Source: Tistrella mobilis (GTDB lineage Bacteria > Pseudomonadota > Alphaproteobacteria > Tistrellales > Tistrellaceae). From it: 64,000 nt of DNA. Below the pieces are notes generated by a model, which saw only the letters and a program-made list of their open reading frames with translations, was not told the origin of the DNA and searched no databases. Each line of letters opens with the position of its first letter. The stretch's first letter is position 1. A program made the position numbers and the translations under genes. Positions 1 through 64,000 of this stretch are shown here, one piece after another. The stretch lies in contig NZ_JBBIAB010000015.1 of NCBI RefSeq assembly GCF_039634785.1, positions 1 to 64,000 of the forward strand, given 5' to 3'.

Positions 1-152
1 TACAGCTGAAATCAGGCGGCTTCTCTCCAGGCTTCTGTTCGCGACACAACGCCACGCAGGGGACGTCTGGGCATGGTTTCGGTGGCGGCAGTCACATCAA
101 GCGGTTGCGGCCATTTCGCATCGGGCGAAAGATATAATATGCAACTGTAGCA

Positions 153-386
153 CTAAGCGCCGGCAGCCGTTCCCCCGCCGTCGCGCAGCATCTCCACCGC
201 GCGGCGGACATGGGGGTCCAGGCCCTCGCCGCCGGCGGCCAGGTGCTCCAGGATCGCCGCGCGCATCCGCGGGTCCCAGAACTGGCGGATATGCTCGGCG
301 GTGCCCTGGGCCGCCTGATCGGGGCCCTGGGCCACAAAGAAACGGCCGATCTGGTTGGCCATCATCACCAGCTTGTCGGGGGACAT
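153..386 (-). CDS. fdsD: NAD-dependent formate dehydrogenase delta subunit
   Basis: A 77-residue protein that starts with MSPDKLVMMANQIGRFF and carries the Q-G-P-D...H-I-R-Q-F-W-D-P-R-M block typical of the small FdsD family. It is the last gene of the fds operon, 16 bp after fdhD, and a GAGGAAAG ribosome binding site sits about 11 nt before the ATG. FdsD is known to be needed for assembly or activity of the soluble molybdenum formate dehydrogenase in related operons. It has no cofactor ligands, as expected. The assignment rests on family resemblance and operon position. Confidence 0.88.
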   Translation of the reverse strand: MSPDKLVMMANQIGRFFVAQGPDQAAQGTAEHIRQFWDPRMRAAILEHLAAGGEGLDPHVRRAVEMLRDGGGTAAGA

Positions 387-402
387 CGGCGGTCAGCTTT
401 CC

Positions 403-1233
403 TCAGGACAGGTCGAGGCCGGCGATCCGCCGGGCCCCGGTGAAGACTTCGAAACCATCGGCGCGGGCAACCGCGACCAGGGTGATGCCGGCCGCCTCGG
501 CCGTGCGGATCGCCAGCGCCGTCGGTGCCGAGACCGCGATCATCACCGTGATCCCGGCCATCGCCACCTTCTGCACCATCTCGATCGAGACCCGGCTGGT
601 GATCACCGCCACGCCCTCGGACGCGGGCAGGCCGCCCAGCGCCAGTGCGCCCGCCAGTTTGTCGAGCGCATTGTGCCGGCCGACATCCTCGCGCACCAGC
701 GCCATGCCGCGATCGGGATGCCACCAGCCGGCGGCATGCATCGCCCGGCTTTCCCGCCCCCAGATCTGATGCGGACCCAGCGCGTCCAGCGCCGCCAGCA
801 CCTGATCGGGCGTCAGCCGCAGCCCCGCCCCCACCGTCTTCGGCGGCCGCATGGCGCCGGCCAGGCTGTCGATGCCGCAAAGCCCGCAGCCGCTCGGCCC
901 CGCGACATGGCGGCGCCGTTCGATCAGCCCGGCGGCGCGGTCGGCATCCAGGCGGATGCGCAGATCGATGCCGTCCTCCAGCACCGCCACCCGGATCTCC
1001 TCGATCTGGCCGGGATGCTCGACGATCGCCTCGTTCAGGCTGAAGCCCACGGCCAGATCTTCCAGATCGGCCGGGCTCGCCATCATCACCGCATGGGTGC
1101 TCTGGTTGTAGGTGAAGGCGACCGCCACCTCGTCGGGAATGGTGCGCGCCCGCCGGCTGACACGGGCCTCGTGCCAGCCCGTGGGCGTCACCCCGACCAG
1201 GGGGCGCTGCTCCTCGCGGTCACTCTGCCGCAT
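403..1233 (-). CDS. fdhD: formate dehydrogenase accessory sulfurtransferase FdhD
   Basis: A 276-residue protein. FdhD moves sulfur from a cysteine desulfurase (IscS) to the molybdenum cofactor (bis-MGD) so that formate dehydrogenase becomes active. The conserved paired cysteines are visible in a GCGLCG motif near residue 130, and the central VGFSLNEAIV and C-terminal TSRVSIEMVQKVAMAGI blocks match the family. The chosen ATG (MRQSDREEQ) overlaps the 3' end of fdsA by 14 bp, which suggests translational coupling. An in-frame ATG 39 bp further upstream would give a longer N-terminus with no family support. Confidence 0.93.
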   Translation of the reverse strand: MRQSDREEQRPLVGVTPTGWHEARVSRRARTIPDEVAVAFTYNQSTHAVMMASPADLEDLAVGFSLNEAIVEHPGQIEEIRVAVLEDGIDLRIRLDADRAAGLIERRRHVAGPSGCGLCGIDSLAGAMRPPKTVGAGLRLTPDQVLAALDALGPHQIWGRESRAMHAAGWWHPDRGMALVREDVGRHNALDKLAGALALGGLPASEGVAVITSRVSIEMVQKVAMAGITVMIAVSAPTALAIRTAEAAGITLVAVARADGFEVFTGARRIAGLDLS

Positions 1234-4060
1234 CGACCACGATGCGCCGGCTCTGACGGCCGAAATCGTCATAGCGTGCCTGCCAGTCGGTGGGGCCGTT
1301 GGAGGGCGAGACCTGGACCGCGGTCACCTTGTATTCTGGGCAGTTGGTCGCCCAGTCGGAATAGTCGGTGGTCACCACATTGGCCTGGGTCATCGGGTGA
1401 TGGAAGGTGGTGTAGACCACGCCCGGCGCCACCCGGTCGGTGATCAGCGCCTTGAGCGCGGTGGCGCCGGCGCGGCTCTGCAGCTTCACCAGATCGCCGT
1501 CGCGGATGCCGCGTTCCTCGGCATCATGGGGGTGGATCTCCAGCAGATCCTCTTCATGCCAGCGCACATTCTCGGTCCGCCGGGTCTGGGCGCCCACATT
1601 GTACTGGCTGAGGATCCGGCCGGTGGTCAGCAGCAGCGGGAAGCGCGGCCCGGTCTTCTCGTCGGTCGGCACATATTCGGTGATCATGAACCGGCCCTGG
1701 CCGCGCACGAAACCGTCGACATGCATCACCGGCGTGCCCTGGGGCGCCTTTTCGTTGCACGGCCACTGGATCGAGCCCAACGCGTCGAGCCGGTCGTAAG
1801 AGACGCCGGCAAAGGTCGGCGTCACCCGTGCGATCTCGTCCATGATCTCGGACGGGTGGCTGTAATCCATGCGGAAGCCCATGGCATGGGCGATGTCGAG
1901 CGTGATCTCCCAATCGGCCTTGCCCGAGCGCGACGACATCACCTTGCGCACCCGCTGAATGCGGCGCTCGGCATTGGTGAAGGTACCGTCCTTTTCCAGG
2001 AACGTAGAGCCGGGCAGGAAGACATGGGCGTAATTGGCGGTCTCGTTCAGGAACAGGTCCTGGATCACCACGCATTCCATCGCCGCCAGCCCGGCCGCGA
2101 CATGGGCGGTGTTGGGGTCGGATTGCAGGATGTCCTCGCCCTGGACATAGAGCCCCTTGAAGCTGCCGCCGACGGCGGCATCCAGCATGTTCGGGATCCT
2201 GAGCCCCGGCTCGTGATCCAGCTCCACGCCCCAGAGTTCCTCGAACATCTGGCGGGTGGCATCGTCGGCGACATGGCGATAGCCCGACAGCTCGTGCGGG
2301 AACGAGCCCATGTCGCAGGCGCCCTGAACGTTGTTCTGGCCGCGCAGCGGGTTCACGCCCACCCCCGGCCGGCCGAGATTGCCGGTGGCCATGGCGAGGT
2401 TGGCGATCGCCATCACCGTGGTCGACCCCTGGCTGTGTTCGGTGACGCCCAGCCCGTAATAGATCGCGGCATTGCCGCCGGTGGCATAGAGCCGGGCGGC
2501 CTTGCGGATCTCGTCGGGGTCGACGCCGGTATACTGCGCCACGGCTTCGGGCGAATTGGCCGGGTCGGCGACGAACTCCGCCCAGGCGCCGAAGCTTTCC
2601 ATGTCGCAGCGCGCGCGCACGAACGCTTCGTCGACCAGGCCTTCGGTGACGACGACATGGGCGAGTGCCGTCAGCACCGCCACATTGGTGCCCGGGCGCA
2701 GCGGCAGGTGATGGGCGGCGGCGACATGGGGCGTGCGCACCAGATCGATCCGGCGCGGATCGACCACGATCAGCTTCGCCCCCTGGCGCAGCCGCTTCTT
2801 CAGCCGGGATCCGAAGACCGGGTGGCCGTCGGTGGGGTTGGCGCCGATCACCATCACCACATCCGACTGTTCGACCGAATCGAAATCCTGGGTACCGGCC
2901 GAGGTGCCGAAGGCGGTCTTCAGCCCATAGCCGGTCGGCGAATGGCAGACCCGGGCGCAGGTATCGACATTGTTGTTGCCGAAGCCGGCGCGGATCAGCT
3001 TCTGAACCAGGAAGGTCTCTTCATTGGTGCAGCGCGACGAGGTGATGCCGCCGATCGCGGTGCGGCCGTATCTGGCCTGGATGCGGCGGAATTCGCGGGC
3101 GACATGGCCGATCGCCTCGTCCCACGACACCTCGCGCCAGGGGTCGGTGATCCGCTCGCGCACCATCGGCTTCAGAATGCGCTCGCGATGGGTGGCATAA
3201 CCCCAGGCGAAGCGGCCCTTGACGCAGGAATGGCCGCGATTGGCCTTGCCGTCCTTGTAGGGCACCATCCGCACCAGCTCTTCGCCGCGCATCTCGGCCT
3301 TGAAGGTGCAGCCCACCCCGCAATAGGCGCAGGTGGTAACGACCGAGCGTTCGGGCTGGCCGATCTCGATCACCGTGGTCTCGGTCAGCGTCGCCGTCGG
3401 GCAGGCCTGGACGCAGGCGCCGCACGACACGCATTCGCTGTCGAAGAAGGCCTCGCCCTGGCCGGCCGCGACGCGCGAGCCGAAGCCGCGCCCCTCGATG
3501 GTCAGCGCGAAGGTGCCCTGCACCTCTTCGCAGGCCCTGACACAGCGCGAGCAGACGATGCATTTCGACGGGTCATAGGTGAAATAGGGCGTCGAGACGT
3601 CCTTTTCCGCCACCAGATGGTTGGCGCCGTCATAGCCGTAGCGGACGTCGCGCAGGCCCACGGCGCCCGCCATGTCCTGCAGCTCGCAATCGCCATTGGC
3701 GGCACAGGTCAGGCAGTCGAGCGGGTGGTCGGAAATATAGAGTTCCATCACCCCGCGGCGCAGCTTCTGCAGGCGCGGCGTCTGGGTATGGACCACCATG
3801 CCGTCGGCCACCGGCGTGGTGCACGAGGCGGGCGTGCCGTTGCGCCCCTCCACCTCCACCAGGCACAGCCGGCACGACCCGAAGGCATCGAGCATGTCGG
3901 TGGCGCAGAGCTTGGGGATGGCGCCCCCGGCCTCGGTCGCCGCCCGCATGATCGAGGTGCCCTCGGGCACCTCTACCTCGCGGCCGTCGATGGTCAGCCG
4001 CACCATGGCGGTGGCGTGCGAGGCCGGGGTGCCGTAATCGGTTTCGTGGATCAGCGACAT
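1220..4060 (-). CDS. fdsA: NAD-dependent formate dehydrogenase alpha (catalytic) subunit
   Basis: A 946-residue molybdopterin oxidoreductase that oxidises formate to CO2. N-terminal to C-terminal it shows: a [2Fe-2S] ferredoxin domain (C52, C63, C66, C80); a His-Cys iron-sulfur region (C116, C119, C125); two [4Fe-4S] sets (C167/C170/C173/C177 and C210/C213/C216/C220); the active-site-proximal cluster (C244, C247, C251, C279); and the Mo ligand in RVCHSPT (C372). The rest is the bis-MGD binding region. The start MSLIHETDYG is preceded by AGGAG and lies just after the fdsB stop. Electrons should pass through the clusters to FdsB/FdsG and NAD+. Length and cofactor sites look intact. Confidence 0.96.
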   Translation of the reverse strand: MSLIHETDYGTPASHATAMVRLTIDGREVEVPEGTSIMRAATEAGGAIPKLCATDMLDAFGSCRLCLVEVEGRNGTPASCTTPVADGMVVHTQTPRLQKLRRGVMELYISDHPLDCLTCAANGDCELQDMAGAVGLRDVRYGYDGANHLVAEKDVSTPYFTYDPSKCIVCSRCVRACEEVQGTFALTIEGRGFGSRVAAGQGEAFFDSECVSCGACVQACPTATLTETTVIEIGQPERSVVTTCAYCGVGCTFKAEMRGEELVRMVPYKDGKANRGHSCVKGRFAWGYATHRERILKPMVRERITDPWREVSWDEAIGHVAREFRRIQARYGRTAIGGITSSRCTNEETFLVQKLIRAGFGNNNVDTCARVCHSPTGYGLKTAFGTSAGTQDFDSVEQSDVVMVIGANPTDGHPVFGSRLKKRLRQGAKLIVVDPRRIDLVRTPHVAAAHHLPLRPGTNVAVLTALAHVVVTEGLVDEAFVRARCDMESFGAWAEFVADPANSPEAVAQYTGVDPDEIRKAARLYATGGNAAIYYGLGVTEHSQGSTTVMAIANLAMATGNLGRPGVGVNPLRGQNNVQGACDMGSFPHELSGYRHVADDATRQMFEELWGVELDHEPGLRIPNMLDAAVGGSFKGLYVQGEDILQSDPNTAHVAAGLAAMECVVIQDLFLNETANYAHVFLPGSTFLEKDGTFTNAERRIQRVRKVMSSRSGKADWEITLDIAHAMGFRMDYSHPSEIMDEIARVTPTFAGVSYDRLDALGSIQWPCNEKAPQGTPVMHVDGFVRGQGRFMITEYVPTDEKTGPRFPLLLTTGRILSQYNVGAQTRRTENVRWHEEDLLEIHPHDAEERGIRDGDLVKLQSRAGATALKALITDRVAPGVVYTTFHHPMTQANVVTTDYSDWATNCPEYKVTAVQVSPSNGPTDWQARYDDFGRQSRRIVVDAAE

Positions 4061-4071
4061 GTCCGGTCTCC

Positions 4072-5643
4072 TCATTCGGCCGCGGCGGCGGACCCGGCCG
4101 CGCCAGCACCGAAATCTTCGGGGCCAAAATCCTCGGGAAAATGATCGAGCGCGCTCAGCACCGGATAGGGGGCGAAACCGCCCAGCGCGCAAAGCGATCC
4201 GAACTTCATGGTCTCGCAGAGGTCGCGCAGCAGGGTGATCTGTTTCGCATCCCCCGCCCCGATCCGGTCGATCACCTCCACCCCGCGGGTGGAGCCGATC
4301 CGGCAGGGCGTGCATTTGCCGCAGCTTTCGATCGCGCAGAATTCCATCGCGAACCGCGCCTGGGCGCGCAGGTCGACGGTGTCGTCGAACACCACCACCC
4401 CGCCATGGCCGATCAGCCCGCCGGCCGCCGCGAAGGCTTCGTAGTCGAAGGGCGTGTCGAACAAGGCGCGGGGGAAGTACGCCCCCAGCGGCCCGCCCAC
4501 CTGCACCGCCCGCACCGGCCGGCCGCTGGCGGTGCCGCCGCCGATCTCGTCGACCAGCTCGCCAAGGGTGACACCGAAGCCGGTCTCGTAAAGCCCGCCG
4601 AAGCGGACATTGCCGGCCAGCTGGATCGGCATGGTACCGCGCGACCGCCCCATGCCGAAATCGCGATAGGCCCCCGCGCCCTCGGCCAGGATGAAGGGCA
4701 CGCTGGCGAGCGAGATGACGTTGTTGATCACCGTCGGCCGGCCGAACAGGCCCTGATGCGCCGGCAGCGGCGGCTTGGCACGGACCTGACCGCGCTTGCC
4801 CTCGATGCTGTCGAGCAGCGCGGTTTCCTCGCCGCAGACATAGGCGCCGGCGCCCATGCGCAGCTCGATGTCGAAATCATGGGCCGAGCCGCCGATGCGC
4901 GCGCCCAGAAGTCCGGCCCGGCGGGCCGCGTCGAGCGCCAGGGCAAAGGCCGCTGCGGCATGCGGATATTCCGAGCGCAGATAGACATAGCCGCGACTGG
5001 CACCAACGGCGATGCCGGCGATGACCATGCCCTCGATCAGCACGAAGGGGTCGCCCTCCATGATCATCCGGTCGGCATAGGTGCCGCTGTCGCCCTCGTC
5101 GGCATTGCAGACGATGTATTTCTGCGGCGCCCTGGCGGCGGCGACCGTGCGCCATTTCACGCCGGTCGGGAAACCCGCCCCGCCGCGGCCGCGCAGCCCC
5201 GACTGCACCACCTCTTCGACGATGCCCTCGGGCCCCAGCTCCAGCGCGCGTTCAAGCCCGGCCCAGCCACCATGGGCGCGATAATCCTCGACCGATGCCG
5301 GATCGACGATGCCGGTGCGTGCGAAGGTCAACCGGGTCTGGCGGGCCAGGAAGGGGATCGCGGCGGGGGCGCCGAGCCGCAGCGGATGGGCCCCACCCTC
5401 GAAGAGACCGGCCGCGACCAGCCCCTCGACATCGGATGCCTCCACCGGGCCATAGGCGATGCGGCCCCCGGGGGTCGCCACCTCGATCATCGGCTCCAGC
5501 CAGAACAGACCGCGCGATCCTGTGCGCACCAGATTGAGATCCTGCCCGGCTGCACGGGCAAGACGGGTGAGTTCGGCCGCGACCTCGTCGGCGCCAAGCG
5601 CCAGCGCAGCGGCATCCTTGGGCAGGTAGATCGTCACGCTCAT
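4072..5643 (-). CDS. fdsB: NAD-dependent formate dehydrogenase beta subunit (FMN/NAD-binding)
   Basis: A 523-residue NuoF-like diaphorase subunit. An N-terminal thioredoxin-like portion (about residues 1-100) is followed by the FMN/NADH-binding glycine-rich motif RGRGGAGFPTG, the NADEGDSGTYADR block and a C-terminal [4Fe-4S] motif CGKCTPCRIGS. It passes electrons from FdsA to NAD+. The start MSVTIYLP overlaps the fdsG stop as ATGA, so the two are probably translationally coupled. A frame open further upstream lies inside fdsG and was not used. Confidence 0.95.
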   Translation of the reverse strand: MSVTIYLPKDAAALALGADEVAAELTRLARAAGQDLNLVRTGSRGLFWLEPMIEVATPGGRIAYGPVEASDVEGLVAAGLFEGGAHPLRLGAPAAIPFLARQTRLTFARTGIVDPASVEDYRAHGGWAGLERALELGPEGIVEEVVQSGLRGRGGAGFPTGVKWRTVAAARAPQKYIVCNADEGDSGTYADRMIMEGDPFVLIEGMVIAGIAVGASRGYVYLRSEYPHAAAAFALALDAARRAGLLGARIGGSAHDFDIELRMGAGAYVCGEETALLDSIEGKRGQVRAKPPLPAHQGLFGRPTVINNVISLASVPFILAEGAGAYRDFGMGRSRGTMPIQLAGNVRFGGLYETGFGVTLGELVDEIGGGTASGRPVRAVQVGGPLGAYFPRALFDTPFDYEAFAAAGGLIGHGGVVVFDDTVDLRAQARFAMEFCAIESCGKCTPCRIGSTRGVEVIDRIGAGDAKQITLLRDLCETMKFGSLCALGGFAPYPVLSALDHFPEDFGPEDFGAGAAGSAAAAE

Positions 5644-6137
5644 CGCACCGCCTCGTCGATCAGGCGTTCGAGCCGGGGCCCGCCCAGCCTTGCGCCGAGC
5701 CGTCGGCCGCCCTCGACACCCGGGCCTTCCAGCATGGCCGACGGCGCCGTGGCGCAGAGGCCCAGGCAATAGACCGCCTCCACCGCCAGCGCCCCGTCGG
5801 CCGAGGTTTCGCCGCAGGCAAGGCCGGTCCGCTCCGCCACCCGCCGGGCCACCTGGTCGGCACCGGCGGCCTGGCAGGCTTCGGCCCGGCAGAGCTTCAG
5901 CACCCGGGGCGCCACCGGCGTTTCGCGGAAATCATGGTAAAAGCTGACCACGCCGTGAACATCGGCCCGGGTCAGGTTCAGCGCCTCGGCGATCATCGGC
6001 ACCGCCTCGGCCGGCACATGGCCGAAGCTCGCCTGGATCTCGTGCAGGATCGGCAGCAGGGCCGTCCGGCCCTCCGCCGCCATATCACCGATGATCAGGG
6101 CGCCCTTTTCGGGCGTCCAGCTGTCGTATCGCGTCAT
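5640..6137 (-). CDS. fdsG: NAD-dependent formate dehydrogenase gamma subunit
   Basis: A 165-residue NuoE-like protein with a thioredoxin-fold [2Fe-2S] cluster. The ligands appear as C-x4-C in LCRAEACQ and C-x3-C in YCLGLCATAPS. The helical N-terminus HEIQASFGHVPAEAV is typical. It partners FdsB in the NAD-reducing half of the enzyme. It is the first structural gene of the fds operon, 107 bp downstream of a LysR gene in the same direction, which suggests FdsR-type control. Confidence 0.94.
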   Translation of the reverse strand: MTRYDSWTPEKGALIIGDMAAEGRTALLPILHEIQASFGHVPAEAVPMIAEALNLTRADVHGVVSFYHDFRETPVAPRVLKLCRAEACQAAGADQVARRVAERTGLACGETSADGALAVEAVYCLGLCATAPSAMLEGPGVEGGRRLGARLGGPRLERLIDEAVR

Positions 6138-6244
6138 TCCCCGGCCCGTTTTCTGGTTGTCCTGGGCGAAAGTCCTCTGAGGTGAGGATGGCCCCGGGCC
6201 GGCCCCGCATCAATATCGCGTTTCCGTTACACGATCAGCTTTTC

Positions 6245-7171
6245 CTATCGTCGCGATCGGGGTTGGGGCATCGACGCGCTGTCGGCGGCCACCAGACGCC
6301 GGGCTTCCGCGACCAGGGCCGCGGTCAGCGGCATCATCGGCTCACGCTGGGGTACGACCAGCCCGACCTGGTGAGAAACATCCGGATCGACCAGCGGCAC
6401 GGCATTGATCCGGCCGTCGCCCACCAGACCCAGCGCCTCGGCCAGCCCCACCGGCATGATCGTGGACCAGCGGGTGGTGCGGATATGGGCCGAGAGCACC
6501 GAGACCGAATTGGATTCGAGCAGCGGCGCCGCATCGCCGCCGGCGGCCGCCAGCATGCCGTCGATGATCCGGCGGTTCTGCATGTCGCGGCTGAGCAGGC
6601 AGAGCGGCAGCCCGGCGGCTTCGGCCCAGGCGATGGAGGCGCGGCCGCCCTCGGGGCTGTCGGCGGCGGTCAGCAGGTGATAACGCTCGCGATAGAGCGG
6701 CACCGTCCCCACCCGGCCGAGCGGTTCGTTGTCGAGATAGGTGATGCCCGCCTCCACCGCCAGATCATCGACCAGCTGCAGCACCTCGGTGGAGGTACAG
6801 GTGCGGATGGCGAAACGAACCTGGGGGTTGCGGATCCGGAAGCCGGTGGTCAGCCGCGGCGTGATCCCCAGCGCGGTCGGGATCACCGCGATCCTGAGCG
6901 TGCCCGACAGGCCGCGCTTCAGCGCATCGATCTCCTGCCGCATCGAGCGTGCATCGCCGACGATGCGCCGCGCCCAGTCCAACACCCGTTCACCTTCCGG
7001 CGTGAAGCCGCGAAAGCGCGAGCCGCGCTGGACCAGCATGGTGCCGAGCAGGTCTTCCAGCGCCTTCACCCCGGCGGAAAGCGTCGGCTGCGACACGCCG
7101 CAGGCCTGGGCGGCGCGGCCGAAATGGCGTTCGCGGGACAGGGCCAGCAGAAACTCCAGCCGGTCGATCAA
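6245..7171 (-). CDS. LysR-family regulator upstream of the formate dehydrogenase operon
   Basis: A 308-residue LysR-type protein. The N-terminal winged helix-turn-helix reads HFGRAAQACGVSQPTLSAGV, and a substrate-binding domain follows with a typical LTTR C-terminus. The start is a TTG (LIDRLEFLLAL) with GAGGAG 8 nt upstream. No ATG lies at a sensible family start. In other bacteria a LysR protein (FdsR) beside fdsGBACD responds to formate. Here the gene is in the same direction as fds rather than divergent, so co-transcription is possible. Regulation of fds is inferred from position only. Confidence 0.85.
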   Translation of the reverse strand: MIDRLEFLLALSRERHFGRAAQACGVSQPTLSAGVKALEDLLGTMLVQRGSRFRGFTPEGERVLDWARRIVGDARSMRQEIDALKRGLSGTLRIAVIPTALGITPRLTTGFRIRNPQVRFAIRTCTSTEVLQLVDDLAVEAGITYLDNEPLGRVGTVPLYRERYHLLTAADSPEGGRASIAWAEAAGLPLCLLSRDMQNRRIIDGMLAAAGGDAAPLLESNSVSVLSAHIRTTRWSTIMPVGLAEALGLVGDGRINAVPLVDPDVSHQVGLVVPQREPMMPLTAALVAEARRLVAADSASMPQPRSRR

Positions 7172-7272
7172 GGGGCAGCTCCTCGGCAGACGGGAGAAAC
7201 ATGCAGTGATAACGCCCCGATCCGGGGCTGCCAATCCCGGGACCGTATCATCGCGCCAGACGTGCGCAAGTT

Positions 7273-7300
7273 TTGGATCGACAAAACCGTCAGGTATATG
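7273..7300 (+). promoter_or_regulatory. possible promoter for the IPMS-like gene
   Basis: TTGGAT (7273-7278) and TATATG (7295-7300) are separated by 16 bp in the 209-bp divergent space between the LysR gene and the IPMS-like gene. The GGTA/TACC arms around the -10 could be a weak operator. This is pattern matching only. Confidence 0.3.
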
Positions 7301-7380
7301 TACCAGTGGTTGTGTATGCAGGCCCGCGCCACGATCATAGGGTTCTGCACGATCGGCAGCAGCCAGCGACGGGGCAAGCC

Positions 7381-8595
7381 ATGGACACCACCGAGAACGG
7401 CATCGTTCACATCCGCCAGCCCGCCACCGCACCTCAGCCGCGACGGGTGATGGTCTTCGATACCACGCTGCGCGACGGCGAGCAGGCGCCGGGCAATGTG
7501 ATGTCGGCCGAGCAGAAGGTGGCGATGTTCCGCCGGCTGGATGCGCTGGGCCTCGATCTGGTCGAAGGCGGTTTTCCGGCCTCGTCGGGCGAGGATTTCG
7601 AAGCCTTCCGCGAAATGGCCCAGGGCCCGCGGGCAAGCAGGATCTGCGCCTTCTGCCGGGCCGCCGAACGCGACATCGACATCATCGCCGAAGGGCTGGG
7701 CTCCAGCGGCAATGCCCAGATCGAGATCCTGCTGGTCGGCTCGGAAATCCATCTGGAGCACAAGCGCCGGATCACCGCCGAAGAGGCGATCGAGGAAGCG
7801 GTGCGCAGCGTGCGCCATGCGGCCTCTCTAGGGTTCGACGACATCGCCGTCGCCCCGGAAGACGCCACCCGCGGCTCTCTGCCCTTCCTGGAGCGTCTGC
7901 TCAAGGCCTCGGTCGAGGCAGGCGCGCGCACGGTTGCGATCCCCGATACGGTCGGCTGCGCGCTGCCGCATGAATTCGCCGCCCTGGTGCGCGCCATGCG
8001 GTCCTGGGTCGGTCCGGACGTGATCCTCTCGGCCCATTGCCACGACGATATGGGGCTGGCGCTCGCCAACACCCTGGCGGCGCTGGAAGCCGGCGCCGAC
8101 AGCTTCCAGGCGACGCTCTGCGGCATCGGCGAGCGGGCCGGCAATACCGCGCTTGAAGAGGCGATCGCCCAGCTGCGGCTCAACGGCCCGCGCATGGGGC
8201 TTGCGACCGATGTGGCGCTGGAGCCGGTGATCGAGGCCGCCCATGCCCTGCGCGAGATGATCCGCCTGCCGCTGATGCCGACCAAGCCGCTGCTCGGCAC
8301 CGAGGCCCGCACCGTCACCGCCCCCACCCATCTCGGCTGGGCACGCACGGCCGAGGCCTGGCCGGTGCGGCCGGTGGCGGCGCTTCGCCCCAATGCGGTC
8401 ATGGTCGGCGGCACGCCGCGCAACGCCATCACCCGCCGCCTGGCCGAGGCCGGGGTGGTGATCGACATCGACAAGATCGATGCGGTCTGCGACCGGCTGG
8501 CGGCCGATCCGACCCCCGACCGCTTCAACGATCACGGCGCGCTGGTCGCCCTCTATCGCGAAGTGGCCGACAGCGGCACCGGCCTGCCCGGCTGA
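7381..8595 (+). CDS. 2-isopropylmalate synthase-like DRE-TIM acyltransferase (short form)
   Basis: A 404-residue enzyme of the IPMS/homocitrate synthase family, which condenses an acyl-CoA (usually acetyl-CoA) with a 2-oxo acid. Visible motifs are DTTLRDGEQAPG at the N-terminus, the metal-binding H-x-H in SAHCHDDMGLAL, and the CoA-site motif GIGERAGNTALEE. The C-terminal LeuA allosteric domain is absent; only a short linker-like tail follows the barrel. It could be a LeuA-like enzyme, a homocitrate or citramalate synthase, or a specialised paralog, and the sequence does not decide. It is the first gene after the divergent LysR gene and ends with a strong terminator. Confidence 0.8.
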   Translation: MDTTENGIVHIRQPATAPQPRRVMVFDTTLRDGEQAPGNVMSAEQKVAMFRRLDALGLDLVEGGFPASSGEDFEAFREMAQGPRASRICAFCRAAERDIDIIAEGLGSSGNAQIEILLVGSEIHLEHKRRITAEEAIEEAVRSVRHAASLGFDDIAVAPEDATRGSLPFLERLLKASVEAGARTVAIPDTVGCALPHEFAALVRAMRSWVGPDVILSAHCHDDMGLALANTLAALEAGADSFQATLCGIGERAGNTALEEAIAQLRLNGPRMGLATDVALEPVIEAAHALREMIRLPLMPTKPLLGTEARTVTAPTHLGWARTAEAWPVRPVAALRPNAVMVGGTPRNAITRRLAEAGVVIDIDKIDAVCDRLAADPTPDRFNDHGALVALYREVADSGTGLPG

Positions 8596-8654
8596 GCTGC
8601 CGCAGGCCGCAAGGCATCCTCTTCCCTGTCCCGCAGGGCCTCCCGGCCCCTTCT

Positions 8655-8688
8655 GCTCCCGGCGGTCATCATCGCCGGGAGCTTTTTT
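8655..8688 (+). terminator. intrinsic terminator after the IPMS-like gene
   Basis: A perfect 10-bp stem (GCTCCCGGCG / CGCCGGGAGC) with an 8-nt loop is followed directly by six T. Confidence 0.9.
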
Positions 8689-8826
8689 CCGCCAAATTGA
8701 CAAAGATTTTTTGTGTTTGAAGCCGGTTCCACAATGGGTGTCGTTTATATACAGTGCCGCAACGGGCCGGCACTGCCCCCTTCAAGACATGATCCGGGCC
8801 CGGCACCATCCAGGGAGCGAGACCAG

Positions 8827-10125
8827 ATGACCCAGTACCGTCACCCCGAGACGGCCGTTCTGCATGCGGGCTATCGTGCGGACCCCACCACCGGCGCGGT
8901 GGCGGTGCCGATCTATCAGACGACCTCCTATCAGTTCGAAAGCACCGCGAAGGCCGCCAACCTGTTCGCGCTGTCGGAGCTGGGCAACATCTATACCCGG
9001 ATCATGAACCCGACCACCGACGTGCTGGAGCAGCGCCTGGCCGCCCTTGAAGGCGGTGTGGCGGCGCTCGCCGTCTCTTCGGGTCAGGCGGCCTCGGCGC
9101 TGGCGATCCAGAACCTCGCCCAGGCGGGCGACAATGTCGTCTCGTCGACCGATCTTTACGGCGGCACCTGGAACCTGTTTGCCAACACGCTGCGCCAGCA
9201 GGGCATCGAGGTCCGCTTCGTCGACCCGTCGGATCCTGAGAATTTCCGCCGCGCGACCGACGACCGGACCCGCGCCTATTACGGCGAGACCCTGCCGAAC
9301 CCCAAGCTCAGGGTGTTCCCGATCGCCGAGGTCGCAGAGATCGGCAAGTCCTTCGGCATCCCGCTGATCATCGACAACACCGCCGCCCCGATCATCGCCC
9401 GGCCGCTTGAACATGGCGCGGCCGTGGTGGTCTATTCCACCACCAAGTATATCGGCGGCCACGGCACCTCGATCGGCGGCATCATCATCGACGGCGGCAC
9501 CTTCGACTGGGAGGCCTTCCCCGAGCGTCAGCCGCTGCTGAACACCCCCGATGCCAGCTATCACGGCGCGGTCTGGACCCAGGCGGTGAAGCCGCTCGGC
9601 CCCATCGCCTATATCATCAAGGCCCGCGTCACCCTGCTGCGCGACCTGGGTTGCGCCGCCTCGCCCTTCAACGCCTTCCAGACCATTCAGGGCCTGGAGA
9701 CGCTGCCGCTGCGCATGCGCGAGCACAACAAGAACGCGACCCTGGTCGCCAAGTTCCTGTCGGAGCATCCGGCAGTGCAGACCGTCACCCATCCGAGCCT
9801 GGCCGAGGGTGAGGCGCGCGCCCGCGCCGACAAGTATCTGAAGGGCGGTTATGGCGCGCTGATCGGCTTCGAGATCAAGGGCGGCGCCGAGGCCGGCCGC
9901 GCCTTCATCGAGGCGCTGAAGCTGCTCTATCATGTCGCCAATATCGGCGATGCGCGCAGCCTGGCGATCCACCCCGCCACCACCACCCACAGCCAGCTGT
10001 CGGAAGAGGAGCAGAAGGCCTCGGGCGTGACCCCGGGCTATGTCCGCCTCTCGATCGGCATCGAGCATGTCGACGACATCATCGCCGATATCGAACAGGC
10101 GCTGGCGGCGGCGACGGCGGCCTGA
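8827..10125 (+). CDS. O-acetylhomoserine aminocarboxypropyltransferase (sulfhydrylase)-like
   Basis: A 432-residue Cys/Met-metabolism PLP enzyme. These enzymes replace the acetyl group of O-acetylhomoserine with sulfide or methanethiol, giving homocysteine or methionine. The PLP lysine lies in VYSTTKYIGGHG, with the N-terminal YTRIMNPTTDVLEQR and the SSGQAASALA phosphate-binding region. Length matches the MetY group (about 430) rather than MetB/MetC (about 390). The ATG has GGGAG about 11 nt upstream. No SAM riboswitch is visible before it, unlike the next gene. MetY is the likely identity, but MetZ-type specificity cannot be excluded. Confidence 0.9.
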   Translation: MTQYRHPETAVLHAGYRADPTTGAVAVPIYQTTSYQFESTAKAANLFALSELGNIYTRIMNPTTDVLEQRLAALEGGVAALAVSSGQAASALAIQNLAQAGDNVVSSTDLYGGTWNLFANTLRQQGIEVRFVDPSDPENFRRATDDRTRAYYGETLPNPKLRVFPIAEVAEIGKSFGIPLIIDNTAAPIIARPLEHGAAVVVYSTTKYIGGHGTSIGGIIIDGGTFDWEAFPERQPLLNTPDASYHGAVWTQAVKPLGPIAYIIKARVTLLRDLGCAASPFNAFQTIQGLETLPLRMREHNKNATLVAKFLSEHPAVQTVTHPSLAEGEARARADKYLKGGYGALIGFEIKGGAEAGRAFIEALKLLYHVANIGDARSLAIHPATTTHSQLSEEEQKASGVTPGYVRLSIGIEHVDDIIADIEQALAAATAA

Positions 10126-10148
10126 TCGGCCGGTCCCTGCGGAATGCC

Positions 10149-10189
10149 GGCAGCGGGCGCATGGCTTTCACCATGCGCCCGCTGCCGTT
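10149..10189 (+). terminator. hairpin terminator after the MetY-like gene
   Basis: A perfect 16-bp inverted repeat (GGCAGCGGGCGCATGG, then its complement) with a 6-nt loop, followed by GTTT. It is very stable but has a short T run. Confidence 0.7.
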
Positions 10190-10248
10190 TCGCAATCGGG
10201 CAGGATTGCCTGCGGTTTCCACATGGCTGCCGTGTTGTGGATCGGCAA

Positions 10249-10277
10249 TTGACGTAAGCGTCTCGGTGTTTTAGGGT
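10249..10277 (+). promoter_or_regulatory. probable metQ promoter
   Basis: TTGACG (10249-10254) and TAGGGT (10272-10277) are separated by 17 bp. Transcription would begin within a few bases of the riboswitch aptamer, as expected for a leader RNA. Confidence 0.5.
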
Positions 10278-10284
10278 GCCGCTG

Positions 10285-10345
10285 TCGCGCCGATTTGAGC
10301 CACAGCTTGCGGGCGCGTTACAAATGCAGCTAAAGCGGAGGGGTC
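10285..10345 (+). promoter_or_regulatory. SAM-II riboswitch (metA motif) controlling metQ
   Basis: The region matches the SAM-II consensus. P1 forms between CGCGCC (10286-10291) and GGCGCG (10312-10317). The conserved GATTTGA follows the 5' arm, and TTACAAATGCAGCTAAAGC (10318-10336) supplies the 3' pseudoknot strand with the invariant GCTAAA. SAM-II elements bind S-adenosylmethionine and switch off methionine genes, mostly in Alphaproteobacteria. Its position directly upstream of a terminator hairpin and of metQ points to transcription attenuation. The match was made by eye to known SAM-II sequences. Confidence 0.9.
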
Positions 10346-10348
10346 GGA

Positions 10349-10379
10349 AACCCGCGCGACGCTGTCACGCGGGTTTTTT
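10349..10379 (+). terminator. riboswitch expression-platform terminator
   Basis: AACCCGCG and CGCGGGTT form an 8-bp stem around an 11-nt loop, and a T run follows (TTTTTTC). It starts about 10 nt after the SAM-II core and 112 nt before the metQ ATG, so it can end transcription in the leader. Confidence 0.85.
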
Positions 10380-10491
10380 CGTGTTTGGTCCGGCAGGTCT
10401 CCCGCAAGGGTGAGGCGGCCGGACGGGATCAGGGTTGCAGCCGCCCCCGTGGCCCCGATCCGACGGACAAGATGCAGGGACACCAGTCCAG

Positions 10492-11307
10492 ATGCGGATT
10501 CTGAAGACGTTGGGCGGCGCGGCCGCCATCCTCGGCCTCGTCGCCGCAGGCGCGGCTTATACGCTCGTCGCCGCCGGCGCGGCACAGGCCGAAGAGATCA
10601 AGATCGGCGTGACCCCCGGCCCCCATGCCCAGATCCTGGAGCAGGTGAAGCCGATCGCCGCCGCGAAGGGCCTCGATATCGACATCATCGAGTTCAGCGA
10701 CTATGTCGTGCCGAACCAGGCGCTCGCCGCGGGCGACATCCAGGCGAACTCGTTCCAGCACCAGCCCTATCTCGACAACCAGAATGCCGATCGCGGCTAT
10801 GGTCTGGTGTCGATCGCCAAGACCGTGGTCTTCCCGCTCGGCATCTATTCGAAGAAGATCAAGAGCCTGGCCGAGCTGAAGGACGGCGATTCGGTCGCCA
10901 TCCCGAACGACCCGACCAATGGCGGCCGCGCCCTGCTGCTGCTGCAGGCCCAGGGCGTGCTGAAGCTGCGCGAGGGGGCGGGTCTCAAGGCCACGCCGCT
11001 CGACATCGCAGAGAACCCCAGGAACCTGCGCATCATCGAACTCGACGCCGCCCAGCTGCCGCGCTCGCTCGACGACACCGCAGCCTCGGCCGTCAACACC
11101 AACTACGCCGTCGAGGCGGGCCTCGACCCGGTGAAGGACCCGATCGCGCGCGAGGCGGCCGAGTCGCCCTATGCCAACGTGATCGCGGTCCGCAAGGTCG
11201 ATGCCGACGCCGCCTGGGCCAAGACCCTGGTCGAGGCCTATCACGACCAGAAGATCAAGGACTGGATCAACGAGCAGTACAAGGGCGCGCTCGTCGTCGC
11301 CTGGTGA
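10492..11307 (+). CDS. metQ: methionine ABC transporter substrate-binding protein
   Basis: A 271-residue NlpA/MetQ-family periplasmic protein that binds methionine for uptake. A hydrophobic signal sequence (about residues 5-30, ending near AQAEE) has no lipobox cysteine, so it looks soluble periplasmic. The mature part starts IKIGVTPGPHAQIL and includes the family blocks NQALAAGDIQANSFQH and NDPTNGGRALLLLQ. The MetN ATPase and MetI permease are not next to it and must lie elsewhere. The SAM-II riboswitch upstream supports methionine as ligand. A strong palindromic terminator follows. Confidence 0.93.
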   Translation: MRILKTLGGAAAILGLVAAGAAYTLVAAGAAQAEEIKIGVTPGPHAQILEQVKPIAAAKGLDIDIIEFSDYVVPNQALAAGDIQANSFQHQPYLDNQNADRGYGLVSIAKTVVFPLGIYSKKIKSLAELKDGDSVAIPNDPTNGGRALLLLQAQGVLKLREGAGLKATPLDIAENPRNLRIIELDAAQLPRSLDDTAASAVNTNYAVEAGLDPVKDPIAREAAESPYANVIAVRKVDADAAWAKTLVEAYHDQKIKDWINEQYKGALVVAW

Positions 11308-11330
11308 TCCGTCCCGCAGATCTCGAAGAA

Positions 11331-11366
11331 CGGGCCGGCCGGGGATATCCCCGGCCGGCCCGTTTG
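11331..11366. terminator. bidirectional hairpin between convergent genes
   Basis: A perfect 32-bp palindrome with CGGGCCGGCCGGGGAT as its left half, followed by GTTT, sits between metQ and the convergent 198-residue gene. It can act on either strand. Confidence 0.7.
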
Positions 11367-11389
11367 CATGTCGGGCTGTGGTGTCGTGC

Positions 11390-11986
11390 TCAAGCCATCT
11401 CGTTGCGGGCGATGCCTGCCGCCTCCCAATAGCCCTCTTCCCAGGTGATGAAGGCCTGGGTGTCGGTTTCATAGGGGTTGTCGGTCGCGGTCTGGCCGTC
11501 CAGGAAAGCGATGAAGCCTTCCTGCAGCTCGCGGACCACCGGCGCCTTGCGCATCGGCGTATCGCCGCCATCGGCCGGCGGCTCGATCGCGCCGTCCAGC
11601 CCGGCGGCCGGGTCGATCACCAGGCCGCGGCGGCGGGCCAGATGGGCGCGGAATTCGGGGTAGCGCATCAGAACGGTGTCGTCGAGCCCTTCCGGGTTCT
11701 CCTTCAGCGCCTCGCGCCCGCGATCGGTGATGCCGAGCAGGCCGTCGCCGACCCGCCGGATCAACCCGGAGACCAGCAGGCGCCGGAGATCGATGACCAC
11801 GCGGCGGTCGAATTCGGCCCGCGCCGCCGGATCGCACAGTTCTGCCGCCTTGGGCGCGATGCGCGCCAGATCCTGCAGCAGACGCTCCCCCACCCGGTGC
11901 TTGTCGGCCGGCTGCATGGCCAGCATCCGGAGCGCGGTGAGCATGATCGTCGAACTCGGCGGGCGGACCTCGGTTTGGAAGGGCAT
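11390..11986 (-). CDS. conserved hypothetical protein with Rmf-like C-terminal motif
   Basis: A 198-residue soluble protein. Residues about 10-100 look like a winged-helix-like region (RRLLVSGLIRRVGDGLLGITDRGREAL). The C-terminus, EGFIAFLDGQ followed by NPY, then a tryptophan and GYWEA, resembles the ribosome modulation factor fold found in short alphaproteobacterial proteins. The start MPFQTEV has GAGGA 8 nt upstream. No enzymatic motif is visible. A link to ribosome hibernation is speculation from the tail motif only. Confidence 0.65.
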   Translation of the reverse strand: MPFQTEVRPPSSTIMLTALRMLAMQPADKHRVGERLLQDLARIAPKAAELCDPAARAEFDRRVVIDLRRLLVSGLIRRVGDGLLGITDRGREALKENPEGLDDTVLMRYPEFRAHLARRRGLVIDPAAGLDGAIEPPADGGDTPMRKAPVVRELQEGFIAFLDGQTATDNPYETDTQAFITWEEGYWEAAGIARNEMA

Positions 11987-12161
11987 GGGTGATGTCCTCG
12001 ACTTTGGTGCTCGGACCGGCGCCGATACCGGCCCTCTTGGTTCAACATGTGGCGGCGACGCGCAATCGTCACAAGGTCGAAAAAAAGGGCTTTTCAAGCG
12101 CACGCCGACTGGCTATAAACCGCGCACCCACTGAGACACGGTGGGGCACGCGAGAGGCTAC

Positions 12162-12238
<77 letters not shown>

Positions 12239-12250
12239 CTCGCTCGGGTT

Positions 12251-12296
12251 TTGAAAACGCCCGGTTCATCTCTGGATGAGCCGGGCGTTTTCCTTT
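12251..12296 (+). terminator. terminator after tRNA-Asp
   Basis: AAAACGCCCGG and CCGGGCGTTTT form an inverted repeat around a loop with its own short pairing (TTCATC/GATGA). It ends in a T-rich stretch. Confidence 0.85.
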
Positions 12297-12411
12297 TGCG
12301 GTATTTGCATCGGCCCGGCACGGCCGCGCGGAAGACTGACGACCAGCGCCGGTTTGTCTGAGGCATGAATCTCTCTGCGCGCATTCGTTTTCAATTGAAC
12401 AACCCTTGATG

Positions 12412-12440
12412 TTGACGGCTGTCGCCCCCCCTCCTAACCT
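12412..12440 (+). promoter_or_regulatory. possible promoter of the MetRS-like gene
   Basis: TTGACG (12412-12417) and TAACCT (12435-12440) are 17 bp apart, 72 bp before the start codon. Confidence 0.4.
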
Positions 12441-12511
12441 TGACGGATCGCGGGCATCGACCCCGCGAGAGGGCATCAACCGCGACAGGGCACAAGGGGA
12501 GAGCCGCGGCA

Positions 12512-13624
12512 ATGACCACGGTGCTGACCGATGAACTGATTCTGTGCGCCGCACCGCCCGGCGACCGGGATATCGATGCGGCCGGTTTCGCATCCATCTG
12601 GCTGGCGGCCGATGTCTATGCCCGCGGCCAGCGGTTGCTGGGCCGGTCGGCCCGGGTGCTGGTCGCGGCGGGTGATGCGCCGCGGCCGCGCAGCAGCCGG
12701 GACGGCAGCCCGCGGGACGGCATCGAAGAGGGCGGCCGCGCGGCCGCCACGCTGCGCCGCGCCGGGATCGGCATCGACGGCGTGCTCACCTTCCAGGGCG
12801 AAGGCCCGGGCGTGCTGCCGCTGCGCCGCCAGCAGGGCCGGCAACTGGGCGACAAGCCGATGCCGGTGCGCCTGACGGTCTTCGCCGGCCGTGATGCCCT
12901 CACCGCCCGCAGCCTGATCGAGGCGGTGGCCGAGATTCCGGATCTGGGGCCGATCACCGATACCCGGATCGTGGCGCCGCCGGCGCTGACCGATCTGTCC
13001 GGCCGCAGTTTCGACCCGTCGACCGGCCGGGCGATCTTCCTGAACGATCTGCTCGACCGGGTCCCGGCCGAGGCGCTGCGCTTCTATCTGGCGCTGATGT
13101 CGGAACCGCACGACGCCCGCGAGCTGTCGCTGGCCGATCTGGCCCGCACTCATAATCTGTTCCTGGTCCGCGACCTCGGCACCTCGCTCGGTGCCATCGC
13201 CAATCTGGACCCGGTGGCCGGCACCGCCCTGCCCCACGACCGGGCCGAGGACGACCTGATCACCGATTTCCGGGCCCGGTTGCATGCGGCACTCGATGGC
13301 CGCAGCTTCTCTCTGGCGGCGCTGGCCGGCGTGGTGCTGGGGCTGAACGGCCAGATGAAACAGGCCCGCCTTTACGGTACGCCCGAGCGGATCCCGCGGC
13401 TCGCCGGCCTGTTCCAGCTGTTTGCGCGCCCGGTGATGCCGGCCACCGCCGATGCGGTCGCAGGCTTCCTGGGGCTCGGCACCGGCTGGGGCGAGGCCTG
13501 GACCCGGGTCGGCGGCGAGATCCCGTCCTGCAGCGCCCGTTTCGTGCGTGGCGCGGCGCCCGGTTTCGACACGGTCGACGAGGCGGATCTGGTTGCGCTG
13601 GAGAGCGGATCGGCTGCCGCCTGA
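12512..13624 (+). CDS. methionyl-tRNA synthetase-like protein lacking HIGH and KMSKS
   Basis: A 370-residue protein. The N-terminus (LILCAAPPGDRDIDAAGF, then LAADVYARGQRLLG) aligns by eye with the Rossmann entry of MetRS, but the HIGH position reads DAAG. Further on, FLNDLLDRVPAEALRFYL and ELSLADLARTHN match the MetRS segment after KMSKS, while the KMSKS position reads SFDPS. The C-terminal helices (GLNGQMKQARLYG ... FARPVMPATADAVAGFLGL) resemble the MetRS anticodon-binding bundle. It is shorter than MetRS (about 510), with most of the connective-peptide insertion missing. Aminoacylation is unlikely. A tRNA-binding or amino-acid-sensing role is conjecture. AAGGGGAG lies 11 nt before the ATG. 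Its family is my recognition, not a search result. Confidence 0.65.
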   Translation: MTTVLTDELILCAAPPGDRDIDAAGFASIWLAADVYARGQRLLGRSARVLVAAGDAPRPRSSRDGSPRDGIEEGGRAAATLRRAGIGIDGVLTFQGEGPGVLPLRRQQGRQLGDKPMPVRLTVFAGRDALTARSLIEAVAEIPDLGPITDTRIVAPPALTDLSGRSFDPSTGRAIFLNDLLDRVPAEALRFYLALMSEPHDARELSLADLARTHNLFLVRDLGTSLGAIANLDPVAGTALPHDRAEDDLITDFRARLHAALDGRSFSLAALAGVVLGLNGQMKQARLYGTPERIPRLAGLFQLFARPVMPATADAVAGFLGLGTGWGEAWTRVGGEIPSCSARFVRGAAPGFDTVDEADLVALESGSAAA

Positions 13625-13670
13625 CCGGGTAGAGACAGTTGACCGGGCGGGCATATCGCCCTCAAACGAA

Positions 13671-13699
13671 AACGGCGGCCGCTTCGCAGCGCCGCCGTT
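13671..13699. terminator. bidirectional hairpin terminator
   Basis: AACGGCGGC and GCCGCCGTT form a 9-bp perfect stem between two convergent genes (MetRS-like on plus, CheZ-like on minus). Confidence 0.65.
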
Positions 13700-13721
13700 C
13701 GCATATCGATGGATCGATGCG

Positions 13722-14273
13722 TCAGTCGAACAGGCTGTCGATGTCGCTCTGCGACACCCGGCTGGCGTCGTCGACCGGGCCGTTGAGCAGCCGGGCATCG
13801 CCCTCGCGCTCCGCCGGCGGCGGCAGGGCCGCCACCTGATCATGGCCCACGATTTCCAGCAGCTCTTCCAGATGGGCATCCACCTGCTGCAGCACCTTGC
13901 GCACCTTGGCGATGCGCTGGCCGGTCAGGTCCTGGAAGCCGCAGGCTTCGTAGAGCGCGGTGATCGCCATGCCGGCATTGTCCAGCGCCGCACGGGCCTG
14001 GCTTTCCGGCGACAGCTCGGCGCTCACCGCATCCAGCGCGGTTTCGATCGCCTCGATCTGCGACAGGATCGCCTCGGTCGCAGCCTCGGTGCCTTCGACC
14101 ACCCCTTCAAGCGCCTGGGTGGCAGAGGCCAGCGGGTCTTCGCTCGCGGCCGGATGCCTCAGCACCGCCACCGCACGCCTGATCCGATCGATGGGCGCGG
14201 CCTGCGGCATCTCCATGCCGACATCGCCCCAGTCGATATCATCGTCTGCAGGCTCGGTCTCGTCCGTCGCCAT
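13722..14273 (-). CDS. CheZ-like protein phosphatase (chemotaxis)
   Basis: A 183-residue, mostly alpha-helical protein. It carries the CheZ signature region ACGFQDLTGQRIAKV near residue 120 and an acidic C-terminal tail SQSDIDSLFD, as used by CheZ to hold CheY. CheZ dephosphorylates CheY-P and ends a chemotaxis signal. No che or flagellar genes are adjacent. The start MATDETEP has AGGAG 10 nt upstream. Confidence 0.75.
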   Translation of the reverse strand: MATDETEPADDDIDWGDVGMEMPQAAPIDRIRRAVAVLRHPAASEDPLASATQALEGVVEGTEAATEAILSQIEAIETALDAVSAELSPESQARAALDNAGMAITALYEACGFQDLTGQRIAKVRKVLQQVDAHLEELLEIVGHDQVAALPPPAEREGDARLLNGPVDDASRVSQSDIDSLFD

Positions 14274-14540
14274 CCGTGCCCGTCTCCTGGCCGTCACGTC
14301 GTCCGGCCGGGGCCGGACCACTTCCCTCAGGCGCCGTCCAGGCACCCGCGGGCAAAGTTTAAGGCATTCACCCCGGGCGGGAAAGCATCCCCGACCGGCA
14401 TTTTCGCAGTGCGGCAGAGACATGCGCCGCGTCGCCGCTCAGAATGCAGGAGGGGCGGTAAAGAATGCGTCAACGCAACCACACGCGATGCAGATATCGC
14501 AGCCGGGCATCGGCCGGCGATGTTCCGCGGCGGGCCCCGA

Positions 14541-15297
14541 TCACTCGCCGAAGATGCGCAGGAAATTTCCGGCATAGAAGGCGGCGCGCTCTGCCTCTGT
14601 GCAACCGCCGAGCGTGGCATCGAAGGATGCGACAGGGTCCCGGCCGCCTTCGATATGCGGATAATCGGTGGAAAACGCATAAAGCCGGCTGTCAGATGCC
14701 CGGATCATCGCCCCCACATCCTCGTGGTGATAGGGCGTGAACAGACACTGGTCCAGAATCTGTTCCGAAGGTCGGCGGGCCGGTGCCCGGCCCGCGCCGC
14801 GAAAGATCTGCGCGGCCGCGGCATCCAGGCGACGCATCATGTCGGGCACCCAGCCGCCGCCGAATTCCGCGATCAGGCAGTGCAGGCCCGGATAGCGCTG
14901 CAGCACGCCGTCGAAGATCAACCGGCTCAGAAAGATCTCGACGCGTTCGGTGGCGAAGACGACCCGATCCGGCCGCGGCGCATCATCGCCGTCCAGCATC
15001 TCGAACGGCACGATCTCCCCCGTGGCGGCCATCTGCCGTGCCACGTCGGGCGGCGGCATGATATGGCAGGCCAGCACCAGCCCCGCCTCGGTCATGCGGG
15101 CCCAGACCCACCCCCGACAGCCGGGGGCACCGGCGCAGAAGGTGGGGCCTGCCAGAAGATCACCGCCACGGGCCGTCAGCGCCGCGACGGTCTCGGCGGA
15201 ATGATGGCCCCGGCCCAGGCACCACCCCTCTGGTCCAGATGGCGCCCCAGGATCGGCGGATCCTCCTCGCGCCGGGTGATCATCTGGTGCAGGTCGA
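14541..15297 (-). pseudogene. amidohydrolase (ACMSD-like) remnant
   Basis: The frame ending at 14541 encodes the C-terminal half of an amidohydrolase-2 family protein: WARMTEAGLVLACH, LQRYPGLHCLIAEFGGGW and FSTDYPHIEGG (the metal-site Asp region). The N-terminal metal motif is not in the same frame. A short family-like segment, GVVDLHQMITRREEDP, is found in another frame near 15250-15290 and stops around 15180. The roughly 150 middle residues are missing. The simplest reading is a frameshifted, internally deleted gene. Upstream the frame runs on into an HPr-kinase-like segment. Confidence 0.6.
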
Positions 15298-15363
15298 CGA
15301 CCCCATCGCCGCCCGCATCCCCAACAGATTTCCAGCGCCAGACGCGGCACCGGCGGCAGCTGC

Positions 15364-15896
15364 CGGGCGGCATCCCGGATCGCCCGGCGCCTGGCCGGCG
15401 CGACCAGCACATCGGCCAGCCGGTGCGACAGGATATCGAAGCAGCCGGCGGGCGACAGGCCGGGGATGGCGGGATCAGGCCGCAACACAGCTGCCTTCAG
15501 CAAGCCTGGCATCGACTGCAGCCGCGGCGGCGGCAAGTGCGTCCAGGCGATAGGGCAGGCGCAACCGACAAGGCAATGGCCATTGCGTTCGGCGATCCGT
15601 ACCAGATCATCGGCAATCGGCTGCCAGCCTGTGCGGGTCAGCGCCGTTGACAGGCTGGACTTGCCGGCCCCCTTCTGCCCCATGATCAGGATCGCCGCAT
15701 CCTGCTTCACCAGGGCCACCGCATGAAACGACACCAGCCCCAGGCGCGACAGCACAATCCGCATCACGGGTTGAGTGAACAGGCTGTATAAATCGTACCA
15801 GACGAGCCCGGCCACACTGTCGGACAGCACCAGCCGTCCATCGCCGGAGATCCGGAAGCGGCAGATCGGTATGCCCTCGGGATTGCCATAACTCGC
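15364..15896 (-). pseudogene. HPr kinase-like domain fragment (PqqD-associated type)
   Basis: The frame encodes RFRISGDGRLVLSD, then LVWYDLYSLFTQPVMRI, then a P-loop in LIMGQKGAGKSSLSTAL and IADDLVRIAE. This is the order seen in HPr-kinase-like proteins found beside PqqD-like proteins in RiPP/lasso-type loci. A TAA at 15897-15899 cuts off the N-terminal domain, and the only usable start is a GTG at 15830 inside the domain. The frame then continues without a stop into the amidohydrolase remnant, so a native C-terminus is not seen. A fusion protein is possible but less likely than decay. Confidence 0.55.
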
Positions 15897-16090
15897 TTAT
15901 TCCTGCCTGACGGCTGCGGCAGTGCAGATGGCGTTTGGCTGGTCGCCTCATCGGCGACGGGCTGATCGATTCAGCTGCGTCAACGACCCGACCGCCCAGG
16001 CACGGCCCGTCCATTGCGGCATCCGTTCAGGAGGTGTATGCCGAGCCGTCCGTGGGCCCACCAGAATCACCCTGCGTCAGCGCCTCGACC

Positions 16091-16408
16091 GTGCCATGCT
16101 CTTTCAGCGCAGAGGGTTCAAACACAGCCCGGCTTTTCTCCGGGCTCACGAAATCAGAACCTGCATGCGACATTCAGATACTCTCTCTAAAAGGCCATGC
16201 TGCTCTGCTTGCGTCGGAAATATATTTCGGCCTGACCGGCGCCGTCAGCCGGCTGACGGCGCCGCTGCGGGACGGGGCATCCCAGGACGAGCTGGTGGCC
16301 CATGTGACCGATTATTACGACGTCACCGAGGCAGATGCCCGCGCCGATCTTGCACGCATCCTGGCCGAGCTTCAGGCCGCCGGTCTTGTCGTGGCGGCCG
16401 AGGCCTGA
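16091..16408 (+). CDS. PqqD-like peptide chaperone protein, start uncertain
   Basis: The reliable part is residues about 30-105: LKGHAALLASEIYFGL, then SRLTAPLRDGASQDELVAHV, then ADARADLARILAELQAAGLV. That is the PqqD fold, which binds precursor peptides in PQQ, lasso and radical-SAM RiPP pathways. The frame has no ATG. I used GTG at 16091; GTG at 16034 is another choice. A strong AGGAGG-ATG pair at 16030-16040 is in a different frame, so a frameshift may have separated the real start from the body. The gene faces away from the HPr-kinase-like fragment. No precursor, cyclase or protease gene is adjacent. Confidence 0.55.
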   Translation: MPCSFSAEGSNTARLFSGLTKSEPACDIQILSLKGHAALLASEIYFGLTGAVSRLTAPLRDGASQDELVAHVTDYYDVTEADARADLARILAELQAAGLVVAAEA

Positions 16409-16436
16409 TCGTTGCCGGATTTGGGCGTGGCCCCGA

Positions 16437-16697
16437 TCACTCGTCCAGAATCTCCTCGCGCTGTTCCTCATACTCGTCGGGCGTGATCGCGCCCTTGTCA
16501 TAGGCGCCCTTCATGTCGGTCAGCGCCTCGCCCTTGGTGCGGCCGTCGACCGCGACCGAGTCGTCGCCCCCACCGCAGGCGGCAAGCCCGGTGGCCAGAC
16601 CCATGGCGACCACGGCCGCCGCCAGCATGCGCAGGGGGCGGCGGGCGGCGGCGTTATCGGCGGCGGTGACCTCGGTGGTTTCGGCTTCGCGATACAT
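16437..16697 (-). CDS. small lipoprotein with SHOCT-like C-terminal domain
   Basis: An 86-residue protein with a hydrophobic segment (about residues 22-40) ending in a lipobox (GLAAC), so it is probably lipid-anchored. The C-terminus, LTDMKGAYDKGAITPDEYEE, is a SHOCT motif, a short helical oligomerisation module. The start MYREAET has GGAG 8 nt upstream. Function unknown. Confidence 0.7.
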   Translation of the reverse strand: MYREAETTEVTAADNAAARRPLRMLAAAVVAMGLATGLAACGGGDDSVAVDGRTKGEALTDMKGAYDKGAITPDEYEEQREEILDE

Positions 16698-16918
16698 GAT
16701 CGGGCTCCATTCCGGTTGGCTCATGAACCGGAACTGGGCCATCCGGCCCCCGCCCTCAAGCGCTGCACGGTCTTGTCACCGCCTTGGCGCCGTGCCGTCA
16801 CGGGGCGGCACCCTCTGCCCCCGAATGGACATGGAACCCGAAGATCGAGGGGGAGGAACGACGAAGCCGCCGCTGCGAATGACCCTGATCGGGCCGGCAG
16901 CGACGGCTTCGGAGAAGA

Positions 16919-16994
16919 TGGTGCCCAGGGGCGGATTTGAACCACCGACACGCGGATTTTCAATCCGCTGCTCTACCAACTGAGCTACCTGGGC
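16919..16994 (-). tRNA. tRNA-Phe (GAA)
   Basis: A 76-nt cloverleaf on the minus strand beginning GCCCAGGTAGCTCAG. The anticodon stem GCGGA/TCCGC encloses TTGAAAA with anticodon GAA. T-arm GGTTCGAATCC and an encoded CCA are present. Confidence 0.97.
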
Positions 16995-17154
16995 GTGTCC
17001 CGCTGCGGCGTCGGCCGCGGCGTGGGTCGGGTTATAGGGCAAAGCCGGACGGCTGTAAAGCGCCGTTTTCAGCGAAAATGAACATCCGATGACGATGGTT
17101 GATCCGTCAAAGGGTTGGCCCGGAACCACCCCCGCCAAAGGGCGTGGCCGCGCC

Positions 17155-17382
17155 TCAATGCTTCAGGCTGTCGGCCGACCACAGCTCGCTGTCGGCCTCT
17201 TCCGCCGGGCCGCCGGCCACGACGTAATTGCCGCTCAGCCAGCGGTTCAGATCGATATCGGCGCAGCGCTTGCAGCAGAACGGCCGATAGCGGGCGAGTT
17301 CCGGATCGGGCTTGCGCGGGCGGCCGCAGACCGGGCAGCTGCCCTGGCCGGCGGTGGCGTCATGGGTGTGGTCATGGCTCAT
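17155..17382 (-). CDS. yacG: zinc-binding protein YacG (DNA gyrase inhibitor family)
   Basis: A 75-residue protein with the YacG four-cysteine site C-x2-C ... C-x3-C (SCPVCGRP and PFCCKRCADIDLNRWL). E. coli YacG binds zinc and inhibits DNA gyrase. It sits between tRNA-Phe and the RNase E/G gene, its usual alphaproteobacterial neighbourhood. The first cluster is preceded by a His-rich start (MSHDHTHD). Confidence 0.92.
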   Translation of the reverse strand: MSHDHTHDATAGQGSCPVCGRPRKPDPELARYRPFCCKRCADIDLNRWLSGNYVVAGGPAEEADSELWSADSLKH

Positions 17383-17445
17383 GGGATCGGTCCCCTCTTC
17401 CGGGACGCCGGCGTCCGGAAGGCGGGCTTCCGGGATGGGGGCGGC

Positions 17446-19077
17446 TCAATCCCGCTCCACCAGATCGAAGGCATCGCGGGCAAGCGCCGGATCGGCGCGC
17501 ACCTCCAGCACGGCGTCGGTCAGTTCGGCCACCGCCTCGACCATGCCGAGGCGGGGTTCGGTCAACAGCGCCGCCACTTCCGGCGCCGCCATCACCGTCA
17601 GCGCCCGGGCGGCCACCTTGCCCGGCCGGGGGCGGAGCAGCAGGCGGCGCGCGGCGCGCATCACTTCATATGCGACCGTCTCGGCGGATTTCACCCGGCC
17701 GGTGCCGCCGCAGGCCTGGCAATCCTCGGTCAGCACCTGGGCCAGGCTCTCGCGGCCGCGCTTGCGGGTCATCTGAACCAGGCCCAGTTCGGACATCGGC
17801 AGCACGGTGGTCGCGGCCCGGTCGCCGACCATCGCGGCACGGAAGGCGTCATAAAGCTTCTGGCGGTTCTCCGCCCGCTCCATGTCGATGAAATCGATGA
17901 CGATCAGCCCGCCCAGATTGCGCAGGCGCAGCTGATGGGCGATGACCTCGGCGGCTTCCAGATTGGTGTGCAGGACCGTCGCTTCCTGGTCGGCCTCGCC
18001 GACGAACCGCCCGGTGTTCACGTCGATCGCGGTCAGCGCCTCGGTCTGGTCGATGACGACGAAGCCGCCCGACGGCAGCCGCACCCGCGGCTGCAGGGCC
18101 TCGGCGATCACCTCTTCGACGTCGAACACCTCGAACAGCGCTTCGGGGCGGTCCCAGAGGCGGATGCGATCTTCCAGATGCGGCATGAAGCGGCGGGCGA
18201 AGACCAGCGCGCGTTCATAGGCCACCGGCTCGTCGACCAGGATTTCCGCCACGCCTTCCTGCGCCTGATCGCGCAGCGCCCGCAGCAGCGGATCCAGGTC
18301 CAGATGCAGCGGCCGGGGCGCGCCCCCGCGGGCGGCAGAGGCTTCCAGATCCGCCCACAGCGTGCGCAGATACTGGGCATCGGCCTGAAGTTCCTCGGGC
18401 GTCGCCCCTTCGGCGGCGGTGCGGACGATGAAGCCCCCCTCCCCCGCCTCGGCCAGGGGCTGCACGATATCGTGCAGGCGCTGGCGCTCGGCCTCGCTCT
18501 CGATCCGGCGCGACACCCCCACCCCACCCTGAAAGGGGGTGAAGACCAGATGCCGGCCGGGCAGGCTGATATTGGCGGTCAGCCGCGCGCCCTTGCCTTT
18601 CACCGCATCCTTGGTGACCTGGACCATGATCTGGTCGCCATCGGCCACGCAGTCGCCGATGGTCAGCCGGCGCGGGCGGGCATGGGGCACCGGGGCCAGG
18701 CTGGCCGCGACCTCGGGCTCTTCGGCATCCTCGTCGGGTTCCAGCGCCGCGGTCACCGCGGCGGCCGCAGCAGCGGCGGCGGCGGCCGAGGCGGCAGCCG
18801 CTTCGGCCGCCTCTCGCGACAGGCGTTCGGCTGCCGCCCTGGCCCGCGGCAGCACGCGGGCATCATCGGCATGCAGGAAGGCGTTGCGCCCCAGCCCCAC
18901 GCCGACGAAGGCCGCCTGCATGCCCGGCAGCACGCGCGACACCTTGCCCAGATAGATATTGCCGACCGCGCTGCGATGGGCCTGGCGTTCGATCACGACA
19001 TCCACCACGCGATCGCCCTCGATAAGCGCGACGCGGGTTTCGTGTTCCGCCTGGTCGATCAGCAGCCGGTTGGTCAT
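17446..19077 (-). CDS. rng: ribonuclease E/G family endoribonuclease
   Basis: A 543-residue RNase G-like enzyme involved in rRNA maturation and mRNA decay. It has an N-terminal S1 region (GNIYLGKVSRVLPGMQAAFV), the catalytic DNase-I-like block with TAIDVNTGRFVG and IVIDFIDM, and the zinc-link CQACGGTG. An Ala-rich low-complexity insert (about residues 78-137, with a run of ten Ala) splits the S1 domain. The start overlaps the maf stop (ATGA). The long C-terminal scaffold of RNase E is absent, which favours RNase G. Confidence 0.93.
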   Translation of the reverse strand: MTNRLLIDQAEHETRVALIEGDRVVDVVIERQAHRSAVGNIYLGKVSRVLPGMQAAFVGVGLGRNAFLHADDARVLPRARAAAERLSREAAEAAAASAAAAAAAAAAVTAALEPDEDAEEPEVAASLAPVPHARPRRLTIGDCVADGDQIMVQVTKDAVKGKGARLTANISLPGRHLVFTPFQGGVGVSRRIESEAERQRLHDIVQPLAEAGEGGFIVRTAAEGATPEELQADAQYLRTLWADLEASAARGGAPRPLHLDLDPLLRALRDQAQEGVAEILVDEPVAYERALVFARRFMPHLEDRIRLWDRPEALFEVFDVEEVIAEALQPRVRLPSGGFVVIDQTEALTAIDVNTGRFVGEADQEATVLHTNLEAAEVIAHQLRLRNLGGLIVIDFIDMERAENRQKLYDAFRAAMVGDRAATTVLPMSELGLVQMTRKRGRESLAQVLTEDCQACGGTGRVKSAETVAYEVMRAARRLLLRPRPGKVAARALTVMAAPEVAALLTEPRLGMVEAVAELTDAVLEVRADPALARDAFDLVERD

Positions 19078-19799
19078 GGGGTGGCCTCTCCGGTCATCGG
19101 GCTGGCATCGGCAGCGGTGATGTCGATGCCGGATGCCGCCAGCAGCACCGCGGTCTCGACCAGCGGCAGCCCGACGACATTGGGATACGACCCGCTGACG
19201 AACGGAATGAAGGCGGCCGCCCGGCCCTGGATGGCATAGCCGCCGGCCTTGCCCGCCCATTCGCCCGAGGCGAGATAGGCGCGGAATTCGGCCTCGGACA
19301 GGCGCTTGAAGCCGACCTGGGTGGTCACCAGCCGCGACCGCGCGCGGCCGTCGGCATCGATCACGCACAGCCCGCCATGCACCCGGTGCCGGCGCCCCGA
19401 CAGCAATTCCAGAAAGCGCCGCGCTTCGGCCGCATCACGCGGCTTGCCCAGCGCCCGCCGCCCGGCGGCCACCACCGTGTCGGCCGCCAGCACCACGGCC
19501 CCATCGGCCAGGGCCCCCAGGGCCGCACGGGCCGCCATGGCCTTGGCGATCGCCAGGCGCAGGGCCAGCGCGCGGGGGGCTTCGTCCTTGAGCGGGGTTT
19601 CGTCGATATCGGCGGCCTGGACCAGATCGGGCACCAGGCCGATCTGCTTCAGCAGATCCAGCCGGCGCGGCGAGGCCGAGGCGAGCACCAGGCGTGGACG
19701 CGCGAAACGACCGCCCGGGCCATGATCGCCCGCCGGTCCGCCGTCCCCCGCTCCGCCGGTGCAACCGCCGGCGGCGGCCGCTTCGTCGGGCGCGGACAC
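19074..19799 (-). CDS. maf: Maf-like nucleotide pyrophosphatase
   Basis: The Maf/YhdE family hydrolyses non-canonical or modified nucleoside triphosphates. Motifs are LASASPRRLDLLKQ near the N-terminus, VLAADTVV, and EWAGKAGGYAIQG. The frame has no ATG. I used GTG at 19799, 8 nt after the infA stop with GAGG upstream, giving 241 residues, which is longer than the usual 200 because of a Gly/Ala-rich leader. A GTG at 19688 right before LASASPRR would give a classic length. Coupling to infA and rng is likely. Confidence 0.85.
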   Translation of the reverse strand: MSAPDEAAAAGGCTGGAGDGGPAGDHGPGGRFARPRLVLASASPRRLDLLKQIGLVPDLVQAADIDETPLKDEAPRALALRLAIAKAMAARAALGALADGAVVLAADTVVAAGRRALGKPRDAAEARRFLELLSGRRHRVHGGLCVIDADGRARSRLVTTQVGFKRLSEAEFRAYLASGEWAGKAGGYAIQGRAAAFIPFVSGSYPNVVGLPLVETAVLLAASGIDITAADASPMTGEATP

Positions 19800-19807
19800 G
19801 CCGCGCC

Positions 19808-20026
19808 TCACTTGAAGCGGTAGGTGATACGTCCCTTGGTCAGGTCGTAGGGGGTCATCTCGACCGTCACCCGGTCGCCCGCCAGGACCCGGATGCGGTT
19901 CTTGCGCATCTTGCCCGAGGTATGGGCCAGGATCTCGTGCTCGTTGTCGAGCTTCACGCGAAACATCGCGTTGGGCAGCAGCTCCGTGACGGTGCCCTGG
20001 AATTCGATAACGTCTTCCTTCGCCAT
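19808..20026 (-). CDS. infA: translation initiation factor IF-1
   Basis: A 72-residue OB-fold protein, full length, starting [13 protein letters not shown]. It helps position initiator tRNA on the 30S subunit. In most Alphaproteobacteria it follows a low-molecular-weight phosphatase gene directly. Here that partner lies 4.4 kb upstream. Confidence 0.98.
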
Positions 20027-20192
20027 GTAACCTTCTGCTTCCGTATGGAACTTGGGGGAAAACCGAACGCACGCGCCGCACGCGGCGGTCGCCGCGGCGG
20101 CGCGGGAAACTTTTGCGGGATCCGGCGACGGGATAAGCGCCCGCCGGAAACGAGCGGCGAATTATCGACCGGAGGCGTCCGGGACGCAACCT

Positions 20193-20603
20193 TTATCGGT
20201 GATGCGCCCCCAAGGGTGCCGCCATCGTGACCGCGTCGACCATGTCGGTCATCACCTTCACCATCCCCCGACGCAGATGCCGCGGCAGCCTGCCACAGGC
20301 TTCGACAAGGCAAACCACCTCCGGGTCGGATGACCAGGTCAGGCGATCAGTAACTCCCGGTTCGCCCGGGATCGCCACATCGACCCCATCCATGAAGGTC
20401 AGAGGACTCACCCCCAGCGCATGCGCGATGCCGAACAGGCGCGAGACCGATACGCGGTTATGCCCCCGTTCATACTTTTGAATCTGCTGAAAGGTTACGC
20501 CGACGCGATCGCCAAGTTCCGCCTGGGTCAGGCCTGATGCCTGCCGCCATGCCCTGATCCTCTGCCCCACCAGACGGTCAACACCCGAATAGTCGATCAA
20601 CAC
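20193..20603 (-). CDS. XRE-family transcriptional regulator (first copy)
   Basis: A 136-residue protein with an N-terminal Cro/C1-type HTH (GQRIRAWRQASGLTQAELG then FQQIQKYERGHNRVS) and a short C-terminal helical region. The start is a GTG with GGGGAG 9 nt upstream. Similar short XRE proteins are frequent in Alphaproteobacteria. An operator-like inverted repeat lies about 100 bp upstream. It is paralogous in layout to the XRE gene at 22926-23420. Confidence 0.85.
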   Translation of the reverse strand: MLIDYSGVDRLVGQRIRAWRQASGLTQAELGDRVGVTFQQIQKYERGHNRVSVSRLFGIAHALGVSPLTFMDGVDVAIPGEPGVTDRLTWSSDPEVVCLVEACGRLPRHLRRGMVKVMTDMVDAVTMAAPLGAHHR

Positions 20604-20700
20604 ACCGATATCTCCCCCGAAATGCCCGGTACGCCAGAAAGCCAGGGCTGTTTTCGCAACGATACGCTGCCGAAATATTCCATTTGGTTGTCGTGTCAGG

Positions 20701-20727
20701 CCATTCATATTATCTGCGATTGAATGT
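20701..20727. promoter_or_regulatory. operator-like inverted repeat, copy 1
   Basis: The arms CCATTCA and TGAATGT are 13 bp apart, with an AT-rich centre. It matches copy 2 at 22024-22050 at 23 of 27 positions. It lies upstream of the first XRE gene and just beyond the MFS gene's stop codon. A LysR-type binding site (T-N11-A-like) is a reasonable reading. Confidence 0.6.
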
Positions 20728-20731
20728 GAGG

Positions 20732-21934
20732 TTATGACGTCTCCTGCTGCATCAGCGCGAAGCCCGCCCCGAGAAGCAGCGCCACGGCCGAGACCGCCAG
20801 CCCCGCCTGCAGCCCGCCCAGATCGGCGAACCAGCCGGCGACGACCGGGCCGGCCGTCTGGCCGGCTGCAAACAGCAGGGTGAAGACGGCGACCGCCCGC
20901 CCCCAGGCTTCCCGCGGCAGGGATTTGCGCAGGAAGGCGGTCGCTGCGGCAGGCGTGATGAAGAAGGCGCCGCCGAACAGCACGGCCGAAACCAGCATCA
21001 ATGGCAGCGACGCCCCCAGAAGCGGCAGGGCCGCACCGATGGCGACCACCAGGATGGTGGCAGCCATCGGCCGGCCGCCGGACCACTCGGCAAGCGGGCG
21101 CCGCCAGAAGCGGTGAGAACAGGCGGTGAAGACGCCCAGCACCACCCAGACGAGGGCCATCCGGGTCGCGGATGCACCCGCTTCGGCCATCCAGGCCATG
21201 ACGAAGGTCATGTACCCGATATAGCCGAAGGCGAAGAGCAGATAGCCGGCGGCAAGCCAGCGGAAACGGGCCAGCGACCATCGGGCCGACGACAATGCAG
21301 ACGGCGCGTCCGAGCGGGGCTGGACAGGCACGGCCCGGGCCGCCGCCCGGGTTCCAAGACAGCAGGCGGCCGACAGCAGGCCCAGAACCAGCCATGCCGC
21401 ATGCCATCCACCATCGCCATAGATCGTGAAAAGCCAGGGCAACGCGCCACCCGCGAGCGCAATACCCAGCCCCCCACCCGAGAAATAGACCGCGATCGCC
21501 TGCGCGGCACGCCGGGGATCGCCGTCGCCGATGCCGGCTGCGAGCACACCGCCCGAGATGAAGACCAGGGCCCCGCCGATGCCGGCAACCGCCCGCAGGG
21601 CCAGCAGAAGCAGATGATCGACCACCACGCCCGACGCGATCAGCGCGACCGCCGTCATGACCATGCCCGGATTGAACAGCCGCCGGGCGCCGACCCGATC
21701 GATCAGGGCCAGTGTCGCCACCGCGCCGGCCAGGTAGCCAAGCGCGTTGGCGGTGTTGACCTGGCCGGCCTGAGTATAGGTCCAGTCAAGATCATTGCGC
21801 ATCGCCGGCAGGATCAGGGCGAAGGCGAAGCGGGCAAGCCCGTTGGACGCCGCCGGACCAAGTGACAGGCCCAGTGCCACCAGGTATTCGCGCCGCAATA
21901 CATGCTGATCATTCACAAGCTGCCTCCGGAACAT
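20732..21934 (-). CDS. MFS transporter, YbfB/YjiJ family
   Basis: A 400-residue inner-membrane protein with about 12 hydrophobic segments, beginning LVALGLSLGPAASNGLARFAFALI and containing the family-typical FSGGGLGIALAGG. YbfB/YjiJ proteins are predicted exporters of unknown substrate. CCGGAG precedes the ATG by about 5 nt. It is divergent from a LysR gene and shares a 156-bp intergenic region with an inverted repeat, so control by that regulator is likely. The substrate cannot be read from sequence. Confidence 0.85.
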   Translation of the reverse strand: MFRRQLVNDQHVLRREYLVALGLSLGPAASNGLARFAFALILPAMRNDLDWTYTQAGQVNTANALGYLAGAVATLALIDRVGARRLFNPGMVMTAVALIASGVVVDHLLLLALRAVAGIGGALVFISGGVLAAGIGDGDPRRAAQAIAVYFSGGGLGIALAGGALPWLFTIYGDGGWHAAWLVLGLLSAACCLGTRAAARAVPVQPRSDAPSALSSARWSLARFRWLAAGYLLFAFGYIGYMTFVMAWMAEAGASATRMALVWVVLGVFTACSHRFWRRPLAEWSGGRPMAATILVVAIGAALPLLGASLPLMLVSAVLFGGAFFITPAAATAFLRKSLPREAWGRAVAVFTLLFAAGQTAGPVVAGWFADLGGLQAGLAVSAVALLLGAGFALMQQETS

Positions 21935-22023
21935 CGACTCCGGAGAGCGTGAGTTTTCGATCGAGCCAAGCCGTCATACCCACGCCCTCCCCGGCACAGG
22001 GTCACATCCATGGCTGGCAGCGG

Positions 22024-22050
22024 CCATTCATTTAATCTACGATTGAATGG
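22024..22050. promoter_or_regulatory. operator-like inverted repeat, copy 2
   Basis: CCATTCA and TGAATGG form perfect 7-bp arms 13 bp apart, in the divergent region between the MFS gene and the first LysR gene. It is almost identical to copy 1 at 20701. A related half-site CCATTCAATTAAACAG occurs at 23484, upstream of the second LysR gene. Confidence 0.65.
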
Positions 22051-22090
22051 CAGAAATTTGTGATGGCAGTCCCTGAGGACCAAGACCCGG

Positions 22091-23005
22091 ATGTTCCCGT
22101 CGATGAGGGCGCTTCGTGCGGTGGAAGCCGCCGCGCGCCATCGCAGCTTCACCGGCGCCGCCACCGAACTGGGCCTCACCCATGGCGCGGTGGCCCAGCA
22201 GGTCCGGGGGCTGGAAGCCGATCTCGGCCGGCGGCTGTTCGAGCGGCAGGGCCATGAGATGGTTCCGACCAATGCATGCGCCGAACTCGCCACCGCCATC
22301 CGTCAGATCCTGGCGACGCTGGATGCCGCCCTGCGCCAGGCCGGGGGGCGGCCGTCGACCGGCACGCTCACCATCAGCACCCTGCCGGCCTTCGCGACCC
22401 GCTGGCTGATCCCCCGTCTGCCCGGTTTCACCAGCCGATATCCCGACATAGACGTCGCGGTCCGCGCCACGCAGGAGCTGGAGCCGCCCGGGCGCGACGG
22501 CATCGTGGCCGCCATCCGCTATGGTCGCGGCCCCTGGCCGGGGCTGACCGCCCGGCGCCTGTTCGGCGAGCAGCTGTTCCCGGTCTGCGCCCCCGGTTTC
22601 CGGAATGGCAGACTGCCGGAACGGCCGGCGGATCTGGCGACGCTGCCGCTGCTGCGCCATCCGCGCCAGCCCTGGTCGCCCTGGTTCCAGGCGGCGGGGT
22701 TGCGCCTGCCCGAACCGGCCCGCGGCCCGCTCTTCTCCGAGATGTCGCTGCTGCTGGAAGCCGCGGCCGCCGGCCAGGGCATCGCGCTGGCCCGTGCCGC
22801 CCTGGTGGAGGGCGACCTGGCCGGAGGCCGGCTGGTGCGCCTGTTCGACATCGACTGCCCCGACCAGTTCGCCTATCACCTGGTCTGGCGGATGGCGGAA
22901 GACGAAGATCCGCGCCTCGCCGCCTTCACCGCCTGGCTGGACGACGTGACTGCCGGTCCGCCGCAGGACGATCGGCTGCACAGCGATCGGTCGCAAGGGC
23001 GCTGA
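22091..23005 (+). CDS. LysR-family regulator, GcvA-like (first copy)
   Basis: A 304-residue LTTR. The HTH reads RHRSFTGAATELGLTHGAVAQQV. The effector domain carries the GcvA-group hallmarks PWSPWFQAAG and AAIRYGRGPWPGL. It is divergent from the MFS exporter and likely controls it through the inverted repeat between them. The 3' end overlaps the convergent XRE gene by 80 bp. It is a clear paralog of the LysR protein at 23535-24437. Confidence 0.9.
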   Translation: MFPSMRALRAVEAAARHRSFTGAATELGLTHGAVAQQVRGLEADLGRRLFERQGHEMVPTNACAELATAIRQILATLDAALRQAGGRPSTGTLTISTLPAFATRWLIPRLPGFTSRYPDIDVAVRATQELEPPGRDGIVAAIRYGRGPWPGLTARRLFGEQLFPVCAPGFRNGRLPERPADLATLPLLRHPRQPWSPWFQAAGLRLPEPARGPLFSEMSLLLEAAAAGQGIALARAALVEGDLAGGRLVRLFDIDCPDQFAYHLVWRMAEDEDPRLAAFTAWLDDVTAGPPQDDRLHSDRSQGR

Positions 23006-23420
23006 TCAGGCACATCAGGGCGCGCCGGGCGGCCGGATCGGGAATGTCGCGCAGACTGTCACGCATCGCCACCACAGCGGAAACGGTCGGCGGCTGCGGC
23101 ATCTGCGGCGCCTGCGATGCCTGCAGGCGGGGGGCGCCATACAGGATCTCTTCCACCGGAACCTCGAACAGTTCCGCCAGGCGGACCACAGCCCCCGCGC
23201 TGATACGGTTGATGCCCTGTTCATACTTGCGCATCTGCTGGAAGCTCACCCCCAGCACCTCGGCGCAGCGGCTCTGGCTCAGCCTGCGGGCCCGCCGAAG
23301 GACGCTGATCCGGGCGCCGATCGCCCGGTCCAGCACCCGCACCCGTTCCACCGGGGCCGGAGCGCCATCCGGCCGGTCGGGCATCTCGCGGTTCGTATCG
23401 ATCGACTGGGCCGGCTTCAT
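22926..23420 (-). CDS. XRE-family transcriptional regulator (second copy)
   Basis: A 164-residue protein with a Cro/C1-type HTH (IGARISVLRRARRLSQSRC then FQQMRKYEQGINRIS) after a 30-residue leader. Its 3' end overlaps that of the first LysR gene by 80 bp on the opposite strand. GAGG lies about 8 nt before the ATG. It is divergent from the second LysR gene, mirroring the first pair. Targets unknown. Confidence 0.82.
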   Translation of the reverse strand: MKPAQSIDTNREMPDRPDGAPAPVERVRVLDRAIGARISVLRRARRLSQSRCAEVLGVSFQQMRKYEQGINRISAGAVVRLAELFEVPVEEILYGAPRLQASQAPQMPQPPTVSAVVAMRDSLRDIPDPAARRALMCLISALATDRCAADRPAADRQSRRPARR

Positions 23421-23534
23421 TCCCAAACCTCGCAGGCAACGTTCCGAAGACGGTGGAATCATCCCATTCTGGAAGCGGCGGACCCATTCAATTAAACAGG
23501 AAAACGTCGTGAGGTTTTCTAACGGAGCCGGTGC

Positions 23535-24437
23535 ATGCCCCATCTGCCATCGCTGAAGGCGCTGCGCGCGCTGGACGCCGCCGTCCGGCATCGCAGCTTC
23601 ACCCGCGCCGGCGAAGAGCTGGGCCTGACCCATGGCGCGATCAGCCAGCAGATCCGCAGCCTGGAGAACCTGGTCGGGCATCAGCTGTTCATCCGGCGGG
23701 GCAACGACATGGACCCGACGCCCGCCGCGACCGACCTGGCCCGCAGCGTGGCCCGCGGGCTGGAACTGCTGACCGGCAGCTTCGCGGCCTTCGGGGCCGG
23801 TGCGGTGCGCAAGCGCATCGCCCTGGGCATGCCCCAGGACTTTGCCGTGGCCTGGATGATCCCGCGCCTCGGCGGCTTCACCACCCGCTTTCCGGCGCTC
23901 GACATCCATCTCCGCACCGGTCCGACCTTCGACGACCCGGGAACCGGTGCCATCGATCTCGCCATCCGCCAGGGCCGCGGCCCCTGGCCGGGCTTCTGGA
24001 CCGACCGGCTGTTCCCGGACCCGATTTTTGCGGTCGCCGCCCCCGGTTTCAATCAGGGCCGCCTGCCGCCACGGCCGGAAGATCTGGACGGCCTGCCCCT
24101 GCTGCGCCGGGCGGGCCTGCCCTGGTCCCCCTGGTTTGCCGCTGCCGGCATCGACCTGCCCGAACCGGCAGCCGGGCCGGTCTTTGCCGATTCGCTGCCG
24201 CTGCTGGCCGCCGCCACGGCCGGACAGGGGATCGCGCTGACCCGCCGGCTTGCGGCCACGCCGGATCTGGCGGCCGGCCGGCTGGTGCGCCTGTTCGAGG
24301 TGGAAATCGACGATGGCCGCGCCTGGCACCTGCTCAGCCGGCCGCGCGACCATGCCGATCAGACGCTGATGGCCGTCCGCACCCGTCTTCTTGAAGAGGC
24401 CGCCGCAAGCTGGCGCGCCCCGACGACAGCCACCTGA
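23535..24437 (+). CDS. LysR-family regulator, GcvA-like (second copy)
   Basis: A 300-residue LTTR with HTH RHRSFTRAGEELGLTHGAISQQI and the same PWSPWFAAAGI and AIRQGRGPWPGFW blocks as the first copy. CGGAG lies about 9 nt upstream of the ATG. It probably arose by duplication of an ancestral LysR/XRE pair. No structural gene is divergent from it except the second XRE gene, which may be its target. Confidence 0.9.
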   Translation: MPHLPSLKALRALDAAVRHRSFTRAGEELGLTHGAISQQIRSLENLVGHQLFIRRGNDMDPTPAATDLARSVARGLELLTGSFAAFGAGAVRKRIALGMPQDFAVAWMIPRLGGFTTRFPALDIHLRTGPTFDDPGTGAIDLAIRQGRGPWPGFWTDRLFPDPIFAVAAPGFNQGRLPPRPEDLDGLPLLRRAGLPWSPWFAAAGIDLPEPAAGPVFADSLPLLAAATAGQGIALTRRLAATPDLAAGRLVRLFEVEIDDGRAWHLLSRPRDHADQTLMAVRTRLLEEAAASWRAPTTAT

Positions 24438-24469
24438 CCCGCGACCGCCCCATCCTGCAGCCGGCCATC

Positions 24470-24955
24470 CTAGACCGCCACCGACCCCGCCGGCGGAAAG
24501 CGCTCGCGGATGCGGCGCATCAGCTGGTCGCGGACGCCGCGATAGGCATCCAGGCGCTGCTCGCGGCTGCCTTCGGCGACCGAGGGGTCGAAGGTCGGCC
24601 AGTATTCCACCTCGCAGGCCATGTCGCGGGTCAGGTCCACGGCCTTGTGCTGGGCCTCGGGCGACAGCGATACGATCAGGTCATAGGACCCGTCTTCCAG
24701 GTCGTCGAAGGTCTTGGGCCGATGACGGGAGATGTCGACGCCCATCTCTTCGGCCACCGCCACTGCGAAGGGATCGATCGGGGCGGTGCGCACGCCGACG
24801 CTGTCGACGAAGATCCGCCGGCCGTGGAACAGCTTCAGCATGCCTTCGGCGAGGGGGGAACGGATGGAGTTCAACGTGCAGCAGAACAGCACGCTGGACG
24901 GCGTCCTCAGCCTTCCCGTTCCGGCCGGTACCTGCAGCCCAGCCCCGCCCCTCAT
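24470..24955 (-). CDS. low-molecular-weight protein-tyrosine-phosphatase/arsenate reductase family
   Basis: A 161-residue protein. The phosphate-binding loop is C-x5-R-S in FCCTLNSIRSPLAEG, and a C-terminal acid region (WPTFDPSV) supplies the general-acid Asp. Neighbouring alphaproteobacterial genomes place this family between UPF0262 and infA. The start overlaps the UPF0262 stop (ATGA). Whether it acts on phosphotyrosine or arsenate cannot be told. It lacks obvious extra arsenate-reductase cysteines. Confidence 0.85.
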   Translation of the reverse strand: MRGGAGLQVPAGTGRLRTPSSVLFCCTLNSIRSPLAEGMLKLFHGRRIFVDSVGVRTAPIDPFAVAVAEEMGVDISRHRPKTFDDLEDGSYDLIVSLSPEAQHKAVDLTRDMACEVEYWPTFDPSVAEGSREQRLDAYRGVRDQLMRRIRERFPPAGSVAV

Positions 24956-25473
24956 TGACGGATATGCAGCACGCAAAGCAGGGTGAACAGGCGCCGTGCC
25001 GTATCGAGGTCAAGCTCCACCTTGCCCTCCAGCCGGTCGCGCAGCAGCTCCGAGCCCTCGTTATGAATGCCGCGCCGGCCCATGTCGATCGCTTCGATCT
25101 GCGACGGGCTCTGGCTCTTGATCGCGGAGAAATAGCTCTCGCAGATCATGAAATAGTCCTTCACGATCCCGCGGAACGGCGCGATCGGCAGGGTGATCCG
25201 GGTCAGCTGGCGGCCGCCGGTCTCGGAAATGTCGAAATAGAGGCGGTTGTCCTGGATGCTCAGCAGCAGGTCGAACGGCCCCTCGGACTCGACGCCCAGT
25301 GGTACGAAATGGTTCTGCTCCAGCAGGTCGAAGATCGCCACCTTGCGCTCGTGCTCGACCTGGGGGCTCCAGGCCAGAACACTGCCCTGATCGAGGGTGA
25401 GGTTGGCGATCCGCGGCTCGGCGGGCCGGCGCGGTTGCGGGTCCTTGGGGTCTGGCTCGGGACTGTCGGTCAT
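24952..25473 (-). CDS. UPF0262 family protein
   Basis: A 173-residue conserved alphaproteobacterial protein of unknown function. Recognisable blocks are ESYFSAIKSQSPSQIEAIDM and the C-terminal RRLFTLLCVLHIR. It almost always lies next to hisD and a low-molecular-weight phosphatase, as here. A Pro-rich N-terminus (PDPKDPQPRRP) precedes the domain. AGGAG is 12 nt upstream. Confidence 0.92.
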   Translation of the reverse strand: MTDSPEPDPKDPQPRRPAEPRIANLTLDQGSVLAWSPQVEHERKVAIFDLLEQNHFVPLGVESEGPFDLLLSIQDNRLYFDISETGGRQLTRITLPIAPFRGIVKDYFMICESYFSAIKSQSPSQIEAIDMGRRGIHNEGSELLRDRLEGKVELDLDTARRLFTLLCVLHIRQ

Positions 25474-25585
25474 CGGGGGCGCTGACTCCTGAAGGCGGCG
25501 GTCGGCGGTGGGTCGGCAGGGCCGTCCCGGAACGGCGGCGGGCCCCGTTATCGTACCGGATGCCCGCCTTCCGTCGCACCGCAGA

Positions 25586-26887
25586 TCAGTCGTCCGCCAC
25601 ATCCAGGCGGATCGCCACCGACAGCGCATGGGCACCAAGCCCTTCCGCCTCGGCCAGGCTGATCGCATGACCGCCGATCACACGCAGCGAATTCTCGTCG
25701 CAGGCGATCAGCGAGCTGCGCTTCATGAAGTCGAGCACCGACAGGCCCGAAGAGTAACGCGCGCTGCGTGCGGTGGGAAGCACATGGTTCGGCCCGGCGA
25801 CATAGTCGCCGATCGCCTCCGGGGTATGGCGGCCCAGGAAGATCGCGCCGGCATTGTTGACCCGGGCGGCCAGCGCATCGGGGTCGTCCACCGCCAGCTC
25901 CAGGTGTTCGGGCGCGATGCTGTCGATCAGCGGCGCCGCCTGGGCCAGATCACCGGTCACGATGATCGCACCATTGGTGTTCCAGCTCTCGGTCGCGATA
26001 TTGCCGCGCGGCAGCTTCGCAAGAAGATCGTCCACCGCCTGCGCCACCCGGTCGGCGAACCCTGCATCATCGGTGATCAGGATCGACTGGGCGGCGGTGT
26101 CGTGTTCGGCCTGCGACAGCAGATCGGCGGCGATCCAGCGCGGATCATTGGCCGCATCCGCCACCACCAGGATCTCCGACGGGCCGGCGATCATGTCGAT
26201 GCCGACCGTGCCGAAGACCTGGCGCTTGGCCGCCGCGACATAGGCATTGCCCGGGCCCACGATCTTGTCGACCGGCGCCACCGTCTCGGTGCCATAGGCC
26301 AGCGCCGCCACGGCCTGGGCGCCGCCGATGCGATAGATTTCGTCGACGCCGCAGATCCGCGCCGCCGCCAGCACCAGCGGGTTGATCTCGCCGCCGGGGG
26401 TGGGCACCACCATGGCGATGCGCTTGACACCCGCAACCCGCGCCGGGATCGCGTTCATCAGCACCGAGGACGGATAGGCGGCAAGACCGCCCGGCACATA
26501 GATGCCGGCCGCCGCCACCGGACGCCAGCGCGCCCCCAGCCGCACGCCGGTTTCGTCGACATAGTCCAGATCTTCCGGCACCAGCTTCGCGTGATAGGCG
26601 CGGATGCGCTCGGCGGCGGTCTCCAGGCTGTCGATCAGGTGATGCGGGCAGGCCGCGAGCGCGGCATCGACCTCTTCGGCGGTGATCGCCAGCCGCTCGG
26701 CATCGATGGTCATCCGGTCGAAGCGGGCGGTGTAGTCGATCACCGCGGCATCGCCCCGCAGGCGGACATCCTCCAGGATCGCATGCACGGCGTCGTTCAC
26801 CTCGGCCGTGGTCTCGCGCTTCATGCCCAGCAGGGCCTGGAAGGCCTGGGGGAAGGACGGGTCGTTGACGTCAAGCCGGAACGGCAT
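25586..26887 (-). CDS. hisD: histidinol dehydrogenase
   Basis: A 433-residue enzyme for the last two steps of histidine synthesis (histidinol to histidine, two NAD+). Family blocks include [22 protein letters not shown]-type sequence near residue 125, [16 protein letters not shown], and [11 protein letters not shown]. Its start overlaps the hisG stop by 17 bp, so the two are co-translated. Full length. Confidence 0.97.
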
Positions 26888-27563
26888 CGTTCACCACCTC
26901 GCGGAAACGGTCGATCCAGGTGCCGACCAGCTGCGGCCGGGTCTTCAGCGCCGCACGGTTGACCACCAGGTAAGAGGTCACCTCGGCAATGGTCTCGATC
27001 TCGACCAGACCATTGGCCTTGAGCGTCGATCCGGTCGAAACCAGGTCGACGATGCGCCGGCAGAGGCCCAGCTTCGGCGCAAGCTCGATCGCGCCGTTCA
27101 GCTTGATGCACTCCGCCTGCACGCCGCGCGCCGCGAAATGGGCGCGGGTGACATGGGGGTATTTGGTTGCGACGCGGACATGGCTCCAGCGGCGGGGATC
27201 GTCGCCATGGGCCAGATCGGCCGGTTCCGCCACGGCGATATGGCAGCGGCCGATATTCAGGTCCAGCGGGGCGTAGAGTTCCGGATAGTCGAACTCCATG
27301 ATCACATCGCGGCCGCAGACGCCGATCTCGGCGGCACCGAAGGCCACGAAAGTCGCCACGTCGAAGCTGCGCACGCGCACCAGCCGGATATCCGGCACGC
27401 TGGTCTCGAATTCCAGCTTGCGCGAGGCGTCGTCGAAGAAGTCGGGCTCCGGCTCGATCCCGACGCGCGCCATCATCGGCAGCACTTCCTTCAGGATGCG
27501 CCCCTTGGGCAGGGCGATCGTCAGGCCGCGGCGGGCGGTGGTGGCGGGGCTCATCTCTGACAT
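26871..27563 (-). CDS. hisG: ATP phosphoribosyltransferase, short form
   Basis: A 230-residue HisG-S enzyme for the first step of histidine synthesis. It begins [16 protein letters not shown] and has the PRPP-site motif [14 protein letters not shown]. Length shows the C-terminal regulatory domain is absent, so the enzyme should need HisZ, which is not in this window. Either of two nearby ATGs (27563, 27554) could be used. GAGG favours the first. Confidence 0.96.
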
Positions 27564-27605
27564 GTCCTCGGGTTTTGCTGTCCGCAGGGTCGGCCGCGGC
27601 GACGA

Positions 27606-28895
27606 TCAGGCGCCGCCGGCGACCCGGACGATATCGGCGCCGCAGGCGGCGAGCTTGGCTTCGATGTTCTCGTAGCCGCGGTCCAGATGATAGACGCGGT
27701 TGACCAGGGTTTCGCCGCGCGCGGCAAGACCGGCCAGCACCAGCGACGACGAGGCGCGCAGATCGGTCGCCATCACCGGCGCCCCGTTCAGCCGCGGCAC
27801 GCCGCGCACCAGCGCCGAGGCGCCGTGGAGCACGATGTTGGCGCCCATGCGGTGCAGCTCCGGCACATGCATGAAGCGGTTCTCGAAAATGGTCTCGGTG
27901 ACCATGGCGGCGCCCTCGGCCACCGTCATCAGCGCCATGAACTGCGCCTGCATGTCGGTGGGGAAGCCGGGATAGACCTGGGTCATCACATCGGTGCCGC
28001 GCAGCGGACCGTCGGTGCGGGCGATGCGCACGCCGCGGGCGGTGGGCGTCACCCGCACCCCGGCGTCTTCCAGCTTGTCCAGCACCGATCGGATCAGTTC
28101 GGCATCCAGCCCGGTCAGCTCCACATCGCCGCCGGTGATCGCGCCGGCGATGGCATAGGTGCCGGCCTCGATCCGGTCGGGCAGCACCGCATGGGTGGCG
28201 CCGTGCAGGCGCGCCACGCCGTGGATGGTCAGGGTCTCGGTGTCGATGCCCTCGATACGCGCGCCCATGGCGATCAGGCAGCGGGCCAGATCGCCGATCT
28301 CGGGCTCACGCGCGGCATTGTCGAGCACGGTGGTCCCCTCGGCCAGGGCCGCCGCCATCAGCAGGTTTTCGGTCGCCCCCACCGAGACGAAGGGGAAGCG
28401 GATATGCGCGCCCTTCAGCCCCTTGGGCGCCGTGGCGTGGATATAGCCGCCTTCGAGCTCGATGACCGCGCCCAGCTCTTCAAGCCCCTTGAGGTGCAGG
28501 TCGACCGGGCGGGTGCCGATGGCGCAGCCGCCGGGCAGCGAGACCTGCGCCTCCCCCACCCGCGCCAGCAGCGGCCCCAGCACCAGGATCGAGGCGCGCA
28601 TCTTGCGCACCAGATCGTAAGGTGCCGTGGTGTTGCTGATCCGGCCTGCATCCAGCGTGATCACCCGGCCGCCATTGGCGGCATCCCGGGCCTCGTCGAT
28701 CGCGCAGACCACGCCGTGCTGGGCCAGCAGCTTCACCATGGTGGTGATGTCGGCCAGGCTCGGCAGGTTGGAGAGAACCAGCCGGTCCTCGGTGAGCAGG
28801 GCGGCGGCCAGCAGCGGCAGCGCCGCATTCTTGGCGCCCCCGATCGGGATCACCCCTTCGAGCGGCCGCCCGCCGCGGATGCGGATGCTGTCCAT
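27606..28895 (-). CDS. murA: UDP-N-acetylglucosamine 1-carboxyvinyltransferase
   Basis: A 429-residue cytosolic enzyme for the first committed step of peptidoglycan synthesis. It begins [20 protein letters not shown]. The loop cysteine that fosfomycin attacks is present in [15 protein letters not shown]. It lies upstream of hisG in the same direction. The intact Cys predicts normal fosfomycin sensitivity at the target level. Confidence 0.97.
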
Positions 28896-28984
28896 GCCTG
28901 CCCCGTTCTGCCTGGGAGTGGGATCGAGGGACGATGCCTGCTGCAGTGCAGCCGAATTCAATACGGTCACCGGCGGCGCCACGC

Positions 28985-29539
28985 TTAAAGGCGCGGCAGG
29001 GTCACGCCCCGCTGCCCCATATACTTGCCCAGCCGGTCCTTGTACGAGGTCTCGCAGGGGCGATCGCCCTTCAGGAACAGGAACTGGCAGGCACCCTCGC
29101 CCGCATAGATCTTGGCCGGCAGCGGCGTGGTGTTGCTGAATTCCAGCGTCACATGGCCTTCCCATTCCGGCTCCAGCGGCGTCACGTTGACGATGATGCC
29201 GCAGCGGGCATAGGTCGACTTGCCGACGCAGATCACCATCACGTCGCGCGGAATGCGGAAATACTCCACCGTCCGGGCCAGGGCGAAGCTGTTCGGCGGG
29301 ATCACGCAGACATCCAGCTTGCGGTCCACGAAGCTCTGATCCGAGAACTGCTTCGGATCGATCACCGCGCTGTCGACATTGGTGAAGATCTTGAACTCGT
29401 CGGCGACGCGCGCGTCATAGCCATAGGACGACAGGCCGTAGGAGATCATGCCCTCGCGGACCTGCTTCTCGACGAAGGGCTCGATCATCCCCTCGTTCAA
29501 GGCTGTTTCGCGGATCCACAGATCGGACATGATCGACAT
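28985..29539 (-). CDS. dcd: dCTP deaminase
   Basis: A 184-residue enzyme converting dCTP to dUTP for dTTP synthesis. Motifs are [35 protein letters not shown] and [11 protein letters not shown]. The ATG at 29539 has GGGAG about 8 nt upstream. A second ATG three codons later is also possible. It precedes murA with an 89-bp gap. Confidence 0.96.
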
Positions 29540-29775
29540 CGGGGCGTCTCCCGGACGTTTGGCAACAGGCGAAGGCCCGCAACTGGCAACAGGCGAAGCC
29601 CGCAATCCGCCACCCATGGGCTGCGGCCGGCCTGGGACGGCGCGGTCGGGCACGAATGGGCGGGCGGTGCAGGCCCGAAGCTGCCCCGGGGGGCAGCCGG
29701 CCACTTATAGACGACGCCGCAGCAGGGCTCAACGCCGCGTTGGCGGAACTCTCCATTGCGCCTGCGGCAGGGGCG

Positions 29776-29997
29776 TCAGAGCCCCTCCTCCTCGGCGGCA
29801 CGATCGCGCGACTGCGCCTTGCGCCGCGCCAGATTGGCACGCAGCTGCGCCGCCTGCCGCGCCCGGCGTTCGGCCGCTGCCTGGCGGGCCGCCTCGGTTT
29901 CGTTGGGGCGCGGCTTGGGCTCGCCGGGACGCGGCTTGGGCTCGGGAGCGGTTTTCGATGTCGTATCAGTGGTTTCGATCGGCGCGCGGTCGGTCAT
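29776..29997 (-). CDS. small basic hypothetical protein
   Basis: A 73-residue, highly charged protein: a Pro/Lys-rich N-terminal half (EPKPRPGEPKPRP) and a helical Arg/Ala-rich half (RRARQAAQLRANLARRKAQ). Short proteins with this RANL-RRK pattern are common in Alphaproteobacteria and have no known role. No clear domain. Confidence 0.6.
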   Translation of the reverse strand: MTDRAPIETTDTTSKTAPEPKPRPGEPKPRPNETEAARQAAAERRARQAAQLRANLARRKAQSRDRAAEEEGL

Positions 29998-30094
29998 CGG
30001 GCGTCTGGCCTTGCGATCGGATGAGCGTTCGGTGAAGAACAGGGTTGCATGACGCCCGGAAACATGGCACACCCCGCCCACATTCGCGAGCGTC

Positions 30095-30169
<75 letters not shown>

Positions 30170-30206
30170 GCTTCCGCCTCTGCGGTTCTCGCGATTGACG
30201 ATGTTC

Positions 30207-30248
30207 GAAGGCCCGGTGCCGCCTGTGCGACACCGGGCCTTCTTTATT
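30207..30248 (+). terminator. terminator after tRNA-Thr copy 1
   Basis: GAAGGCCCGGTG and CACCGGGCCTTC form a 12-bp perfect stem followed by TTTATT. Confidence 0.88.
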
Positions 30249-30287
30249 GCCGGGAGTACCGGCCATCAGGGGGCAGGCAGCGATCGG

Positions 30288-32546
30288 TCACTCGTCGACC
30301 GCGTCGTTCAGCACCCGCACCCGCCAGGTACCCGCCGGTGCCGTCAGGCCGGCCGTGGTGACGTTGGTCAGCCGCAGCTTCGCCTCTCCGGGCCCCGACA
30401 TGAAGGCCTGGGCGATCAGCCCCTCCGGCAGCAGAGCGGGCGGCGCCATCAGCAGGAAACCGTTCGGCCACTGCCCGCCCGGCACCGGGATCACCGGCGA
30501 GACCAGCGTCGCCCCGGCGGCGACCGTCCCGGGCGTCCAGTACAGGGCCGCGCGCAGGTTCACCTGATCCCGGCTGGCCCAGCGCGGTGGATGCAGGCTG
30601 ACCGTGGCGGGATCCGCCGTTTCGGTGGTCGCCGTTTCCAGCGTAATCGTTCCGTCTGCGATCGCCGCCACCCGCCGGCCCGCCGTATCGCCGCCGATGT
30701 CGACAATGTCGCCGATCCGCAGCGTCGCCGCGTCCGCGGGTGCAGCCGTCAGCGACAGACCGGCCGGTGTGGCGGCGAAAGACACGGCCCCGTTCGTGCC
30801 GGCCTCGATACAGATCCGGCCGGCGAAGGCACCGGGTGCCGCAGCCGCAACGTCGATCACGGTGCCCACATCCACCGTGCGCAGAACCGGTGACAGCCGC
30901 GAGGTCCCGAAGATCCGCCGCCGCGCCCGATCGACCGGCGCCGCATGATCCGCAAGATTCTCGGCATCGCCCAGAATGACCGCCGCGCCCGGTGCGGCAT
31001 AGATCGCCTGGCCGGTCAGATGGCTCGTCTGGATATGATTGCGCCCGATGGTCGCGCTGCCCAGGCCGGCGACATGGATGCCATGCCGGATGCGGTGCGG
31101 GTTGCTCGCATTGATCCGGTTGTCGTCGATCCAGGCCCCCGTGCTTTCGACAAGGATGGCATCCCGGCCCCCATCCTGCCATCGGCCCGCGACCCATTCA
31201 TGGGACACGTCGTCGATCAGGTTGCCGCGCACCGTCACATTGCCGGCCGCGGGCAGCAGCCGGATCGCCTCGCCCGTCATGCCCGACAGCACATTGTCCG
31301 CGATGATGCCGTTCGACGCTTCGCACCAGATGCCGGGCCCGGTTTCGAGATTGCCGGTGGTCACCGCGATCACGTTGCCGGCAACGCGCCAGCCGCGGGT
31401 CTTCGGGGTGCGCGGGTCGGAGTCCCGCAGGCTGATGACCCCCGGAAACTCGTCGTCCGGGCCGCCGGAACGGCCGAAGATGATGTGGTTGTCCTGGATA
31501 TCGACCCTCTTGGCCGGCCCGACATAGAAGCGCCGCGCATAGTCGGCGAAGTTGCCGTGGATCACGTTGCTGAAGACATAGGACCCGATATCGGCAAACG
31601 GATCCTCCTCCGGCGGCTCCACCGCCGGTGTCGGCTGGATGGCGTCGATCCAGATGCAGGCCGCTTCGCCCTTTCTCGGATCGGCGGAATTGTTGCCGAT
31701 GGTGTGGAAACGGTTCGAGAGGATGCGGATGCCGCGCAGGTGCTCGATGAAGGGCGTCACCTGGCCGGTCTCCGGGTCCGGCCAGGTGTTGACCGTCGTG
31801 CTCACGGTGATGCAGCGGCGCATGGAGACGAAGGCATTGTCGCGGATCTCGACATTGCGCCCCAGGATGTCGAGCGCCTGATGCATCTTGAAGAACCGGC
31901 AGTCGATGATCTGCGAGTCGGTATCCGCCGGATACCTCGCCGAAGACAGCCGCCACAGAATGGCGGTCGACGTCCCGGACGTCCCGGCATCGCCGATGTC
32001 GCCATCGCCCTCGAAGGTCAGCCCCTGAATCCCGATCCCCCGTTCTTCGATCCGCAGCGTCACACTGTTCGCGGTCACGCAGCGGATCATCGGTGCGCGG
32101 AAGCCCGGGCAGCCCCGCAGGGTGACGTCGTTCGTCGCCAGAACCAGGGCGTGCTCCCGGCCGTCCGGTGGCGAGACAAGGTAATGCGGCCGGGTAACAG
32201 GGCCCGAGGGCATCGAAAAATCGAGCACGTCGAAAGGCTCCAGCGCATCCAGCGCCCGCTGGATGGCATCGGTGTCGTCGGCTTTACCGTCGCCTTTGGC
32301 GCCGAACCAGACGACCTTCAGCAGGTTGGGCTCGGGCAGCACCCGCAACCAGCGGCCGACGCCGTCGGTCGGCGCAATCACCGTGCCGCCATTGTCGGGC
32401 GAGGTCTCGGCGGGGTCATAGCGGAACCAGCCGCCGCCGCCGTCACCCGCGGCGTAGTATCCCTGGACGAAGGTGTCGACACGCTCGGCACCGGCAACAC
32501 TGCGCAGGGCAGCGATGGTCGCAACCACGAAGGGCTGGACTGACAT
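30288..32546 (-). CDS. right-handed beta-helix protein, tailspike/pectate-lyase-like
   Basis: A 752-residue protein without a signal peptide. The N-terminal part (residues 1-75) resembles a phage particle-attachment region (VDTFVQGYYAAGDGGGGWF). Then comes the pectate-lyase-superfamily entry FGAKGDGKADDTDAIQRAL, about 350 residues of irregular beta-helix repeats rich in N and I (DNAFVSM, SNRFHTIGNN, GNVIAVTTGN), and a beta-rich C-terminus. Such proteins bind or cut polysaccharides in phage tailspikes or cell-surface factors. AGAGGA lies about 9 nt upstream. No other phage gene is adjacent. It is flanked by two identical tRNA-Thr genes. Substrate unknown. Confidence 0.75.
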   Translation of the reverse strand: MSVQPFVVATIAALRSVAGAERVDTFVQGYYAAGDGGGGWFRYDPAETSPDNGGTVIAPTDGVGRWLRVLPEPNLLKVVWFGAKGDGKADDTDAIQRALDALEPFDVLDFSMPSGPVTRPHYLVSPPDGREHALVLATNDVTLRGCPGFRAPMIRCVTANSVTLRIEERGIGIQGLTFEGDGDIGDAGTSGTSTAILWRLSSARYPADTDSQIIDCRFFKMHQALDILGRNVEIRDNAFVSMRRCITVSTTVNTWPDPETGQVTPFIEHLRGIRILSNRFHTIGNNSADPRKGEAACIWIDAIQPTPAVEPPEEDPFADIGSYVFSNVIHGNFADYARRFYVGPAKRVDIQDNHIIFGRSGGPDDEFPGVISLRDSDPRTPKTRGWRVAGNVIAVTTGNLETGPGIWCEASNGIIADNVLSGMTGEAIRLLPAAGNVTVRGNLIDDVSHEWVAGRWQDGGRDAILVESTGAWIDDNRINASNPHRIRHGIHVAGLGSATIGRNHIQTSHLTGQAIYAAPGAAVILGDAENLADHAAPVDRARRRIFGTSRLSPVLRTVDVGTVIDVAAAAPGAFAGRICIEAGTNGAVSFAATPAGLSLTAAPADAATLRIGDIVDIGGDTAGRRVAAIADGTITLETATTETADPATVSLHPPRWASRDQVNLRAALYWTPGTVAAGATLVSPVIPVPGGQWPNGFLLMAPPALLPEGLIAQAFMSGPGEAKLRLTNVTTAGLTAPAGTWRVRVLNDAVDE

Positions 32547-32666
32547 CGTAAGTTCCTCTTGATCGATGTGTCTGGCGATGTATCTGCGGCCACGTCCCGT
32601 GCGGTGAAAAAAGCGGTTGCAGCCCGCCGGATTTCGTGGCAGTTTCCGCCCCGCTTCACCAGAGGC

Positions 32667-32741
<75 letters not shown>

Positions 32742-32765
32742 TTCTTTGTGAAGACAGGTATTTCG

Positions 32766-32803
32766 AAAGGCCCGCCCGGCAGCACATGTCCGGCGGGCTT
32801 TTT
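32766..32803 (+). terminator. terminator after tRNA-Thr copy 2
   Basis: The stem GCCCGCC / GGCGGGC is followed by TTTTTC. Confidence 0.8.
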
Positions 32804-32935
32804 CATGTCCTGCTGCCATCATTCGTATGGCCAGCACATGCAGCAGAGGTCGTGCGCCTCTGCGTCGACTATGATGTCGTTTCGACTTCTGAAAATCTTC
32901 CCGTCAACTGCGGCAACTTGTTGCCGACAGCTCGG

Positions 32936-35338
32936 TCAGGACGCTCCCGTCATCTCCAGATCCCGCACCGATGCCGGGGTGCTGCCGTCGAGCGGCAGCA
33001 CCACCACCGCCCGGGTGCCGACGCCGCGGGTGCTGGTCAGATCGAAGCGGCCGCCCAGCAGGTCCACCAGACGGGCTGCAAGCGGCAGGCCAAGCCCGGT
33101 GCCGTGGTGGTGGCGGTGCATGGCGCTTTCGATCTGGCCGAAGACGCTCAGCGCCACGTCGATTTCTTCCGGGCTCATGCCGATGCCGGTATCCTCCACC
33201 ACCAGGATCAGCCGGTCGCCCGCCACGCTCGCCCGCAGCGAAACCGTGCCGTCACGGGGGGTGAACTTCACCGCATTGGACAGAAGATTGATCAGCACCT
33301 GGACCAGGCGGCGCTCGTCGGTGCGCAGCTGCGGCAGGTCTTCGGGCACCTCCACCACCAGCCGGACGCCGTTTTCCTGTGCCTGGGTCTCGATCATCCT
33401 GAGGCAGGTCTCTGCCAGGCGGGCCGGCGACACCTCGGCCAGATCCACGCTCATCCGGCCGGATTCCGCCTTGGACAGGTCGAGAATGTCGTTGATCAGC
33501 ATCAGCAGATGCCGCCCCGATGTCGCGATGTCGCGGCCGTAAGAGGCATAGCGCGGATTGCCGGCGGGGCCGAACATCTCGGCGCCGATGATCTCGGAAA
33601 AGCCGATGATCGCATTCAGTGGCGTGCGCAGTTCATGGCTCATATTGGCCAGGAATTCGGACTTCGCCCGGTTGGCGCGCTCGGCAACCATCTTGGCTTC
33701 CATCAGCGCCTGTTCGAAGCGGCGCTGTTCGGTCACGTCCTGCACCGCCAGCAATGCGCCGCCCGAGGCCAGCGGCCGGACGAACTGGTCCAGCACCCGG
33801 CCGTCGCGCAGTTCCTCGGACCAGGTGCGGATCTCGCGCGTCGCCAGCCGGGCAAGCCGCCGCGACAGGATATCGCCCAGCTCGGCCACCACATAGCCCT
33901 CGGCACGTGCGGCATGTTCCAGGATGGCGTGCAGGGTGGTGCCGCGGCAGGCCAGATCCTCGCTCAGGCCGAACATCTCGCGATAGCGCTGATTGCACAC
34001 CACCAGCCGGCGCTCGGCGTCGAACATGGCAAGGCCCAGGAAGACGTTCTCCAGCGCGGCGTTGAACTGCTGGCTGCGTTCTTCCAGCTCGCGGGTGCGT
34101 GCCTCCACCTCGGCATTCAGATGATCGGTCAGATGGGCCAGCGACAGGCGCAGATGCTCGATGCCGGCCATGGCATCCTCGATCTCGCGGATGCCGCCGC
34201 TGCCGCCGACGGGGCGATCGAAACTGCCCTGTTCCACCCGGCGCACCGCCGCACACAGCCGGTCCAGCGGCCGCGATACGGTGCTGCGCGCGATCAGCAC
34301 CGTACAGGCAAGCCCCGCCGCCACGATCAGCGTCAGCCCCGCCGTGCGCCAGACGGAAGCCCGCCAGCCGCCCAGGGCATCGGCCGTCGCCAGCAGCACC
34401 GCCACCTGCATGTCGCGGCCATGGACCGGCGCCACGGCCGCCACCCAGGGGCCGTCGGCATCGTCGTCCCCCACCAGAAACGGCCGGGCGGGGCTTGGAT
34501 TGTTCGCATCGGCCGGCATCGGCGGCACCTCGCCCGCCAGTTCCGCCATCCGCAGCCGGGTTTCATCGGGCAGGTCCGGGGCCACGGCCATCACGCCGCC
34601 GGCCAGCGACGACAGCAGCATCACCCGGCCGTTCGGCCCGACCGAGGCACTGCGATAGAGCGCCGCGAACTGATCGGCATCCACCACCGCCACCACCGCA
34701 CCGATGAAACCGCCCGCCTCGTCCGTCAGGGCCCGGGCCAGGAAGACCTCCTTGCGGGCGCCGGCACCGCCATCGCCCAGCATGCCCGCCACCGGCCCGG
34801 CGGCGGGGGTCAGCATCAGCCGCTGCACCGCGGCCATGCCCGAAAGGTCGACGGGCGGCGCCGGAAAGACGCCGGTGTGCAGATAGATCCGCCCCTCGCG
34901 ATCGATCACCCAGATCGCGCTCAGCGCGGTGCCGTTGCGGATGATCGCCTCCAGCCGGCCATAAAGCCGCCGCGCCTCGGCGCCGCTGCCGGCCTCCGCC
35001 ATCGGCGCCGGCCCCGACGCCGCCATGTCGAGCGCCCGGCCGAGCGTCAGATCCACCCCCTCCAGCGTGCGGGCGGCATGTTCGGCCAGCAGGCGGGCGG
35101 TGCCCTCGGCGCGTACCGCAGCATCTTTCAGCGGCTGGTCATAGGCGGTGCCCAGCTGCACCGCCCCCACGCCGACGAACAGCAGAAACACCCCCAGTGC
35201 CGCCACGATCAGCGCATGGATCAGCCGCCAGCGCCCGGGGGACCAGCGCGGCAGGCCGTGCCAGCCGCCATGCGGGGCAGCGGGTCCGGATTGTCCTTCC
35301 GGTTGAGGACGCTGGCGTGTGGAATGCGGTTCGCTCAT
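32936..35338 (-). CDS. membrane sensor histidine kinase (Cache-HAMP-PAS-HisKA-HATPase)
   Basis: An 800-residue inner-membrane kinase. A membrane segment at about residues 40-60 is followed by a periplasmic double-Cache-like domain (about 65-335), a second membrane segment (about 345-365), HAMP, and a PAS domain (about 440-540). HisKA follows, with phospho-acceptor His near residue 567 in SHELRTPLNAIIGFSEI, then HATPase_c with N, G1 (EDTGIGM) and G2 (HHGTGLGLPLA) boxes. No receiver domain is fused and no response regulator gene is adjacent, so its partner is elsewhere. The ligand is unknown. Confidence 0.9.
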   Translation of the reverse strand: MSEPHSTRQRPQPEGQSGPAAPHGGWHGLPRWSPGRWRLIHALIVAALGVFLLFVGVGAVQLGTAYDQPLKDAAVRAEGTARLLAEHAARTLEGVDLTLGRALDMAASGPAPMAEAGSGAEARRLYGRLEAIIRNGTALSAIWVIDREGRIYLHTGVFPAPPVDLSGMAAVQRLMLTPAAGPVAGMLGDGGAGARKEVFLARALTDEAGGFIGAVVAVVDADQFAALYRSASVGPNGRVMLLSSLAGGVMAVAPDLPDETRLRMAELAGEVPPMPADANNPSPARPFLVGDDDADGPWVAAVAPVHGRDMQVAVLLATADALGGWRASVWRTAGLTLIVAAGLACTVLIARSTVSRPLDRLCAAVRRVEQGSFDRPVGGSGGIREIEDAMAGIEHLRLSLAHLTDHLNAEVEARTRELEERSQQFNAALENVFLGLAMFDAERRLVVCNQRYREMFGLSEDLACRGTTLHAILEHAARAEGYVVAELGDILSRRLARLATREIRTWSEELRDGRVLDQFVRPLASGGALLAVQDVTEQRRFEQALMEAKMVAERANRAKSEFLANMSHELRTPLNAIIGFSEIIGAEMFGPAGNPRYASYGRDIATSGRHLLMLINDILDLSKAESGRMSVDLAEVSPARLAETCLRMIETQAQENGVRLVVEVPEDLPQLRTDERRLVQVLINLLSNAVKFTPRDGTVSLRASVAGDRLILVVEDTGIGMSPEEIDVALSVFGQIESAMHRHHHGTGLGLPLAARLVDLLGGRFDLTSTRGVGTRAVVVLPLDGSTPASVRDLEMTGAS

Positions 35339-35548
35339 CCGTCTCCGGTCCGGGAAAGGGAATGGTCGAAGTGTAGCGGCAGAACCTGTGGCGTTTCATT
35401 ATATTTTACGCTTATCGCGCGCACCACCCGCGAGACGCGAAGCTGATACGCGATCTGATACCACCGCTGGCCACATGACCGACACTGGCTCCGTCGCGCC
35501 GGACAGGCCAGAATGCCGATCCCGCAACCCGCCGATACGGAACATGTC

Positions 35549-36676
35549 ATGATCCGTCGCCGTCTTCCGGGCGCCGCCCCCGGTCCCGTCCGCCCGGCAC
35601 CCGATCTTACCCGCCTCGTCTTCACCTGGGCCGCCCTGGCGGGCGCGCTCTCCCTGTCGCCGTCCGTCTCCGAGGCGGCCGCCGATCGCAGCTTCAAGGA
35701 CTGGTGGGTCGCCTGCGACAACCTCAGGTCGTGTTCCGCCTATGGGCCGGAAATGGCGCCGGCCGATGACCATTACGGTGCCTGGCTGCGGCTTGGCCGC
35801 GAGGGTGCGGCCACGGCGCCGCTGACCGCCCGGATCGGCATGATCCTGGTCGATCAGGCGGTCGACGGCGCCGCGACGCTGAAGGTGGGGGGCGATGCCG
35901 GGCCCGCGGTCGCAACCGCCCCGGCGCGGATCGAGGGCGGGGTGGTCCTGGCCGACCTGCCGGCCGAGACCCTGCCCGCGCTGCTCGACCAGCTGCGCCA
36001 TGCCGACACGCTGCCGGTCACCCTTTCGGGCGGTGCCGTCACCACCCCGGTCAAGGCCGGCATCTCGCTCTCCGGATCGGCGGCGGCGATGCTGTTCCTC
36101 GACGACGCCCAGGGCCGGGTCGGCACCGTCACCGCCGCCTGGAAGCCGGGCCCGAAGCCGGCCGAGGCCGTGCCGCCGGTGCCGGATCTGCCGGTGATCC
36201 GGGCGGCACCCGCCTCCCGCAAGCCGGTGCCGGCGGCCCGGCCGGCGATCCTGTCGCACAAATCCGACGACGGCGACTGCGACCCCGCCGTCTCGGACCA
36301 GTTCGATCCGATCATCGAGCGCCTGGACGACACCCATGTTCTTTATGGCCAGGCCTGTTTCTCGGGCGCCTACAACGTCGCCTATGATTTCTTCGTCGCG
36401 GCCGAGGGCGCCCAGCCGGTACCGGCGGTGTTCGATGTGCCCGACGGGCTGATGGATGCGGCCGAGCTGATCAATCCCGGCTACGACCCGGCGACCCGCA
36501 CGCTGTCCACCTTCGCCAAGGGGCGTGGCATCGGCGATTGCGGCGTCGGCGCCCGCTGGGTGTGGGATGGCGCGCGTTTCCGCCTGGCCGGCATGGAGAT
36601 GATGGGCATCTGCCAGGGCATCGCCTGGGACGACTGGCCGGTGGTCTATCGGGCAAAGGTAGAAGGGGTCGACTGA
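35549..36676 (+). CDS. secreted DUF1176 family protein
   Basis: A 375-residue protein with an Arg-rich N-terminus and a hydrophobic signal (LVFTWAALAGALSLS) ending near SEAAADRSF. The mature part carries FKDWWVACDNLRSCSAYG and paired cysteines (GDCDP, GQACFSG, GIGDCGVGARWVWDG, MGICQG), typical of DUF1176. It is probably periplasmic with disulfides; function unknown. An ATG 36 bp further upstream (35513) is also in frame; I chose the one that gives a normal signal peptide. Confidence 0.8.
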   Translation: MIRRRLPGAAPGPVRPAPDLTRLVFTWAALAGALSLSPSVSEAAADRSFKDWWVACDNLRSCSAYGPEMAPADDHYGAWLRLGREGAATAPLTARIGMILVDQAVDGAATLKVGGDAGPAVATAPARIEGGVVLADLPAETLPALLDQLRHADTLPVTLSGGAVTTPVKAGISLSGSAAAMLFLDDAQGRVGTVTAAWKPGPKPAEAVPPVPDLPVIRAAPASRKPVPAARPAILSHKSDDGDCDPAVSDQFDPIIERLDDTHVLYGQACFSGAYNVAYDFFVAAEGAQPVPAVFDVPDGLMDAAELINPGYDPATRTLSTFAKGRGIGDCGVGARWVWDGARFRLAGMEMMGICQGIAWDDWPVVYRAKVEGVD

Positions 36677-36691
36677 CCGGCCGGAAGCCGG

Positions 36692-38506
36692 TCAGGTCTC
36701 GGCCAGGGTGGCGGCGATGTCCCCGCAGGGCGCGCCGCCGGTCACATGGATGCGATGCCACAGCGCCAGCATCAGCAGCCCCCAGGCGCGCTGTCCCTGG
36801 CGGCCGGCATCGCGGAACAGCCCGATCACCGCCTCGCGCCGTGCCAGCCGGGCGATCAGCGGCTCGTCCGCCACCAGATGGCCCAGCCGGTCGGCATCGG
36901 CCGCAATCCAGGCCCCCACCGGTACGGTAAAGCCGCGCTTGGGCGCGAAGGGGGCGGCGGCAGGCAGATGCTGCGCCAGCCAGTGACGCAGCACCAGCTT
37001 GCCGCGCCGGCCATCCATCTTCAGCCGGTCGGGCAAGGGCAGCGCAAATCCGGCGACGCCGCGGTCCAGAAACGGGGTGCGTCCTTCGATGCCGTTGAAC
37101 ATCAGCATCCGGTCCAGCTTCAGCAGCAGGTCGTTGGGCAGCCAGTCGGTGCAGTCCACCGCCTGAAGGCGGCGCAGCCGGCTGCCGCCGGCGCGGGCCG
37201 CCGCCGCCTCTGCCGCAGCCATGCCGTCGCGCCAGCGCGCGGCCGCCGCCTCGTATTCCGGCCGCAGCAGCCCCGTCCCGTCCAGATCGCCCTTGCGCCG
37301 CATCGGCCGGCCCCCCAGCAGCCGCCAGCGCGCGGCCCGGCGATAGCGGCCATAGCCGGCGAAGAGCTCATCCCCGCCCTCGCCCGACAGCACCACCTTG
37401 ACCTGCGGCCGGGCGATCTCGGCCAGTCGGAAGCTGGGCAGCACGGCATAGTCGAGCGTCGGATCGTCGAGCGCCTGCGCCGCCAGCGGGGCGATCCGGT
37501 CGAAATCCGCACGCGTGACCAGGGTTTCGATCAGCTCGGCGCCGGCGGCATCGGCGACGATGCGGGCCTGGGCGCGTTCGTCATGGACGCCGCCATCGGC
37601 GAACCCGGCCGTGAAGGCGGTCACCGGGCGCGGGTTCAGCCGGGCCATCATCGCCAGCACGGCCGCACTGTCGATGCCGCCCGACAGGAACAGGCCATAG
37701 GGCACGTCGCTGCGCTGATGCAGGTCGATCGCCTGTTCGAACACCCGGTCGAAGGCCTTGACCGCCGCCGCCATGTCGCGGCCGGGATCGGGGTCGGGCC
37801 GGGCATCGGCTGCCGGCAGGGCCGGGCTCTGCCGGCGGGCCGTCACCTGCCCCGCCGCCACCACCAGCCGTTCGCCCGGCAACACCCGGCGGATCGCCGG
37901 GAACACGGTCTCGGGCCCGGTGGTGAAATGCAGCTGCAGCAGTTCCAGGATGCGGGCATCGTCCAACGCCGCGCCGGCCAGCCCGGCCCGGATCAGCGCC
38001 CCCGGTTCCGAGGCGAAGGCCAGACCGAACGCCCCCTCGACATAATAGAGCGGCTTGATGCCGAAGGGATCCCGCGCCAGCACCAGCCGCCCGCCCTGCC
38101 GCGGATCGTGGATCGCCAGCGCATACATGCCGCGCAACCGGTCCAGCCCGTCCAGCCCCTGTTCCAGGTATAGCGGCAGCGGCGGCTCGCAATCGGATCC
38201 GGTGCGGAAGGCGCGGCCGGCCAGTTCGGCCTTCAGCTCACGATAGTTGTAGATTTCGCCATTGCCCACCAGTGCGAGCGTGCCGCCCGCCTCCCCGGCC
38301 CCGGGGTCCAGCGGCCAGAGCAGCGGCTGATCGCCGGTGACGAGGTCGATGATCGCAAGCCGGGTATGGACCAGCCCGACCCCGCCGCGCACCGTGACGC
38401 CGTGGCCATCGGGCCCGCGATGGGCCAGCCCCCGGGCCAGGCGGTCGAGCAGCTCCGCCGCAGGCGGGCTGCCGTCGCGGGTCATGATGCCGGCGATGCC
38501 ACACAT
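36692..38506 (-). CDS. asparagine synthase-type glutamine amidotransferase
   Basis: A 604-residue class II amidotransferase: nucleophile Cys2 in MCGIAG, then an N-terminal glutaminase domain, then an ATP-pyrophosphatase domain with the PP-loop LFLSGGIDSAAVLA. Family members make asparagine or amidate sugars and peptides. It is the last gene of a glycosyltransferase operon, so amidation of a surface glycan (for example a uronic acid) is more likely than free Asn synthesis. It is not part of a lasso-peptide cluster. Substrate is inferred from neighbours only. Confidence 0.85.
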   Translation of the reverse strand: MCGIAGIMTRDGSPPAAELLDRLARGLAHRGPDGHGVTVRGGVGLVHTRLAIIDLVTGDQPLLWPLDPGAGEAGGTLALVGNGEIYNYRELKAELAGRAFRTGSDCEPPLPLYLEQGLDGLDRLRGMYALAIHDPRQGGRLVLARDPFGIKPLYYVEGAFGLAFASEPGALIRAGLAGAALDDARILELLQLHFTTGPETVFPAIRRVLPGERLVVAAGQVTARRQSPALPAADARPDPDPGRDMAAAVKAFDRVFEQAIDLHQRSDVPYGLFLSGGIDSAAVLAMMARLNPRPVTAFTAGFADGGVHDERAQARIVADAAGAELIETLVTRADFDRIAPLAAQALDDPTLDYAVLPSFRLAEIARPQVKVVLSGEGGDELFAGYGRYRRAARWRLLGGRPMRRKGDLDGTGLLRPEYEAAAARWRDGMAAAEAAAARAGGSRLRRLQAVDCTDWLPNDLLLKLDRMLMFNGIEGRTPFLDRGVAGFALPLPDRLKMDGRRGKLVLRHWLAQHLPAAAPFAPKRGFTVPVGAWIAADADRLGHLVADEPLIARLARREAVIGLFRDAGRQGQRAWGLLMLALWHRIHVTGGAPCGDIAATLAET

Positions 38507-38566
38507 GGGGGCGGTCCTCTCAGATCGGCGGGTTCCGGTCGGCGGGCCAGAGTCAGCGGGTCAGGG

Positions 38567-39670
38567 TCAGCGGTTGGGCAGGATGCGGGCGAAAAGATCG
38601 GCATAGGCGCGAACCACGGCCGCCTCGGTGAAATGCCCCTCATAGGTCGCCCGGCCGCCTGCGACCATGGTCTCGCGCAGGCCGGTCTCGCGCAGCACCG
38701 TCTCGATGCTTGCGGCCATGGCGGCATCGTTGTCGACCGGCACCAGCAGCCCGTTCACGCCATGGGCGATCAGCTCCGACGGCCCCTGGGATGCGGCGGC
38801 CACCACCGGCACATGATGCGCCCAGGCCTCCAGCACGATATTGCCCAGCGGTTCGTGGCGCGACGAGCAGACGAACACATCGGCCGCGGCATAAAGGGCG
38901 GCGACATCGGCGCGCCAGCCCAGGAACGACACCCGATCGGTGATGCTGAGCGACCGCGTCAGCTCGCGCAGATCGTCTTCCAGCGAACCCACCCCCGCGA
39001 TCCACAGATGGGCGCGCGGCACCTGCGCCACCGCCCGGATCAGCACGTCGAAGCCCTTGTTCGGATGCAGACGGCCCAGGCCCAGGATCAACGGCGCATC
39101 CTCGGGCGTGCCCCAGCGGGCGCGCGGTTCGGCCGGCAGCGGCGTTGCGTCTACGAAATTCGGCACGTAATGGCTGCGATCGGCCGGCACGCCCTTGCGG
39201 CGCAGATAGGCGACGATGTCGCGGGTATTGCCGACGAGATGATCGGCGCCGCGATAATGGCGCAGATCGTAATAGCCGCCCAGCCGGGCGACATGCACGA
39301 AATCGCCCGAGGGACAGGCCGCCGTCGCCCGGTTCATCCAGGTGAGCACGATGTCCGGGCGGAAACGCTTCACCATCCGCCGCAGCGTCCACCAGGTTTT
39401 CAGATCGGCGTGGCGGCCGAAGCGCAACCCCTTGGGGTCAAGCCCCGCGGCCCTCAGCTTCGCCATCCGCTCTTCATGCGGCCTGACCGCGATCGCCTGC
39501 TCGATGCCGGCGCGATGGAAGGCGATGGCCAGGCGGTCGAAGAAGGCTTCGGCACCGCCATGGGCGGCACCCGCCATGAGCTGCATCACCCGAAGCGGCC
39601 GGCCGTCCCTCTGCAGAATGGGGCGGTCGGGGGCGGTCGCAGATCGCGGCTGTTCGGTATCAGGCATCAT
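38567..39670 (-). CDS. glycosyltransferase family 4
   Basis: A 367-residue GT-B enzyme. It has N-terminal RVMQLMAGAAHGGAEAFF and the C-terminal nucleotide-sugar region LGLGRLHPNKGFDVLI ... SRHEPLGNIVLEAWAHHVPVVA, with the E-x7-E motif (EPLGNIVLE). It probably adds a sugar to an LPS core or exopolysaccharide at the cytoplasmic membrane. Same operon as the amidotransferase (60-bp gap) and the next GT4 (12-bp gap). Confidence 0.88.
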   Translation of the reverse strand: MMPDTEQPRSATAPDRPILQRDGRPLRVMQLMAGAAHGGAEAFFDRLAIAFHRAGIEQAIAVRPHEERMAKLRAAGLDPKGLRFGRHADLKTWWTLRRMVKRFRPDIVLTWMNRATAACPSGDFVHVARLGGYYDLRHYRGADHLVGNTRDIVAYLRRKGVPADRSHYVPNFVDATPLPAEPRARWGTPEDAPLILGLGRLHPNKGFDVLIRAVAQVPRAHLWIAGVGSLEDDLRELTRSLSITDRVSFLGWRADVAALYAAADVFVCSSRHEPLGNIVLEAWAHHVPVVAAASQGPSELIAHGVNGLLVPVDNDAAMAASIETVLRETGLRETMVAGGRATYEGHFTEAAVVRAYADLFARILPNR

Positions 39671-39682
39671 CCGTCCGTTGGG

Positions 39683-40918
39683 TTAGCGGGGGCCGGGGCG
39701 GGTCAGCGGGGGTCGGGGCGGGTTACCGGACGTCGAAACCGGCGGGGCGGACACGGGCTGCCCCAGCCGGTCGCGGCGGGCCCGGTCCATCCCGGCCGCG
39801 ACGTCGCGGATATCGTAGCCCTGGCGGTCCAGATGCGCACGGCCGTTCCGCGCCAGGGCCTCGCGGCGCGCGGGATCATCGGCCAGCATGCCGATCGCGG
39901 CCGCCAGCGCATCGGGCGTGGCCGGGTCCAGCGTCAGCCCGGCGCCATGAACGATGTCCCGCAGGCCGCCGCGTTCGGTCGCGATCAGCGGGCAGCCCAT
40001 GGCCATGGCCTCCACCGCCGTGCGGCCGAACGGCTCGTCCCAGACCGACGGCACCACCGCCATCGCCGCCCGGCCGTAAAGATCGAGCACCTGGTCGTAG
40101 GTCCGGAATCCGGCCATCTCGATCAGCGGCCGGTCGCGGCCGGCATTGATCGCCGCCACCCGCGCCCGCACCGCCGCTTCGAAAGGCGACACCGCCGCCG
40201 CACGGGCCGTCGCCCCCTCCGGCGGCCGGTCGGCCCCCACCATCACCGCCCGCCAGCCCGGCCGGTCGGCCAGCGCCGCCGCTGCCGCTTCGACGAACAG
40301 ATCGGCGCCCTTGTCCTGCACGATCCGACCGACGAACAGCACCACCGGGTCCCGCGGCGCCGCAATCGCCGCCCGCCGGGCGTCGAAGACCGGCAGGTCG
40401 AAACCGATCGGGCAGACCACCGCCTTGCAGGCCAGCGCGGGATCGTCGATTCCCTCCAGCAGCCGCGACCGGATATGGCCGCTGACACAGAACACCGTGT
40501 CGAGCCGGGCGAGCAGCGCCCGACGCTCGCCCGCGCTGCGGAAGCGGCGCATCGCCTGGGGGTCGTTGTGGAGGAACAGTGCGAAGCCCGCACCGGGTGC
40601 CACCCGCATCAGCCAGGGCAGGAATTCCGGCCGGTTGTGAACCTCGATCAGCTTCGGGCGCGCGGTCAGCAGGGCACGGGTCGCCGAGAGCAGATAGGCA
40701 AGCCGGCGGGAGCCCGCCAGCCCGCGGGTGGCGAGCCCGCGGAAACGGATGCCCGCAAAGGGCTCGTCGACCCGGGCGCCGAACACCGTGGTCCGGTCGG
40801 CATAGCCGCTGAAGCGGACGAAATCGCGCACCGACAACGAGATCGCGCCGGCATTGGCCGCCTGGAAACTCTCGCTCGGCGGCAGCAGGATGGCGAGATC
40901 GGCCGGCCGCGCGGTCAT
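39683..40918 (-). CDS. glycosyltransferase family 4
   Basis: A 411-residue GT-B enzyme. Visible blocks are FVGRIVQDKGADLFVEA and the E-x7-E region WDEPFGRTAVEAMAMGCP. Its start overlaps the stop of the GT9 gene (ATGA), and the Pro/Arg-rich tail is probably disordered. It acts in the same surface-glycan pathway as its neighbours; donor and acceptor unknown. Confidence 0.87.
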   Translation of the reverse strand: MTARPADLAILLPPSESFQAANAGAISLSVRDFVRFSGYADRTTVFGARVDEPFAGIRFRGLATRGLAGSRRLAYLLSATRALLTARPKLIEVHNRPEFLPWLMRVAPGAGFALFLHNDPQAMRRFRSAGERRALLARLDTVFCVSGHIRSRLLEGIDDPALACKAVVCPIGFDLPVFDARRAAIAAPRDPVVLFVGRIVQDKGADLFVEAAAAALADRPGWRAVMVGADRPPEGATARAAAVSPFEAAVRARVAAINAGRDRPLIEMAGFRTYDQVLDLYGRAAMAVVPSVWDEPFGRTAVEAMAMGCPLIATERGGLRDIVHGAGLTLDPATPDALAAAIGMLADDPARREALARNGRAHLDRQGYDIRDVAAGMDRARRDRLGQPVSAPPVSTSGNPPRPPLTRPGPR

Positions 40919-41907
40919 GCCGGTATCCGTCCCGACCGCGCCACACGGTCGAGCAGCGCCACCGCCGCCCGTTCCACCGTATCCGTGGCCAGCCCGGTCA
41001 TATAGCAGCGATCGGCAGGTGAGGACGGCCGCTCGGCGGCCAACCGGTCATAGGTCTCCGGCGTGCGCACCGCCACGGCATGCGGCCCCCAGGGGCCGTA
41101 AAGTGCATCGGGTGTGGGTCCGAACAGGCCCAGGGTCGGCGCACCGGCCGCCGCCGCCATGTGCATCAGCCCGCTGTCATTGCCGATGAACAGGGCGCTG
41201 CGTTCCAGCAGCGCCTGCACGCCCAGCAGCGGCAGGCTGCCGATGATGTCGGGCGCCTCCAGCCCCGCCGCGCGCGCGGCGGCCAGCGCCGGCTCGGCCT
41301 GCGGGCGTTCGTGGGGGGCGGCGATCACCGCCACCCGGGCCCCGGCCATCGCCCCGCCCGGCCCGGCCAGCCGGCCGACCAGTTCGGCGAAACGCTCCGC
41401 CGGCCATTGCTTGCCCACCCAGTTTGCCGCCGGTGCCAGCGCCAGGATCGGCTGCGAACCTTCCGGAAACGCTGCCAGGGCCGCGGCATGATCCTGCGGG
41501 CGGGTCCAGATGCGCGGTGCGGGCGGCGGGTCCAGATCAAGCGTGCGCGCCAGTTCATAAAGCTTGTGCCGGCCGTCTTCATGGCGCGACAACACCCGCC
41601 GGCGCCGGGCCCGCAACAGCCAGGCGATGGCGGAACCGCGCAGATCGACCACCAGATCCCAGCGCGTGCCGATCGTGGCCCGCCATAGATCGCGCCAGTG
41701 GCCGGCGCGGGGCCGCTTGACGATCGGCAGCACCCGGACCAGCCCGGGCAGCCCGGCGAAGAGCGGCGCTGCGGGCGCGCCCACGGCCACCGTCACCCGC
41801 GGTACCGGGCGGCCGGCAGCGGTTTCGGTTGCGATCAGATGATCGAGCAGCCCCGTCGACAGGACGGCGTCACCGATGCGGGTCGAGGTGATGAACAGCA
41901 GTTCCAT
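40915..41907 (-). CDS. glycosyltransferase family 9 (heptosyltransferase-like)
   Basis: A 330-residue GT9 enzyme. N-terminal FITSTRIGDAVLSTGLLDHL and C-terminal FIGNDSGLMHMAAAAGAPTLGLFGPT are the heptosyltransferase hallmarks. It is the first gene of the four-gene operon. GT9 enzymes usually add heptose to LPS inner core, so the operon probably builds LPS core. Confidence 0.9.
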   Translation of the reverse strand: MELLFITSTRIGDAVLSTGLLDHLIATETAAGRPVPRVTVAVGAPAAPLFAGLPGLVRVLPIVKRPRAGHWRDLWRATIGTRWDLVVDLRGSAIAWLLRARRRRVLSRHEDGRHKLYELARTLDLDPPPAPRIWTRPQDHAAALAAFPEGSQPILALAPAANWVGKQWPAERFAELVGRLAGPGGAMAGARVAVIAAPHERPQAEPALAAARAAGLEAPDIIGSLPLLGVQALLERSALFIGNDSGLMHMAAAAGAPTLGLFGPTPDALYGPWGPHAVAVRTPETYDRLAAERPSSPADRCYMTGLATDTVERAAVALLDRVARSGRIPA

Positions 41908-42071
41908 GCGCGGTCCCGGAGATGGGCATCCCGCCGGTTATAGGGCGCGCGGGGGTTCGGGCGCAACCATGGCCGGTCACGGCCGGCCGTCGCCTCTTGA
42001 ACCATCGGCCCGGCGACGCCACTGTTGAGCGACCTTGTCCGCCCGCCCATCAAGGATCCGGATCCATCGCC

Positions 42072-43001
42072 ATGACCGAGCCCGCGACGACGACCGCGAC
42101 ACTGCCCCCCCGGCCGACGGTCCCCGCCTTCACCCGCCTGCCCGCCCGCAGCCTGGTTGTGGTGGAGGGGGAGGACGCGCTCAAATTCCTCGACGGTCTG
42201 GTCTCGGGCGATCTCGACCCGGTGGCCGAGGGGCGGGCCTGTTACGGCGCCCTGCTCACGCCCCAGGGCAAGATCCTGCATGACCTGATCGTGGCCCGCG
42301 CCGGCGAGGGCCGGCTGCTGGTCGAATGCGCGACCGGCCTTGCCGCCGACCTGATCCGGCGCCTGACCCTTTACAAGCTGCGGGCGAAGGTGAAGATCGC
42401 GCCGGCCAGCGGGCTTGCGGTCGCGGTCGCCTTTGGTCCCGGGGTGCAGGGTGCGGGCCTGGTCGTCCAGGGCGACGGCAACGATGTTCTGCAGGTGCCC
42501 GATCCGCGCAAAGATGGCCTCGGCCTGCGGCTCTGGGGGCCCGAGGCGGCGCTTGAAGCCTTTGCGGCCGATACCGGTCTCACCCCGGTGCCGGAAGCGG
42601 CCTGGCATCTGCACCGGATCGAGGCGGGCGTGCCGGAAGGCCCCGAGGATCTGCCGCCCGAACAGGGGCTGGCGCTGGAACATGATCTGGACCGGCTGAA
42701 CGGTGTCGCCTTCGACAAGGGCTGCTATGTCGGCCAGGAGGTCACCACCCGCAGCAAGTTCCGCGGCCAGGTCCGCAAGCGGCTGTTCGTGGTCGATGCC
42801 ACAGATGGCGCGCCCCTGCCCGCCCCGGGCACGCCGGTGATAGCGGGGGAACGCGAGGCCGGCCAGCTGCGCAGCGCGATCGGCCCCGTCGGCCTCGCCC
42901 TGTTGCGCATCGACCGCACGACCGAGGCCACCGACGGCAGCGGCCCCGCCCTCACCGCCCAGGGGCTGACCATCACCGCCCGGCCGCGAACCGATGACTG
43001 A
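42072..43001 (+). CDS. ygfZ: folate-binding protein YgfZ (Fe-S repair)
   Basis: A 309-residue GcvT-like protein. The YgfZ signature is intact in FDKGCYVGQEVTTRSKFRG (residues about 216-234) with its redox Cys. YgfZ uses tetrahydrofolate to help maintain some iron-sulfur enzymes. It overlaps tag by 8 bp and is divergent from the glycan operon. Confidence 0.94.
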   Translation: MTEPATTTATLPPRPTVPAFTRLPARSLVVVEGEDALKFLDGLVSGDLDPVAEGRACYGALLTPQGKILHDLIVARAGEGRLLVECATGLAADLIRRLTLYKLRAKVKIAPASGLAVAVAFGPGVQGAGLVVQGDGNDVLQVPDPRKDGLGLRLWGPEAALEAFAADTGLTPVPEAAWHLHRIEAGVPEGPEDLPPEQGLALEHDLDRLNGVAFDKGCYVGQEVTTRSKFRGQVRKRLFVVDATDGAPLPAPGTPVIAGEREAGQLRSAIGPVGLALLRIDRTTEATDGSGPALTAQGLTITARPRTDD

Positions 43002-43587
43002 GCAGGAGGACACCCGGCACGGCCCCTGCCCCTGGTGCGGCACCGACCCGCTCTACCGGGCCTATCACGACACCGAATGGGGCGTGCCGGTACGTGACGA
43101 GCGGCCGCTCTTCGAGATGCTGGTGCTGGAAAGCTTTCAGTCGGGGCTGTCGTGGATCACGATCCTGCGCCGGCGCGAGGGCTTTCGCCGGGCCTTCGCC
43201 GGCTTCGATCCCGACATCCTGGCCCGGTTCGGCCCGGCAGAGGTGGCGCGGCTTCTGGCCGATCCGGGCATCATCCGCCACCGCGGCAAGATCGAGGCGA
43301 CCATCGCCAATGCCCGGGCGGTGCTGGCGCTGCGCGAAAGCGGGCCCGGCCTCGCCGCCTTTCTGTGGGCGGCGGTGGACGGGCAGCCGCTGACCAATCA
43401 TTTCACGACCGGTGCCGAGGTGCCGGGCAAGACCGCCGTCTCTGATGCCCTGGCCCGCCGGCTGAAACAGGCGGGTTTCCGGCATCTGGGCTCGACGACG
43501 GTCTATGCCTTCATGCAGGCGGCGGGGCTGGTCAACGACCACCTCACCACCTGCCCGCGCCATGCGGAGATCAGCGCCGGCGCCTGA
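42994..43587 (+). CDS. tag: DNA-3-methyladenine glycosylase I
   Basis: A 197-residue base-excision repair enzyme that removes 3-methyladenine. The N-terminal zinc-site cysteine and YHDTEWGVP block, FQSGLSWITILRRREGFR, and the C-terminal H-x3-C (HLTTCPRH) are present. It is translationally coupled to ygfZ. Confidence 0.96.
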   Translation: MTEQEDTRHGPCPWCGTDPLYRAYHDTEWGVPVRDERPLFEMLVLESFQSGLSWITILRRREGFRRAFAGFDPDILARFGPAEVARLLADPGIIRHRGKIEATIANARAVLALRESGPGLAAFLWAAVDGQPLTNHFTTGAEVPGKTAVSDALARRLKQAGFRHLGSTTVYAFMQAAGLVNDHLTTCPRHAEISAGA

Positions 43588-43610
43588 TCCTGCCCACGGT
43601 CTGGTCCGGC

Positions 43611-44135
43611 TCAGGCCGGGAACTGCAGCACGGTCTGGGTCCGCACATCCTGCACGTCCAGCCGCTCGCGGCCGCCGAGGCCCATCAGTTCGATGATGAA
43701 GGCAGCAGCCGGGACCTCGGCCCCCACCTTGCGCAGCAGCTCGATCGACGCCGCGGCGGTACCGCCGGTGGCGAGAAGGTCGTCGACCAGCACAACCCGC
43801 TGGCCGCGCTCGATCATGCCGTCCTGCACCTCGACCACATCCTCGCCATATTCCAGCGCATAGGCATGGGACACCGTGCGCCCCGGCAGCTTGCCGCGCT
43901 TGCGGACCATCACGAAGCCCTTGCCCAGCGCCAGCGCCAGGGGTGCGGCGGCCAGGAAGCCGCGGCTTTCGATCCCGGCCAGAAGATCGGGCTGCAGCGG
44001 ACGGATCGCCTCGGCCATCCGGTCGATGGTCTCGCGCCAGGCCCCGGAATGGGCCAGCAGGGTCGAGATGTCGTAGAACAGGATGCCCGGCTTGGGAAAA
44101 TCGGGCACCCGGCGGATATGGCTGGCAAGATCCAT
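43611..44135 (-). CDS. apt: adenine phosphoribosyltransferase
   Basis: A 174-residue purine-salvage enzyme making AMP from adenine and PRPP. The PRPP loop is [16 protein letters not shown], and the N-terminus [20 protein letters not shown] is typical. Convergent with tag. Confidence 0.97.
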
Positions 44136-44276
44136 CGCGGCAGTCTTCCTTCTGGACGTCGACAGGCGGGTCGCCCGGCATGGGGCCTGATGGTCGCTAC
44201 GCGATCCACCATGCGAGAGCCTAGCAAAACAACAACCTGTAGTGGAGATGTTTTGGCATCACTACCGTCGATACGA

Positions 44277-45215
44277 TCAGCGGAAGGTGGGAACGAATTC
44301 CGCCACGCCTTTCGGATCAAGATGGGTGATGATCTCGGCATCGGGATAGCGCGCATGCAGCAGCGTTTCAACCCGATCGGCGACCCCGTGCGCATCCGCC
44401 AGCGGCGCCGCCGGGTCCAGCTCCAGATGCAGCTGGATGAAGGTGTGCACGCTGGACGACCGGGTGCGCAGGTCGTGCATGCCGCGCACCCCCGGCACCG
44501 CCAGAACGATTTTACGGATCTCGGTGCGCTCGGCCTCGGGCAGTTCCCGGTCCATCAGCGCATCCAGCGCGCCCCGTGCGATCTTCCAGGCGCCGCGGAT
44601 CAGGTGCAGCGCGATCAGCGCCGCGATCACCGGATCGGCTTCGGTCACGCCCCCGTACTGGCTGAGCAGGATCGACAGAATAACGCCCAGGTTGATCAGA
44701 AGATCGCCCACATAGTGCAGCCGGTCGGCCCCCACCGCCAGAGACTGCGTGCGGGCGATCACCCGGTCCTGATAGCGGACCAGCAGCAGCGTCGCCACGA
44801 TGGCGAAGATCATCACCGCGATGCCGACCGGTCCCTCGCCCACGGGTTCGGGTTCGATCAGCCGGCGCACCGCCTCGACACACAGCAGCAGGGCAGAGCC
44901 GGTCACGAACAGCGCCTGACCCAGCGCCGCCAGCGGCTCGGCCTTGCCATGGCCGAAGCGGTGATGGGCATCGGCCGGGCGCATGGCCTGGCGCACGGCG
45001 ATCAGCGTCACCAGGCTTGCGCCCGAATCCGACACGCTGTCGACCAGGCTCGACAGGATGCTGACCGATCCGGTCATGACCGACGCGCCCAGCTTCAGCG
45101 CCACCAGGGTGAGCGCGACCGCAAGCGAGGCGAGCGTCACCCGCCGCTTCAGCCGCGCCACCTCGGGATCGGGCGGTGCCAGAACGCCCAGCGGCCGGAT
45201 CACGGGAACAGCCAC
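44277..45215 (-). CDS. cation diffusion facilitator, FieF-like
   Basis: A 312-residue inner-membrane exporter with about six membrane segments. The metal site residues are visible as S-x2-D-S-x2-D (LSSLVDSVSD) in TM2 and H-Y-V-G-D in TM5 (LHYVGDLLINLG). The C-terminal cytoplasmic domain (residues about 210-312) is present. It likely exports Zn2+ or Fe2+ against protons. It overlaps pdxH by 16 bp. Confidence 0.9.
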   Translation of the reverse strand: MAVPVIRPLGVLAPPDPEVARLKRRVTLASLAVALTLVALKLGASVMTGSVSILSSLVDSVSDSGASLVTLIAVRQAMRPADAHHRFGHGKAEPLAALGQALFVTGSALLLCVEAVRRLIEPEPVGEGPVGIAVMIFAIVATLLLVRYQDRVIARTQSLAVGADRLHYVGDLLINLGVILSILLSQYGGVTEADPVIAALIALHLIRGAWKIARGALDALMDRELPEAERTEIRKIVLAVPGVRGMHDLRTRSSSVHTFIQLHLELDPAAPLADAHGVADRVETLLHARYPDAEIITHLDPKGVAEFVPTFR

Positions 45216-45793
45216 TGACGGGTCCAGCCGTCCCCGTCCTTCAGATAGACCAGGCGCTGATGCAGGCGGAAACGGCCTTCCTGCCAGAATTCCATGCGCT
45301 GCGGCACCACCCGGAAGCCCGACCAGTAATCCGGCCGCGGCACCCGGCCGACATTGAACCTGATCGCGAATTCCGCCACCCGCTTCTCAAGATCGTAGCG
45401 GCCGGTCATCGGCCGCGACTGGCGCGAGGCCCAGGCGCCGATCTGGCTGTCGCGGGCCCGGCTGCCGAAATAGGCATCGGCCTCTTCCGCCGTCACCTGC
45501 TCCACCCGGCCCTGCACCCGCACCTGCCGGCCCAGCGGCATCCAGTAGAACAGCAGCGCCGCCTGCGGATTGGCCAGCAGGTCGCGGCCCTTGTCGCTCT
45601 CGTAATTCGTGTAGAACACGAAGCCGTCGCGGTCCCAGGCCTTCAGCAGCACCATGCGCGCCGCCGGCAGCCCGTCGGTCCCGGCGGTGGCGACGCACAT
45701 CGCCGTCGGCTCGGTGATCGCGGGTTCGTCCCGCACCTCGGCATACCATTTGCCGAACTGCTCGAACGGATCTTCAAGTTCGGGGAGGGACAT
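45200..45793 (-). CDS. pdxH: pyridoxamine 5'-phosphate oxidase
   Basis: A 197-residue FMN enzyme that makes pyridoxal 5'-phosphate. Blocks include RMVLLKAWDRDGFVFYTNY, AALLFYWMPLGRQVRVQG and the C-terminal RVPRPDYWSGFRVVPQRME. Full length. It lies upstream of the CDF transporter in one transcript. Confidence 0.96.
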   Translation of the reverse strand: MSLPELEDPFEQFGKWYAEVRDEPAITEPTAMCVATAGTDGLPAARMVLLKAWDRDGFVFYTNYESDKGRDLLANPQAALLFYWMPLGRQVRVQGRVEQVTAEEADAYFGSRARDSQIGAWASRQSRPMTGRYDLEKRVAEFAIRFNVGRVPRPDYWSGFRVVPQRMEFWQEGRFRLHQRLVYLKDGDGWTRQWLFP

Positions 45794-46128
45794 GGTTTCA
45801 AAGGCTCCGCGAATGATGGGCGGGGGGTGGGGGCGGTCTGGTGGCGCGCGCCGGCCCTCCGCTCAATAGATGCACCACACCCGGCAGGGCGGCAAGCGCT
45901 GCGGGCAGCACCCGCCCCCTTCCATGGTCGCATCTGTCGCACCCCTTGGCAGACGGGGGTGGGCCGCCGATATCTTTCCCAAGGCCCGGATGTGTTGTCC
46001 TCCGACCGAAATTTGACACGCCGAGGCCGCTTGGCCATGGCTGGTCGCGTGCTACCATGCGCACCTGATACGAAACGGCGCCCCGGATGCGGCGCCCGCA
46101 CCCGACACATCATCTACCGGAAGCTCCC
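45794..46128. other. intergenic region between divergent pdxH and the 17-kDa-like gene
   Basis: 335 bases without a gene. A plausible promoter for the plus-strand gene is TTGGCC (46031-46036), 16 bp, TACCAT (46053-46058). TTGACA at 46013 lacks a good partner. No other structure is evident. Confidence 0.4.
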
Positions 46129-46605
46129 ATGAAGCCGTTCATCCCCCTGATCGTCGCAGCCGGCCTCGCCCTCGGCGCCTGCGCCCAGTCCGACATGGGC
46201 ACCAAGCAGGGTGTCGGCGCGGTGCTGGGCGGCGTCGGCGGCGCCGTCGCCGGTGCCCAGTTCGGCAAGGGCAAGGGCCAGCTGGCCGCCACCGCCGTCG
46301 GTGCGCTGCTCGGCGCCTTCGCCGGCAATGAAATCGGCAAGTCGCTCGACCGTGCCGACCAGCTGGAGGCAGAGCGTGCCAGCCAGCGGGCGCTGGAAAG
46401 CAACCCCACCGGACAGAGCAGCACCTGGAGCAACCCGGACAGCGGCAATTCCGGCTCGATCACCCCGGTCAAGACCTATCAGCGCTCCAGCGGCGAATAC
46501 TGCCGCGAATTCACCCAGCGCGTGAATGTGGGCGGCAAGACCGAGGAAGCCTATGGCACCGCCTGCCGTCAGCCGGACGGCAGCTGGAAGATCGTCAACT
46601 CCTGA
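46129..46605 (+). CDS. 17-kDa surface antigen-like outer membrane lipoprotein
   Basis: A 158-residue protein with a lipoprotein signal (LIVAAGLALGAC, lipid-modified Cys18), a glycine-zipper segment (GAVLGGVGGAVAGAQFGKGK ... GALLGAFAGNEIG), and a C-terminal domain with CREFTQRV and AYGTACRQPDGSW, as in the rickettsial 17-kDa antigen group. Probably an envelope-structural lipoprotein. A GC-rich hairpin follows. Confidence 0.85.
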   Translation: MKPFIPLIVAAGLALGACAQSDMGTKQGVGAVLGGVGGAVAGAQFGKGKGQLAATAVGALLGAFAGNEIGKSLDRADQLEAERASQRALESNPTGQSSTWSNPDSGNSGSITPVKTYQRSSGEYCREFTQRVNVGGKTEEAYGTACRQPDGSWKIVNS

Positions 46606-46652
46606 CGTCTACGGGCTTGACGCAGGGGCCGGCCGCAACGACCCTTGGGCAC

Positions 46653-46680
46653 GGGCCGCCGCCTGATCGGGCGGCGGCCC
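46653..46680 (+). terminator. hairpin after the 17-kDa-like gene
   Basis: GGGCCGCCGCC and GGCGGCGGCCC form an 11-bp perfect stem with a 6-nt loop. There is no T tract, so termination strength is uncertain. Confidence 0.5.
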
Positions 46681-46702
46681 GCTTACGTCCACGGGGGACC
46701 GC

Positions 46703-47629
46703 GTGAACGCCGATCCTTATCAGACACTGGGCGTGGGCCGTGATGCCACGCCCGACGCCATCAAGACTGCCTACCGGCGCCTCGCCAAGGCCTATCATCC
46801 GGACCTGCACCCGGGCGATGCCGAGGTCGAACGCCGGTTTAAGGACGTGTCTGCCGCCTATGCGATCCTGTCCGACCCGGCGCGGCGTGCCGCCTTCGAC
46901 CGTGGCGAGATCGACGGTGCCGGCAACGGCCGTGCCCGCCCGCGCCCCCGGGGTGCCGAGGGCGGCGGCTTCGCCGACTTTTTCTCGGACATCTTCACCG
47001 ACCCCGCCCGCAGCCGCCGCGCGCAGCCGGGGCGCAGCGACCAGGCCGCCGCCGGCAACGGCAGCGCCGGCCGCACCGGCATTCATCGCCGCGGTGTCGA
47101 CGTCACCTATACCGTGACGGTGGAATTCATCGAGGCCGCCCGCGGCACCCGCAAGCGCATCCGCCTGCCCGAGGGCCGCGAGCTGGAAGTCGCCGTGCCC
47201 GCCGGCATCCGCGACGGCCAGAAACTGCGGCTGAACGGCCAGGGCATGCCCGGTTTCGGCAATGCCGAGGCCGGTGATGCGCTGGTGGAAGTGAATGTCC
47301 GCCCCCACCCCCTGTTCCGCGCCGAGGGCCGCGACATCCTGATCGATGTGCCCATCACCCTGCCTGAAGCGGTGCTCGGCGCCGGCATCGTCGTTCCCAC
47401 CCTGGACGGCCCGGTCCGGGTCGCCGTGCCGCCCGGATCCTCGGGCGGGCGCCGGCTGCGGCTCAAGGGCCGCGGCATGGGTGCGGACAAGGGCGATCGC
47501 GGCGACCTGTTCGTTGTGCTGAAACTGGTCCTGCCCGATCGCGACGACCCCGCGCTGACGGAATTCGTGAAGCGGTGGAAGCCGCCCGCGGATTACGATC
47601 AGGTCCGGCGGCGAGCCGGGATCGAATGA
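46703..47629 (+). CDS. DnaJ/CbpA-like J-domain co-chaperone
   Basis: A 308-residue class-B J protein. The J domain (residues about 5-70) has the HPD motif in YHPDLHPGD, followed by a Gly/Phe-poor linker and a C-terminal substrate domain (VTVEFIEAARGTRKRI ... LRLKGRGMG). It has no zinc-finger repeats. It should stimulate DnaK ATPase. GTG start with GGGGGA upstream. The stop overlaps the next ATG. Confidence 0.88.
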   Translation: MNADPYQTLGVGRDATPDAIKTAYRRLAKAYHPDLHPGDAEVERRFKDVSAAYAILSDPARRAAFDRGEIDGAGNGRARPRPRGAEGGGFADFFSDIFTDPARSRRAQPGRSDQAAAGNGSAGRTGIHRRGVDVTYTVTVEFIEAARGTRKRIRLPEGRELEVAVPAGIRDGQKLRLNGQGMPGFGNAEAGDALVEVNVRPHPLFRAEGRDILIDVPITLPEAVLGAGIVVPTLDGPVRVAVPPGSSGGRRLRLKGRGMGADKGDRGDLFVVLKLVLPDRDDPALTEFVKRWKPPADYDQVRRRAGIE

Positions 47630-48579
47630 CGGCAACGGCAACCCCCGACAAGACCCCCTTCTACCGCCCTCTTCTCCGCCGGTTGCGCAGCAACCGGCGG
47701 GTCCGCGAGCTGATGGTCACCTACGGCCGCTTCACCCGCGACGGCGCCGACCAGATTGCAGGCCATATCGCCTTCGCCAGCCTGTTTTCGATGTTCCCCT
47801 TCCTGATCGTGCTGGTGGTGCTGGCCGGCGTGATCGGCCAGGGCGGCGAGGTTCATGCCCTGATCCTCACTCTGCTCGACTATCTGCCGCCCGATGTCGC
47901 CCAGGCGCTGCGCGGGCCGATCGACACGATCATCTTCGGCCCCAAGGGCGGGCTGCTCACCTTCGGCATCCTCACCGCCCTCTGGTCGGCCTCCAATGCG
48001 CTAGAAAGCCTGCGCAACGCGCTCAACCGCGCCTTCCGGGTGAAGATGGTCCGGCCGCTGTGGAAACGGCGGCTGCAAAGTCTGGCCCTGGTGGCGGGCG
48101 GGGCGCTCGCCCTGCCGGTGGCGCTGGCGCTGCTGGTCTTCCTGCCGATCGCGATCGGGCCTGCGGTCGATTTCTTCGGCCTGTCCGATGCCTGGGTCTG
48201 GCTGGTCCATACCCTGCGCCCGCCCCTGGTGCTGGCCGGTACCGTCACCGTGGTCTGGGGCCTGCTGCGCCTGCTGCCCGATGCCCTGCCGCCGCGCCGG
48301 CGGGTGCTGCTGCCGCCGGCGGCGGTCATCGTGCTGGGCTGGATGGCCCTGTTGATCGGCTTTTCGGTCTATCTGCGCCAGACCGGCGGCATGAACGCGG
48401 TCTATGGCAGCCTGGGCAGCATGATCGCAACCCTGCTGCTGCTGTATCTGGCGGCCTATGTCTTCCTGCTTGGCGGCTATTGGGCCGCCGTGCGGTCGCG
48501 GATCGACCGTCACCGGCGCCGGCATGCGGCCGCCCGCAGGCTGGCACGACGGCACATGCACCGGCCCGGACAGCGCTGA
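47626..48579 (+). CDS. YihY/BrkB-family inner membrane protein
   Basis: A 317-residue protein with about six membrane segments. Family blocks are ADQIAGHIAFASLFSMFPFL and the C-terminal MIATLLLLYLAAYVFLLGG. Earlier annotated as RNase BN, the family is now only called a predicted membrane protein. Arg-rich C-terminus. ATGA overlap with the J-protein gene. Confidence 0.88.
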   Translation: MTATATPDKTPFYRPLLRRLRSNRRVRELMVTYGRFTRDGADQIAGHIAFASLFSMFPFLIVLVVLAGVIGQGGEVHALILTLLDYLPPDVAQALRGPIDTIIFGPKGGLLTFGILTALWSASNALESLRNALNRAFRVKMVRPLWKRRLQSLALVAGGALALPVALALLVFLPIAIGPAVDFFGLSDAWVWLVHTLRPPLVLAGTVTVVWGLLRLLPDALPPRRRVLLPPAAVIVLGWMALLIGFSVYLRQTGGMNAVYGSLGSMIATLLLLYLAAYVFLLGGYWAAVRSRIDRHRRRHAAARRLARRHMHRPGQR

Positions 48580-48611
48580 AATCCGCCCTTCCGGCCCCGT
48601 CCGGTGCCGAT

Positions 48612-48639
48612 TTGACCGGACCGCGGTTTCGTGTAGGAT
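48612..48639 (+). promoter_or_regulatory. probable fabI promoter
   Basis: TTGACC (48612-48617), 16 bp, TAGGAT (48634-48639) in the 201-bp gap before fabI. Confidence 0.5.
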
Positions 48640-48780
48640 GCGCCGCACCTGTGCCCGGCCGCCGGCCGAACGGCACGTCTGCAACCTGCAGGATGCAACC
48701 TGTCACACGAGGTCCGCCAGGGCCGGCCGCGCCCCCGGCGCCTCCCTGGACCGGCCGCCTGGATACAGCGAGGGGACCGC

Positions 48781-49593
48781 ATGATCGTTCAATCGAACGT
48801 GATGGCCGGCAAGCGCGGCCTGATCGTCGGCGTCGCCAATGACCGCTCGATCGCCTGGGGGATCACCAGGGCGGTGGCGCTGAACGGCGCGGAAGTGGCA
48901 CTGACCTATCAGGGAGAGGCGCTGGAAAAGCGGGTGCGCCCGCTGGCCGCCGAGGTCGGCGCGACCCTGGTCGCCCCCTGCGACGTCACCGACGACGACA
49001 GCATGAAGGCCCTGTTCGACACGATCGCCGAAAAATGGGGCCGGCTCGACTTTCTGGTGCACGCCGTCGCCTATTCCGACAAGAACCAGCTGAAGGGCAA
49101 GTATGTCGACACCACGCTCGACAACTTCCTGCGCACCATGCAGATCTCGGCCTTCTCGCTGGTGCAGATGGCGCAGTATGCCCGGCCGCTGATGCAGCAT
49201 GGCGGCAGCATCCTGACGCTCTCCTATCTGGGGGCCGAGCGGGTGATCCCGCATTACAACGTCATGGGCGTGGCCAAGGCGGCGCTCGAATCCAGCGTGC
49301 AGTATCTGGCGGCCGACCTCGGCCCCGAAAACATCCGGGTCAACGCCATCTCGGCCGGGCCGATCAAGACGCTGGCCGCCTCGGGCATCGGCGACTTCCG
49401 CTACATCATGCGCTGGAACGAGATGAACTCGCCGCTGCGGCGCACGGTCTCGATCGAAGAGGTCGGCAACGCCTCGCTGCTGATGCTCTCGGACATGGGC
49501 ACCGGCATCACCGGCGAGGTGATGCATGTCGATGCGGGCTATCACATCGTCGGCATGAAGGCCGAGGATGCGCCCGACATCAATCTCAGCTGA
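48781..49593 (+). CDS. fabI: enoyl-ACP reductase (NADH)
   Basis: A 270-residue SDR-type enzyme for the last step of each fatty-acid elongation cycle. The nucleotide site is GLIVGVANDRSIAWGI. The catalytic Tyr-x6-Lys pair is in YNVMGVAKAALES. FabI is the target of triclosan and isoniazid-type inhibitors. It precedes aroC with a 45-bp gap, so the two may share a transcript. Confidence 0.95.
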   Translation: MIVQSNVMAGKRGLIVGVANDRSIAWGITRAVALNGAEVALTYQGEALEKRVRPLAAEVGATLVAPCDVTDDDSMKALFDTIAEKWGRLDFLVHAVAYSDKNQLKGKYVDTTLDNFLRTMQISAFSLVQMAQYARPLMQHGGSILTLSYLGAERVIPHYNVMGVAKAALESSVQYLAADLGPENIRVNAISAGPIKTLAASGIGDFRYIMRWNEMNSPLRRTVSIEEVGNASLLMLSDMGTGITGEVMHVDAGYHIVGMKAEDAPDINLS

Positions 49594-49638
49594 CCCCACC
49601 TCTCTCCCACAGCACCGTTTTGAAGGATCGGACCGGCC

Positions 49639-50712
49639 ATGGCAGGCAACAGTTTCGGCGAGCTTTTCCGCTTCACGAGCTGGGGTGAAAGCCATGGCCC
49701 GGCGATCGGCTGCGTGGTCGACGGCGTGCCGCCGCGCCTGGCGCTGACCGAGGCCGACATCCAGCCCTTCCTCGACAAGCGCCGGCCGGGCCAGTCGCGC
49801 TTCACCACCCAGCGGCGCGAGCCCGACGAGGTCGAAATCCTGTCGGGCACCTTCGAAGGCCTGACCACCGGCACCCCGGTCAGCCTGCTGATCCGCAACA
49901 CCGATCAGCGCTCGAAGGATTACGGCGAGATCAAGGACAAGTTCCGTCCGGGCCATGCCGACTTCACCTATCAGGCCAAATACGGCATTCGCGACCATCG
50001 CGGCGGCGGCCGGTCCAGCGCCCGCGAAACCGCGGTGCGCGTGGCGGCCGGCGCGGTGGCCCGCAAGGTGCTGGGAGAGACCGTCACCATCCGCGGCGCC
50101 CTGGTCGAGATGGGCGGCATCGGCGTCGACCGCAGCCGCTGGGACTGGGACGAGACCGGCCGTAACGACTTCTTCTGCCCCGATGCCGAAACCGCCGCGC
50201 GCTGGGCTGAATATCTGGACGGGCTGCGCAAATCCGGCGACAGCTGCGGCGCGGTGATCGAAGTGGTGGCGGAAGGCGTGCCGGTCGGGCTGGGCGATCC
50301 GCTCTACGACAAGCTGGATGCCGATCTCGCCAAGGCGATGATGGGCATCAATGCGGTCAAGGCGGTGGAGATCGGCGACGGTTTCGCGGCCGCCCGTCTC
50401 ACCGGCTCGCAGAATGCCGACGAGATGCGGATGCGCGAGGGCAAGCCCGCTTTCCTGGGCAACCGCGCCGGCGGCATCCTGGGCGGTATCGCCAATGGCG
50501 AACCGGTGGTGGTGCGCTTTGCGGTCAAGCCGACCAGTTCCATCCTCACCCCCCGGCTCAGCGTCACCCGCGACGGCGCGGATACCGAGGTGGTGACCAA
50601 GGGCCGCCACGACCCCTGCGTCGGCATCCGCGCGGTGCCGGTGGGCGAGGCGATGATGGCGGTGGTGCTGGCCGATCATCTGCTGCGCCATCGCGGCCAA
50701 TGTGGCGGGTGA
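49639..50712 (+). CDS. aroC: chorismate synthase
   Basis: A 357-residue FMN-dependent enzyme for the last shikimate step. Signatures are the GESHGPAIG motif near the N-terminus, RPGHADFTY, and the [18 protein letters not shown] block. Full length, downstream of fabI. Confidence 0.97.
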
Positions 50713-50790
50713 CGCCCGGCTTCTGAAGACAGCCCCGGCCCCGGCAGGCATACTCCCCGGATCAAACAAGAACCGGGGAGACGCTTATCC

Positions 50791-51381
50791 ATGTCCGCCG
50801 ACAAGCCGCTGCAGCTGAAGCCCGAGGTGATGGCCCTGCCCATCCCCGACGAAGCCGGCAATGCCGACGACATCCAGGCCTATTACGCGAAGTGCCGCGA
50901 GAAGCTCGGCATGGTTCCGCATGTGCTGCAGGCCTATACGCTGCGGCCGGAAAAGTTCCGCACCTTCAGCCGCTTCTACAACGAGCTGATGCTGGGCGAC
51001 AGCGGGCTCGACAAGCTGGAGCGCGAGATGGTCGCGGTGGTGGTCTCGTCGATCAACCGCTGCTATTACTGTCTGGTCGCCCATGGCCAGGCGGTCAGGG
51101 CGCTGTCGGGCGATCCGAAGCTCGGCGAGATGCTGGTGATGAACTACCGGGTGGCGCCGCTGTCGCTCCGTCACCGGGCGATGCTCGATTTCGCCGCCAA
51201 GGTTACCGAAACCCCGACCCTGGTCGACGAGGCCGACCGGGCCCGGCTGCGCGATGCGGGCTTTTCGGTCGAAGACATTTTCGACCTGGCCAATGTCATC
51301 GGCTTCTACAACATGACCAACCGCGTCGCGAGCGCGGTCGACATGCTGCCGAACGACGAATATCACGATATGAACCGCTGA
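50791..51381 (+). CDS. peroxidase-related protein, AhpD/carboxymuconolactone decarboxylase family
   Basis: A 196-residue helical protein. The redox CxxC is in NRCYYCLVAHG with the family His six residues on, and LEREMVAVVVSSIN precedes it. Members reduce peroxides or remain uncharacterised. It forms its own unit after aroC. Confidence 0.88.
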   Translation: MSADKPLQLKPEVMALPIPDEAGNADDIQAYYAKCREKLGMVPHVLQAYTLRPEKFRTFSRFYNELMLGDSGLDKLEREMVAVVVSSINRCYYCLVAHGQAVRALSGDPKLGEMLVMNYRVAPLSLRHRAMLDFAAKVTETPTLVDEADRARLRDAGFSVEDIFDLANVIGFYNMTNRVASAVDMLPNDEYHDMNR

Positions 51382-51486
51382 CCACGGATTTGCCGCGGCG
51401 CGCAAATGCCGCTTGCCTGACGATCTGAATTGGCGTGATCATTCCCATTGAACGCAACCCACAGTTTGCGAAGGAATGGTCCCGCC

Positions 51487-52446
51487 ATGCGAAACGTCAG
51501 GATCTTTCACCTTGATGCCTTCGCCGAGCGGCTGTTCGCCGGCAATCCGGCGGCGGTCTGCCTGATGGATGCCTGGCTGCCGGTGCCGGTGATGCAGGCG
51601 ATCGCGGCCGAAAACCGGCTGTCCGAGACCGCCTTCCTGGTGCCCGAGGATGCGGGCGGGTTCGGCACGGGCGATGGCACCGCCGCCGGGCCCTTCCACC
51701 TGCGTTGGTTCACCCCCACCACCGAGATGCCGATGTGCGGCCACGCCACGCTGGCAGCCGCCCATGTGGTGTTGAGCCGGCTGGCCCCCGAAGCGCCGGC
51801 GGTGGTGTTCCGCACCCGTGGCGGGCTGCTTCATGTCGCCCGGGATCCGGAGGCGGACGACCGGCTGTGCCTGTCGCTGCCGCGCGAACGGCTGACCGGG
51901 ATCGAGCCGCGCCCGGCGCTGCTGCGCGCGATCACCGCAGCACTGGGCGGTGTCGCCCCGGCTGCCGTGCTGGAAGGCCGCCACGACTGGTATGTGCTGG
52001 TCGAGGATCCGGCAGAGGTCGAGGCGATCCGACCCGACGCCGCCGCCATCGCCGCCCTGCCGCCCCGGGCGGTGGCGGTCGCCAGCCTCGCCGACGGCGC
52101 CTCTCTGGCCGATGGCGCCGATTACGTCTGCCGCTTCTTCGCCCCCAAGCTCGGCGTGCCCGAAGATCCGGTCACCGGCATCGTCCATGCCGGTCTGGCG
52201 CCGCTTTTCGCCGACATGCTGGCCCGCGACCGGCTGGACGGCCTGCAACTCTCTCCCCGCCGCGGGCGGGTGACGGTGATGCCCCGCCCGGACCATGTGG
52301 TGCTGACCGGCCGGGTGGTCGAATACTCCGAAGGCCGGCTCGTCCTCAACCGTCTGGACGTGGAGCGCACCACCGCCGCCGCACTGGCCGTCGGCCGCCT
52401 GCCCCTCACCCTGGCCGCCGGCGCGGGGCTGCGGGCGCGGGGGTGA
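51487..52446 (+). CDS. PhzF-family isomerase
   Basis: A 319-residue PhzF/DapF-fold protein: RIFHLDAFAERLFAGNPAAVC, the catalytic Glu in AENRLSETAFL, and the MPMCGHATLAAAH and EDPVTGIVHAGLAPL blocks. PhzF acts in phenazine synthesis, but most homologs, probably including this one, have unknown substrates. No other phz gene is near. The last 40 residues are Ala/Leu-rich. Confidence 0.88.
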   Translation: MRNVRIFHLDAFAERLFAGNPAAVCLMDAWLPVPVMQAIAAENRLSETAFLVPEDAGGFGTGDGTAAGPFHLRWFTPTTEMPMCGHATLAAAHVVLSRLAPEAPAVVFRTRGGLLHVARDPEADDRLCLSLPRERLTGIEPRPALLRAITAALGGVAPAAVLEGRHDWYVLVEDPAEVEAIRPDAAAIAALPPRAVAVASLADGASLADGADYVCRFFAPKLGVPEDPVTGIVHAGLAPLFADMLARDRLDGLQLSPRRGRVTVMPRPDHVVLTGRVVEYSEGRLVLNRLDVERTTAAALAVGRLPLTLAAGAGLRARG

Positions 52447-52607
52447 GCGCGACGCCCGCTCAGATGAGGGGAATGCGCCTGTTTGCCGCTTACGATATAT
52501 TCTCCAGAGAAAATCATCTGAAAATCACTGTCGGCTACATGCGCTGGTGCGGTGAATGCGCCGGGCCGCCGACAGATCGAATGCCGCGCCTCCTTGGTCA
52601 CTGGCGC

Positions 52608-52636
52608 TTGTTAATTTGTAGCTCGCAAGCTACTAT
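52608..52636 (+). promoter_or_regulatory. promoter with palindromic operator for the toxin-antitoxin pair
   Basis: TTGTTA (52608-52613), 17 bp, TACTAT (52631-52636). A perfect inverted repeat GTAGCT-CGCA-AGCTAC (52618-52633) covers the spacer and the start of the -10. This is what an autoregulating antitoxin would need. Confidence 0.6.
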
Positions 52637-52651
52637 ATGATGTGGAGAAAC

Positions 52652-52948
52652 ATGCTCGAGATACAGCAGACCGGCATCTTCCGCGCATGGATGATGTCTT
52701 TGCGTGACTCTCGCGCCAAGCAACGGATCGCCGTCCGCATCCAACGCTTGCGGTCCGGAAATCCTGGCGACGTCAAATCGGTGGGTGGAGGCGTTTCGGA
52801 GCTGCGCATTGATGAGGGGCCAGGGTATAGAGTTTACTTCACCCAACGCGGCACTGTTCTTATTGTTCTTCTATGCGGGGGCACGAAAAGCCGTCAAAAT
52901 GCTGACATTGAGCAAGCAAAGAGACTTGCGGCGGAAATGGAGAGATGA
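52652..52948 (+). CDS. HigB/RelE-ParE-like toxin
   Basis: A 98-residue protein of the RelE/ParE superfamily, 'putative addiction module killer' group: FRAWMMSLRDSRAKQRIAVRI, SELRIDEGPGYRVYF and LLCGGTKSRQNADIEQA. Such toxins usually cut mRNA on the ribosome. GTGGAG precedes the ATG by 6 nt. Two ATGs 12 and 15 bp upstream are possible starts but lack a Shine-Dalgarno. The stop overlaps the antitoxin start. The DNA is less GC-rich than its neighbours, suggesting recent arrival. Confidence 0.9.
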   Translation: MLEIQQTGIFRAWMMSLRDSRAKQRIAVRIQRLRSGNPGDVKSVGGGVSELRIDEGPGYRVYFTQRGTVLIVLLCGGTKSRQNADIEQAKRLAAEMER

Positions 52949-53250
52949 CAATGGCGCTGGAGACCACGGCCTTTGATCCAGCAGAATATCTGGACGATGA
53001 CGAGGCTATGGCCGGCTATCTGTCCGATGCCTTCGAAACAGGGGACCCTGCGTTTATCTCCGACGCGTTGGGCGTCGTGGCACGCGCTAAAGGAATGAGA
53101 CAGATTGCCGAAGATGCAGGGCTCTCCCGCGAAAGCCTCTATCGAGCCTTGAGCGACAAGGGAAATCCCGAATTCGGAACTATACTGAAAGTTCTGGCTG
53201 CCCTTGGTCTTCGTCTTTCTGTAGAACCGCTGTCTCACCCCGGGGAATAA
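52945..53250 (+). CDS. HigA-like antitoxin (addiction module antidote)
   Basis: A 101-residue protein with a C-terminal HTH: MRQIAEDAGLSRESLYRALS followed by NPEFGTILKVLAALGLRL. The N-terminal part, DPAEYLDDDEAMAGYLSDAF, is the usual addiction-module antidote leader. It should neutralise the adjacent toxin and repress the operon through the palindrome upstream. Translationally coupled to the toxin (ATGA). Confidence 0.9.
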   Translation: MTMALETTAFDPAEYLDDDEAMAGYLSDAFETGDPAFISDALGVVARAKGMRQIAEDAGLSRESLYRALSDKGNPEFGTILKVLAALGLRLSVEPLSHPGE

Positions 53251-53282
53251 AAACGGGCCCGCCCGATCTTCGGGCAGGCCCC
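53248..53282 (-). terminator. terminator of the acyl-CoA dehydrogenase operon
   Basis: On the minus strand, GGGCCTGCCCGA and TCGGGCGGGCCC form a near-perfect stem followed by GTTTTTATT. It is shared by convergent transcripts. Confidence 0.8.
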
Positions 53283-53309
53283 ATCCTCATATCGCCGGCA
53301 ACCGCGCCG

Positions 53310-54470
53310 TCAGAGCGAGCGTGCGATCAGCAGCTTCATGATCTCGTTGGCGCCGCCATAGATCTTCTGGATCCGGGCGTCGGTATACATGCGGGCGATT
53401 TCGGTTTCTTCGATATAGCCATAGCCGCCGAACATCTGCAGGCAGGCGTCGACGGTCTGGACCTGGCGTTCGCTGCACCACCACTTGGCCATCGAGGCAG
53501 TGACGTTGTCGAGCCGGTTCTCGGCCAGTTTGACCAGGCAGTCGTCGACGAAGACGCGCGCGATATGGGCTTCGGTCGCAAGCTCGGCCAGGCGGAAGGA
53601 AATGGTCTGGAAGTCGAACAGGGTCTTGCCGAAGGCCTTGCGCTCGTGAACATAGGCGCGGGTGATCTCGACCGCATGCTCCATCGCCGCAACCGCGCCG
53701 ACCGCCAGGATCAGGCGTTCGCGGGGCAACTGCTCCATCATCTGATAGAAGCCGCGGCCCTCGATGCCGCCCAGCAGGTTGTCGACGGGCGCGCGGGCGC
53801 CGTCGAAGAACAGCTCGGCGGTATCGGCCGCATGCAGGCCGATCTTTTCCAGCGGCCGGCCGGGCTGGAAACCGGGCGCGCCCTTCTCCACACCGATCAG
53901 CGAGATGCCCTTGGCTCCCGGCGTGCCGTCGATGCGCACCGCCACCAGCACCAGATCGGCGGCGATGCCGTTGGTGATGAAGGTCTTCTGGCCGTCGATG
54001 ACATAGTCGTCGCCGTCGCGCCGGCCGCGGGTGGTCAGCGCCTGAAGGTCGGACCCGCCGCCCGGCTCGGTCATCGCGATCGCGCCGATCCATTCGCCCG
54101 AGCAGAGTTTGGGCAGCCAGCGCCGCTTCTGATCCTCGGTGCCATAGGTCAGCACGTAATGGGTCACAATGCCCGAATGCACGCTGTAGCCGTTGGCGAG
54201 ATCGGAGCAGTGCCGGTTGATGGTATCGAGCAGCACCATCTCCTGATAGACATCGCCGCCGCTGCCGCCCCATTCCTCGGGGATCGCCGCACCCAGCGCG
54301 CCCATCTCGCCCAGCGCCGTCCAGGCCGAGCGGTCGATCATGCGCTGCCGGCGCCAGCGCGCGGCATGGGGCTTCAGTTCGGCATCCAGAAAGCGGCCGA
54401 ACTGGTCGCGAAGGCTTTCAAGCTCCGGCGTCATCCAGGAAGAGGTCGTCCGGGGGGCAGAAGCGGTCAT
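53310..54470 (-). CDS. acyl-CoA dehydrogenase
   Basis: A 386-residue FAD flavoenzyme introducing a double bond in an acyl-CoA. Blocks are GAIAMTEPGGGSDLQAL, the RKAFGKTLFDFQ segment, MFGGYGYIEETEIARMY and the C-terminal QKIYGGANEIMKLLIARSL. The base is expected as Glu in the ANE region. It is the last gene of a five-gene catabolic cluster. Chain specificity unknown. CGGAGA precedes the ATG. Confidence 0.92.
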   Translation of the reverse strand: MTASAPRTTSSWMTPELESLRDQFGRFLDAELKPHAARWRRQRMIDRSAWTALGEMGALGAAIPEEWGGSGGDVYQEMVLLDTINRHCSDLANGYSVHSGIVTHYVLTYGTEDQKRRWLPKLCSGEWIGAIAMTEPGGGSDLQALTTRGRRDGDDYVIDGQKTFITNGIAADLVLVAVRIDGTPGAKGISLIGVEKGAPGFQPGRPLEKIGLHAADTAELFFDGARAPVDNLLGGIEGRGFYQMMEQLPRERLILAVGAVAAMEHAVEITRAYVHERKAFGKTLFDFQTISFRLAELATEAHIARVFVDDCLVKLAENRLDNVTASMAKWWCSERQVQTVDACLQMFGGYGYIEETEIARMYTDARIQKIYGGANEIMKLLIARSL

Positions 54471-54546
54471 GGGGATGTCTCCGTCGGATCGTGTGCGGCA
54501 AGCGGGCCCGGCGGTCACGCCGCGGGCCCGCCGCCGCCGACAGGTA

Positions 54547-55374
54547 TCAGAGCAGGATGCCGCCGCCGCAGACCAGAACCTGGCCGCTGACGTAGTTGCT
54601 CTCGGGCGCGCAGAACAGATAGACCGCATCCGCCGCCTCGTCCGGCGTGCCGGCGCGGCCGAGCGGGATCAGCTGGGCCATGGTGTCGAGCAGCTGATGC
54701 TGCACGCCGACCTTGATCTCGCGGCCATCGACATCGATGGTCGCCTGTTCCTTTTCGATCGCCTGGGTCAGACGGGTGGCGATCAGGCCGAAGGCGACGC
54801 AGTTCACATTCACCTTGTAGCGGCCCCATTCCTTGCACAGCGTGCGGGTCATGCCGACCAGCGCCGCCTTGGCCGAGGAATAGCTGACCTGGCCGGCATT
54901 GCCGTAGAGACCGGCGATCGACGAGATGTTGACCACCTTGCGGAAGACCTCGCGCCCCTCCTGCGCCTCGCGCTTGGAGAAGATGCGGATCGGCTCGGCG
55001 GCGGCCCGCAGGATGCGGAACGGCGCCGTCAGATGGACGTCGATCATCGCCTGGAACTGCTCGTCGGTCATCTTCTGGATGGTCGAGTCCCAGGTATAGC
55101 CGGCATTGTTGACGATGATGTCGAGCCCGCCGAAGCCCTCGACCGCGGTGTTCACGAAGCGGGTGCCGAAATCCTCGGCCGCCACATTGCCGGCGCAGAT
55201 CAGGGCTTCGCCGCCCATCGCGCGGATCTCGGCAGCCACCGCCTCGGCCGGCGCCTCGTCGAGGTCGTTGATCACGACCTTCGCCCCCTCGCTCGCCAGC
55301 TTGAGGGCGATGGAGCGGCCGATGCCGCGGCCGGATCCGGAAACCAGCGCGACCTTGCCGTCGAGCTTGCCCAT
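54547..55374 (-). CDS. SDR oxidoreductase, 3-hydroxyacyl-CoA dehydrogenase/FabG-like
   Basis: A 275-residue SDR. It has the cofactor motif SGSGRGIGRSIALKLA (G-x3-G-x-G), NNAG, catalytic Ser in NISSIAG, and Y-x3-K in SYSSAKAA. It has about 20 residues more than FabG, near residues 120-135 and 205-225. In this cluster it likely oxidises 3-hydroxyacyl-CoA in a beta-oxidation-like route. Confidence 0.88.
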   Translation of the reverse strand: MGKLDGKVALVSGSGRGIGRSIALKLASEGAKVVINDLDEAPAEAVAAEIRAMGGEALICAGNVAAEDFGTRFVNTAVEGFGGLDIIVNNAGYTWDSTIQKMTDEQFQAMIDVHLTAPFRILRAAAEPIRIFSKREAQEGREVFRKVVNISSIAGLYGNAGQVSYSSAKAALVGMTRTLCKEWGRYKVNVNCVAFGLIATRLTQAIEKEQATIDVDGREIKVGVQHQLLDTMAQLIPLGRAGTPDEAADAVYLFCAPESNYVSGQVLVCGGGILL

Positions 55375-55436
55375 CTTGACGTCACTCCCGATATTTTCTG
55401 AGGTTTTTTGAAAAGGGCAGACAGGCCCGGGCCGGA

Positions 55437-55823
55437 TCAGCCGGCGGCGATCAGCGCTTCGCCCTGCACCTTCACCTGGCCGTTCTGGTCGCGGACGGTC
55501 ACGTCCAGCCGGCGGTCGCCGGCCTCGGTGACGCCGGTCTCCACCGCTTCGACCGTCAGGCGGTCGTGGACCTGGGTGATGGCGGTGAAACGCACGCCAT
55601 AGGACTTAAGACGCGAGAGCGGCACGGCCCCGGTCACGGCTCGGGCGGCGAGCCCCATGACCAGCATGCCGTGGGCGAAGACGTCGGGGAAACCGGCGGC
55701 CTTCGCAAAGTCGATATCGATATGGATCGGGTTATGGTCACCCGAGGCGCCGCCATAAAGCGCCAGCTGCGTGCGGGTGATCGGCGGCATCTCGGCCACC
55801 ACCCGAATCGGTTCACCGCTCAT
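55437..55823 (-). CDS. MaoC-like enoyl-CoA hydratase
   Basis: A 128-residue hot-dog protein with the hydratase-2 motif YGGASGDHNPIHIDIDFA (catalytic Asp and His). The start overlaps the stop of the next dehydratase subunit (ATGA). The pair probably forms one heteromeric hydratase, as in SCP-x/steroid-type clusters. Confidence 0.88.
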   Translation of the reverse strand: MSGEPIRVVAEMPPITRTQLALYGGASGDHNPIHIDIDFAKAAGFPDVFAHGMLVMGLAARAVTGAVPLSRLKSYGVRFTAITQVHDRLTVEAVETGVTEAGDRRLDVTVRDQNGQVKVQGEALIAAG

Positions 55824-56287
55824 GCCGCACCTCCGGCCACGGGATTGCGGATCACGGTCACCTGCCGCACATCGGCGACATGGGCACCGTCCGACACCCG
55901 CTCGACCCGGATCTCCTCGACCAGGAATTCGAGCGCGCCGCCCTTGCGGTCGAAGATGTCGGCGATCCGGCCGATGAAGCGGATCTCGTCGCCCGCCACC
56001 ACCGGCTCGTGATAGGTGAAGCTCTGCTCGCCATGCAGCACGGTGCCGAGATCGACCCCCAGCTCGTCGAGCAGGGCATAGGGCTCGGGCGCATCCAGCA
56101 TGCGCAGGCAGAACAGATAGGTGGGCGGGATGGGACAGTCGCGATAGCCGGCGGCCTGCGCCGCGGCCGTATCGTGGTGGATCGGGCTGGTCTCGCCGAT
56201 CGCATTCAGAAAGAACCGCAGACGGCCGCGTTCGACCGTCGCGGTAACGGGCGGGAGAACCCGCCCGATCGCCGCTCTATCGAGCAT
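55820..56287 (-). CDS. FAS1-like/MaoC N-terminal dehydratase subunit
   Basis: A 155-residue hot-dog protein (ETSPIHHDTAAAQAAGYRD, PPTYLF, GEQSFTYHEPVVAGDEI). This family often lacks the full catalytic dyad and pairs with a MaoC subunit, here the adjacent downstream gene. Confidence 0.85.
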   Translation of the reverse strand: MLDRAAIGRVLPPVTATVERGRLRFFLNAIGETSPIHHDTAAAQAAGYRDCPIPPTYLFCLRMLDAPEPYALLDELGVDLGTVLHGEQSFTYHEPVVAGDEIRFIGRIADIFDRKGGALEFLVEEIRVERVSDGAHVADVRQVTVIRNPVAGGAA

Positions 56288-56317
56288 GGATGATCATCCT
56301 CTCCTGCTCGATGCCGG

Positions 56318-57499
56318 TCAGGCGCGGTCGTAAAGCGAGATGACGCAGGCGCCGCCCAGACCCAGATTGTGCTGAAGCGCGATCTTCGCGCCCTCCACCT
56401 GGCGCGGACCGGCCTGGCCGCGCAGCTGCCAGACCAGTTCGGCGCACTGGGCAAGGCCGGTCGCGCCCAGCGGATGCCCCTTGGAGATCAGCCCGCCCGA
56501 GGGGTTGGTGACGACGCGGCCGCCATAGGTGTTGTCGCCGTCCATGATGAACTTCTCGGCCGTGCCCTCGGGCGTCAGCCGGAGCGCTTCGTACGAGATC
56601 AGCTCGTTGGCGGTGAAGCAGTCATGCATCTCCACCACGCTCACATCCATCGGGTCGACGCCGGTCTGCTCGTAGACCGCATCGGCCGCGGCGCGGGCCA
56701 TGTCGTAGCCCACCGCCTTCATCATGCTCTTCTCGCCGAAGCTGGACGGGAAGTCGGTGGTCATCACCTGGGCGCGCAGGCGGATGGCGTCGGTCAGCCC
56801 GTGCTTGCGGGCGAAGGCTTCGGAGACGACCACCGCCGCCGCGGCACCGCAGGTCGGCGGGCAGCACTGCAGGCGGGTGAGCGGCCCGTACATGTGCTTG
56901 GAAGCCAGCACCTCTTCCACCGAGGTCGGCGTGCGGAAGATCGCCCGCTCGTTATGCTCGGCATGGCGGCGCGCCTTCACCGAGATCATCGCGAAAGCCG
57001 CGTCGCTCGCGCCGTATTTCTGCTGGTATTCCTTGCCGGCGCCGCCGAACAGGCGGATGGCCATCGGCGCCTCGGCGGCGGGGTCGAATTCCTTGGCGAC
57101 CTCGATGAACTTCGCCATCGGGCTCGGCCGGTCCTGATAGACGTCGGCGAGCGCACCCGGAACCATCTGCTCGAAGCCAAGCGCCAGCACGCAATCCGCC
57201 GCCCCCGAGGCCACGGCCTGCCGCGCCAGGAACAGCGCCGACGAGCCGGTCGAGCAGTTGTTGTTGACGTTCACCACCGGGATGCCGGACATGCCGACCT
57301 CGTAGAGCGCCGCCTGACCGCAGGTGCTGTCGCCATAGACATAACCGACATAGGCCTGCTGGATCTGGTCGTAGCCGATGCCGGCATCGGCCAGGGCCTG
57401 ACGGGCGGCTTCGGCCCCCATATCGCTATAGGGCGCGCTGGTGCCCGGCTTCACGAACGGGATCATGCCGACGCCCGCGATCCTCACGCTCTCGACCAT
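56318..57499 (-). CDS. thiolase, SCP-x/lipid-transfer type
   Basis: A 393-residue thiolase-fold enzyme: nucleophile Cys in NVNNNCSTGSSAL, VEMHDCFTANELISYE, and GGLISKGHPLGATGLAQ with the catalytic His. It lacks the C-terminal Cys-Gly motif of classic thiolases, as SCP-x types do. It should release acetyl- or propionyl-CoA from a 3-ketoacyl-CoA, perhaps of a branched or ring-bearing side chain. First gene of the minus-strand operon, facing the TetR gene. Confidence 0.9.
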   Translation of the reverse strand: MVESVRIAGVGMIPFVKPGTSAPYSDMGAEAARQALADAGIGYDQIQQAYVGYVYGDSTCGQAALYEVGMSGIPVVNVNNNCSTGSSALFLARQAVASGAADCVLALGFEQMVPGALADVYQDRPSPMAKFIEVAKEFDPAAEAPMAIRLFGGAGKEYQQKYGASDAAFAMISVKARRHAEHNERAIFRTPTSVEEVLASKHMYGPLTRLQCCPPTCGAAAAVVVSEAFARKHGLTDAIRLRAQVMTTDFPSSFGEKSMMKAVGYDMARAAADAVYEQTGVDPMDVSVVEMHDCFTANELISYEALRLTPEGTAEKFIMDGDNTYGGRVVTNPSGGLISKGHPLGATGLAQCAELVWQLRGQAGPRQVEGAKIALQHNLGLGGACVISLYDRA

Positions 57500-57551
57500 A
57501 ATGAGCTTTCCTCGCCTGTTGGGGGGGGAACGACTGCCCTCAAGGCTCGCC

Positions 57552-57613
57552 GTCCTTGGGATGACCGGGTCCTTGGGATGACTGGCCCCTTGGGTGATCG
57601 GGCCCTTGACCGG
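57552..57613. repeat. 17-bp tandem repeat, about 3.6 copies
   Basis: Units begin at 57552, 57569, 57586 and 57603 (partial). The first two, GTCCTTGGGATGACCGG and GTCCTTGGGATGACTGG, differ at one base; the third and the partial unit are more diverged. It lies in the gap upstream of the thiolase gene. Confidence 0.75.
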
Positions 57614-57666
57614 ACTTGTGGACAGGCCCGGCGGCCGGTCGCCGCGACGGGCATGGACATTTTCTT

Positions 57667-57680
57667 TTACCCATGGGTAA
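57667..57680. promoter_or_regulatory. perfect palindrome, probable TetR operator
   Basis: TTACCCATGGGTAA is a 14-bp perfect palindrome midway between the divergent thiolase operon and the TetR gene. Size and symmetry fit a TetR-family dimer site. The flanking T-rich and GATACC sequence could be a -10. The 57500-57848 gap otherwise holds only the 17-bp repeats. Confidence 0.65.
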
Positions 57681-57848
57681 GATACCGAATACGAAGTCGG
57701 GCCGTCAATCGTCCGGATTGTGATGCGCGGCCGTTCCGATCCGGGGCCGGTCGTGCGATCATCCCCCCGGATCTGCCCACCGGCCCGCTCCGGCGGTTTC
57801 CGGAGGGCGGCGACCCCAGGCCCGTGCAGCAGAGAGATCAGACCCCCC

Positions 57849-58469
57849 GTGCAGATCGAGATTCCCGCCTCCCCCTGGAAGCCCGCCGCCGAACGCCAGC
57901 GCGACCGCGATGCCAAGCGTGATGCGGTGCTGCGCACGGCGGCGCGGCTGTTCGTCGAGAACGGCTTCCACCGGACCAAGATGGCGGACGTGGCCGAGCA
58001 GCTGCACATCACCAAGCCTGCGCTCTACCACTATTTCCGTAACAAGGAAGACATCCTCTACGCCTGCTATCAGCTGGGCGGAGAGCTGATCGAAGCCGAG
58101 CTTGCCGGTGTCGATGATGCGGGCAAGCGCGGGCTGGACCGGGCGGTCGCCTTCCTCAGGGCCTATACGCTGAACATGACCGCCGATTTCGGCATGTGTC
58201 TGGTCAGCGTCGACGATCGCGACCTGGCGCCCGACAGCCGGCGCAAGGTCCGCGACTGGAAGCGGTCGATCGATACCAGGCTGCGCGGCTATATCGCCCA
58301 GGGCGTCGCCGACGGCTCGATCCGCGAGGTCGATATCCGCATCGCCGCCTTCCTGCTGGCCGGTGCGGTCAACTGGGTCGGCCAGTGGTTCCGCGAAGGC
58401 GGCCCGCGCACGGCCGAAGAGATCGCCGACGTCATGGCAGACATGGCGCGGCACGCGCTGGCACGCTAG
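57849..58469 (+). CDS. TetR-family regulator of the acyl-CoA cluster
   Basis: A 206-residue protein. N-terminal HTH: ARLFVENGFHRTKMADVAEQ then ITKPALYHYFRNKEDIL. The C-terminal ligand domain fits the acyl-CoA-responsive KstR2/FadR-like group. I chose a GTG start (VQIEIPASPWKPA); longer in-frame starts add a segment with no family likeness. It likely represses the flanking operons through the palindrome at 57667, released by an acyl-CoA ester. Confidence 0.85.
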   Translation: MQIEIPASPWKPAAERQRDRDAKRDAVLRTAARLFVENGFHRTKMADVAEQLHITKPALYHYFRNKEDILYACYQLGGELIEAELAGVDDAGKRGLDRAVAFLRAYTLNMTADFGMCLVSVDDRDLAPDSRRKVRDWKRSIDTRLRGYIAQGVADGSIREVDIRIAAFLLAGAVNWVGQWFREGGPRTAEEIADVMADMARHALAR

Positions 58470-58591
58470 GGCCCGGGCGGCGGCCCGCCGCCCTGCCCTC
58501 TTCCCCCGTGCCGGCGTTCCTGCCCGATCCGCCCGATAAAGAAGTGCGGACGGCATACCGGAGGCAACGCTCAAACCCACTGGGAGGATAT

Positions 58592-60151
58592 ATGGGCATC
58601 ACATCAGGGCTCCGACGGACGATCGCCATTGCCCGCGATCGGACCTCGACGATCTGCGCCGGCCGCACCCGCAGCTGGGGCGAAACCGCCGACCGCGTCG
58701 CCCGCATCGCCGGCGCCTTCCGGGCGCTGGGGGTGGAGGATGGCGACCGCGTCGCGCTGCTGACGCTGAACTCCGACCGCTATATCGAATTCTACCTCGC
58801 CACCCCCTGGGCGGGCGCGGTGATCGTGCCGCTGAACATCCGCTGGAGCCGCGCCGAGAATGCCGACGCGATCGAGGATTGCGGCGCCAGCCTGCTGATC
58901 GTCGACGACGCCTTCGCCGAGATGGGCCGGGCGATCGCGGCGGCCTCGGGCTCGCAATTCGCCCTGATCTATGCCGGCGACGGCCCGGCGCCCGAAGACA
59001 TGCCCCATATCGAGGATCTGATCCGGAACCATGATCCGATCCCCGATGCCGAACGCAGCGGCGACGATCTGTTCGGCATCTTCTATACCGGCGGCACCAC
59101 CGGCCGCTCCAAAGGGGTGATGCTGTCGCACGAGAACATCATCTCCAACAGCCTGCATTCCCTGGCCGAAGGCCTGTTTCCCGACGGCACGGTCTATCTG
59201 CACAGCGCGCCAATGTTCCATCTGGCCGACGGGGCTGCGACCTTCTCCCTACTGATGAAGGGGGAACCGCATGTGATCATCCCCTCCTTCACGCCCGAAG
59301 GCGTGATGAAGGCGATCCAGGAGCACAAGGTGACCTCGGCCCTGCTGGTGCCGACCATGATCCAGATGCTGGTCGACCACCCGGCGATCGGCAATTACGA
59401 CCTCTCCTCGATGAAGCGGATCATCTATGGCGCCGCCCCGATCACCGAGGCCGTGCTCGACCGCGCCACGGCGAAGCTGCCCGGGGTCGAGTTCATGCAG
59501 GCCTATGGCATGACCGAGCTTTCCCCCGTCGCCACCCTGCTCCACCCGCAGGAACATGTGGGCGAAAGCCGGGCCAAAGGCCGCCACCGCTCGGCCGGCC
59601 GGGCGGTGATCGGCTGCGAGGTGCGCATCGTCGATGCCGACGACCGGCCGGTGCCGGTGGGCGAGGTCGGCGAGGTGGTCGTGCGCGGCCGCAATGTGAT
59701 GATGGGCTATTGGGAACGCCCGGAAGAAACCGCCAAGGCGATCGTCGACGGCTGGATGCACACCGGCGACGGCGCGCGCATGGACGAGGACGGCTTCATC
59801 TACATCGTCGACCGGGTGAAGGACATGATCATCTCCGGCGGCGAGAACGTCTATTCTCTGGAGGTCGAAAACGTCGTCGCCCGCCATCCGGACGTCGCCC
59901 AATGCGCGGTGATCGGCATCCCCGACGAGCATTGGGGCGAAATCGTCCATGCCGTAGTGGTGCCGAAATCTGACGCCCGCCCCACGGCCGAAGAGATCAT
60001 CGCCTTCTGCAAGCAGCACATCGCCGGCTATAAATGCCCGCGCAGCGTCGAAATCCGCGACGAACCGCTGCCCATGTCCGGCGCCGGCAAGATCCTGAAG
60101 CGGGATCTGCGCAAGCCCTATTGGGAAGGGCGGGACCGGCGGGTGAACTGA
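58592..60151 (+). CDS. acyl-CoA synthetase (AMP-forming)
   Basis: A 519-residue ANL-superfamily ligase activating a carboxylic acid to its CoA thioester. ATP P-loop FYTGGTTGRSKGVMLSH; A5 motif QAYGMTELSP; A7 WMHTGDGARMDEDGF; A8 DRVKDMIISGGENVYSLEVE; catalytic Lys in SGAGKILKRDLR. GGGAGG precedes the ATG. It probably supplies substrate to the divergent oxidation operon. The acid is not identifiable. Confidence 0.92.
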   Translation: MGITSGLRRTIAIARDRTSTICAGRTRSWGETADRVARIAGAFRALGVEDGDRVALLTLNSDRYIEFYLATPWAGAVIVPLNIRWSRAENADAIEDCGASLLIVDDAFAEMGRAIAAASGSQFALIYAGDGPAPEDMPHIEDLIRNHDPIPDAERSGDDLFGIFYTGGTTGRSKGVMLSHENIISNSLHSLAEGLFPDGTVYLHSAPMFHLADGAATFSLLMKGEPHVIIPSFTPEGVMKAIQEHKVTSALLVPTMIQMLVDHPAIGNYDLSSMKRIIYGAAPITEAVLDRATAKLPGVEFMQAYGMTELSPVATLLHPQEHVGESRAKGRHRSAGRAVIGCEVRIVDADDRPVPVGEVGEVVVRGRNVMMGYWERPEETAKAIVDGWMHTGDGARMDEDGFIYIVDRVKDMIISGGENVYSLEVENVVARHPDVAQCAVIGIPDEHWGEIVHAVVVPKSDARPTAEEIIAFCKQHIAGYKCPRSVEIRDEPLPMSGAGKILKRDLRKPYWEGRDRRVN

Positions 60152-60171
60152 GGTCGATCACATCACTTGTG

Positions 60172-60218
60172 CCTCCCGCCGCCGGAGATCATATACCTGG
60201 TCAGCCAGCGGCGGGAGG
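60172..60218 (+). promoter_or_regulatory. hairpin occluding a ribosome binding site
   Basis: CCTCCCGCCGC (60172-60182) and GCGGCGGGAGG (60208-60218) are perfect 11-bp arms with a 25-nt loop. The 3' arm contains the GGGAGG that serves the mini-ORF at 60224. It could also be a U-less terminator of the acyl-CoA synthetase transcript. Confidence 0.55.
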
Positions 60219-60223
60219 ACAGG

Positions 60224-60388
60224 ATGGTGTCGCGTTCAGATAAGGACCGCATGACGTTCAGGGATTACCTGCTGAGCGGCCCGAAGACGGACAGCTTCGA
60301 CCTGCACCGTGACCGGGATACCGGCCGGGACATATCTCTGGCCGATGACGACCCGGCACCGGCATCACCCGCCCCTCTCACTTCCTGA
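60224..60388 (+). CDS. orphan antitoxin-tail-like small protein
   Basis: A 54-residue protein with a strong Shine-Dalgarno (GGGAGG, 5-nt spacer). The core, MTFRDYLLSGP ... LHRDRDTGRDISL, resembles the toxin-binding tail of Phd/VapB-type antitoxins ('xRDxxxGRDIxL'). It has no N-terminal DNA-binding domain and no toxin gene beside it. The 3' end overlaps the convergent rhodanese gene by 11 bp. Either a free-standing small protein or an antitoxin remnant. Confidence 0.55.
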   Translation: MVSRSDKDRMTFRDYLLSGPKTDSFDLHRDRDTGRDISLADDDPAPASPAPLTS

Positions 60389-60752
60389 CCGGCCCGCCCG
60401 TCGCAGGGTCGGTGGCGATATAGGGCAGGCCCTGGTCCTTCCAGGCGTTCATGCCGCCGGCCATATGGGCGATGCGGTCGAAGCCCGCGGCGGCACAGCG
60501 TTCGGCCATGCGGGTGGAGCGCATGCCCGATCCGCAATGCAGCACGATGCGGCGGCTGTCCTGGGGTGGCAGGAAGCGCGGGTCGAAAAACGCCATGGGC
60601 ATCAGCAGGGCGCCCTCGATATGTTCCACCGCATATTCCTGCGGGGTGCGGACGTCGATCAGCACGATCTCCCCCGTCGCCAGGGCGGCGCGGGTTTCTT
60701 CAGGGGTGTAGGCATCGAATTCGGTGATGCCCAGAATCTCGCGGATCGGCAT
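60378..60752 (-). CDS. rhodanese-like sulfurtransferase
   Basis: A 124-residue single rhodanese domain with DVRTPQEYAVEHIEGALLMP and the active-site loop HCGSGMRS (Cys nucleophile). It moves sulfane sulfur to an unknown acceptor. Short leader LGITEFDAYTPEETRAAL. Confidence 0.9.
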   Translation of the reverse strand: MPIREILGITEFDAYTPEETRAALATGEIVLIDVRTPQEYAVEHIEGALLMPMAFFDPRFLPPQDSRRIVLHCGSGMRSTRMAERCAAAGFDRIAHMAGGMNAWKDQGLPYIATDPATGGPVRK

Positions 60753-60900
60753 GGGACCGGACCTTTCCTGGCTGCGATTGGCTGCCCCTGATCATCTTCA
60801 GATCCGCCGTCCTGTCCTTGCGGAATCTCAAAGCGCGCGCCGGCCTTCCCCGCCAGGATCGGCCATGTCCCGATCCCGCCTGGCCCGAGGGAGGTTCGTC

Positions 60901-61332
60901 ATGCCCGTCACCACCGATGCCGCGATTCGGGCGGCGCTGGACGAAGCCTGGCGGGCGGCGGCCATCGCCGAGGCGGTGATTGCGCGTTTCGGGCCGGTCA
61001 TGCCCTTCCGCAACCTGCTGATGTCGGATTATCTGCATGCCGCCACCCTGATCCGCCTGCTCGTCGCCCGCGGCATGTCTGCCCCGGCGCGCCCGGTTGC
61101 CGCCCCGCCGGCCCTGCCCGCGGATCTGCGGGCCGCCTGCCGGATGGCGGCCGACAACGCCGTGGCGGCGATCGGCGGCTATGAAAGCCGGCTGCTGCCG
61201 GCGGTGCAGGGCGATGCCGAGGCCGGGCCCGTGCTGATGCGCCTCCATGATGCGCTACGCCATGTTCAGCTGCCGGCCCTGCTTCACTGGGCGGAAATGC
61301 ATGGCTGCCCTGCCCCGGCCGCCGCATCCTGA
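60901..61332 (+). CDS. ferritin-like (DUF2202-like) helical protein
   Basis: A 143-residue, all-helical protein: AALDEAWRAAAIAEAVIARF, GPVMPFRNLLMSDYLHAATL, and later RLHDALRHVQLPALLHW. The E...H spacing suits a ferritin-like four-helix bundle of the DUF2202 type, but some usual metal-ligand Glu positions are not evident. GAGGGAGG lies upstream. Function unknown. Confidence 0.6.
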   Translation: MPVTTDAAIRAALDEAWRAAAIAEAVIARFGPVMPFRNLLMSDYLHAATLIRLLVARGMSAPARPVAAPPALPADLRAACRMAADNAVAAIGGYESRLLPAVQGDAEAGPVLMRLHDALRHVQLPALLHWAEMHGCPAPAAAS

Positions 61333-61352
61333 CAGGGAATTCATTTTTGCCA

Positions 61353-61367
61353 TGCTGCATTGCGGCA
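61353..61367 (+). promoter_or_regulatory. PhaR-like motif upstream of the PHA-synthase-like gene
   Basis: TGCTGCATTGCGGCA, a near-palindrome of TGC/GCA triplets, resembles sites bound by the PHA regulator PhaR in Alphaproteobacteria. It lies about 105 bp before the start codon. Confidence 0.4.
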
Positions 61368-61472
61368 TAGACTCGACCCGTCGATGAGATCGTCGAGCCT
61401 CCGCTCCGAACGGCTGCCCCATTTTCGTGGCGCAGCCGGAGACCCGGCGACGCCACGCAAAGGAAGTCGCTC

Positions 61473-62585
61473 ATGTCATCGAAATCCGTCGGATCCGCCA
61501 CCCCCAGCGCCGTCCCCGCCTTCTGGCCGCTCGCCATGGCGAACGACATGCTGCAGCAGGGGCTGGAGCTGTATGCGCGCAATGCGAAATTCGTCGAGGA
61601 AGAGATCCGCATCCACGATGATCTGCGGCCCAAACTCGCCACGCCCAGCCGGCTGCGTCTCGACCTGCGGACCATGGCTCTGCGCGAATATGGCCAGCAG
61701 GGTAAGGGCATCCCCACGCTGGTGAACGCCCCCTATGCCGGCCATACCGCGATGATCGCGGATTATCACCAGGGCCAGAGCCTGGTTGAAACCCTGCTCG
61801 CCAACGGCATCGATCATGTCGCGCTGACCGACTGGAAAAGCGCCACCGCCGATATGAAGGATCTGGAGATCGACGACTATCTGGCCCAGCTGGTGGTCGC
61901 GATCGACGATCTGGGCGGCCGGGTCAATCTGGTCGGCCTCTGCCAGGGCGGCTGGACCTCGGCGATGATCGCCGCCCGCTTCCCCGAGAAGGTGAATTCA
62001 CTGGTGCTGGCCGGGGCGCCGATCGATACCGATGCCGGCGACGGGCCGATCAAACGCATGGCCCATGCCTCGCCGATGGCCTTTTACGAGGATCTGGTGA
62101 AGCTGGGCGGCGGGCTGATGCGCGGCAAGTTCATGCTGCAGGGCTGGAAAAACATGCATCCCGAGCAGCATTACATCCAGTCCCATATCGACCTCTACGA
62201 GCATATCGACGACCCGGCCTATCTGGCCAAGGAAGAGGTCTTCGAAAGCTGGTACGAAAACCCGCTCGACCTGCCCGGGCGCTGGTACCTGCAGGCGATC
62301 CGACTGCTGTTCAAGGAAAACCGTCTGGCGAAGGGCGATTTCATCGCGCTCGGCCGCCGGCTGGACCTGAAGACGATCACCTGCCCGACCTATCTTCTGG
62401 CGGGTGCGGGCGACGACATCACCACGCCGGAACAGGTGCTGGACGCGGCGAAATATATCGGCACGCCCGCAGCCGATATCGTGCAGCAGACGGTGCCGGG
62501 CGGGCATATCGGCCTGTTCATGGGCGCCCGCACGCTGAAAGAATACTGGCCGGGGATTGCCCGCTGGATCGCCGGCCGGGACTGA
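61473..62585 (+). CDS. PHA synthase-like alpha/beta hydrolase
   Basis: A 370-residue protein with a PhaC-type lipase box (G-x-C-x-G-G in NLVGLCQGGW), a catalytic Asp in LAGAGDDITTPEQ and His in PGGHIGLFMG. The HTAMIADYHQGQSLVETLL and HVALTDWKSAT blocks are also PhaC-like. It is shorter than class I synthases (about 590) and near class III PhaC (about 355), but no PhaE partner is adjacent. It may be a polymerase-like enzyme or a PHA-related hydrolase. Confidence 0.75.
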   Translation: MSSKSVGSATPSAVPAFWPLAMANDMLQQGLELYARNAKFVEEEIRIHDDLRPKLATPSRLRLDLRTMALREYGQQGKGIPTLVNAPYAGHTAMIADYHQGQSLVETLLANGIDHVALTDWKSATADMKDLEIDDYLAQLVVAIDDLGGRVNLVGLCQGGWTSAMIAARFPEKVNSLVLAGAPIDTDAGDGPIKRMAHASPMAFYEDLVKLGGGLMRGKFMLQGWKNMHPEQHYIQSHIDLYEHIDDPAYLAKEEVFESWYENPLDLPGRWYLQAIRLLFKENRLAKGDFIALGRRLDLKTITCPTYLLAGAGDDITTPEQVLDAAKYIGTPAADIVQQTVPGGHIGLFMGARTLKEYWPGIARWIAGRD

Positions 62586-62610
62586 GCTCCTGCTCAGCCG
62601 GCCCCCTTGT

Positions 62611-63312
62611 TCAGGCGGCAATCTCTGCAAGCGCCGCCCGGTCGCAGCGCACCAGATTATGCGACAGCGTGGTCAGCACGCCGCTGCGGCGAAACTCGGA
62701 AATCGTCCGGCTGGTCGTCTCCAGCGTCACCCCCAGGATCGCCCCCAGATCCTCGCGGCTGAACAGCCGCACCGGCTGATCGGGGGCATCCTCGCTCAGC
62801 CATAGCAGCAGCCGGGCCAGGCGCTGGCGGGCATGGCCGGTGGCAAGCTCGGTCAGGAAGTCGTCGGCAACGCTCAACGCCTCGTACCACTTCTCCATCA
62901 GCCGCTGATGCAGCCGGGGCGTTTCGGTCTGCAGGCGGGTCACCACCGAGGTCGGGATCCGGCACAACTCCACCGGCTGCAGGGCCATCGCCGCATGGGG
63001 ATAGGTCGGCCGGACCAGCGCCTCGATCCCGGCCACCCCGCCCGCCCGCACCAGCCGCACGATGCGCTGGCCGCCATCGGGCTGGATATGGACCAGCTTC
63101 ACCAGGCCGGCGCGCACGGTAAACACCGCCTCTGCCGGATCGTCCAGCCCGTAGAGGGCGGTGCCGGCCGGGATGCTGCGTTCCTCGATCGGCAGATGGA
63201 TATGGGCGAAATCCTCCGCCTCCAGATCGGCGAAGAGCGCAAGCCGGCGGATGCCGCAGCTCTGGCACGCGGCAAGCCCCTTCCAGGCGGCGGCAATCCG
63301 GTTTGGCTGCAC
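62611..63312 (-). CDS. Crp/Fnr-family transcriptional regulator
   Basis: A 233-residue protein: N-terminal CQSCGIR, a cyclic-nucleotide-type beta-roll (IPAGTALYGLDDPAEAVFTV), and a C-terminal winged HTH with FSREDLGAILGVTLETTSRT. The N-terminal Cys pair alone does not make an Fnr [4Fe-4S] set. GTG start with AGAGGT 8 nt upstream. It converges on the PHA-like gene. Confidence 0.88.
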   Translation of the reverse strand: MQPNRIAAAWKGLAACQSCGIRRLALFADLEAEDFAHIHLPIEERSIPAGTALYGLDDPAEAVFTVRAGLVKLVHIQPDGGQRIVRLVRAGGVAGIEALVRPTYPHAAMALQPVELCRIPTSVVTRLQTETPRLHQRLMEKWYEALSVADDFLTELATGHARQRLARLLLWLSEDAPDQPVRLFSREDLGAILGVTLETTSRTISEFRRSGVLTTLSHNLVRCDRAALAEIAA

Positions 63313-63364
63313 GGGCGTGACCTCTCGTGAGGGGCGGGACCTCTCGGGATGCGCGGGCCGCCGG

Positions 63365-64000
63365 TCAGTCCCCGGCGGCATCCCCGTCAGCTTCGCCCGG
63401 ATCGCGCGGCGTGAAAAGCCCTGCGCCGCCGGCGGTGAAGCGGGCCACGATCAGGAATTCGACATTGCCGTCCGGGCCCTTGATCGGGCTCTGGGTCACG
63501 CCGGCCACCTCGACCCCGGGCAGGCTTGCGAACCAGCCGGAAATCGTCTCCACCACCTCGGCATGCAGCTCGGGCTCGCGCACGATGCCACCCTTGCCCA
63601 CCCGGCCCTTGCCGACCTCGAATTGCGGCTTGATCAGCGCCACCGCCAGCCCCCCGGGCTTCAGCCGCGAAAGGGCGGCCGGCAGAACCGTGCGCAGGCC
63701 GATGAAGCTTGCATCGCAGACCACCCAGTCGACCGGCTCGGGCACATGCTCTTCGGTCAGATAGCGGGCGTTCAGCTTCTCCATCACCACCACGCGCTCG
63801 TCCTGGCGCAGCTTCCAGGCCAGCTGGCCATGGCCCACATCGACCGCATAAACCCTTGCGGCGCCACGGGTCAGCAGCACGTCGGTAAAGCCGCCGGTCG
63901 ATGCGCCGACATCGATCGCGACCGCAGCCGTCGGGTCCAGGCCGAACTGGTCGATCGCGCCCTGAAGCTTCAGCCCCCCGCGCGACACCCAGGGGTGGTC
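63365..64000 (-). CDS. tlyA: TlyA-family rRNA 2'-O-methyltransferase (5' end beyond window)
   Basis: The visible 211 residues are the FtsJ-like methyltransferase domain: WVSRGGLKLQ, SAM site DVGASTGGFTDVLL, then AVDVGHGQL and PQFEVGKG. TlyA methylates 16S and 23S rRNA cytidines (capreomycin sensitivity) or is annotated hemolysin. The frame is open to 64000, so the N-terminal S4 domain lies outside. Confidence 0.93.
   Translation of the reverse strand, partial: DHPWVSRGGLKLQGAIDQFGLDPTAAVAIDVGASTGGFTDVLLTRGAARVYAVDVGHGQLAWKLRQDERVVVMEKLNARYLTEEHVPEPVDWVVCDASFIGLRTVLPAALSRLKPGGLAVALIKPQFEVGKGRVGKGGIVREPELHAEVVETISGWFASLPGVEVAGVTQSPIKGPDGNVEFLIVARFTAGGAGLFTPRDPGEADGDAAGD

Follow-up and report, generated by a model that had tools for sequence, protein, structure and literature searches.

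Probable remnant of a RiPP cluster in Tistrella mobilis and its relatives with a prenyltransferase-terpene cyclase fusion enzyme

The 64,000-nucleotide stretch of Tistrella mobilis DNA analyzed here (the window) carries a PqqD-like and an HPr-kinase (HprK)-like gene piece, which raises the question whether both belong together and which pathway they served. A sequence-only reading had described them as divergent leftovers of a lasso-type, peptide-modifying cluster, with no cyclase and no clear precursor. The PqqD-like piece, a potential leader recognition element (RRE), was confirmed on the plus strand (16196..16408, domain match 16223-16390), where positions 12-67 of the 67 positions of PF05402 are matched with 29.8 bits over the Pfam cut-off of 23.4. 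It retains its stop codon, its N-terminus (around 20 initial codons) is missing, and it scores lowest of the seven PqqD domains that exceed the cut-off in the 6.16-Mb genome of the window. The portion of the plus-strand ORF 15935-16408 that precedes position 16196 (around 87 codons) showed no PqqD homology. The HprK-like piece is real as well, but its domain stretch lies at 15546-15731 and not within 15830-16408, where it had been placed; it matches positions 8-68 of the 171 positions of PF07475 with 32.7 bits, slightly short of the cut-off of 33.3, and obtained 34.1 bits when PF07475 was searched against the whole genome. As it is encoded on the minus strand, the divergent arrangement of the two pieces holds.

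When 58 genomes (including the window's own) were searched with the 429-aa translation of the minus-strand frame that covers the HprK-like piece, an intact syntenic locus was found in a genome of the same genus (G001; locus L061, G001:C4:1570000-1589900). This locus encodes a PqqD protein (11804-12076, minus), a 47-aa precursor as a short ORF (12244-12387, plus), an HprK-like kinase (12538-13503), a 691-aa fusion enzyme with two domains (13466-15541), a 67-aa Nif11-like protein (15556-15759) and an amidohydrolase (15756-16901), for which no relative was found in any other related locus searched. It is located between the same flanking genes as in the window, a SHOCT-domain lipoprotein-like protein (window 16437..16742, minus; PF09851 over cut-off; L061 11470-11775) and CheZ (window 13722..14423, minus; PF04344 over cut-off; L061 17019-17720), and the flanks are 93-95% identical. 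With an intact version in the same place, the earlier reading was right in joining the two pieces as what is left of one peptide-modifying cluster.

Comparison with this ortholog revealed at least five deletions in the window, and every gene but the precursor gene has lost pieces. The DNA that is still recognizable amounts to 78% for PqqD, 71% for the precursor (with an intact ORF), 45% for HprK, 15% for the fusion enzyme, 59% for the amidohydrolase and 0% for the Nif11-like gene. The PqqD remnant corresponds to amino acids 26-90 of the intact 90-aa protein (90.8% protein identity; DNA block 16196-16450, L061 12017-11762). From the kinase gene, a middle part with the P-loop is left (15569..15903, minus; 84% DNA identity to L061 12722-13057), of which the N-terminus is not recognizable, and it is joined to the 3' end (15475..15570, minus) after a deletion of around 350 bp. 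This 3' end and the 5' part of the fusion-enzyme gene form one block (15206-15570) with 87% identity to L061 13408-13780. The fusion-enzyme remnant itself (15206..15512, minus) comprises 315 of 2076 bp, and a net loss of around 8 bp has shifted its frame, so that the protein match of 90% covers amino acids 1-67 and continues in another frame. It is followed by an amidohydrolase fragment (15145..15213, minus; 94% DNA identity to L061 15917-15985), upstream of which the Nif11-like gene and all other fusion-enzyme sequence were lost in the largest deletion (around 2.1 kb), by a second short fragment (15107..15142, minus; 86% over 37 bp to L061 16165-16201) and by the C-terminal half of the amidohydrolase_2 gene (14541..15108, minus; PF04909 matched above its cut-off with 41.4 bits; the protein is 94% identical to that of G001).

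These deletions created the 429-codon open frame at 14541..15830 on the minus strand, which had been read as HprK-like. The P-loop stretch is indeed HprK-like, but the frame as a whole is a mosaic: tblastn against L061 assigned amino acids 1-87 to HprK, 88-173 to the fusion enzyme, 180-209 to the frame-shifted fusion enzyme, and 202-230 and 242-429 to the amidohydrolase. This chimeric frame and the plus-strand frame antisense to the precursor gene are easily mistaken for genes during annotation.

The sequence-only reading had missed the terpene chemistry, which is encoded by the fusion enzyme. In Pfam the 691-aa protein gave only a weak match to squalene-hopene cyclase. Its C-terminal half matches the merosterolic acid cyclase MstE (4.2e-84 by profile, 9.8e-18 by fold); a single-sequence search with the G001 enzyme alone reached 2.2e-25, and a T. 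mobilis paralog matches MstE as well. Asp109 of MstE, which is altered in structure 6sbe (D109N), is the second aspartate of the MstE motif DADTT and aligns with the second aspartate of DADST, a column that is invariant in alignments of six and of seven fusion proteins (two loci common to both). Judged by sequence and fold, the C-terminal half is an MstE-like class II terpene cyclase domain; in the window this domain, including the aspartate in the catalytic position, has been deleted. For the N-terminal half, no relative was obtained in a sequence search of the PDB (best match 3l47, E 0.16). The structure of this domain was predicted from the T. mobilis paralog (pLDDT 86.4, pTM 0.87), to which the G001 protein is 34% identical overall. 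The 50 listed of 166 Foldseek matches were all prenyltransferases, with moderate TM-scores of 0.42-0.58 (relative to model length for most of them), and the model aligned with 6-dimethylallyltryptophan synthase (6-DMATS) over 277 residues (VIA Z 17.0, rmsd 3.9). The predicted fold thus identifies the N-terminal half as an ABBA prenyltransferase domain. The central enzyme of the cluster is therefore a fusion of an ABBA prenyltransferase with an MstE-like cyclase, as in NctPC, and not a lasso cyclase.

Relatives of the enzyme were present in six of 385 genomes of the class (E <= 1e-6, window remnant included). The genome_contigs collection contained 24 loci with relatives, of which seven (L102-L108) match the HMMs of both domains; a query with the single 691-aa protein obtained no match in this collection, and a query of viral_contigs with the six-protein alignment was likewise without a match. 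After counting loci present in two collections once (L077=L102, L076=L105), 11 distinct fusion loci remained: L061, L076/L105, L077/L102, L078, L079, L080, L103, L104, L106, L107 and L108. They are distributed over Alphaproteobacteria (the class of Tistrella; among them Rhodospirillales, L105, and Sphingomonas or Sphingomonadaceae, L106-L108), an acidobacterium (Acidobacteriaceae, L103) and the cyanobacterium Iningainema tapete (L104). In T. mobilis KA081020-065 (NC_017956.1) a complete, tight operon was found (L102:5736-12161) in the order precursor, PqqD, AsnS, HprK, fusion enzyme and P450, whose genes overlap or abut; upstream of it there are a Nif11-like gene and an ORF resembling P450.

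Across the 11 loci, HprK-like genes were present in ten, PqqD in nine, P450 in seven (weak in L106) and asparagine-synthase (AsnS)-like genes in six, as counted with HMMs whose training sequences came in part from the same loci. The exception is the cyanobacterial locus, where neither HprK nor PqqD was found in the stretch covered. In the five loci that were independent of HMM building (L103, L104, L106, L107 and L108), HprK, AsnS and P450 were each found in four (P450 of L106 being weak, 4e-19) and PqqD in three, with L103 beginning and L104 stopping at a contig end. As a control, 17 cyclase loci without a match to the prenyltransferase HMM (L109-L125) were analyzed, several of them on stretches cut by contig ends; HprK and PqqD were found in none, and AsnS (L110) and P450 (L114) in one each. 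A PqqD/HprK pair recurs elsewhere with an asparagine-synthase-like protein and with lasso-leader precursors, and most of this enzyme set is shared by bacteria that are only distantly related.

The domains also occur in other combinations. A second cluster in G001 (L063:4847-11574) encodes AsnS, PqqD, HprK, P450 and a protein that passes the Pfam cut-off for Nif11, together with a prenyltransferase-like domain fused to a methyltransferase and a precursor candidate (9548-9697); as a prenyltransferase-methyltransferase cluster it was left out of the 11 fusion loci. In another genome (G365, L081:2285-9599) the prenyltransferase and the MstE-like cyclase are separate genes beside subunits of an NHLP-type ABC exporter. 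Among 398 sampled genomes of the phylum, the prenyltransferase domain gave one match (E <= 1e-10), in G691 (L141:3309-9111), where it stands alone, with a Nif11 protein, a LanM-like lanthipeptide synthetase and a JmjC protein as its neighbors, and no PqqD or HprK was matched at this locus. The LanM and Nif11 neighbors support a RiPP role of the domain, but the locus is a miss for its association with PqqD and HprK.

All four intact HprK-like proteins tested from fusion clusters (L061, L079, L102, L106) score under the Pfam cut-off, and such proteins are also under every HprK cut-off of NCBIfam. The PqqD protein of L061 exceeds the cut-off of PF05402, and its best NCBIfam model is lasso_PqqD_Strm (45.6 bits, under the cut-off of 70). 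For the three AsnS-like proteins tested, the best NCBIfam match was a lasso cyclase model, under its cut-off. Nif11-like genes were detected in ten of the 11 fusion loci with a model that was built from five of these ten, that is weak for L080 (8.5e-5) and L078 (1.8e-4), and for which an unrelated locus (L030) reaches 0.018; of the four Nif11-like proteins tested with Pfam, only that of L063 was over the Nif11 cut-off.

Contrary to the claim that a clear precursor is missing, an intact 48-codon precursor ORF was found on the minus strand of the window (16027-16173), antisense to the plus-strand ORF 15935-16408 and orthologous to L061 12244-12387. The encoded peptide MSHAGSDFVSPEKSRAVFEPSALKEHGTVEALTQGDSGGPTDGSAYTS consists of a lasso-like leader, FEPSALKEHGTVEALTQ, and a putative core, GDSGGPTDGSAYTS. 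It shares 78% identity with the G001 ortholog (E 1.8e-15) and diverges strongly from it in the last 13-14 residues. The leader carries threonine at position -2 and, if it ends at TQ, the core starts with Gly1 and has an aspartate at position 8, a spacing that we take to be lasso-like. With the lasso leader model NF033521 (lasso_leader_L3), the window and G001 precursors obtained 15.0 and 12.7 bits, both under the cut-off of 19; the precursor that belongs to the T. mobilis paralog exceeds it at 24.6 bits. Altogether ten precursors were found, in eight of the 11 fusion loci, in L063 (a weak match, E 0.092) and in the window. The leader motif Y-x-x-P-x-[LIVM] is present in seven of them, and the window, L061 and L107 have F-x-P-x-x-L instead. 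All ten end in Tyr-(x)-Ser with serine as the C-terminal residue, an end that was partly selected for, as the C-terminus was part of the HMM by which the precursors of L107, L080, L076 and L063 were retrieved. Tryptophan is absent from nine, including those of the window and G001, and is present only in that of L063. At two loci further candidates were noted: in G095 (L078:9396-9630) the precursor motif and the Tyr-Ser end are in two different frames, due to either a sequence error or decay, and in Iningainema tapete (L104:7888-11190) a 76-aa ORF upstream of the fusion enzyme that ends in QYTP is perhaps its precursor.

These data were used to weigh the lasso-type origin that had been proposed for the locus. 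The window could be the remnant of an ordinary lasso-peptide cluster with RRE, B2 leader peptidase, AsnS-like cyclase and an additional kinase, from which cyclase and peptidase were lost. The leader with its threonine at -2 and the Gly1...Asp8 spacing of the core are in line with this, as are the AsnS-like proteins of related clusters, which match the lasso cyclase model best, and the presence of B2 in three of the 11 fusion clusters. One B2 (transglutaminase-like) gene over the Pfam cut-off is present elsewhere in the window's genome (G000:C29:12085-12435) and could act in trans, so that the intact cluster may yet yield a lasso product. PF13471 (B2) exceeds its cut-off once in each of the three Tistrella genomes (G000, G162 and G001), outside these clusters, and in the genome-wide searches no PqqD or HprK match was found on the contig that carries the lone B2 gene (G000:C29). 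An asparagine-synthase-like gene was found neither in the ORFs and Pfam matches of the window locus nor in L061, in agreement with the earlier statement that a cyclase is missing; B2 was likewise found neither in the window locus nor in L061, L063 or L102. As the intact syntenic ortholog contains neither a macrolactam synthetase nor B2, the window copy is therefore no ordinary lasso cluster, and the enzyme that is central in the ortholog, a prenyltransferase-terpene cyclase, has left a recognizable 5' remnant in the window. Of the proposed lasso-type origin, the leftovers of a peptide-modifying locus stand, and an ordinary lasso cluster as their source is unlikely.

The intact ORF raises the possibility that the precursor is still in use: it would be expressed, and maturation in trans would be provided by other PqqD/HprK/AsnS sets of this genome (L021, L022). 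Its leader appears constrained, since codons 11-34 differ from the G001 ortholog by four synonymous and no nonsynonymous changes (codons 1-10: one synonymous, three nonsynonymous), and besides further HprK-like genes the window's genome encodes six more PqqD domains that pass the cut-off. However, the search of the 385 class genomes (E <= 1e-6) revealed no relative of the fusion enzyme in this genome besides the 5' remnant, the precursor had no match in G162, a genome of the same species, and an ORF of 48 codons may survive for some time by chance. Continued use is thus quite improbable. One of the other sets (L022:8264-12594, G000:C6) is a cluster of HprK, sulfotransferase, PqqD and AsnS, in which a possible lasso-like precursor with a terminal serine (8264-8557, minus) was spotted by eye (HMM E 19).

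The further fate of the locus is apparent in G162 (T. mobilis KA081020-065), where the sequences of window positions 14767 and 16313 are one base apart; therefore only the 3' ends of the two outermost genes, PqqD and amidohydrolase, remain there. By sequence comparison, G001, the window and G162 represent three stages of the loss of one cluster: intact, partial and nearly gone. Conversely, the cluster of G001 could have been gained recently and the window could be the older state, as the identity of the blocks from HprK and the fusion enzyme (84-87%) is below that of the flanks. The corresponding values are 91% for the precursor and 95% for the C-terminal stretch of the amidohydrolase. Nevertheless, the window contains internal HprK, fusion-enzyme and amidohydrolase blocks in the right order and orientation, and the 3' ends of both outermost genes are retained in G162; an insertion into an older short state would leave neither, which makes a recent gain very improbable. 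That the pieces are chance neighbors, either an HPr-rel-A pair, to which weak TIGR04352 and TIGR04353 matches point, or unrelated fragments, was rejected as hardly credible, because the scores of the intact G001 proteins are far too low (36 bits with a cut-off of 200, 22.6 bits with one of 35) and the syntenic ortholog is one cluster.

Taken together, these results make it likely that the window contains the deleted remnant of a RiPP cluster with a lasso-like leader that is dead, and that the intact pathway would place a cyclized isoprenoid on the C-terminal tyrosine and a phosphate on the terminal serine of its peptide. With prenyltransferase, cyclase, kinase and RRE all broken, the window pathway is regarded as dead and the precursor ORF as a relic. 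The intact cluster of G001 probably makes a peptide decorated with a cyclized terpene. In the proposed mechanism, PqqD would bind the leader via the YxxP motif present in most precursors (the F-x-P variant in the window and G001) and present the precursor, and the HprK-like kinase may phosphorylate the C-terminal serine, by analogy to PadeK. The prenyltransferase domain would prenylate the conserved tyrosine near the C-terminus with a long chain, probably C20. The MstE-like domain would then cyclize the chain via protonation from the conserved DxD aspartate, and, where present, the AsnS-like protein may close a macrolactam and the P450 may oxidize the product. The tyrosine as acceptor, the length of the chain, the succession of the steps and the product are all deduced; tyrosine was proposed as acceptor because it is conserved near the C-terminus, and NctPC itself acts on tryptophan. 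Extending this to all loci, we tentatively consider, at slightly less than even confidence, a rare and widely scattered RiPP family that turns a lasso-type peptide into a terpenoid hybrid, in which the fused enzyme prenylates the C-terminal tyrosine and cyclizes the chain to a polycyclic terpene, the terminal serine is phosphorylated, a lasso-type synthetase closes the ring, the P450 oxidizes and the stand-alone Nif11-like protein is a second recognition part; Tistrella would be losing this family stepwise, with the peptide gene outliving the enzymes. If true, cyclized-terpene chemistry, probably on tyrosine, is joined to lasso and HprK machinery in Alphaproteobacteria and an acidobacterium, which is directly testable in the complete operon of the sequenced strain T. 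mobilis KA081020-065, and the window adds a three-stage view of the death of such a cluster.

Peptides with cyclized terpenes are a recent discovery (Hubrich et al., Chem 10:3224, 2024, cited in PMC13290415). The closest known enzyme is NctPC, in which an ABBA prenyltransferase and an MstE-like class II cyclase are joined in one protein of a RiPP pathway and which is described to geranylgeranylate tryptophan and to cyclize the chain; ChrPC is reported to act likewise with another prenyltransferase fold (PMC13290415). As far as described there and in a reference in PMC12715784, our only sources on NctPC, it shares the fusion with the enzymes analyzed here but modifies tryptophan, whereas nine of the ten precursors lack this residue and all end in Tyr-(x)-Ser; moreover, most clusters here contain PqqD and an HprK-like kinase, and around half contain AsnS-like and P450 genes. 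A lanthipeptide prenyltransferase is described to require its Nif11-like leader (PMC12715784). The cyclase domain resembles MstE (PDB 6sbb-6sbg) in fold, sequence and the aspartate in the catalytic position, but MstE is a monodomain protein that was crystallized with prenylated dihydroxybenzoates rather than with a peptide.

Regarding the remaining machinery, PadeK of the paeninodin type is described to phosphorylate the C-terminal serine of the precursor ahead of maturation (PMC9266682). As outlined in that source, the paeninodin type shares the lasso-type leader, the PqqD-like RRE, the HprK-like kinase and the C-terminal serine with the loci analyzed here, six of 11 of which also have AsnS; the difference is that the G001 cluster and the window have neither AsnS nor B2 and that a prenyltransferase-cyclase is central. 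LPP RiPPs likewise combine an RRE and an HprK-like kinase with a YxxP leader, and only around one third are stated to be linked to canonical lasso enzymes; they differ in using a signal-peptidase-like protease, an NTP-transferase and an exporter and in being described from Bacillota, and 'prenyl' does not occur in the main text of that paper (PMC13381572). Prenylated lasso peptides are known, but with the modification on tryptophan, and the words 'terpene', 'isoprenoid' and 'geranyl' are absent from the main text of the review that covers them (PMC13352647). Among the matches listed from titles and abstract openings of open-licence PMC articles, a joining of the fusion enzyme with PqqD/HprK or lasso genes was not recognized, the nearest being PMC13290415. 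Hence the kind of enzyme has already been published, its setting in clusters that combine PqqD, HprK and AsnS genes with lasso-type leaders and Tyr-Ser ends was not recognized in the literature searched, and the window copy is a dead member of these clusters.
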